A stretch of DNA of 28,213 bases. It comes from a virus. Shown one piece after another: positions 1 to 28,213 of the stretch; within the stretch, counting starts at the first letter, position 1; the number at the start of each line of letters is the position of its first letter. Made by a program: the position numbers and the translations under genes. The notes below the pieces were generated by a model. The model saw only the letters and a program-made list of their open reading frames with translations. It was not told where the DNA came from and did no database searches. The stretch lies in IMG/VR virus record IMGVR_UViG_3300042468_001017, positions 1-28,213 of that record. The stretch is one strand, 5' to 3'.

Positions 1-20
1 TCCCCCTACCACACCACGCC

Positions 21-143
21 ATGAAACGGACCATCGCCGCTCTCGTTCTGCTGGCACTCGCAACGTCAACCGCTAACCTCCCCCTGGCCGTCGCTCTCGC
101 GGCTGGGGGCCTGGCGATCGGCGCCACGGTGCCAGCGGACTAG
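21..143 (+). CDS. Small hydrophobic membrane peptide, 40 aa, function unknown
   Basis: An ATG opens a 40-residue frame ending in TAG. The peptide starts MKRT and is then almost entirely Ala, Leu, Val, Gly and Ile, with a hydrophobic stretch at about residues 5-18 and a second at about 20-37. It could be a signal-peptide-like or two-helix membrane peptide, as many small phage lysis or membrane proteins are, but no family is recognised. No Shine-Dalgarno sequence is visible in the 20 bases available upstream. A possible terminator hairpin follows at 176-197. What is seen is the open frame and its hydrophobicity; a membrane role is inference, and a chance ORF cannot be excluded. Confidence 0.4.
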   Translation: MKRTIAALVLLALATSTANLPLAVALAAGGLAIGATVPAD

Positions 144-161
144 TACAAACCCATCACATTA

Positions 162-297
162 CAGTGTGTTACAAGCCGGGGGGTAGCCTCCGGTTTTGTG
201 GCGTGCCAAGCGGGGCCCAGGGAACCTACTGGTACATTCCCATTTCCTTCTTCTGTTACACATCTGGGGGTAGTGTTGCGATTCTTGTAATACACTG
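162..297. repeat. Inverted repeat pair flanking the leader before terL
   Basis: The 14-base arm at 162-175 (CAGTGTGTTACAAG) matches the reverse complement of 284-297 at 13 of 14 positions. The arms lie 108 bases apart in the non-coding leader upstream of the large terminase. A further TGTTACA sits at 254-260. Possible roles are a binding site for a regulator or for the packaging machinery. The repeat is seen directly; any role is inference. Confidence 0.5.
176..197 (+). terminator. Possible rho-independent terminator upstream of terL
   Basis: Bases 176-182 pair with 187-193 to form a 7-bp stem with one G-T pair and a GTAG loop, followed by TTTT. It lies between the small hydrophobic ORF and the terminase gene, so it may separate two transcription units. 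The T-tract is short, so this is only moderately supported. Confidence 0.4.
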
Positions 298-327
298 CAG
301 GGTACCTGCTAGAAAAATGGCCACTAA

Positions 328-1575
328 ATGCCCGAATCGCCAGCATTAACGCTCCGTTGGGCCCAAGGCGAGGTTTTCTCCAGCCGCAAACGCTTCAGAG
401 TGTTGGTCGCCGGCCGCCGCTTCGGAAAAAGCTACCTCTCGTGTATCGAATTATTGCGTGGGGCGATCGAGAGGCCGGGCGAAACGTTCTTCTACGCCGC
501 CCCTACATACCGAATGGCGAAGGACATCGCCTGGAAAGTCCTGAAGAAACTCGTCCCAAAAGCCTGGATCAAAAGCAAAAACGAGACTGACCTCAAAATC
601 GAACTCGTCAACGGCTCCACCATCGAACTCAAAGGCACCGAAAACGCCATGGCCCTGCGAGGCCGCAGCCTGGCTGGCGTGGTGCTCGACGAGGCCGCCT
701 TCATGGACTCCGAGGTCTGGTTCGAGGTCATCCGCCCCGCCCTCGCCGACAAACAGGGCTGGGCCCTCTTCATCTCCACCCCCGACGGCACCGCCAGCTG
801 GTTCTACGACCTCTGGTGCTACTGCGAACAGGACGACCCCGACTGGCAACGCTGGCAATTCACCACCATCCAAGGCGACAACGTCCCCGCCGCCGAAATC
901 GAAGCCGCCCGCGCCCAACTCGACGCCCGCACCTTCCGCCAAGAGTTCGAAGCCAGCTTCGAAAACCTCTCCGGCCTCGTCGCCGTCTCCTTCTCCGACG
1001 ACAACATCGACAAACTGGTACAAGACCTCCCGGTCCTCCCTCTCCTCATCGGCGTCGACTTCAACATCGACCCCATGTCCGCCGTCTGCGCCGTCAAAAA
1101 AGGCGACGTCCTCTGGGTCTTCGACGAAATCATCATGACCGGCGGCGCCACCACCTGGGACCTCTGCGAAGAAATCCAGACCCGCTTCGGCGTGGAACGC
1201 CGCACCATCGCCTGCCCCGACCCCACCGGCGGCGCCCGCAAAACCTCCGGCGTTGGAGCCACCGACCACAACATCCTCCGCAAGTCCGGCTTCACCGTCT
1301 CCAGCCCCCGCTCCCCCTGGAAAATCCGCGACAAAATCACCTGCGTCAACACCGCCCTCCTCGACGCCTCTGGAACCCGCCGCCTCTTCATCAATCCCAA
1401 GTGCAAGGAACTCATCAAGTCCCTCCGCACCTTGACCTACGCCCCTAACACCGGCCTCCCCAACAAAAACCTCGGCGTGGACCACGCCTTTGACGCCCTG
1501 GGCTACCTCTGCCTCCAAACCTTCAACCTCGCCAAACCAGAATCCCTCGGCAAGACCAACTATCGTGTGTGGTAA
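328..1575 (+). CDS. terL: Terminase large subunit (DNA packaging ATPase/nuclease)
   Basis: The 415-residue protein has the two-domain layout of phage large terminases, which drive DNA into the empty capsid and cut it. The N-terminal ATPase has a Walker A motif GRRFGKS at residues 29-35, Walker B VVLDEAA with D121 and E122, and a coupling motif STPDG at about 150-154. The C-terminal RNase H-like nuclease has acidic residues at D244 (GVDFNIDP), D298 (CPDPTGG) and D389 (DHAFDALGY), as expected for this fold. The length is normal for the family. Start ATG 328 places Walker A close to the N-terminus, as usual. No small terminase subunit is recognised in the window; it may lie upstream. Codons are strongly C-ending, like the other head genes. 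Identification is firm. Confidence 0.96.
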   Translation: MPESPALTLRWAQGEVFSSRKRFRVLVAGRRFGKSYLSCIELLRGAIERPGETFFYAAPTYRMAKDIAWKVLKKLVPKAWIKSKNETDLKIELVNGSTIELKGTENAMALRGRSLAGVVLDEAAFMDSEVWFEVIRPALADKQGWALFISTPDGTASWFYDLWCYCEQDDPDWQRWQFTTIQGDNVPAAEIEAARAQLDARTFRQEFEASFENLSGLVAVSFSDDNIDKLVQDLPVLPLLIGVDFNIDPMSAVCAVKKGDVLWVFDEIIMTGGATTWDLCEEIQTRFGVERRTIACPDPTGGARKTSGVGATDHNILRKSGFTVSSPRSPWKIRDKITCVNTALLDASGTRRLFINPKCKELIKSLRTLTYAPNTGLPNKNLGVDHAFDALGYLCLQTFNLAKPESLGKTNYRVW

Positions 1576-1590
1576 CACCTGGATTACACC

Positions 1591-1785
1591 GTGGCCGCCA
1601 AAAAGCCGACCAAGGCCCAGAAAAAGGTCGCCAAAGTCATGCGCGAGTACGGCAAAGGCGAACTCCACTCGGGCAGCAAGAAAGGCCCCGTGGTGAAATC
1701 CCGCAAGCAGGCCATCGCCATCGCCCTCTCCGAGGCTGGAATGTCCATGCCCAAGAAAAAACCCACCAAAAAAGGTAAAAAGTAA
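1591..1785 (+). CDS. DUF6496-like small basic protein
   Basis: A GTG start, 15 bases after the terL stop codon, opens a 64-residue Lys-rich protein. It contains the pattern GELHSGSKKGPVV followed by KSRKQAIAIALSEAG (about residues 23-50). I recall this arrangement, (S/G)GS-x-K-G-(x)-V-K-SRKQAIAIALSEA, from the small family DUF6496, which occurs in phages and bacteria and has no known biochemical role. Its high positive charge would allow nucleic acid binding, but that is inference. Its stop overlaps the start of the next gene (TAATG), so the two are probably translated together. The family assignment is from memory of the motif. Confidence 0.8.
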   Translation: MAAKKPTKAQKKVAKVMREYGKGELHSGSKKGPVVKSRKQAIAIALSEAGMSMPKKKPTKKGKK

Positions 1786-1940
1786 TGGCTAAACCCGGCC
1801 TCTACGCCAACATCAACGCCAAGCGCAAGCGCATCGCTGCCGGCAGCGGCGAAAAAATGCGCAAACCTGGAGCAAAAGGCGCTCCCACCGCCGCCGCCTT
1901 CAAAGCCTCGGCCAAAACCGCCAAAAAACCAAAGAAATAG
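1785..1940 (+). CDS. Small basic phage protein, 51 aa, unknown function
   Basis: An ATG overlapping the previous TAA opens a 51-residue, very basic protein that begins MAKPGLYANINAKRKR and continues IAAGSGEKMRKPGAKGAP. I recognise this 'LYANI(H/N)AKRKRI-AGSGEKMRKPG-KGAPT' pattern as a conserved small protein of marine and cyanobacterial phages, often near terminase or structural genes. No enzymatic motif is visible. Poly-Lys/Ala at the C-terminus suggests nucleic acid or capsid-interior binding, which is speculation. It is too short for many gene callers, but the motif and the coupled start make it convincing. Confidence 0.8.
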   Translation: MAKPGLYANINAKRKRIAAGSGEKMRKPGAKGAPTAAAFKASAKTAKKPKK

Positions 1941-1967
1941 CCTCATTTTCCCTACACCGAGGCCGCC

Positions 1968-3230
1968 ATGCAGCTACTCAACACGATCTCCGTCAACAGC
2001 CCGTACTCCACCGGCTACGGCACTGCGGGCGGCTCTAATGCTGCTGGAGCCACCGACGCCTTCGGCCGCATCCGCACGTCCAGCCCGCTCACCCTCTTCG
2101 ACTCCAGCCACCGCTACAAAGACAACGGCCTCTGGGCCACCGCCACCGCAACCGGCGGCACCTCAACCTTCGACGCCAACGCCGGCCTCGTCGACCTCTC
2201 CGTAACCACCAGTTCCGGTTCCTCGGTCATCCGCGAAACCACAAAGTGCTTCTCCTACCAGCCCGGTAAATCCCTGCTGGTGATGTCCACTTTTGTGTTG
2301 AGTCCGACCAAAACCAACCTCCGCCAGCGCATCGGCTACTACGGCGCCGCCAACGGCATGTACCTGGAGCTGGACAACACCACCCTTTCCTTCGTCGAAC
2401 GCAGCTCCTCCACCGGCACCCTCGTCGAAACCCGCGTCGCCCAGTCCAATTGGAACATCGACCCCCTCAACGGCACCGGCCCCTCCAACCTCACCCTCGA
2501 CCCAACCAAAGCCCAAATCCTCTGGATGGACATCGAGTGGCTGGGACTCGGCACAGTCCGCATGGGCTTCATCATCAACGGCAAATTCATCCACTGCCAC
2601 TCCTTCCACCACGCCAACATCATCACCTCCACCTACATAACCACCGCCTCCCTACCCCTCCGCTACGAAATAACCAACACCGCCGCTACCGCCAGCGCAA
2701 GCACCCTCAAACAAGTCTGCTCAACCGTACTTTCCGAAGGCGGCTACGAACTTCGCGGCCTCCAACAAGCCATCGGCACCACAATAACTTCTCCTCACGT
2801 CCTTACCACAGCAGGCACATACTACCCAGTCATTTCTTTACGCCTTAAATCCGCTGCACTAGATGCAATTGTTATTCTTACCGCCCTATCTATATTGGCC
2901 GCCACAGCCAACTCAAACTACAGCTGGCGTGTAGTTGCCTCTGCCACAACCACCGGAGGCACTTGGACAAGCGCCGGAACAGAGTCCAGCGTCGAATACA
3001 ACCTAACTGGAACAGCAACAACCGGCGGCCGCATCCTGGCCCAAGGCTATTTCAGCTCCACCAACCAGAGCACATCCTCAGTAGACATCCTCAAAGAAGC
3101 GCTGTTCAAATTCCAGCTGGAACGCAACGGCCTCACAACAACCCCCTACGAATTAAGCCTTGTTGTCGCGGCCAGCTCGTCAACGTCTAACGTACATGCA
3201 TCTATGGACTGGGAGGAAATCAGCCGCTAA
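1968..3230 (+). CDS. Virion structural protein, AFGRIRTSSPLTLFDSSHRY type
   Basis: The 420-residue protein carries the motif DAFGRIRTSSPLTLFDSSHR near residues 31-50. I recall this hallmark from a family of phage particle proteins, common in marine phages and usually annotated simply as structural. The rest is Ser/Thr-rich and looks beta-rich, with no enzyme motif. It probably sits on the virion surface as a capsid decoration or fibre-like protein; the position between terL and portal favours a head-associated role, but this is inference. Base composition changes part-way: up to about 2770 codons are strongly C-ending, while the last 150 residues or so use many A/T-ending codons. This suggests a mosaic C-terminal domain. 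Its stop overlaps the next start (TAATG). Confidence 0.8.
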   Translation: MQLLNTISVNSPYSTGYGTAGGSNAAGATDAFGRIRTSSPLTLFDSSHRYKDNGLWATATATGGTSTFDANAGLVDLSVTTSSGSSVIRETTKCFSYQPGKSLLVMSTFVLSPTKTNLRQRIGYYGAANGMYLELDNTTLSFVERSSSTGTLVETRVAQSNWNIDPLNGTGPSNLTLDPTKAQILWMDIEWLGLGTVRMGFIINGKFIHCHSFHHANIITSTYITTASLPLRYEITNTAATASASTLKQVCSTVLSEGGYELRGLQQAIGTTITSPHVLTTAGTYYPVISLRLKSAALDAIVILTALSILAATANSNYSWRVVASATTTGGTWTSAGTESSVEYNLTGTATTGGRILAQGYFSSTNQSTSSVDILKEALFKFQLERNGLTTTPYELSLVVAASSSTSNVHASMDWEEISR

Positions 3231-3430
3231 TGCGAATCCAAACCATCAACGGCGGCTGCGTCCAGATTGACATCGACGCAGAAGACGGCATGACCCACGC
3301 CACTTTCGTCTTCAAAACCCCCTCCCTACCCGAAACCATCGGCGGCTTCGTGACCATGCTGACCCGCGGCATCGAAGTGCTGGTACCCATCCCCGACCCC
3401 GACGACGAGGAGCCCGAAGAAGATGATTGA
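3230..3430 (+). CDS. Small acidic protein, 66 aa, unknown
   Basis: The ATG overlaps the stop of the virion protein gene (TAATG), which strongly suggests translational coupling. The 66-residue product is acidic, ending in a run of Asp/Glu (DPDDEEPEEDD). It has a probable beta-rich N-terminal half, with alternating hydrophobics in IQTINGGCVQIDIDAEDG. I do not recognise a family. The coupled position suggests it works with either the virion protein before it or the small basic protein after it. Opposite charge with the next product would allow them to bind each other, but this is speculation. Confidence 0.7.
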   Translation: MRIQTINGGCVQIDIDAEDGMTHATFVFKTPSLPETIGGFVTMLTRGIEVLVPIPDPDDEEPEEDD

Positions 3431-3695
3431 GTATCGCGGCGAACGTTTCGAGGGCTACAACAAGCCCAAGCGCACCCCCAACCACCCCAAAAAATCCCAC
3501 GTCGTCCTCGCCAAAGACGGCGACACAGTCAAACTCATTCGCTTCGGTCAACAGGGCGTATCTGGCTCACCAGCACAAAAAGGAGAATCAGCAGCAGAGA
3601 AAGCCCGCCGAGCATCCTTCAAAGCCCGTCATGCCGAGAACATAGCAAAAGGAAAAATGTCCGCCGCCTGGTGGAGTGCCAAGGTCAAGTGGTAA
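3423..3695 (+). CDS. Small conserved phage protein ending MSAAWWSAKVKW, 90 aa
   Basis: ATG 3423 overlaps the end of the preceding gene by 8 bases. The 90-residue protein has the layout GERFEGYNKPKRTPNHPKKS, then VVLAKDGDTVKLIRFGQQG, then FKARHAENIAKGKMSAAWW near the C-terminus. I recall very similar proteins in many cyanophage and marine phage genomes. They are unnamed, and some are annotated as structural. The basic, helix-prone C-terminus (KARHAENIAKGKMSAAWWSAK) recurs in that family. No catalytic motif is evident. It precedes the portal gene by 36 bases. Function remains unknown. Confidence 0.8.
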   Translation: MIEYRGERFEGYNKPKRTPNHPKKSHVVLAKDGDTVKLIRFGQQGVSGSPAQKGESAAEKARRASFKARHAENIAKGKMSAAWWSAKVKW

Positions 3696-3731
3696 TCGGT
3701 GCCAAAATAGAAGCAAAGTAGGAGTCAAACC

Positions 3732-5183
3732 GTGGTCTACAGCGCCCAAATCCCCCCGACTGGCGCTGTAGTCAGCGAATCCCCCTTCGTCCGCAGCCTC
3801 GACGTCATCGCCATGATGCCCGACTGGGGCGTGATGGCCGCCGTCACCCGCGGCACCAACTACCTGCGCGACCTCAGCGAAACCTACCTCCCCCAAGAAC
3901 CCCGCGAAGACACCGACGCCTACCAGACCCGCGTCGACCGCTCGGTCCTCAGCCCCTACACCAGCCGCCTCATCGAGACCGCCGCTGGCGCCATCCTCCG
4001 CAAACCCATCCACATCGAAGGCGACGATTACTGGCTGGAACTCGCCCAAAACATCGACGGCCTCGGCTCGAACATCAACGAATATGCACGCCGTGCATTG
4101 GTAAGCAGCCTCACCTACGGCCATAGCGCCATCCTGATCGACTATCCGGCCGCCGCCCCAGTCCTCAACCTCGCCGAAGAACGAGCCCTGGGACGCCGCC
4201 CCTACTTCGTCCACGTCGACGCCCCCCAGATCTGGGGCTGGCGCAAAGAACCAGTTACCAACCGCCTCCTTCAAGTCCGCATCCACGACTACGACGTCCG
4301 TCCCCTCAACGAGTTCGGCGAAGAACAAGTCGAAGAGATGCGCGTCATCTACCCAGGCCGCTACGACCTCTACACCCTCGGCCAAGACGTCGTCGAGTTC
4401 ACCGCCACCGGTGGATACAGCCTCACCGAAATCCCCCTGGTCCCGATCTACAGCAACCGCCGCGGCCTGCTGATCTCCCAGCCACCCCTGCTGGACATCG
4501 CCAACCTCAACATCACCCACTACCAACGCCAGGCCGACCTCATCCACGCCCTCCACATCGCCGCCATGCCCACCCTCGTCCTAGAGGGTTGGGACGACAC
4601 CACCGGCAGCGCCACCATGGGCGTCAACTACGCCATCGCCATGCAACCCGGCAACAAGGCGTACTACGTCCAAGCCGACGCCACCAGCTTCGACGCCCAA
4701 ATGGCCGAACTCCAATCCCTGGAGCAACAGATGTCCACCCTGGGCGTCACCAAACTCTTTGGCCAAAAATTCGTCGCCGAATCCGCCGAGGCCAAGCGCA
4801 TCGACCAGGCCCAGTCCAACAGCGTCCTCTCGATCATCAGCCAAGAACTCGAAAGCGCCCTAAACCAGGCCTTCGCCTTTGCCGCCCAGTACGTCGGCAT
4901 GGAACCCCCCGAAATCACCATCGATCGCGATTTCGACTACTACCGCCTCATCGGCCAAGACGTCGCCGTCCTCAGCCAACTCAATGCCGCCGGCAAAATC
5001 AGCGACGCCATGCTGCTGGAGATCCTCCGCCGCGGCGAAGTCCTCCCCGACAACATCAACATCGAGGACGAAATGGAAGCCGCCGGCAAACCCGCCACCG
5101 AAATCACCGAAGAAGCCGAAAGCCCCGAAGAACCGGATTCCATGGACAGCCAAGACGACTCAGAAGATATGTCACTTTCTTAA
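3732..5183 (+). CDS. Portal protein, DUF4055 type
   Basis: The 483-residue protein forms the dodecameric portal ring through which DNA enters and leaves the head. The N-terminal region (MMPDWGVMAAVTRGTNYLRD, then YLPQEPREDTDAYQTRVDRS, then LSPYTSRLIETAAGAILRKP) matches what I know of DUF4055 portal proteins. The C-terminal part (VAVLSQLNAAGKISDAMLLE, then ILRRGEVLPDNI) is also typical. The tail is acidic (EEAESPEEPDSMDSQDDSED), suited to lie inside the capsid or bind scaffold. The GTG start has a good Shine-Dalgarno (AGGAG at 3720-3724, spacing 7), which fixes it. Position between terL and scaffold/MCP is classic for a head operon. Confidence 0.92.
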   Translation: MVYSAQIPPTGAVVSESPFVRSLDVIAMMPDWGVMAAVTRGTNYLRDLSETYLPQEPREDTDAYQTRVDRSVLSPYTSRLIETAAGAILRKPIHIEGDDYWLELAQNIDGLGSNINEYARRALVSSLTYGHSAILIDYPAAAPVLNLAEERALGRRPYFVHVDAPQIWGWRKEPVTNRLLQVRIHDYDVRPLNEFGEEQVEEMRVIYPGRYDLYTLGQDVVEFTATGGYSLTEIPLVPIYSNRRGLLISQPPLLDIANLNITHYQRQADLIHALHIAAMPTLVLEGWDDTTGSATMGVNYAIAMQPGNKAYYVQADATSFDAQMAELQSLEQQMSTLGVTKLFGQKFVAESAEAKRIDQAQSNSVLSIISQELESALNQAFAFAAQYVGMEPPEITIDRDFDYYRLIGQDVAVLSQLNAAGKISDAMLLEILRRGEVLPDNINIEDEMEAAGKPATEITEEAESPEEPDSMDSQDDSEDMSLS

Positions 5184-5185
5184 CT

Positions 5186-5193
5186 GCTAAACT
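5186..5193 (+). promoter_or_regulatory. TANACT box before the scaffold gene
   Basis: GCTAAACT (TAAACT at 5188-5193) lies in the gap after the portal gene, 25 bases before the GTG of the scaffold gene. A TG one base upstream gives an extended -10 look (TGC-TAAACT). No clear -35 is visible. The same box recurs before other genes of the window at nearly the same distance. It is interpreted as a sigma-70-like -10 element. Confidence 0.45.
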
Positions 5194-5218
5194 ACAAGCG
5201 TCCAAGTAGTACACAACC

Positions 5219-5929
5219 GTGCCCGAAGACCCCACCGCACCAGTAACTCCTGTGGAGACTGGTGCACCTCAGCCCGTGGCTGACAACATCGACTACGCCT
5301 CCCAAGTCGAGGCCCTTCGAGCCAAAAACCAAGAACTGATCGCCGAACGCCGTAAGGACCGCGAAAACCGCGAAGCCCTCCAGGCCCAAATAGACGACCT
5401 CCGCAACGCCCAAGAAACCGCCAAAACCGCCAAACTCGCAGAATCCGGCGAGTTCAAAACCCTCTGGGAAGAAGCCCAACAAACTGTTGCCGACCTCAAA
5501 CAACAACTAGCCGCAAAAGAATCTGAAGTCGATCAAATTCGCCAAGGCTTCACACAAGAACAGCTCAAATCCTCCGCCATCGCCCAACTCTCCTCGGCTG
5601 GTGCACTGGCGCCCGATCAGCTGTATCGTTTACTGCAGGAGAACCTTCGCGCTAAAGACGGTCAGCCCGTGGCTGTCGTCGGCGGCGTCGAAGTTCCAGT
5701 TGGTGAATACATCACCAACCTCAAAAACCCCGGCAGCGGCTACGAGCACCATTTCGCAGCTACGAACCGCGCTGGTATGGGTGTAGCAGGCAGTGCCCGC
5801 TCCACCAGCCTCCCCGGCCAATCCAACCCCTGGTCCAAGGAGTCCTGGAACATCACTCAGCAAATGATGATGCTTGCCAACGACCCTGACAAAGCCAGGC
5901 TCCTCAAAGCCGAAGCCGGACTCAACTAG
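5219..5929 (+). CDS. Capsid scaffold-like head assembly protein
   Basis: The 236-residue protein sits directly between portal and major capsid protein, where scaffolds lie. It has an acidic, Pro-rich N-terminus, a long charged coiled-coil-like stretch at about residues 27-108 (VEALRAKNQELIAERRKDRE and onward), then a compact region and a C-terminal segment that could bind coat protein. Scaffold proteins guide coat assembly and are then lost or cleaved; no protease motif is seen here or in neighbours. The start is GTG with no clear Shine-Dalgarno. Assignment rests on position and coiled-coil character rather than on a strong sequence motif. Confidence 0.8.
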   Translation: MPEDPTAPVTPVETGAPQPVADNIDYASQVEALRAKNQELIAERRKDRENREALQAQIDDLRNAQETAKTAKLAESGEFKTLWEEAQQTVADLKQQLAAKESEVDQIRQGFTQEQLKSSAIAQLSSAGALAPDQLYRLLQENLRAKDGQPVAVVGGVEVPVGEYITNLKNPGSGYEHHFAATNRAGMGVAGSARSTSLPGQSNPWSKESWNITQQMMMLANDPDKARLLKAEAGLN

Positions 5930-5975
5930 CCCCTGTGGGGCACCTCCCCAACGAACACTCCACTGGAGCTAAGTC

Positions 5976-7088
5976 ATGTCTTCCTTTACCGGCAACTACG
6001 GAGGAACTTTCCTCTCCAACCTCGTTGCCCGCCCCGAGTTCCTTCAGTACACCGCCGAAGGCATCTTCGAGCAATCGAAGTGGATCCAGAGCGGCATTGT
6101 GCAGCGCAACGCAGCCCTGGATGCCCGCAGTGGCGGCACCCGCGTCCGCGTGCCCTTCTTCGACCCCATTGCCCCCACTGAGACCCAAATCCTCAGCAGC
6201 AACGCTTGGGGCGGCACCAGCGCCGGCTACCTCGTTCCCCAGAACGTGACCGCCGACGAGCAGATCATGACGATCCTGCACCGTGGCTTCGCCTACGCCG
6301 CTGACGACCTCAGCAAGCTGGGCTCGGGCGCCGATCCCCTGGCTCACGTCCGCAACCAGCTGACCGCCTCCATCAACAAGCTGAAGACCGCCACCCTGGC
6401 AGCCCAACTGCTGGGTCTGTTCGGTCCTATTGCTGGCAACGGCGTCCTCGGCCCCAACCAGGTGAACAAGTCGTTCGCCGGTGTCCCCGGTTCCATGACC
6501 GAGGCCAACTTCCTCAACGTCGCCAACGTGGTTGCTACCAAGGCAGTTCTCGGCGAGCGCGGCGACGAGCTTGACGCCATCGCCATGCACTCCAACGTGG
6601 CCTACTACCTGCAGCAAGTCGGGATGCTGACCTTCAGCACCTCGGCCCTGTCCACCGGTGGTTCCATCGTGTGGGGCGGCGGCGGTGTGGGTGTCAACCA
6701 GACCGAAGTGGCCACATTTGCTGGTCTGCGCGTCGTCATCGACGATCAACTGACCGCCCTCACCGGCGGCACTGCCACCCACGCCAAGAAGTACCCCGTG
6801 TACCTCTTCAAGACCGGCGTGGTTTCCGAAGGCATCCAACAGGACTTGCGTCTGGCTGCCGATCGCAACATCCTGTCCATGCAGGATGTCCTGGCTGTCG
6901 ACTACCACTACGGTTATCACGTGACCGGCACCAAGTGGGCCGCCGCGGGCGACAACCCCAACAACACCAGCAATAGCGGCAACCTCGCTGCCACCGAAAG
7001 CTGGAACCTGGTGTTCGCTACCACCAAGATGGTGCCTGTGGCCCGTCTGCTGGTCAACACCCCCTTCGACACCAGCGCCTACGCCTGA
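5976..7088 (+). CDS. Major capsid protein
   Basis: The 370-residue protein is identified as the coat protein by its place after portal and scaffold, its length, and its sequence style. It has an N-terminal region EGIFEQSKWIQSGIVQRNAA followed by GGTRVRVPFFDPI, a central helix-rich part with ANVVATKAVLGERGDELDAI and AMHSNVAYYLQQV, and a C-terminal strand-rich part (VVIDDQLTA, YPVYLFKTGVV). This is the pattern of HK97-fold coat proteins of the bacteriophage coat family. A good Shine-Dalgarno (GGAG at 5965-5968) precedes ATG 5976. Codon choice differs from the neighbouring head genes (more CTG, GTG and AAG, fewer rare codons), as expected for the most abundant protein. A strong terminator follows. 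Confidence 0.92.
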   Translation: MSSFTGNYGGTFLSNLVARPEFLQYTAEGIFEQSKWIQSGIVQRNAALDARSGGTRVRVPFFDPIAPTETQILSSNAWGGTSAGYLVPQNVTADEQIMTILHRGFAYAADDLSKLGSGADPLAHVRNQLTASINKLKTATLAAQLLGLFGPIAGNGVLGPNQVNKSFAGVPGSMTEANFLNVANVVATKAVLGERGDELDAIAMHSNVAYYLQQVGMLTFSTSALSTGGSIVWGGGGVGVNQTEVATFAGLRVVIDDQLTALTGGTATHAKKYPVYLFKTGVVSEGIQQDLRLAADRNILSMQDVLAVDYHYGYHVTGTKWAAAGDNPNNTSNSGNLAATESWNLVFATTKMVPVARLLVNTPFDTSAYA

Positions 7089-7106
7089 TCTCAGGCTTAG
7101 ACAACA

Positions 7107-7137
7107 AAAAGGCCCCCAACTCGGGGGCCTTTTCTTT
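7107..7137. terminator. Strong bidirectional rho-independent terminator after the capsid gene
   Basis: An 11-bp perfect stem pairs 7107-7117 (AAAAGGCCCCC) with 7123-7133 (GGGGGCCTTTT) around a 5-base loop. It has a T-rich tract on the + strand and an A-rich tract upstream that becomes the T-tract on the minus strand. It lies between the + strand capsid gene and the stop of the minus-strand HTH gene, so it can serve both converging transcripts. Confidence 0.93.
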
Positions 7138-7140
7138 TGC

Positions 7141-7416
7141 TCACTCTCCCTCAAGCCTCTTCTTTTCCTGCCTCTCGAACAACTCCACAGTATTGATCGC
7201 CATCTTGTACGACTGCAGGAACACCTGATTCAACACGTCGTAGCTGACCTGCAACTTTGCCGAAATCTCTGGCACGGTCAGCCCATCCTCCTCATGCAGC
7301 CTGCGTGCTTCTGGCACCACAACCTCCAAAGTCCGCATTTCATCCCCTGGAAGGAATGATGCAACCTTCTCACCCTTGGCCTCTAGGCTGGCCTCAGCAG
7401 TTCTACGAGCGGGCAT
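7141..7416 (-). CDS. Small HTH-like DNA-binding protein on the opposite strand
   Basis: This 91-residue reading frame runs against the head operon. It contains a helix-turn-helix-like segment, LTVPEISAKLQVSYDVLNQV at about residues 46-65. The pattern (PEISAKLQVSYDVL) resembles the recognition region of small regulators that use 'x-EIA-x-x-L-x-V-S'. It is rich in Lys and Glu and has a plausible coiled C-terminus (INTVELFERQEKKRLEGE). Reality is supported by its exact fit between a bidirectional terminator at its 3' end and a divergent gene at its 5' end. An AAGG-like site lies upstream. A role in regulating the phage structural operon is inference. It could still be a chance open frame. Confidence 0.6.
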   Translation of the reverse strand: MPARRTAEASLEAKGEKVASFLPGDEMRTLEVVVPEARRLHEEDGLTVPEISAKLQVSYDVLNQVFLQSYKMAINTVELFERQEKKRLEGE

Positions 7417-7609
7417 GGCAACAGTTCGCCTTTACATATCACAGGATAACCTGCTCAGCCACGAGGACATCCCTTACGGCGAACACCTAGAGCGCGTCGC
7501 CGACCTCGAAATGTCTGGAGCAACCATTTACCACGCTTCCGTCCTGAGTCAACCTAAAAAGTCGAGAAAACTTACAGCCGAGGCTAGACTCAGACAAAGA
7601 CTGTACTGA
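7415..7609 (+). CDS. Small protein of unknown function, 64 aa, divergent from the HTH gene
   Basis: ATG 7415 lies inside the palindrome CATG (7414-7417), which also supplies the ATG of the minus-strand gene, so the two genes diverge with overlapping start codons. The 64-residue product (MATVRLYISQDNLLSHEDIP at the start, basic KKSRKLTAEARLRQRLY at the end) is not recognised. An upstream in-frame ATG at 7376 would lengthen it by 13 residues, but that would overlap the HTH gene further. It precedes the head-tail connector by 2 bases and contains that gene's putative promoter box near its 3' end. Function is unknown; a small head-joining or virion role is possible from position. Confidence 0.65.
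   Translation: MATVRLYISQDNLLSHEDIPYGEHLERVADLEMSGATIYHASVLSQPKKSRKLTAEARLRQRLY
7583..7590 (+). promoter_or_regulatory. TANACT box before the connector gene
   Basis: GCTAGACT (TAGACT at 7585-7590) lies 21 bases before the GTG of the connector gene at 7612, inside the 3' end of the preceding small gene. No -35 is obvious. It is one of the recurring TANACT boxes found at 21-25 bases from gene starts in this window. Confidence 0.4.
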
Positions 7610-7611
7610 CC

Positions 7612-8142
7612 GTGCCTGCCGCCATCGACGCAACCTTGTCTGGCGCCAACGCCAACTCGTACGTGACGCTTGCGGCCGCCGACGCCTACTTCGAGACAGT
7701 CCCCGACAGCACCAACTGGACCAGCAAGTCCACCGACGCCAAAAACCGCGCCCTGATCTCCGCCACCCGCTGGATCGACGCCCTCAGCTTCTACGGCGAT
7801 CGCTGCACCACAACCCAGGCCCTCAAGTGGCCCCGCGAGGACTACACCGTCGACGGCATCGACCTCGCCTGCACCCTAATCCCCGAACCCGTCAAGGTCG
7901 CCACCTACGAACTGGCACGCGCCCTCGCCAACGACACTGACGCCATCATCGGCACCACAGGCACAACCGGCATCTACGACGAGGTCGAACTCGGCGAACT
8001 CCGCGTTAAGTACAACAAAACTTCACAGACCAGCGGCGTCGTCAACAACGTCTTCGATGTCTATCCCTGGCTTCAGTCCTACCTAGGCCCCTACTGCATG
8101 GGCGGAGCCGCCAACTACGCCGTCCGTCTATTCCGAGGCTGA
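7612..8142 (+). CDS. Head-tail connector, adaptor (DnaT-like) type
   Basis: The 176-residue protein begins PAAIDATLSGANANSYVTLA and continues with DAYF and ALISATRWIDAL (about residues 25-58). The pattern 'NSYVTLAeADaYF ... kxxALixATrwiD' is typical of phage adaptor proteins that are often annotated as DnaT-like. They form the first ring beneath the portal. The alpha-helical centre (IPEPVKVATYELARALAND) fits the gp6-like fold. GTG start; no strong Shine-Dalgarno. The gene leads a tightly packed series of head-completion and tail-joining genes, which supports the role. The DnaT-like label is historical and no DNA replication role is implied. Confidence 0.85.
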   Translation: MPAAIDATLSGANANSYVTLAAADAYFETVPDSTNWTSKSTDAKNRALISATRWIDALSFYGDRCTTTQALKWPREDYTVDGIDLACTLIPEPVKVATYELARALANDTDAIIGTTGTTGIYDEVELGELRVKYNKTSQTSGVVNNVFDVYPWLQSYLGPYCMGGAANYAVRLFRG

Positions 8143-8143
8143 T

Positions 8144-8521
8144 ATGGGTCTGATCGACGACACCTTCGCCTCCATCCCGGCCCCCCTCCTCAACGACTGG
8201 GGCCAAACGATCACCTACATCAAAACCACCACCCCCCGCACCTACAACCCAACCACTGGAGCAGTCACCGGCTCCGACACCAACGTCAGCATGAAAGCGC
8301 TGATCGTTCGCCTGACCCCCCGCGAATCTGAAGGTCTATACCAAGCCACCGACATCAAAGTGATCTTTGGCAGCGCCGAGCTTGGCACCTACTACCCCAC
8401 CGAAGCCGATCGCATCCAGTACACCCAAGCCGGCGTAACCCGCGAGGCCAAAATCATCAACATCACCACCTACCGCGGCGACAACCCCGTCCTCCACACC
8501 GTCATAGCGAGGCCCCAGTAA
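8144..8521 (+). CDS. Head closure (stopper) protein
   Basis: The 125-residue protein is beta-rich (LNDWGQTITYIKTTTPRTYN near the start; DIKVIFGSAELGTYY in the middle; REAKIINITTYRG near the end). This is the look of head closure proteins that form the second ring under the portal and hold DNA in after packaging. It starts 1 base after the previous stop, and its own stop overlaps the next start (TAATG). The assignment rests on order in the module (adaptor, closure, neck, terminator), size and strand pattern. A specific family name cannot be given with certainty. Confidence 0.78.
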   Translation: MGLIDDTFASIPAPLLNDWGQTITYIKTTTPRTYNPTTGAVTGSDTNVSMKALIVRLTPRESEGLYQATDIKVIFGSAELGTYYPTEADRIQYTQAGVTREAKIINITTYRGDNPVLHTVIARPQ

Positions 8522-9042
8522 TGGCCGCCCTATCCCAACTGGAACGCGACCTCCGCACAAAGCTGAATAAATCAGTGCGGACAGTCGCTCGCAACATCAT
8601 GAACGACCTCGCCGAGGCAGGTCCCGTCTGGGGAGGCGAGTTCCGCGATAGTTGGGAAGCCTACGCCCCCGGCGTTGGAGCAGCCATTCCAGGCCAGTAC
8701 CCGTACACCCTTTCCGACATCCCCGAACTCCCCGTCACCAAGCGGGAGATGGAGCGAGTAACGAAACTCATTATCGGCAACCGTGCCTCCTACGCCTTAG
8801 TGGCCATGGATTTAGTAGCCCCCAGCGAAGGTTTTCGCTATCCCGGTTACGAACCCGAAGGTGACGTCGTTTTCCGCGGCACACGCCCAGACGGCGGTCG
8901 CCGTGGTGACATCGGCCCAAAACTTCGTGGCGGCTCCGACAATCGCTCCACCGCTCCTCTTGACTGGTACACAACTTACGCACAGGGAGGCAAAATGCAA
9001 AAAGCTCTCGAACGCGGCGTTAAAGCTGAATTTCAAGCATGA
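8521..9042 (+). CDS. Neck protein (HK97 gp10-like)
   Basis: The 173-residue product has an N-terminal helix with ALSQLERDLRTKLNKSVRTV, followed by ARNIMNDLAEAGPVWGGEFR and SWEAY, as in HK97 gp10-like neck proteins, where a helical segment leads to 'T-G-x-L-r-dSw'. The middle includes LIIGNRASYALVAMDL, matching the 'ignxxxYa' strand common in that family. The C-terminus has DWYTTYAQGGKMQKALERGV, also typical. Such proteins lie at the head-tail joint. The ATG overlaps the previous stop and its 3' end overlaps the next start (ATGA). Confidence 0.82.
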   Translation: MAALSQLERDLRTKLNKSVRTVARNIMNDLAEAGPVWGGEFRDSWEAYAPGVGAAIPGQYPYTLSDIPELPVTKREMERVTKLIIGNRASYALVAMDLVAPSEGFRYPGYEPEGDVVFRGTRPDGGRRGDIGPKLRGGSDNRSTAPLDWYTTYAQGGKMQKALERGVKAEFQA

Positions 9043-9470
9043 ACTACCAAGCCATCCGCGCCGCTGTCGAAAATCCCCTGTTAAGCGCCTTCAGCGCACT
9101 GGTACCCCCAGTGCCAGTCTTCTTCGACAACATCACTGCCGCTCCCGCTAACTCCACCACCGAGCACGTCAGAATCAACGTCACCTTCGGCATCACAAAC
9201 GAACCAACGCTTACAAGCAGCGTCGACAACGCACGTGGCGCCATCGTCATCCGCATCTTCACCGAAAAGGGCCGCGGCCCCGCCCGCAACCAGACACTGC
9301 TAACCACCGCCGTAACCGTCCTGGAAACCCTAAACAACACCGCAAAGACAACCAGCGGTGTTTACTTTCGCATCGGAGAAATAACAGGACCCACATTCTC
9401 CGCAACTGAAGATTCTCCCCTCTTCATGGGTCGTGTTGAAGCTCCTTACCGGGCCACAGTCCTGTCCTAG
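9039..9470 (+). CDS. Tail terminator (tail completion) protein, DUF4128-like
   Basis: The 143-residue protein starts MNYQAIRAAVENPLLSAF and continues VPVFFDNIT, then EHVRINVTFGITNEPTL and ARGAIVIRIFTEKGRGPAR. This is the pattern of short proteins, known to me as DUF4128, that cap the tail tube before it joins the head. A Gly-Arg turn in the sequence EKGRGP is typical. It follows the neck gene with an ATGA overlap, and the next gene is the major tail protein, which fits the standard module order. The final beta strand (MGRVEAPYRATVLS) is also typical. Confidence 0.84.
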   Translation: MNYQAIRAAVENPLLSAFSALVPPVPVFFDNITAAPANSTTEHVRINVTFGITNEPTLTSSVDNARGAIVIRIFTEKGRGPARNQTLLTTAVTVLETLNNTAKTTSGVYFRIGEITGPTFSATEDSPLFMGRVEAPYRATVLS

Positions 9471-9545
9471 TAGCAATCGTAGATAAACGCTAATCTGTAG
9501 TAAGCCGGGCAGTGCCCGCCCCGTAACCCCTCCTGGTACGCCCCT
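9471..9545 (+). promoter_or_regulatory. Leader of the major tail protein gene, with a promoter-like box and a hairpin
   Basis: This 75-base gap holds CGCTAATCT at 9488-9496 (TAATCT as a -10-like box, 49 bases before ATG 9546) and a 5-bp hairpin CGGGC-AGT-GCCCG at 9505-9517. The gene encodes an abundant tail tube protein, so an own promoter is plausible. No clear -35 or Shine-Dalgarno is seen. The box is a weaker match to the recurring TANACT motif than the others and has different spacing. Confidence 0.35.
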
Positions 9546-10316
9546 ATGGCCACCACTGTCCTGTCCGGCACGTCCGGCGCCCTCTACTACAAGCCCGCCG
9601 GCACCACCGGAACCTTCGGTGAAACCGCTGTCAACATCAGCACCGATGTCATCACGGTGCAGCCCTACCTGAACTTCAAGGTCGGCGACCCGGTCAAGTT
9701 CAGCATTGTCAACAGCCAAACCGGCGGCGCTGGCTCTGGCACTCTGCCCGCTCCGATTTCGGATGCCACCACCTACTACGTTCTCAGTTATACCGCTAAC
9801 ACCGGTGCATTGACCGTCTCTACCAGCGCTGGCGGCACAATCCTCGCCATCACCGACGATGGTACGGCCGCTGCCCCCAACGAGTTCCAGGTCGCCTACG
9901 CCGACTTCGCCGTCGTCGGCCAAGTCCGCGACTGGAGCTTCGAGATCAGCCGCCAAGAAATCGACGTCACCACGATCGGCCAAACCCCTGGCCAATACGT
10001 GCCCTTCCGCACCTACATCAGCGGCTTCGGCGATGGCACCGGCACCGCCACGGTCTACATGACCAACGAGGACGCCGCTCTCTCCAACCGGATGATCCAA
10101 GACGTCCTGCAGCGCCAACAAGACGGCGCCGCCTTCAAGCTCTACACCGACCGCGTCTTCAGCGGCGGCACCCTGAGCGAAACCCTCAGCCGCTCGATCT
10201 CCTTCGACGCCGTGCTGACCTCCGCCAGCCTGAACATCAACCCCGACGACGCCCAGTCCGTCACCGTCAACTTCCGCCCCGCTGGCACCCCCACCTTCGA
10301 CTTCAGCCAAAGCTGA
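9546..10316 (+). CDS. Major tail protein (tail tube), with an extra surface-type insert
   Basis: The 256-residue protein forms the tail tube by stacking in rings. The core is recognisable from VVGQVRDWSFEISRQEIDVT near residues 123-142, then TIGQTPGQYVPFRTYISGFG and TATVYMT, as in lambda-like tail tube proteins (W-x-x-x-x-x-x-x-x-x-x-DVT, then G-x-G). Between about residues 36 and 118 lies an additional segment with LNFKVGDPVKF, LPAPI, ATTYYVLSYTANTGALTVST and a Gly-rich turn. This is an Ig-like or beta module of the kind often found decorating tail or fibre proteins. The gene is followed by a UUCG-loop terminator, so it is probably the end of the head/connector transcript. Confidence 0.88.
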   Translation: MATTVLSGTSGALYYKPAGTTGTFGETAVNISTDVITVQPYLNFKVGDPVKFSIVNSQTGGAGSGTLPAPISDATTYYVLSYTANTGALTVSTSAGGTILAITDDGTAAAPNEFQVAYADFAVVGQVRDWSFEISRQEIDVTTIGQTPGQYVPFRTYISGFGDGTGTATVYMTNEDAALSNRMIQDVLQRQQDGAAFKLYTDRVFSGGTLSETLSRSISFDAVLTSASLNINPDDAQSVTVNFRPAGTPTFDFSQS

Positions 10317-10334
10317 ACCCCGCGAAGACACCAG

Positions 10335-10358
10335 GCCCCACTTCGGTGGGGCTTTTTT
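10335..10358 (+). terminator. Rho-independent terminator with UUCG loop after the tail tube gene
   Basis: A 7-bp perfect stem (GCCCCAC at 10335-10341 with GTGGGGC at 10346-10352) closes a TTCG tetraloop and is followed by TTTTTT. This is a very stable classical terminator. A TANACT box lies just downstream, so one transcript ends and another begins here. Confidence 0.95.
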
Positions 10359-10369
10359 ATTGTCTACTC

Positions 10370-10378
10370 CGCTACACT
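10370..10378 (+). promoter_or_regulatory. TANACT box before the tail chaperone genes
   Basis: CGCTACACT (TACACT at 10373-10378) lies directly after the terminator and 23 bases before ATG 10402. No -35 is recognisable. Placement between a terminator and the next gene makes a promoter likely. Confidence 0.5.
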
Positions 10379-10401
10379 AGAAGCATCAACACCCTCGTTG
10401 T

Positions 10402-10743
10402 ATGCCAGTTCCAGTCCGCGCCATCGACCGCCTCCGCAAGGCCGCCAACCTGGAGCCCGTCAAAAAAACCGTCGATCTCTCGGACGGCACCACCTTCGAG
10501 CTGTGGGTCACTCCCCTGACCATGGCCGAGCGCGAACGCGCCCAAAAGCAGGCCAAGTCCGACGACGCCAACGCCTTCGCCCTCCAACTCCTCATCACCA
10601 AAGCCCTCGACGAGTCCGGCACCAAACTTTTTAGCGCTGGCGAGATCGACGTCCTCAAGAACGAAGTCAAGGACAAGGACCTCCAAGCCCTGATGCTGGC
10701 CATCATCACCGACGACGCCGAGCCCATCGACCCAAAGAGCTGA
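10402..10743 (+). CDS. Tail assembly chaperone, lambda gpG-like (zero-frame product)
   Basis: The 113-residue protein begins MPVPVRAIDRLRKAANLEPV and continues with TFELWVTPLTMAERERAQKQ, then DANAFALQLLITKALDESGT and GEIDVLKNEVKDKDLQALML, ending DPKS. It has the helical, charged style of gpG-like tail assembly chaperones, which coat the tape measure protein while the tail tube grows and do not stay in the virion. It sits between the major tail protein and the tape measure, as this pair does in lambda-like phages. A -1 slippery heptamer lies just before its stop, so a minority of ribosomes make the longer GT form. Confidence 0.88.
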   Translation: MPVPVRAIDRLRKAANLEPVKKTVDLSDGTTFELWVTPLTMAERERAQKQAKSDDANAFALQLLITKALDESGTKLFSAGEIDVLKNEVKDKDLQALMLAIITDDAEPIDPKS

Positions 10744-10928
10744 GCGCCGAACTCCGCAAGGACAACTGGCTCATGCTCCAGTTCGGAGTCGCCAAAGAGC
10801 TAGGCAAGTCCCTGCGCGAGGTCCGCGCCTCAATGACCGCCGAAGAACTGATCGGCTGGAGCGCCTACTTCCAGATCCTCAACGAGGACCAGCAGAAAGA
10901 GCTAGACAAAGCTAAACGCCGCCGCTAA
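10402..10928 (+). CDS. Tail assembly chaperone GT-like fusion, made by -1 ribosomal frameshift at 10731-10737
   Basis: Reading 10402-10737 (112 codons) and then slipping back one base, so that translation continues at 10737, joins a 63-residue extension to give a 175-residue product. The extension (ELSAELRKDNWLMLQFGVAK, then REVRASMTAEELIGWSAYFQ, then a basic end) has the typical gpT look, with 'MTAEELIGWSAYF' resembling the conserved W/Y region near the C-terminus of many second tail chaperones. The extension has no good start of its own; its internal ATGs (10773, 10833) would lose the first part. It ends at TAA 10926-10928, inside the terminator stem. The frame relation (-1), slippery site and gene order all fit lambda G-T. 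The listed span includes one base read twice. Confidence 0.85.
10731..10786 (+). promoter_or_regulatory. Programmed -1 frameshift site: slippery heptamer CCCAAAG plus downstream stem
   Basis: In the G frame the bases read C-CCA-AAG (10731-10737), an exact X-XXY-YYZ slippery heptamer. After a -1 shift the two tRNAs re-pair as CCC and AAA. The G stop is at 10741-10743, only 3 bases further on. From 10747, nine bases after the heptamer, CCGAACT (10747-10753) can pair with AGTTCGG (10780-10786), a 7-bp stem with a 26-base loop that could stimulate slippage. Confidence 0.85.
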
Positions 10929-10944
10929 CCCCGGCGGCTTTTTT
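10918..10944 (+). terminator. Rho-independent terminator after the tail chaperone genes
   Basis: A 7-bp perfect GC-rich stem pairs 10918-10924 with 10932-10938 around a 7-base loop that contains the stop codon TAA of the T frame, followed by TTTTTT. A TANACT box follows at once. The stop codon lying inside the loop means translation of GT would disturb the hairpin, which could link frameshifting to read-through into the tape measure gene; this is speculation. Confidence 0.9.
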
Positions 10945-10946
10945 CT

Positions 10947-10956
10947 CGCGTACACT
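10947..10956 (+). promoter_or_regulatory. TANACT box before the tape measure gene
   Basis: CGCGTACACT (TACACT at 10951-10956) lies just after the terminator and 23 bases before GTG 10980. The core TACACT and its setting between terminator and gene match the box at 10370-10378. An AGGA at 10965-10968 may act as ribosome site. No -35 is seen. Confidence 0.5.
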
Positions 10957-10979
10957 GGTAAAACAGGACTCAGGCGCCG

Positions 10980-13592
10980 GTGGCCAACTACAACGCCAAC
11001 ATCAACATCACTGTTGCTGGTGCATCGCGCCTGAACGCAGTAACAGCATCCGTCGAACGCTTAAATAACTTAAGCCAGAATCTAAAACCACTAAATTTAC
11101 TTGCACCCGGCGGCGGAAAGCTGGGCGACTCAATTCGCCTAGCGATAAAACCGATCAACGATTTTGCTCGCAGCGTACAGAACGGTAACAAACAAGTCTC
11201 CAATACTTTTGCTGGCGCAGTCCAACAAGCAAACGTATTTCGAACCGTTCTAGAAAACGTAAAAGTAGCTGCAGGCGGTTACGAAAAACAGTCTGCGTCA
11301 GTAAAACTATACGCCAGTGCTCTTGCTCAAGCCGAAAAACAGGCTACTCGACTTTCTGCAGCCCAAAATGACCTAGCGCGGACCGCGAAAGGTTTACAGC
11401 CCCAAGCAGAACGCGATCTTGAGTATTACCGTCGTGTAAATGCTATTCAAAGCGGCCGCTTACGCCAACAACGTGAGCTTGCCGCTGCAGAATTTATGCA
11501 GCAAAAAAGAGCAGAAGATTTTGAGCGTCGCTTAGGAATAATCCGCGAACGTAACGCAGCACGAGAAAAGCAACAAGCGAGAACCAGAGAAGCAACAAGT
11601 AATGCGATCATCGGTGGCGCCTTTCCGTTACTGTTTGGCCAAGGCCTAGGCGCATCCGTAGGCGGCGGCCTTGGAGGCTTTGCCGGTGGTCTAGCAGGAG
11701 GTCAGCTGGGTTTTGGTCTATCCCTCGTTGGAACAGCTATCGGCTCTGCTTTAGACCAAACAATCCAGTCAGCCCAAGACTTCGCTAAGTCGATTCGGGC
11801 AGGTGGAGATGCAGCCTCTTACCTAGAGCAACGTCTTGGTTATTTAAATCCAACTATAAAAACACAACTTCAAAATTTACAACAGTCTGGACAAACTGCA
11901 GCGGCTGCCGAACTTGCATTTAAGCAGTTAGCTAATACGATGGGGGAAGAAGGTGCATCCGCTTTTCTTGAAATTGGAAAACAATCTGAACAAACAGCAC
12001 GTTCTTTAGGTATAGTTATAGATAGATTTGTCGGTGCTGGTTTCGCTGTAAATAAATTCTTTCAGGAGGCAAAGTTCGGTAAGGGTCGATCATCACTTGA
12101 TTTACTCCCTCAACAGCTGCGTCCCACACTTACTCCTGCAGCACCGGCAGAAACAGCAGCTGCAACACAACGTACCGCTCAGCTTAACCGTAGTAACGAG
12201 TTGCTGCGTTTACAGGTGCAGTTAACTAGTATCAGCGCTCGTACAGATCTCGAACGTTACGTTACTCTTCAAAGACAAACTGCACAGAAAGAATATGAAA
12301 ACGAACTAACAAAAATTAGCATCCAACTCAAAAATAAGGAAATCAACCTCGCGCAAAACGAACAACTTATCCGTGGTGCAAACTTAAAATTATCCGTACA
12401 GCTAGGCGAAATCGAACGCAACCGTGTTGAGGAACTGGCGCGGCGCCAAGAAGAAGCCCGTCGCGCAGCCGAACAAGCTGCGGATAAAGCTAAACAACAA
12501 GAAGTAAAAAGACTTACACTTGAAAGTAGTATTCTAGGTGTGTATATTGACCAAGTAAAAGCACGTGTAGAACAAGAAAAACTACTTAATGGCGAAGAAG
12601 CAGGCCTAAACGCGCTTTTAAAAGTACAAGATACTATAAACGAAACAGGTTCTGTTGCTTTAGACAAGGAACGTAGAGCAGCGCTACTGGCGGCAGATAC
12701 AGCAGTTGAATACCAACTAATCAACAATCTTTACAGTAGACGAATTGATCTGCTCCAAAGGCAAAATGACATCGAAAAAGAACAAGCTAAAAGACGGCGG
12801 GATCAAATTTTCTTTGAGCGCTTTGGCCTTGTAGACGCAGTAACAACTGCCGGCAAGCGTGCTGGAGAAAGCGCGTTCGGTAATGCACCAGGGGCGGCCG
12901 GCGGCGCCGGAGCTTTCCGCACAGACATCAATTTGATGCCTGGGTTGACCAACGGCGTCATCGGTGAACAGTTTGCACTACTTAAAACTGAACTAGAAGA
13001 ACTTGTAAAAGTTGAAAACCAAGTAATCGAAGCCGCCAAGAGCATCGGCGACGCCTTCGGCACCTCCCTGAAAGGCGTCATCACTGGCACAATGACCGCC
13101 CAAGAAGCACTAGCCAACTTCTTCCAGTCGGTAGCCGATCATTTTGCCGACATGGCAGCCCAGATGATCTCCAAGTGGATCCAGATGCAGATCCTTGGCC
13201 TGGCACAAAGCCTGTTACCCGGCGGAAGCAGCATCTTCCCTAGAGGCGTCGATAACTTCAGCAGTTTCTTCGGTGCTGGCGGCCCTTCCTTCTCAGTAGG
13301 GGCTTTCGGTGGTGCCCGCGCCGCCGGTGGCCCGGTCGCTTCTGGTTCGACCTACATGGTCGGCGAACGCGGCCCCGAACTCTTCGTGCCCTCCAGCAGC
13401 GGCACGATCGTCCCCAACCACATGCTCGGCGGTGGTGCCGTCAACGTCGTCGTAAACGTAGACGCCAAGGGCAGTAAAGTGGAAGGCGACAACGCCAACG
13501 CAAACCAACTGGGACGCGTCATCTCGGCCGCAGTCCAAGCCGAACTCGTCAAGCAACAACGCCCAGGCGGCATCCTCGCCAACACCCGCTGA
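10980..13592 (+). CDS. Tape measure protein
   Basis: At 870 residues this is the tape measure: it sets tail length and later enters the host envelope. With the usual rule of about 0.15 nm per residue it would give a tail of about 130 nm. It has long Ala/Gln/Lys-rich helical stretches (residues about 80-200 and 400-620), a hydrophobic Gly-rich region at about 207-255 (GGAFPLLFGQGLGASVGGGL and onward) that may cross membranes, and a C-terminal motif GGPVASGSTYMVGERGPELF then VPSSSGTIVPN at about 783-805. That last motif is typical of lambda-like tape measures. The GTG start has AGGA upstream. Residues about 20-680 use many A/T-ending codons, unlike the flanks and its own C-terminus, so the gene looks mosaic. 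Confidence 0.94.
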   Translation: MANYNANINITVAGASRLNAVTASVERLNNLSQNLKPLNLLAPGGGKLGDSIRLAIKPINDFARSVQNGNKQVSNTFAGAVQQANVFRTVLENVKVAAGGYEKQSASVKLYASALAQAEKQATRLSAAQNDLARTAKGLQPQAERDLEYYRRVNAIQSGRLRQQRELAAAEFMQQKRAEDFERRLGIIRERNAAREKQQARTREATSNAIIGGAFPLLFGQGLGASVGGGLGGFAGGLAGGQLGFGLSLVGTAIGSALDQTIQSAQDFAKSIRAGGDAASYLEQRLGYLNPTIKTQLQNLQQSGQTAAAAELAFKQLANTMGEEGASAFLEIGKQSEQTARSLGIVIDRFVGAGFAVNKFFQEAKFGKGRSSLDLLPQQLRPTLTPAAPAETAAATQRTAQLNRSNELLRLQVQLTSISARTDLERYVTLQRQTAQKEYENELTKISIQLKNKEINLAQNEQLIRGANLKLSVQLGEIERNRVEELARRQEEARRAAEQAADKAKQQEVKRLTLESSILGVYIDQVKARVEQEKLLNGEEAGLNALLKVQDTINETGSVALDKERRAALLAADTAVEYQLINNLYSRRIDLLQRQNDIEKEQAKRRRDQIFFERFGLVDAVTTAGKRAGESAFGNAPGAAGGAGAFRTDINLMPGLTNGVIGEQFALLKTELEELVKVENQVIEAAKSIGDAFGTSLKGVITGTMTAQEALANFFQSVADHFADMAAQMISKWIQMQILGLAQSLLPGGSSIFPRGVDNFSSFFGAGGPSFSVGAFGGARAAGGPVASGSTYMVGERGPELFVPSSSGTIVPNHMLGGGAVNVVVNVDAKGSKVEGDNANANQLGRVISAAVQAELVKQQRPGGILANTR

Positions 13593-13933
13593 TGGCAACC
13601 TTCCCTTCCTATAACCCCGTCTACTCTGCTACAAAGCGGAGTGAGCCTCGTACACGCAGCACGCGGTTTGGTGACGGCTACGAACAGCGCCTACTGTTTG
13701 GTTTACATCAAAACCCCAAGGAATGGACACTGACGTTCAGTCTTTCCGACACCGAGGCGGACGAAGTAGAGGCATTTCTAGACGCTAGGGCCGCAGATTC
13801 CCAGTCCTTTGACTGGACTCCTCCCGACAGCCTTACAAGCTACAAATGGGTATGTTCCAGCTGGACACGCGAAATGTTCGAGTTTCAGCGCAGCAAAATT
13901 GACGTCACCTTCCGCGAGGTCTACGAACCATGA
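13592..13933 (+). CDS. Minor tail protein, lambda gpM-like
   Basis: The 113-residue protein has the short, beta-rich form of gpM-like minor tail proteins: RFGDGYEQRLLFGLHQNPKE at about residues 26-45, then WTLTFSLSDTEADEVEAFLD, then SFDWTPPDS and a final KIDVTFREVYE. The strong pattern 'RFGDGYeQRxxxGxNxxxxxWxLxfxl' is what I know of this family. It joins the tape measure end to the tip. The ATG overlaps the tape measure stop (TGATG), and its own stop overlaps the next start. Confidence 0.92.
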   Translation: MATFPSYNPVYSATKRSEPRTRSTRFGDGYEQRLLFGLHQNPKEWTLTFSLSDTEADEVEAFLDARAADSQSFDWTPPDSLTSYKWVCSSWTREMFEFQRSKIDVTFREVYEP

Positions 13934-14418
13934 GCACCATCGTCACCAGGGTCGGCAAAGGCAGTGCGCTGACGCACGCTGAGGTCGATGCCAATTTCAC
14001 AAATCTAAACAATGCTAGTCAAACAGTATTTGTCTCGGCTGGGGCAACGCTGACGAACCAGCCAGTTGCGCTTTCCGACTTTAGCGCGGCCGGTTCTAGC
14101 TGGTTCCCCTTAACAACCTTGGATAGGTATAACAGGGCCAGGCTTAACTGCTATGTTGCCACTGCTTCGGCAAGCGTCAACACGCCAAGACTGTTTATCC
14201 AGTACAGCGTAGATGCTGCCACATGGGTCACTGTGGGTAGCGGTACTGGAAGCGACGCTGTTTCCCTTAGTTCTACGGGATGGATACTTACCAACTGGAT
14301 TACCCTGCCCGCCGGAGCCGTTGGTACTAACATTTATTTTCGCGTTGCAATGGAAGGCGGCAACGCAGCAGCCGACCCAGTTGTTCGCGGATTATCGATG
14401 TCATTTGAATGGGCGTAA
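13930..14418 (+). CDS. Fibre-like virion protein inserted between gpM and gpL genes
   Basis: The 162-residue product starts MSTIVTRVGKGSALTHAEVD followed by ANFTNLN. This 'ivTRvGKGsaLThaEvDaNFtnLN' leader is one I recall from N-termini of many phage tail fibre or tail-tip proteins. The rest is Ser/Thr-rich and beta-like (ARLNCYVATASASVNTPRLF, then TNIYFRVAMEGGNAA), ending GLSMSFEWA. It overlaps the gpM stop (ATGA). In lambda no gene lies here, so this is probably an added surface protein. It may bind the tip or the host surface; the exact function is unknown. Confidence 0.7.
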   Translation: MSTIVTRVGKGSALTHAEVDANFTNLNNASQTVFVSAGATLTNQPVALSDFSAAGSSWFPLTTLDRYNRARLNCYVATASASVNTPRLFIQYSVDAATWVTVGSGTGSDAVSLSSTGWILTNWITLPAGAVGTNIYFRVAMEGGNAAADPVVRGLSMSFEWA

Positions 14419-14432
14419 AGAGGTAATAACTG

Positions 14433-15221
14433 ATGGCGCTCGCTGATCTTTACGTTGACGCTGGCTACTGGGGCTTCGACTACGCGGTCGGAGAATCTCC
14501 AACCCTGCCAGTATCCGAACTTCAAGGCATAGCGCCGTCCGCCGTCATCGAGTTATTTGAGCTACAGCTCAATGCTGCCCAGCACGGCGTCAGCGAAACC
14601 TACCGCTTCCATGCCGGCAGCAACCTCAACGCCAACGGCCAGCTGGTGTGGAGTGGCGTCAATTATCTGCGGTTTCCGGTCGAGGCCGAGGGATTTGAGT
14701 ACAGCGGCAACGGCCAACTACCTCGACCAAAAGTACGGATCAGCAACATCCTTGGCACGATTACCGCAATCCTGCTGAGCCTACCCAGCGGACTCGAAGG
14801 CGCCAAGGTGACGCGCATCCGCACACTTGCTCGATACATTGACGGCGCTAATTTCCCCGGTGGAACCAACCCCTACGGCACGCCGGACCCTACCGCTGAA
14901 TTTCCACGGGAAATCTATTACGTTGATCGCAAGACAACTGAAACCCGCGATCTTGTCGAGTTTGAGCTGGCGGCAGCATTTGACTTAGCTGGCGTTCGAG
15001 CGCCAAAGCGCCAGTGCATCGCCAACATCTGTCAGTGGGTCTACCGATCGGCGGAGTGCAGCTACAGCGGCAGCAACTACTTTGACGCCAACGACAACAG
15101 CGTCGCCACACTGGCACTGGATGTTTGCGGCAAGCGGCTGAGCAGCTGTCAGGCGCGGTTTGGCGCTACCGCTGAACTGCCGTTCGGATCGTTCCCTGGC
15201 ATCGGGACATACTTCGCATGA
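14433..15221 (+). CDS. Minor tail protein, lambda gpL-like, probable iron-sulphur protein
   Basis: The 262-residue protein belongs to the gpL-like tail tip proteins. The C-terminal domain has C200-x8-C209, then C232-x6-C239, with 23 residues from C209 to C232. This equals the spacing I recall for the lambda gpL [4Fe-4S] ligands (C173, C182, C205, C212). An extra cysteine is at C195. The N-terminal part includes [20 protein letters not shown] and [10 protein letters not shown]-like text near residue 87, as usual. A Shine-Dalgarno AGAGG stands about 9 bases before ATG 14433. It is followed by the K gene with an ATGA overlap. The family assignment is confident; the cluster itself is inferred from the ligand pattern. 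Confidence 0.93.
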
Positions 15222-15940
15222 CCTGGCGCGACGCAGCACTGGAGCACGCCAAAGCCGAGGACCCACGCGAGGCCTGCGGTTTGCTGGTTGTCGTCAAGGG
15301 CCGCGAACGCTACTGGCCATGCCGCAACCTGGCCGCCAGTCCTGATCAGTTTTTTCTGCTGGATCCCAACGACTGGGCGGCTGCGGAGGACGAAGGCGAG
15401 ATCCTGGCCGTTGTCCACAGTCACCCGGTCACACCGCCACATCCGTCACCTGCCGATCGCGCAGCCTGTGAGGCGTCAGGGCTGCCCTGGCACATCGTCA
15501 ACCCCAAGACAGGAGCATGGGGCAGCTGCGAGCCGTGCGGCTACCAGGCGCCGCTGATCGGCCGCGAATGGGTGTGGGGCGTGCATGACTGCTGGACACT
15601 GGTGCGCGACTGGTACGCCGAGCAGGGAATCGAACTGCGCGATTGGGACCGCTGCCTTGCGCCTGAGGCGTTTCAGGCTGAGCCCTACTTCGACCGCTGC
15701 TGGGCCGAGACGGGATTCACCGAGCTGCCTGAGGAGGCAGATCTGCAGCCCGGCGACGCGCTGCTGATGTCGATCAACAGCACCGGCTTGAACCACGTCG
15801 GCGTCTACCTGGGCGACCAGCTGCTGCTGCATCACCTGCAGGGCCGACTGAGCAGCCGCGACCTCTACGGCGGCTGGCTGATGAAATGCACCGGGCGGCG
15901 GCTCCGGCATTACGATGCAGGGAGGCTCAGGCTGGGCTGA
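15218..15940 (+). CDS. Tail tip protein, lambda gpK-like, with JAMM and NlpC/P60 domains
   Basis: The 240-residue protein has two peptidase-type domains. The N-terminal JAMM (Mov34/JAB) fold shows E18 in REACGLL and the metal motif H67-S-H69-x7-S77-x2-D80 (HSHP, then PSPAD). The C-terminal NlpC/P60 fold shows C125 in [12 protein letters not shown] and H193 in LNHVGVYLG, with H205 or H206 as a possible third residue. Lambda gpK has the same two-domain layout. It probably helps tail tip assembly and may cut peptidoglycan during entry. All the core JAMM residues are present, so it may be an active isopeptidase-like enzyme. The ATG overlaps the L stop, and the stop overlaps the I start (TGATG). 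Confidence 0.93.
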
Positions 15941-16533
15941 TGCTGCGCACGATCCGCATTTACGGCCGCCTGGCGAAGTTCCTGAAGCGGCGCAAGTTCG
16001 AGGCCGACGTGGCCACGGCCGCAGAAGCCGTGCGGTTCTTGGTGACCAACTTCCCGCAGTTGGAGAAGCACATGGCTGACCAGCACTACCGGGTCAGTGT
16101 GGGCGGCTATGCCCTGGGCGAGGACGAGCTGCACGATCCTGCCGGCGGCGAGATCCGCATTGTGCCAATGCTGGCAGGTGCTGGCACCGTTGGGCGCATC
16201 ATTGCGGGTGTGGCGCTGGTCGCTCTGTCGCTGTTGTTTGCGCCTGGCGCGGCGTTGGCCGGCGGTCTGCTCACCCTGGGGCCGACCGCTGTCTCGATCG
16301 GCGTCGGCATTGGTGTCAGCCTGATTCTCGGCGGCGTGGCGCAGCTGCTGACGCCGGTGCCGCAGGTGCCGCAAGGCAGCGACAAGCAAAACGATCCCCG
16401 CAAGTCATACAGCTTCAGCGGCATCCAGCAGACCAGCCGTCAGGGCGTGCCGGTGCCGATCGTCTACGGCGAGACGCTGGTCGGCTCGGTCGTGATCTCG
16501 GCCGGCATCGACACCGTGCAGGTAGTGGCATGA
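15940..16533 (+). CDS. Tail tip assembly protein, lambda gpI-like
   Basis: The 197-residue protein starts [20 protein letters not shown], with an N-terminal ubiquitin-like domain (about 1-80, ending GGEIRIVPMLAGAG) and a hydrophobic Gly/Ala/Val segment at about 84-132 (IIAGVALVALSLLFAPGAAL and onward) that looks membrane-active. The C-terminal part (SYSFSGIQQTSRQGVPVPIV then YGETLVGSVVISAGID) is characteristic of gpI in the K-I-J order. The start chosen is ATG 15940, whose first base is the last base of the K stop. An upstream in-frame ATG at 15886 would overlap K by 55 bases and lacks conserved sequence. The J start overlaps its stop. Confidence 0.92.
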   Translation: MLRTIRIYGRLAKFLKRRKFEADVATAAEAVRFLVTNFPQLEKHMADQHYRVSVGGYALGEDELHDPAGGEIRIVPMLAGAGTVGRIIAGVALVALSLLFAPGAALAGGLLTLGPTAVSIGVGIGVSLILGGVAQLLTPVPQVPQGSDKQNDPRKSYSFSGIQQTSRQGVPVPIVYGETLVGSVVISAGIDTVQVVA

Positions 16534-19500
16534 CTGAACTGATCCGAGGCGCAGGCGGCGGCGGCGGCGGTGGCAAGGACGGCGGGGGTGGCAGCGGCCG
16601 CACGCCATCTGAGGCAGCCGACAGCCTGAACTCCAGTCAGTACGCCAACCTGATCGACCTGATCAGCGAGGGCGAGATCGAGGGCCTCAAAGATGGCCAT
16701 AAATCGATCTTTATCAGCAACACGCCGCTGCAGAACGCAGACAACAGCTACAACTTCCAGAACGTCACTGTCTACACCCGCAACGGCACGCAGGCTCAGT
16801 CCTACATCCCGATTGCAGCCGAGGTTGAGGACGAAACTCCAGTCGGTGTGACGGTGCAACAGGCCACGCCTGTCGTGCGCTCGATCACCGACACCAACGT
16901 CAACGCTGCACGCATCACCATCACGGTGCCACAGCTGCAGCGCTTCACCGATGAGGGCGACGTTGTTGGCGCCAGCATCCAGTTACAGATTGCCGTGCAG
17001 TACAACGGCGGCGGCTACACGACGGTCATCAATGACACGATCGAAGGCCGCACCGGCGATCAGTATCAACGCGATTACCTCGTCAATCTGACTGGCGCGT
17101 TTCCGGTGGACATTCGCGTGACGCGGGTCACGGCCGACAGCGGCAGCGCCAAGCTGATCGACGCTTTCAGCTGGAGCAGCTACACAGAGATCGTCTACGC
17201 AAAACTCAGATACCCCAACTCGGCATTAGTTGGCCTGCGCGTCGACGCCGAGCAGTTCAACAGCATCCCACAGCGCAGCTACTTGGTGCGCGGCATCAAG
17301 GTTCGCATCCCCAGCAACGCCACGGTGGACAGCGCCACTGGCCGGCTGATCTATGCAGGCGTCTGGTCAGGCACGTTCGGCGCAGCGCAATGGTGCTCTG
17401 ATCCGGCATGGATCCTATGGGACCTGCTCACCTCGACCCGCTACGGCTTTGGTGATCACATCCAAACCGCCCAGCTCGACAAGTGGGCGTTCTACGCCGC
17501 CAGCCAATACGCCAGCGAACTGGTGCCCGATGGCTTTGGCGGCACCGAGCCGCGCTTCAGCTGCAACGTCAACATCCAGACCGCAGAAGAGGCGTTCAAG
17601 CTGATCAACGACATGTGCTCGGTGTTCCGGGCCATGCCTTACTGGAGCACTGGCAGCCTGACGGTCAGCCAAGACAAGCCATCAGATCCGGCCTACCTAT
17701 TTACGCTGGCCAACGTCAGCGAGGAAGGCTTCAGTTACAGCGGCGGCAGCCTCAAGACCCGCCCCAATGTGGCGGTGGTCAGCTACATGGACCTCGGCCT
17801 GCGCGACATGGCCTACGAGGTGGTCGAGGACCAGGCCGCGATTGCCAAATACGGCGTCAACAGGACCGAAATCAGCGCGTTTGCTTGCACCAGCCGTGGC
17901 CAAGCCTCGCGTATTGGCGAGTGGCTGCTGTACAGCGAGCAGTACGAGTCCGAAGTAATCACCTTTACCGTCAGCGTCGATGCCGGTGTGCTGGTGCGCC
18001 CTGGGCAAGTCATCGCAGTAGCCGACCCGATGCGTGCGGGCACCCGGCGCGGTGGGCGAATATCGGCGGCCACGACAACCACGATCACGGTGGACGATGC
18101 CACCGGACTTCCTACCGCCGGCGGCACGGTGTCGGTCATCTTGGCGAATGGATCAGTCGAGAAGCGCGTGATGACGAGTAGAACCGGCACTGTATTGAGC
18201 GTGGACCCGGCGTTTAGCGCGGCAGCCAACGTAAACAGCATCTGGATCTACGAGTCGTCCGAGATCGAGACTTCAACCTGGCGGGTGCTGACCGTGCAGG
18301 AGCAGGATCAGGCGCAATACGCCATCACGGCACTGGCTTACAACGCCAGCAAGTACGCCTACATCGAGCGCGGCGCAGAGCTGCAGCAGCGCGATGTTAC
18401 GAATCTCAACGAGCTGCCGGCAGCTCCGACCAACTTGGTGCTGAGCGAAGCGCTTTATGAGTACCAGGGGCAGGTCCGCGCCAAGGTGTTGGCGGAGTGG
18501 CGTCCGGTTGTCGGCGTCAACCAGTACCAAGTGCGCTGGCGCAAGGATTCGGGCAACTGGAGCACCACCACGACGGACGGCCCCGATTACGAGGTGCTGG
18601 ACATCACGCCGGGCACGTTTGAGTTTGAGGTGTACTCAATCAGCGCAGCGCTGAAACTCTCGACCACCAAACTCACCGGCAGTATCACTGCGCTTGGCAA
18701 GACTGCACCGCCCAGCGATGTTGTCAACCTGAACTTCACGACAGACAAAGATCTGGGCGTTCTGCTCGAATGGGACGCAATCCCCGACATCGACCTGGAT
18801 CAATACGAGATCAGGCGTGGCACAAACTGGAGTAGCGCCACCCTGGTGACGCAGGTCAAAGCGACGACCTACAAGCTCGGCTCGCTGGACGACGGCACTT
18901 ACACCTATCTGGTGAAGGCTATTGACACCTCCGGCGTTTACAGCACCAACGCGGCCAGCATCGCGGTCACGGTGTCGGGCGCCAACGCCACCACGATCAG
19001 CAGCGCCATCGAGGGCACCGACTTGGTGCTGAACTGGACCGTGCCGGCGATCACCACCTACGAGATCGCCTACTACCGCGTCACCTACGGCAACAGCTAC
19101 GCCACCTCGACCGAGCTGGCCAAGACGCAAAGCACCAGCTTCAAAGTGCCGGTGACCTGGATTGGCTCGCGCACCTTCTGGGTGGCGCCTGTCGATCTGG
19201 TCGGCCGCTTTGCCGATCCGCCCGACAGCGAGGTCGTGGTGATCAGCGGCGCCCCTGCTCCGACAATCACCACCACAGTCGGCGGCAACAGCGCCACGCT
19301 GAGCTGGACTGCTGTTGCGGGCACGCTGCCCACCTCCGGCTACGAGATCCGCCAAGGCGCGACCTTTGCGACCGCGACTGTGCTGGCCAACATCACAGGC
19401 ACCAGCTACACGCTGCGGGCCAGCTGGACTGGCGCTCAGACCTTCTGGGTGGTGGCGCGTGACATCAACGGCAGCTACGGCACACAAGCCTCAGCGGTGA

Positions 19501-20966
19501 TCACCGTTTCAGCTGCTGGCAACACAGTGCTGGCATCCAGTTTCTCGGGTCAAAACTCAGTCTTCACATGGCCAGCGGTGAAGGGCACCCTCGACACCGA
19601 CTATTACCTACTGAAGCGTGGCGCCACCTGGGCGGCAGCCACCACGGTTGCCACGATCTACTCCACGGCCTACACCCTCAAAGCGGACTGGGGCGGCACG
19701 CAGAAGTTCTGGATTGCAGCGGTTGACGTGAACGGCACCGAGGGCACGCCAGACGACCTTGACGTAACTGTCACCGAGCCCACGGCCCCGACCATCACGC
19801 AGCAGGTGATCGACAACAACGTGCTGCTGCGCTGGAACGACGTGACCCAGACGCTGCCGATCACCAGCTACGAGCTGCGCCGCGGCGCAACCTGGGCTGG
19901 CGGCACCGTGATCGGCACGAAGCAGGGCGGCTTCACCACGGTCTTTGAAACTGCTGCTGGCACCTACACCTATTGGCTGGCGGGCATCGACTCGGCCAAC
20001 AACTACGGCACACCAGGCAGCGTGGCGGCCATTGTCAACCAACCGCCTGACTATGTGCTCCAGTTCAACCAGAACAGCATTTGGGCCGGCGATGAAACCA
20101 ACATCTACACCGACGCGCTGCTGGGCCAGATTGTCAACGTCAACACGACCGAAACCTGGCAAAGTCACTTCACCAGCCGGGGCTACACGACCCCACAGGA
20201 CCAAATCAACGCAGGCTTCACCTACTACCTGATGCCGTCCACAACGACGGCAGCCTATGAGGAGGAGTTTGATTACGGCACGCTGCTGGCTGGGACCAAG
20301 GTCAGCACAGTGTTGACCAGCACAACAGTCGCCGGTTCAACCACGATCACGCCGACAATCCGCGTGCGTGGCACAACAAGCACGGCAGCCACTTACTCCC
20401 AAACCACAACCACGATCACTGTCACCTCAGCAACACACGGTCTGCTGGCGGGTGATTACGTCTATCTCGACTTCACCACCGGCACGGCCACCGATGGCAC
20501 CTATGTGGTGGTCACAGCCGCAACCAACAGCTTCACAGTGACCAGCGCGGTCAGCACGACCACCAGCGGTAACGTCAGCTGGGTCAAGTGGACTAGCTAC
20601 GCAAGCTCCACCGAGGTCTTCGCCACAAATTTCCGTTACTTCCGCATCCGGTATGACTTCAGCAGCGCTGGCAACAATGACCTGCTGCTGCTGACGGCGC
20701 TTAACGTGCGCCTGGACTCCAAAATCCGCAGCGACGCCGGCAGCGGCACCGCGAATAGCGGCGATAGCGGCGGCACCACCGTCAACTTCAACGTGGCCTT
20801 CGTGGACGTGCAGAGCATCACGGTCACGCCACTATCTACCACTGGTGTGATAGCCGTTTATGATTTCGTTGACGCGCCAAACCCGACGAGCTTCAAGGTG
20901 CTGCTCTTCAACACATCAGGCACACGGGTAAGCGGCGGCTTCAGCTGGAGCGCAAGGGGAGTCTGA
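16530..20966 (+). CDS. Tail tip / central fibre protein, lambda gpJ-like
   Basis: At 1478 residues this is the host-contacting tip protein. The N-terminus has a Gly-rich lead then SLNSSQYANLIDLISEGEIE, a hallmark of J-type proteins. Residues up to about 630 form the hub, including PDGFGGTEPRFSCNVNIQTA then FKLINDMCSVFRAMPYW, typical of these proteins. From about 640 to 1170 there are about six fibronectin-III-like modules with a period near 90 residues. A beta-rich segment (ITVTSATHGLLAGDYVYLDF) lies near residue 1290 and a conserved C-terminus (FVDVQSITVTPLSTTGVIAV) near 1425-1445. It should determine host binding. It overlaps I (ATGA), and its TGATG overlaps the fibre start. Confidence 0.93.
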   Translation: MTELIRGAGGGGGGGKDGGGGSGRTPSEAADSLNSSQYANLIDLISEGEIEGLKDGHKSIFISNTPLQNADNSYNFQNVTVYTRNGTQAQSYIPIAAEVEDETPVGVTVQQATPVVRSITDTNVNAARITITVPQLQRFTDEGDVVGASIQLQIAVQYNGGGYTTVINDTIEGRTGDQYQRDYLVNLTGAFPVDIRVTRVTADSGSAKLIDAFSWSSYTEIVYAKLRYPNSALVGLRVDAEQFNSIPQRSYLVRGIKVRIPSNATVDSATGRLIYAGVWSGTFGAAQWCSDPAWILWDLLTSTRYGFGDHIQTAQLDKWAFYAASQYASELVPDGFGGTEPRFSCNVNIQTAEEAFKLINDMCSVFRAMPYWSTGSLTVSQDKPSDPAYLFTLANVSEEGFSYSGGSLKTRPNVAVVSYMDLGLRDMAYEVVEDQAAIAKYGVNRTEISAFACTSRGQASRIGEWLLYSEQYESEVITFTVSVDAGVLVRPGQVIAVADPMRAGTRRGGRISAATTTTITVDDATGLPTAGGTVSVILANGSVEKRVMTSRTGTVLSVDPAFSAAANVNSIWIYESSEIETSTWRVLTVQEQDQAQYAITALAYNASKYAYIERGAELQQRDVTNLNELPAAPTNLVLSEALYEYQGQVRAKVLAEWRPVVGVNQYQVRWRKDSGNWSTTTTDGPDYEVLDITPGTFEFEVYSISAALKLSTTKLTGSITALGKTAPPSDVVNLNFTTDKDLGVLLEWDAIPDIDLDQYEIRRGTNWSSATLVTQVKATTYKLGSLDDGTYTYLVKAIDTSGVYSTNAASIAVTVSGANATTISSAIEGTDLVLNWTVPAITTYEIAYYRVTYGNSYATSTELAKTQSTSFKVPVTWIGSRTFWVAPVDLVGRFADPPDSEVVVISGAPAPTITTTVGGNSATLSWTAVAGTLPTSGYEIRQGATFATATVLANITGTSYTLRASWTGAQTFWVVARDINGSYGTQASAVITVSAAGNTVLASSFSGQNSVFTWPAVKGTLDTDYYLLKRGATWAAATTVATIYSTAYTLKADWGGTQKFWIAAVDVNGTEGTPDDLDVTVTEPTAPTITQQVIDNNVLLRWNDVTQTLPITSYELRRGATWAGGTVIGTKQGGFTTVFETAAGTYTYWLAGIDSANNYGTPGSVAAIVNQPPDYVLQFNQNSIWAGDETNIYTDALLGQIVNVNTTETWQSHFTSRGYTTPQDQINAGFTYYLMPSTTTAAYEEEFDYGTLLAGTKVSTVLTSTTVAGSTTITPTIRVRGTTSTAATYSQTTTTITVTSATHGLLAGDYVYLDFTTGTATDGTYVVVTAATNSFTVTSAVSTTTSGNVSWVKWTSYASSTEVFATNFRYFRIRYDFSSAGNNDLLLLTALNVRLDSKIRSDAGSGTANSGDSGGTTVNFNVAFVDVQSITVTPLSTTGVIAVYDFVDAPNPTSFKVLLFNTSGTRVSGGFSWSARGV
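18520..20040 (+). repeat. Tandem fibronectin-III-like modules encoded inside the J gene
   Basis: Equivalent tyrosine-centred patterns occur at about residues 666 (YQVRWRKDSGNW), 759 (YEIRRGTNW), 848 (YYRVTYG), 938 (YEIRQGATF), 1025 (YYLLKRGATW) and 1114 (YELRRGATW). Each is followed some 40 residues later by a pattern such as FWV(A/V)xxDxxGxYG. The period is about 88-93 residues. They are diverged at the DNA level and so are old repeats rather than recent copies. Confidence 0.8.
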
Positions 20967-22495
20967 TGGCTAACTGGTCCAACCCGGTACTGACGAGCAC
21001 ATACACCGATGTGCTCAACATTCTGAAAGATCGAGACGTGGATCTCGCTCTTCAGTTTGACGGCGCGACCGTCAGCAACCTGCCCACCAACACGATCCGC
21101 TGGAGCAGCTCAGCCAACCGCTGGCAGAAGTGGTCCGGCTCTGCATGGGGCGAGCTAACCACTGTCTATGCGCTGACCGGCCTCAGCACCACCGGCAACG
21201 CATCGGTTGGCGGCACCCTGGGCGTCACTGGCGCAACCACGCTGGCAGCTGCGACGGCAACTACCCCGGCCACAGCCGACAACAGCACAAATATCGCCAC
21301 AACGGCCTATGTGCGGGCGCAGAACTACGCACCACTGGCCAGCCCGACGCTGACCGGCACGCCCGCAGCGCCCACGGCGGCCGTCAACACCAACACCACA
21401 CAGATCGCCACCACGGCGTTCGTCAACGCTGAGATCGCCAACGACGCGCTGCTGAAGACTGGCGGCACGATGACCGGCGCGATCACGCTCGCAGGTGATC
21501 CAACAGCCGACCTGCACGCGGTGCCGCGTCGGTGGGTCGAAAGCCTGACGCCGAAGCAGAGCTGCCGGGTGGCAACCACCGCAGCGTTGACGGTCACGGC
21601 CACCAGCAGCACGCTCACCAACGCTGGCACCTTGGCCGCCTTAAGCATTGATGGCATCGCGCTATCAGTGGGCAATCGCGTGCTGGTCAAAGACCAAGCC
21701 ACCACCAACCAAAACGGCATCTACACCGTCACCACGGTGGGCACTGCTTCTGTGGCATGGGTGCTGACCCGCGCTTCTGACGCCGACACTTGGACTGACC
21801 TGATTGGCGCGTTCACGACGATCGAGCAGGGAACCGTCAACGACGACACTCTGTGGATGTCAGAGACCGCTCAAGGTGGCACACTCGGCACCACAGCGAT
21901 TACCTGGCAGCTTGTCAGCAACGCGCAGCTGGCAGCGGTTGGCGCGTTAGCTACCAACGGCCTGATCACACGCACGGGCGCCAGCACGGTCGCGGCACGC
22001 TCAATCGCGGTCTCCGGCACTGGCCTGTCGATCACCAACGCCGATGGCGTTGCGGGCAACCCGACGGTCACCAGCAACGCCACCAACGCCAACACGGCCA
22101 GCACCATCGTCGCCAGGGACGCATCCGGCAATTTCTCGGCCGGCACGCTGTCGCTGGTGTCGTTCAGCTACTCCGGCAGCCCGACCAGCACTTCCACTGG
22201 TGCGTTCCAAGTGCCGTTTGGCACCACTGCCCAGCGGCCCACCGCCGCCACCGGTCAGGTGCGGTTCAACAGCTCGCTGACGCAGTTCGAGGGCTACAAC
22301 GGCACGACCTGGGGCAAGATCGGCGGCGGCGCTACCGGCGGCGGTTCTGATGATGTGTTCATCGAGAACGGCCAGACCGTCACAACCAACTACACTTTGA
22401 CCACAGGCAAGAACGCCGTGAGCGCTGGCCCGATCACGATCAACAGTGGAATCACGGTCACGGTGCCGTCCGGCGCCAGCTGGGTGATTGTCTGA
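20966..22495 (+). CDS. Tail fibre protein
   Basis: The 509-residue protein follows J directly (TGATG). The N-terminus, MANWSNPVLTSTYTDVLNIL, probably docks onto the tip. It then has T4-like fibre repeats (TNIATTAYVRAQNYAPLASP and TQIATTAFVNAEIANDALLK), a module with LSVGNRVLVKDQATTNQNGI then YTVTTVGTASVAWVLTRASD, and the well-known C-terminal segment DDVFIENGQTVTTNYTLTTG then KNAVSAGPITINSGITVTVP. I recall the last segment from many cyanophage fibres. It should form a trimeric fibre that binds the host surface. Codons are G-rich, like the J gene. Confidence 0.9.
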   Translation: MANWSNPVLTSTYTDVLNILKDRDVDLALQFDGATVSNLPTNTIRWSSSANRWQKWSGSAWGELTTVYALTGLSTTGNASVGGTLGVTGATTLAAATATTPATADNSTNIATTAYVRAQNYAPLASPTLTGTPAAPTAAVNTNTTQIATTAFVNAEIANDALLKTGGTMTGAITLAGDPTADLHAVPRRWVESLTPKQSCRVATTAALTVTATSSTLTNAGTLAALSIDGIALSVGNRVLVKDQATTNQNGIYTVTTVGTASVAWVLTRASDADTWTDLIGAFTTIEQGTVNDDTLWMSETAQGGTLGTTAITWQLVSNAQLAAVGALATNGLITRTGASTVAARSIAVSGTGLSITNADGVAGNPTVTSNATNANTASTIVARDASGNFSAGTLSLVSFSYSGSPTSTSTGAFQVPFGTTAQRPTAATGQVRFNSSLTQFEGYNGTTWGKIGGGATGGGSDDVFIENGQTVTTNYTLTTGKNAVSAGPITINSGITVTVPSGASWVIV

Positions 22496-22497
22496 TC

Positions 22498-22929
22498 ATG
22501 CCCATCACCATCAACGGAACAGGAAGCATCGCAGGGCTAAGTGCCGGAGGGTTGCCTGATGGGTGCGTCACCGCGCCTGACCTTGATGGCGCACAGACTG
22601 GCGCCGCTCCGATCTATGCGGCAAGGGCGTGGGTAAACTTCAACGGGACGGGAACGGTTGCGATCCGTGCCAGTGGCAATGTGAGCAGCATTACGGATAA
22701 CGGAGTGGGGGACTATACGGTTAACTTTACGACGGCTTTGGCGGATGCGAACTACTGCATGACGCATAGCGTCGGAGATACGAGTTCTAACTCGGCGGAT
22801 GACGACGCCGGAGCGCATCCTTTCACCAAAACGTCGTCATCCGCTAGGGTTTATGTGGGTTACGGTAACAGTACTGGCAACATTACTTTTGTTGATTACA
22901 ACCAGATTGACCTTGCCTTTTTTCGTTGA
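22498..22929 (+). CDS. Small tail fibre-like protein, paralogue of the gene at 23981
   Basis: The 142-residue (or slightly longer) product starts MPITINGTGSIAGLSAGGLP, a common leader of small fibre proteins. The middle ARAWVNFNGTGTVAIRASGN then VSSITDNGVGDYTVNFTTAL is a conserved fibre domain. It is nearly repeated in the gene at 23981, with 25 identical bases at 22681-22705 and 24146-24170. The C-terminus (TSSSARVYVGYGNSTGNITF) differs from that copy. The gap to the previous gene is only TC (TGA-TC-ATG). It probably encodes an alternative or accessory tip fibre. Confidence 0.82.
   Translation: MPITINGTGSIAGLSAGGLPDGCVTAPDLDGAQTGAAPIYAARAWVNFNGTGTVAIRASGNVSSITDNGVGDYTVNFTTALADANYCMTHSVGDTSSNSADDDAGAHPFTKTSSSARVYVGYGNSTGNITFVDYNQIDLAFFR
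22681..22705 (+). repeat. 25-base repeat, copy 1, in a fibre gene
   Basis: These bases are identical to 24146-24170. Similarity continues on both sides at lower identity, from about 22625 to 22745, and encodes the shared domain WVNFNGTGTVAIRA then VSSITDNG-GDYTVNF. Confidence 0.85.
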
Positions 22930-22938
22930 GGACACCCC

Positions 22939-23352
22939 ATGAACAGAATTATCTACCCCACCCCCGAAGGCGGCGTCGCCGTCATCATTCCGACTGAGAG
23001 CGTCGAGCTGGCCCTTAAGGACGTGCCTACCGGCGTGCCCTACGAGATTGTTACCACCGACGAGATCCCCAGCGACCGTTTTTTCCGTGGCGCCTGGACG
23101 ATGGGCGATTGCTGCATTGAGCACGACCTGGAGCGCTGCAAAGAGATTGGCCACGACCATCGCCGCGCTGCTCGTGCTGCTGAGTTTGCGCCACATGATG
23201 AGGTAATCGCCAAGCAGATCCCCGGCAAAGATGCTGCCGAGGCCGAGGCTGCTCGCCAGGCCATCCGCGACAAGTACGCTGAGGTGCAGGCCTCGATTGA
23301 TGCAGCTGCTGCACCTGAGGAGATCAAGGCTGCCCTGGAGGTGACCCCATGA
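22939..23352 (+). CDS. Probable tail fibre assembly protein
   Basis: The 137-residue protein starts MNRIIYPTPEGGVAVIIPTE and continues with DVPTGVPYEIVTTDEIPSDR then FFRGAW. I recall this opening from short proteins next to fibre genes in many cyanophages. The middle (CKEIGHDHRRAARAAEFAPH) and the helical end (DAAEAEAARQAIRDKYAEVQ) are also typical. It resembles fibre assembly chaperones in place and size. It sits between two fibre-like genes, with a GAGGA-like ribosome site before ATG 22939 (TTGAGGACACCCC). Its stop overlaps the start of the next fibre gene (ATGA). The role is inferred from place and style. Confidence 0.75.
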   Translation: MNRIIYPTPEGGVAVIIPTESVELALKDVPTGVPYEIVTTDEIPSDRFFRGAWTMGDCCIEHDLERCKEIGHDHRRAARAAEFAPHDEVIAKQIPGKDAAEAEAARQAIRDKYAEVQASIDAAAAPEEIKAALEVTP

Positions 23353-23978
23353 GCAAGGTTCGTCTCACTGGCTCCACATCGGGCTACACCGAGCTGACCG
23401 CACCAGCATCGGCGGGGAACAACACGCTGGTGCTGCCCAGCGGCAACGGCAGCAACGGCCAGATCCTCGGCACCGATGGTGCGGGCAACCTGAGCTGGGT
23501 TGGTGGCCGCATGGTGCTGGAGACCGCCAAGGCATCCACCAGCGGCACCAGCGTGGACTTTACCGGGATTCCGAGTTGGGTGAAGCGGGTGACGGTGATG
23601 TTTGACAAGGTGGGCACGAATGGGGTCAGTCCATTCTTGGTTCAACTAGGAACTTCGTCTGGATTTACAGCATCCGGCTACGCTTCGCGTGCCTACGGTG
23701 TTACAACAAACACAACTGCATCGTCGATCGGATTTCTGCTTAACGACAACTCTTTGGCATCAGGTATTTACTACGGTGCAATTCCAATAAACAGTATTAC
23801 AGGCAACACGTTTGTTTATAGCGGCTTGCTTACCGATACATCCAACCCAGGCGGTGCATCGGCAAGAGTAGGAGGTGGAGTGGTTTTGTCCAACAGCCTA
23901 GACCGTCTCCGCATCACCACCGTCAACGGCACCGACACCTTTGACGAAGGCACCATCAACCTGCTTCTGGAGGGCTGA
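23349..23978 (+). CDS. Tail fibre-like protein, 209 aa
   Basis: The protein starts MSKVRLTGSTSGYTELTAPA then SAGNNTLVLPSGNGSNGQIL and GTDGAGNLSWVG. I recall this common leader from phage fibres, where 'sGYtelTAPasAGnntLtLPs' precedes a variable C-terminus. The rest, with TSGTSVDFTGIPSWVKRVTV then MFDKVGTNGVSPFLVQLGTS, is a beta-rich receptor-binding-like domain. The coding region from about 23640 to 23880 uses more A/T-ending codons than its ends, which fits an exchanged module. The ATG overlaps the previous stop (ATGA). Confidence 0.85.
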   Translation: MSKVRLTGSTSGYTELTAPASAGNNTLVLPSGNGSNGQILGTDGAGNLSWVGGRMVLETAKASTSGTSVDFTGIPSWVKRVTVMFDKVGTNGVSPFLVQLGTSSGFTASGYASRAYGVTTNTTASSIGFLLNDNSLASGIYYGAIPINSITGNTFVYSGLLTDTSNPGGASARVGGGVVLSNSLDRLRITTVNGTDTFDEGTINLLLEG

Positions 23979-23980
23979 TC

Positions 23981-24409
23981 ATGAGCACCATTGCAGCCAC
24001 CAACCTCAAGAACGCCAGCGCGGGCAGCAACAACATCGTCCTGAACACCGATGGCAGCATCGGCGGCACATGCCTGACGCAGACTTGCCGCGCCTGGGTG
24101 AACTTCAATGGCACCGGCACCGTGGCGATCCGCGCCGGTTACAACGTGAGCAGCATTACGGATAACGGAGCTGGAGACTATACGGTGAACTTCACGTCGG
24201 CGTTGGCAGACGACAGCTATTCCGTATTGGGCAGTGGCCAGGCTGGCGTTCCTGACAACGCTGTGATTTTCAAAATTGTTGGATCATCTGGTTCGGCTCC
24301 GACTACAAAAACAACCAGCGCGGTGCGGATTGGCATTGGTGGCTATGCCAGTGGTACGTCTTACATAGGTACGGATTGCACAAATGTTTCTGTCGCCATC
24401 TTCCGCTAA
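23981..24409 (+). CDS. Small tail fibre-like protein, paralogue of the gene at 22498
   Basis: The 142-residue product begins MSTIAATNLKNASAGSNNIV and then GSIGGTCLTQTCRAWVNFNG, followed by TGTVAIRAGYNVSSITDNGA and GDYTVNFTSALAD. The central domain matches the 22498 gene closely, but N- and C-terminal parts differ, so the two look like the same domain joined to different ends. The start ATG lies in TGATCATG, the same junction sequence as before the 22498 gene. This suggests a modular fibre cassette. The function is probably host binding or tip structure. Confidence 0.82.
   Translation: MSTIAATNLKNASAGSNNIVLNTDGSIGGTCLTQTCRAWVNFNGTGTVAIRAGYNVSSITDNGAGDYTVNFTSALADDSYSVLGSGQAGVPDNAVIFKIVGSSGSAPTTKTTSAVRIGIGGYASGTSYIGTDCTNVSVAIFR
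24146..24170 (+). repeat. 25-base repeat, copy 2, in a fibre gene
   Basis: Identical to 22681-22705. See copy 1. It marks the shared fibre domain of two neighbouring genes. Confidence 0.85.
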
Positions 24410-24412
24410 CTG

Positions 24413-24502
24413 ATGGCCGTCCGCAGCAAAACCGGCACCGCTGCTGTCCAGCACCTGGCTGGGCCGCCTAAGACCACCAGCCAGGGTCAAGGAATGGCTT
24501 GA
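24413..24502 (+). CDS. Short basic peptide, 29 aa, related to the gene at 24945; possibly truncated
   Basis: ATG 24413 opens a short frame that reads MAVRSKTGTAAVQHLAGPPK then TTSQGQGMA. It aligns with the start of the 24945 product (MAVKAKAGTARIEHQPGPPK then TTRQGYGQ): M-A-V-basic-x-K-x-G-T-A-x-x-x-H-x-x-G-P-P-K-T-T-x-Q-G-x-G. The other copy continues with a basic tail that is missing here, so this one may be a truncated version or a broken copy. Another frame across the end (from 24480) encodes RVKEWLDDYRRQFP and a stop, which may be a remnant or a frameshifted tail. No ribosome site is seen. Function unknown. Confidence 0.5.
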   Translation: MAVRSKTGTAAVQHLAGPPKTTSQGQGMA

Positions 24503-24541
24503 CGACTATCGCCGCCAGTTTCCCTAGTCATTCCCAATACG

Positions 24542-24634
24542 ATGCCTGTGATCTACCTCATCATTTTTTCTTCTTGCACTGCGGTTTCTCTTCTTAATAC
24601 CTATCTGCTGCGTAGGCGGCGTCAGCCCTCGTAG
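24542..24634 (+). CDS. Possible single-span membrane peptide, 30 aa
   Basis: ATG 24542 opens 30 residues: MPVIYLIIFSSCTAVSLLNT followed by YLLRRRRQPS. Residues 3-19 are strongly hydrophobic and are followed by a cluster of four arginines, the pattern of a membrane anchor with a positive inner side. Such tiny membrane peptides are common near lysis genes. No ribosome site is clear and no family is recognised. The bases here (24555-24600) are T-rich and unlike the surrounding genes. It could equally be a chance frame in a non-coding stretch. Confidence 0.3.
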   Translation: MPVIYLIIFSSCTAVSLLNTYLLRRRRQPS

Positions 24635-24656
24635 TCACCTTCACTAGACACCCGTC

Positions 24657-24663
24657 CTAAACT
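24657..24663 (+). promoter_or_regulatory. TANACT box before the DUF7936-like gene
   Basis: CTAAACT (TAAACT at 24658-24663) lies 21 bases before ATG 24685 in a non-coding gap. It is one of the boxes in the recurring set. No -35 is seen, and no Shine-Dalgarno lies between it and the start. Confidence 0.45.
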
Positions 24664-24684
24664 CCCACCATCACGCATCAACTC

Positions 24685-24954
24685 ATGGCCGACACCCAAT
24701 ACACCTGGCACATCGCCAACCTGGAACGCGAAACCGCCGAAGACGGCACCTACAGCAGCGGCGCCTACGGGTCACTGGGCTTTGAGCGCCCGGACAAGCT
24801 GATCCCATTTGCTGACCTGACCGAAGAACTGGTCATCGGCTGGGTCCAGGATGCCTTTGGTGCTGAGAAGGTCACCGAGATCTTGGCTGCTTTGCAGGCG
24901 CAGCTTGACGAGCAGCACCATCCCAGCAAGGCCAGCGGAACGCCGTGGCAGTAA
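24685..24954 (+). CDS. DUF7936-like small phage protein, 89 aa
   Basis: The 89-residue protein begins MADTQYTWHIANLERETAED and has GTYSSGAYGSLGFERPDKLI and LTEELVIGWVQDAFGAEKVT before a helical end (LAALQAQLDEQHHPSKASGT). The order 'tytWxIxxLer ... GxYxSxaYGxxxferP ... LTEexVigWVxxxfG' is that of a small protein I recall from many phages of aquatic bacteria, now listed as DUF7936 and often beside tail or lysis genes. Function is unknown. It may be shorter than usual between residues 18 and 22. The next gene starts before its stop (GTG 24945), so they overlap by 10 bases. Confidence 0.75.
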   Translation: MADTQYTWHIANLERETAEDGTYSSGAYGSLGFERPDKLIPFADLTEELVIGWVQDAFGAEKVTEILAALQAQLDEQHHPSKASGTPWQ

Positions 24955-25082
24955 AGGCAAAGGCCGGTACAGCGCGGATCGAGCACCAGCCCGGTCCGCC
25001 AAAAACTACCCGTCAAGGGTATGGGCAACGTAGCCGTCCCCGACGCAGAGGTAAGAAACCTTTGCGCGGCCAGGGTCGCTAA
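24945..25082 (+). CDS. Small very basic protein, 45 aa
   Basis: A GTG start overlapping the previous gene opens 45 residues: MAVKAKAGTARIEHQPGPPK then TTRQGYGQRSRPRRRGKKPL and RGQGR. The Arg/Lys-rich end (SRPRRRGKK) suggests nucleic acid binding. I recall closely similar small basic proteins in cyanophages ('GTxRIEHxPGPPKxTRQGxGxxSrPrr'). It is paralogous to the short frame at 24413. It is too small for a normal gene call but is well supported by pattern and overlap. Function is unknown. Confidence 0.75.
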   Translation: MAVKAKAGTARIEHQPGPPKTTRQGYGQRSRPRRRGKKPLRGQGR

Positions 25083-25085
25083 ACT
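25077..25085 (+). promoter_or_regulatory. TANACT box at the holin-like gene
   Basis: CGCTAAACT (TAAACT at 25080-25085) overlaps the stop of the basic protein gene and lies only 6 bases before ATG 25092. If it acts as a -10 box, the transcript would start at or near the ATG and be almost leaderless. It may also be chance, since TAA is a stop codon here. Confidence 0.25.
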
Positions 25086-25091
25086 GATTAC

Positions 25092-25340
25092 ATGATCGAG
25101 GTCATCGCTGCTATTGCTGGAGCGTCGATCTCCGTTGCCGCGATGGGCGCGATGGGCTTTAGCCGTCGCAACGATGAAGCACGCGAAGCTGTAATCAGAC
25201 TGACCGCTGCAGTGGAACACATTGCCACACAGCTAGAGGTGCTGCATACGGACATCAAGGAAGACCGCAAGGAAACTTTTTCACGTCTTAATGGCGTGGA
25301 GCAGCGAGTAACTATGCTTGAAGCGCGTCCCCGTTGCTGA
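25092..25340 (+). CDS. Holin-like small membrane protein with coiled-coil tail
   Basis: The 82-residue product has one N-terminal hydrophobic helix (residues about 3-22, MIEVIAAIAGASISVAAMGA) and then a long charged helix with heptad-like spacing (RNDEAREAVIRLTAAVEHIA, then TQLEVLHTDIKEDRKETFSR). This resembles small holin-type or holin-partner (XhlA-like) membrane proteins, and its place near the endolysin fits. No Shine-Dalgarno is visible. Function as holin is inferred from topology and place, not from a family match. Confidence 0.65.
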   Translation: MIEVIAAIAGASISVAAMGAMGFSRRNDEAREAVIRLTAAVEHIATQLEVLHTDIKEDRKETFSRLNGVEQRVTMLEARPRC

Positions 25341-25346
25341 AGACTC

Positions 25347-25535
25347 GTGAGCGGCGTCGTCGATTCCCGTGACATCGGACAAGGATTTACGATCGACCGC
25401 CTCGAAAACGACTGGGGCAACACCTATTACCGCGTCTGCCGTAACAGCATGTGCCGTTACTGCGAAGACGAATATGTAGCCTACATGTACGCCCAAAACT
25501 GGGGCTGGCTACCAGAAAGCCACCTACCTAGCTGA
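25347..25535 (+). CDS. Small Cys-containing protein, 62 aa, unknown
   Basis: GTG 25347 opens 62 residues: MSGVVDSRDIGQGFTIDRLE, then NDWGNTYYRVCRNSMCRYCE, then DEYVAYMYAQNWGWLPESHL and PS. The cluster C-x4-C-x2-C (CRNSMCRYC) could hold a metal, but a fourth ligand is missing in the usual place. I recall short proteins with a similar CRNSMCxYC string in cyanophages, but without known role. The 3' end overlaps by 8 bases the minus-strand HNH gene. Starts are uncertain; no ribosome site is seen. Confidence 0.65.
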   Translation: MSGVVDSRDIGQGFTIDRLENDWGNTYYRVCRNSMCRYCEDEYVAYMYAQNWGWLPESHLPS

Positions 25536-25833
25536 TCCACCAGCTAACCGCATCTTCTAGATGCGGCTCCCAAAAGTCTTGCGCTCTAAACCATTCTTTC
25601 CACTCATTACTGGACTTTTTTGTATTACAAGAAAAACAACACGCAACCAAATTACTTAAGTTTGTCTCACCACCTTTTGACTTGGGACGCACGTGATCAA
25701 GTGTTCCATTCTTGCCCAGATGTTCTCTGCAATACGCACATCTGTAATCCCAGCCCTTAAGGATTTGTTCACGAAACCGTGCCTTGGCCTCGCGTTTACT
25801 CACAAAGCCGTGGTGCTCGTCGATGTAGTCCAC
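25528..25833 (-). CDS. HNH endonuclease
   Basis: The 101-residue protein on the minus strand is an HNH nuclease. A zinc frame is given by C32-x2-C35 and C66-x2-C69. The nuclease motif LDHVRPKSKGGETNLSNLVA then CCFSCNTKK holds H47, N61 and N70. The start is GTG at 25833. Such stand-alone HNH genes act as homing endonucleases or, when beside a terminase, in packaging. Here it lies far from terL, within the lysis region and against the direction of its neighbours. That favours a mobile intronless nuclease, which is inference. The 5' end faces the divergent gene at 25930. Confidence 0.9.
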   Translation of the reverse strand: MDYIDEHHGFVSKREAKARFREQILKGWDYRCAYCREHLGKNGTLDHVRPKSKGGETNLSNLVACCFSCNTKKSSNEWKEWFRAQDFWEPHLEDAVSWWIS

Positions 25834-25929
25834 TTGGGGCTTCGACTAGCTAAACGGTAGCGAGGAAAACAGCACAGACGGGCTACCTAGCATACCTAGC
25901 GCTAGACTTACACAAAACGTCCTATCTCC
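25834..25929. promoter_or_regulatory. Divergent regulatory region with palindromes, direct repeats and TANACT box
   Basis: This 96-base gap separates the minus-strand HNH gene from the + strand membrane gene. It holds CGCTAGACT at 25900-25908 (TAGACT 21 bases before ATG 25930). The perfect palindrome CTAGCGCTAG at 25896-25905 overlaps that box. TACCTAGC occurs twice with a 9-base period (25884-25891 and 25893-25900). On the minus strand CGCTACCGT (25855-25863) lies 21 bases from the HNH start. These are features of a promoter with an operator. The repeats are seen; binding by a regulator is inference. Confidence 0.5.
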
Positions 25930-26070
25930 ATGGACTTCCTTAACCACCCCGCCTTCTGGATCGTCGTGGCTGCCGTCAGCGAACTGATCGCGCTGTCACC
26001 GCTGAAGAGCAACAGCATCGTACAACTCCTGTTCCAGGTGCTGAACCTGCTGAAAGCAAAAAAGCGCTGA
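25930..26070 (+). CDS. Small membrane protein, 46 aa, candidate holin or lysis accessory
   Basis: ATG 25930 opens 46 residues: MDFLNHPAFWIVVAAVSELI then ALSPLKSNSIVQLLFQVLNL and LKAKKR. Residues 9-22 form a hydrophobic helix and a second, amphipathic segment (28-42) ends in a basic tail. I recall similar 'xFLNHPxFWxxxAAxSExIxxxPLKSNSxxQL' proteins from marine phages next to lysozyme genes, so a role in membrane permeation or lysis is plausible. The stop overlaps the next gene. The promoter-like region upstream makes it the likely first gene of the lysis operon. Confidence 0.7.
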   Translation: MDFLNHPAFWIVVAAVSELIALSPLKSNSIVQLLFQVLNLLKAKKR

Positions 26071-26276
26071 CTCCATTCGCTATTCGCAAACGGCAATTCG
26101 ACGCGGAACTATCCGCCAAACTCGACCACGCCGAGGCTGCCTGGCACGCTAGTCAGCCTCCGGCTATCCCATTGCCCACCGTCGTTGAACACCCCATAGA
26201 TACCGAGCTGCAGACTGGCGACTCCCAGAAGCTCGGCGGACCCATCTCGATCCACGCGCCCTGGAAACGCGAATGA
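26067..26276 (+). CDS. Small protein, 69 aa, with unusual CTG start, coupled to the endolysin
   Basis: A clear open frame reads LTPFAIRKRQFDAELSAKLD then HAEAAWHASQPPAIPLPTVV, EHPIDTELQTGDSQKLGGPI and SIHAPWKRE, ending at TGA 26274-26276 in an ATGA overlap with the endolysin. No ATG, GTG or TTG lies near its 5' end. The likely start is CTG 26067, which forms a CTGA overlap with the previous stop where ATGA would be normal. The N-terminal helix (RKRQFDAELSAKLDHAEAA) and a Pro-rich middle are plausible for a small phage protein, but no family is recognised. It could be a spanin-like or accessory protein only by place. Confidence 0.6.
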   Translation: MTPFAIRKRQFDAELSAKLDHAEAAWHASQPPAIPLPTVVEHPIDTELQTGDSQKLGGPISIHAPWKRE

Positions 26277-27388
26277 CCAGCACCATTCGTCTACTCGACC
26301 TAGCTCGGTTCTACCGATCGCTTCCCCACCAAATGGCGGCTTTAGCCGAGCTGGAGGAAGCGATCAACAAAGCCGACCCCAAGCTACTCAACCGCACCCA
26401 ACCGTGGTTCAAAACCTGGAGCCAGTCCGGCAAGCAACCACCAATCGAAAACAACTGGGACGGCATTGTGATGGCCGGCCGGATTGCCGGCGCCAAATAC
26501 CCAGAACTGGTTGCCGCCCAATGGGCCCTCGAATCTAGCTGGGGCAAACTTGTAACAGGCCGCAACAACTTTTTTGGCCTAAAAGGCGATGGCACCACCA
26601 GCACCACGCAAGAATTTATAAACGGCCAGTGGATCACAATCCGCGACTCATTCCTGCAATTCCCAGACATCCAAACCGCCGTCTGCTATTTAGTTGATCG
26701 CTGGTATAAAGATTACAAAACCTACAAAGGCTGCAACAACGCCACCAGCATCGAAGACGCCGCCCACTGGCTACAAAAAGAAGGCTACGCTACCGATCCC
26801 GATTACGGAAACAAGCTGATAAAGGTAATTAACACCCAAACAGAAAAAACCATAAAAACCAACGAATCTATCCTCAAAGTCCCCTACGAATACCAGCTCG
26901 ACAACAAAAGCGGCACAGGTTACCGCGAGTGCTTCAGCTCCAGCTGTGCAATGGTTGCCCGGTACTGGAAAAAAATCGGCAACGACGACGCCTACAACCT
27001 AATCCGCCGCAAATACGGGGATAGTACAAACGTACACGCCCAAATCGCCGCTTTGAAAGAGCTGGGACTCCGCGCCACGTTCGAGCAAGAAGGCACCGCC
27101 TCCGACCTGGAAGCCGAAATCCGCATGGGCTACCCCACCCCAGTGGGCTGGCTCCATCGCGGCCCAGTCAACAAACCCACTGGTTCAGGCCACTGGAGCG
27201 TGGTGATCGGCTTCACCCCGACCCACTTCCTGCACAACGACCCAAATGGCGATGCCGATTTGGTGAATGGTGGCTATATAAGCAACAAAGGAGGCGCCGG
27301 CGTGGCATACTCCCGAAAAAACTGGCTTCCTCGCTGGCTCGTTGACGGTCCCGACAGCGGCTGGTATCTGAAAATCCGCCCGATGTGA
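26273..27388 (+). CDS. Endolysin with N-terminal GH73-like and C-terminal C39-like peptidase domains
   Basis: The 371-residue protein has two lytic-type domains. Residues about 60-190 resemble a GH73/FlgJ-type glucosaminidase: AAQWALESSWGKLVTGRNNF then FGLKGDG, with E87 as probable catalytic acid; the end is DAAHWLQKEGYATDPDYGNK. Residues about 203-355 resemble a papain-like C39 peptidase: YRECFSSSCAMVARYW with C220, GHWSVVIGF with H307, and HNDPNG with D323. It would cut glycan strands and peptide bridges of the wall at lysis. No signal peptide is seen, so release needs a holin. The ATGA overlap with the previous gene implies coupling. The order in the lysis region supports the role. Confidence 0.88.
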   Translation: MTSTIRLLDLARFYRSLPHQMAALAELEEAINKADPKLLNRTQPWFKTWSQSGKQPPIENNWDGIVMAGRIAGAKYPELVAAQWALESSWGKLVTGRNNFFGLKGDGTTSTTQEFINGQWITIRDSFLQFPDIQTAVCYLVDRWYKDYKTYKGCNNATSIEDAAHWLQKEGYATDPDYGNKLIKVINTQTEKTIKTNESILKVPYEYQLDNKSGTGYRECFSSSCAMVARYWKKIGNDDAYNLIRRKYGDSTNVHAQIAALKELGLRATFEQEGTASDLEAEIRMGYPTPVGWLHRGPVNKPTGSGHWSVVIGFTPTHFLHNDPNGDADLVNGGYISNKGGAGVAYSRKNWLPRWLVDGPDSGWYLKIRPM

Positions 27389-27390
27389 CC

Positions 27391-27612
27391 ATGAACCCAC
27401 TGGAGCAAACACCAGAAAACGCCTTCGACCAGGCGAAGCACGACCACTGGCTCAGACAGCGTTACACCGAAAAGGACTGGAACGGCTTATTCGAGGCCGC
27501 ACTGCTTTTGAACACCCTGTATCACATGGAGCGCACCAAATGCAGGTGGGCGATAAAAGAAGCCGCTAACAACCTTTCGGAAATTTGCGGCCTCGATCGC
27601 GACTCCGCTTAA
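27391..27612 (+). CDS. Small protein, 73 aa, unknown
   Basis: The product begins MNPLEQTPENAFDQAKHDHW then LRQRYTEKDWNGLFEAALLL and NTLYHMERTKCRWAIKEAAN, ending near GLDRDSA. It is helical and charged, with no recognised motif. Two starts are possible: GTG 27385, which overlaps the endolysin stop (GTGA), or ATG 27391 two codons later; the ATG is preferred but the GTG would give coupling. The 3' end meets the stop of a minus-strand gene, with a 3-base overlap of stop codons. Function is unknown. Confidence 0.6.
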   Translation: MNPLEQTPENAFDQAKHDHWLRQRYTEKDWNGLFEAALLLNTLYHMERTKCRWAIKEAANNLSEICGLDRDSA

Positions 27613-27776
27613 TCGTGCTGGAGCTTTTCAGCGTACTGCTCGTACAACCCGGTGTAGGTGGCATGTAGTGGATGCTCCGGGTTATCACGGCCATCCATAA
27701 AGAACAACTTGTCTAAAAACCGCTGGCGTGCATCTTGCACTTTAATTTCCAGCACAGCCTGTTCAGTTTCTTTCAT
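27609..27776 (-). CDS. Small protein, 55 aa, unknown, coupled to upstream membrane protein gene
   Basis: On the minus strand ATG 27776 opens 55 residues: MKETEQAVLEIKVQDARQRF then LDKLFFMDGRDNPEHPLHAT and YTGLYEQYAEKLQHD. The frame continues upstream without ATG conservation, so this start is preferred. It overlaps the preceding minus-strand gene by 14 bases. It is helix-rich and mixed in charge, and no family is recognised. It may be part of a phage early operon or of flanking sequence. What is seen is only the open frame and the overlap with its neighbour. Confidence 0.6.
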   Translation of the reverse strand: MKETEQAVLEIKVQDARQRFLDKLFFMDGRDNPEHPLHATYTGLYEQYAEKLQHD

Positions 27777-28209
27777 TTTTGAGTGCCTTGAGTTTGCGCA
27801 GGCGCTCGCTTTCGGCGCCGTTGTACGACTTGGACAGCGGCCTGAGTTTAGCCGGCGTCTCTGGAACTTCCACCAAGCAACCTGGGTAGCGGTTCCGAGC
27901 AAAGGCTAACGCCTGCCTCAAGGACTCTGCGCGGATCATATCCCGCAGCGGCCCCTGCCCTGGCAACCAGATCTGCAACTCGAAGTAGTCGAGCTTTTTA
28001 CCTTCAAGCACGGCAGGCGCTCCAGCTTTTCGGGTAGGCGGGCTCTTCAACAGTGTGCACAAAAACCTCGCTATTGCAGCGCCGACAAACAATTCGAGCA
28101 GCACTGATAGCCCGCTCGTAAGTAACCCAAGAACAAGCGTCATCAGGATTCTGAGTAAAAGCCATCCACTCGTTTGACGAGTAAACCGCCGCAACGAACT
28201 GGGATCCAA
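27763..28209 (-). CDS. Membrane protein with C-terminal soluble domain, unknown, possibly partial at the window edge
   Basis: The 148-residue frame starts at TTG 28209 as shown, but it stays open to the edge of the window, so the true start may lie outside. An N-terminal region has hydrophobic segments at about residues 15-35 and 36-52 (SGWLLLRILMTLVLGLLTSG then LSVLLELFVGAAIARFLCTL), followed by a soluble part with KKLDYFELQIWLPGQGPLRD and RAESLRQALAFARNRYPGCL. The end is very basic. No family is recognised. It may be phage or host flank. The gene at 27609 overlaps its end and is likely in the same transcript. Confidence 0.6.
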   Translation of the reverse strand: MDPSSLRRFTRQTSGWLLLRILMTLVLGLLTSGLSVLLELFVGAAIARFLCTLLKSPPTRKAGAPAVLEGKKLDYFELQIWLPGQGPLRDMIRAESLRQALAFARNRYPGCLVEVPETPAKLRPLSKSYNGAESERLRKLKALKNERN

Positions 28210-28213
28210 CCTT

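Follow-up and report, generated by a model that had tools for sequence, protein, structure and literature searches.

The window analyzed here, the whole stretch of 28,213 nucleotides, spans positions 1 to 28,213 of IMG/VR virus record IMGVR_UViG_3300042468_001017. Two overlapping reading frames in -1 relation, which we term G and T, lie between the genes for its major tail protein and its tape measure protein (Table 1). The tail terminator gene is followed by those for the major tail protein, G/T, and the tape measure, and then by genes whose domains resemble those of lambda M, L, K, I, and J; the order in lambda is V-G-T-H-M-L-K-I-J. Farther downstream, the window also contains a small protein in two copies (22498-22929 and 23981-24409), both assigned to the tail-fibre-related PHROG 11355, and a predicted endolysin with a glucosaminidase domain and a C39/C70-like cysteine peptidase domain (26273-27388).

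Table 1. Features of the G/T locus and its flanking genes in the window.
Feature	Coordinates	Strand	Basis or remark
Major tail protein (lambda V position)	9546..10316	+	PHROG 158, E 2e-4
G, tail assembly chaperone, 113 aa, normal product	10402..10743	+	PHROG 344, predicted fold
Slippery heptamer C CCA AAG	10731..10737	+	Sequence, comparison with relatives
T extension, -1 frame, 63 aa	10737..10928	+	PHROG 337, common with lambda T
TGA stop of G	10741..10743	+	Sequence
Candidate stem CCGAACT/AGTTCGG	10747-10753 with 10780-10786	+	Present in window, not conserved
Alternative internal ATG, 51-aa T	10773..10928	+	Not conserved outside close clade
Tape measure protein (lambda H position)	10980..13592	+	PHROG 1538, E 1.3e-15

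At the end of G, the 0-frame of the window reads GAC CCA AAG AGC TGA. The -1 frame stays open over 10635-10928, with its final stop at 10926-10928, and the predicted GT product, join(10402..10737, 10737..10928), is 175 amino acids long. An earlier sequence-only reading had placed CCCAAAG three bases 5' of the G stop, at coordinates that proved exact, and our frame check bore out its proposal of a T-like frame in -1 relation to G that reaches 10928. The heptamer at 10731 is the sole in-phase canonical heptamer in G. Across the main open reading frames of the window (~7,700 codons), there are 18 in-phase canonical heptamers of any kind, three of them of the CCCAAAR type. At the CCCAAAA copies at positions 555 and 8916 the -1 frame closes after 11 and 15 codons, respectively, while 65 codons are open at 10731.

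Both proteins belong to families associated with tail assembly. G matched the tail assembly chaperone family PHROG 344 (E 3.8e-5). We predicted its structure with AlphaFold2 using an alignment from which rows belonging to annotated records were left out (mean pLDDT 79), and the best PDB match of the resulting model was the HK97 chaperone 2OB9 (probability 1.00, E 1.3e-3). This model predicts that G has the HK97-type tail assembly chaperone fold of 2OB9, although the two have just 16-18% sequence identity and a TM-score of ~0.5, and a sequence search of the PDB with G gave no match. Window T matched PHROG 337 (E 2e-5), as did 35 of 41 sampled family members and lambda T itself (E 4.7e-7). Direct profile alignment of window T with lambda T was weak (probability 9.6, P 0.003). 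By virtue of their common PHROG, the T domain of the window is homologous to lambda T.

In lambda, GT is produced by a -1 frameshift at G GGA AAG. The window resembles this system in the position of G/T between the major tail protein and tape measure, the presence of a heptamer near the end of G, a T-homologous extension in the -1 frame, and the M-, L-, K-, I-, and J-like genes that come next. It differs from lambda in its heptamer (C CCA AAG), in the length of T (63 amino acids versus 144 as annotated in lambda), and in the sequence of G, which has no detectable similarity to lambda G and for which profile comparison with lambda G found no homology.

To quantify conservation of the slip site, we sampled ~470 IMG/VR loci along with the cultured phages KBS-S-2A, MED4-117/184, S-H1, and S-2L, which were dereplicated at 93% identity to 209 loci. 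Heptamers were counted within a permitted interval extending from the last -1-frame stop to the G stop, and their expected rate was obtained by synonymous codon resampling with clade codon usage. Each of the 39 dereplicated loci in the window's own clade had T in -1 relation to G; L113, the sole +1 row that our script had assigned to this clade, belongs to a different lineage. A canonical X XXY YYZ heptamer was present within the permitted interval in 33 of 39 loci from the window's clade versus ~20% expected, 42 of 42 KBS-S-2A-like loci versus 21% expected, and 34 of 34 S-H1-like loci versus 12% expected, with the caveat that loci share descent and hence are not independent trials. The kind of site varied among CCCAAAG, CCCAAAA, AAAAAAC, and AAAAAAA while slipperiness was retained, and Fitch parsimony on the GT tree counted 17 changes in the type of site. 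In L036 and L047, for example, an Asp GAT codon abolishes CCCAAA, and the sequence GAT CCA AAA AAC there gives A AAA AAC one codon on. The cultured cyanophage S-2L, whose G is ~37% identical to that of the window, has the same C CCA AAG, which it and three relatives retain despite different flanking residues. These comparisons show that the canonical slippery heptamer near the G stop is conserved beyond chance. The sequence-only reading had proposed aligning related phages as a check on CCCAAAG, and the outcome was favorable in that heptamers were kept above expectation in three clades and CCCAAAG itself recurred in S-2L.

In 134 of the 209 dereplicated loci, the T frame opens at most 16 nt 5' of the G stop, and in L015, L036, L047, and KBS-S-2A the -1 frame opens just 10 bases before the stop, around the heptamer. 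Directly 3' of the G stop, residue conservation was 0.93 in the T frame, compared with 0.82 and 0.81 for the remaining two. A sequencing error or decayed gene could mimic a frameshift, and L002 does contain a single-base indel within G, but hundreds of independent contigs, as well as cultured phages, show the identical G/T split. Conservation has thereby already refuted error and decay, to which we assign a negligible probability. We had considered L002 as a natural in-frame G-T fusion and rejected it in favor of the one-base indel.

T might instead be a separate small gene that is initiated at the internal ATG through the upstream AAGGA, with no frameshift. This ATG is found in 37 of 39 close relatives, and the Shine-Dalgarno-like AAGGA lies 10 bases 5' of it. 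The earlier description of T as having no good start was therefore too strongly worded for the window, where an in-frame ATG would yield 51 amino acids. This ATG sits within conserved T coding sequence, and other clades lack it. The T frame is conserved 5' of the ATG, where change is mainly synonymous and there is no start codon. Moreover, ATG, GTG, or TTG precedes the core motif in 0 of 28 loci from the MED4-117-like clade, ATG precedes it in 0 of 34 from the S-H1-like clade, and a separate T start leaves the persistence of the heptamer unexplained. Since MED4-117-like loci lack any start and S-H1-like loci lack ATG, independent initiation is not the family-wide mechanism, and we consider it improbable as the origin of T. 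Termination-reinitiation at the overlapping CTGA/CTAA, with CTG as the T start, is less credible still. Of 39 relatives, 27 have CTG as the T-frame codon overlapping the G stop, but the other 12 have CTA, which is not a start. S-2L, whose G stop is ~50 nt further downstream and distant from the heptamer, also argues against reinitiation. Given that many relatives have a T frame opening just 10-16 bases 5' of the G stop and that a usable T start is missing from some clades, a frameshift is nearly forced in those genomes.

Relatives with an intact T, a separate start, and no slippery site would contradict frameshifting, and our search among relatives encountered none. T has no conserved start of its own even in relatives without a perfect heptamer, which carry CCN AAG AAC, A_AAG, or the +1 junction AAA|AGC. 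The MED4-117-like clade (L085/L086 and L232-L311) has no X XXY YYZ and instead has an invariant NNA AAG (A_AAG) where the -1 frame opens, present in 28 of 28 loci. A_AAG has been described as a minimal -1 site (PMC5009743). Another group (L082, L089-L105, L006, L011, L026, L044, L068, L078, and L118) has T in the -1 frame at a site reading CCN AAG AAC TAR with no canonical heptamer. This group, which includes a close subgroup (L006 and others) as well as the L082 clade, counts against the -1 heptamer reading. A simple C_CCN P-site slip was considered for the CCN AAG AAC group and fails in L104 and L105, because CCT puts TAA in the -1 frame right after CCC.

We also considered whether RNA structure or other elements might stimulate the shift. 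The sequence-only reading had pointed to a 7-bp stem, which is present at the position given but did not hold up as a conserved stimulator. Across 40 sequences, there was no compensatory change at any pair, two pairs were disrupted (in 12 and 18 sequences), and the stem did no better than its shuffle control. RNAalifold did not choose the stem. The stem region itself had z = -0.52, with 56 of 200 shuffles folding equally well, and a longer stretch folded differently. The region 3' of the site folded slightly better than did dinucleotide shuffles (mean z of -1.3, versus approximately -0.2 for upstream regions), and there may be general structure downstream of the site. No Rfam element was found above chance at the slip site, and inspection of ten relatives by eye revealed nothing conserved resembling an upstream Shine-Dalgarno-like stimulator.

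Taken together, the sequence evidence makes it very probable that the locus encodes a lambda/HK97-type tail assembly chaperone pair produced via programmed -1 ribosomal frameshifting. The G/GT identity, the -1 direction, and the slip site named in the sequence-only reading are each supported by comparative evidence. Regarding how and how often ribosomes slip and what the proteins contact, we infer that most ribosomes would translate G through to its stop, while in a minority tRNA-Pro on CCA and tRNA-Lys on AAG would move back one base onto CCC AAA. The slipped ribosomes would pass the G stop and append the 63 amino acid T domain. By analogy with lambda, many copies of G and few of GT would coat the tape measure protein and T would recruit the major tail protein. 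C_CCA_AAG is reportedly highly shift-prone in E. coli, and the lambda gpG:gpGT ratio is ~30:1 (PMC5009743). In another tail chaperone cluster, frameshifting was measured at 6-7% (PMC3711429).

Outside the window, T occupies the +1 frame in three groups. These are the L084 clade (L152-L231; 52 dereplicated loci); L463-L471, which branch within the -1 relatives of KBS-S-2A; and L113/L115, with a G that has 76-77% identity to window G. The +1 junction was AAA|AGC in 55 of 56 dereplicated loci and AAA|AGA in the remaining one. A +1-frame stop (TGA or TAA) directly before AAA|AGC pins the shift point. In the L084 clade, AGC occupied the junction in 51 of 52 loci even though it represents 13% of serine codons there. 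In these groups, with AGC pending in the A site, tRNA-Lys could move forward and be paired with AAA both before and after the slip. A -2 shift is disfavored, since it would require tRNA-Lys to re-pair on TAA or TGA. From these alignments, it is likely that shift direction is evolutionarily labile in this marine/freshwater phage G/T family, being mostly -1 with three separate lineages at +1. The haloarchaeal HCTV and HSTV-2 tail chaperones offer a parallel in that they share this kind of -1 site and include one likely +1 shift (PMC5009743), although their hosts and proteins are different.

Our search of the open-access literature found no report of this slip site in cyanophages. The S-2L gene S2L_44, with C CCA AAG as in the window, and KBS-S-2A gene CPKG_00058, with A AAA AAC, belong to the same G and T families as those of the window, and T is not annotated in either record. 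More broadly, in the records of KBS-S-2A, MED4-117/184, S-H1, and S-2L (L083 and L085-L088), the T extension is unannotated or, in S-H1, annotated from an internal start. T is accordingly missing or mis-started in public annotations of the cultured cyanophages KBS-S-2A, MED4-184, S-H1, and S-2L.

The predicted -1 shift is known lambda-type biology, here in a new phage family, and it extends the G/GT frameshift class by a phage lineage that is both large and abundant. Judging from the comparisons above, the switching of direction would be a more interesting lead than the window's own -1 site. If true, it would define a recurrent bacterial-type +1 site and would imply selection on the fusion only, not on direction. 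With ~17 slip-site changes and three apparent direction changes in which the fused product was kept, the family constitutes a natural experiment in which the rules that govern bacterial frameshift sites can be tested directly.
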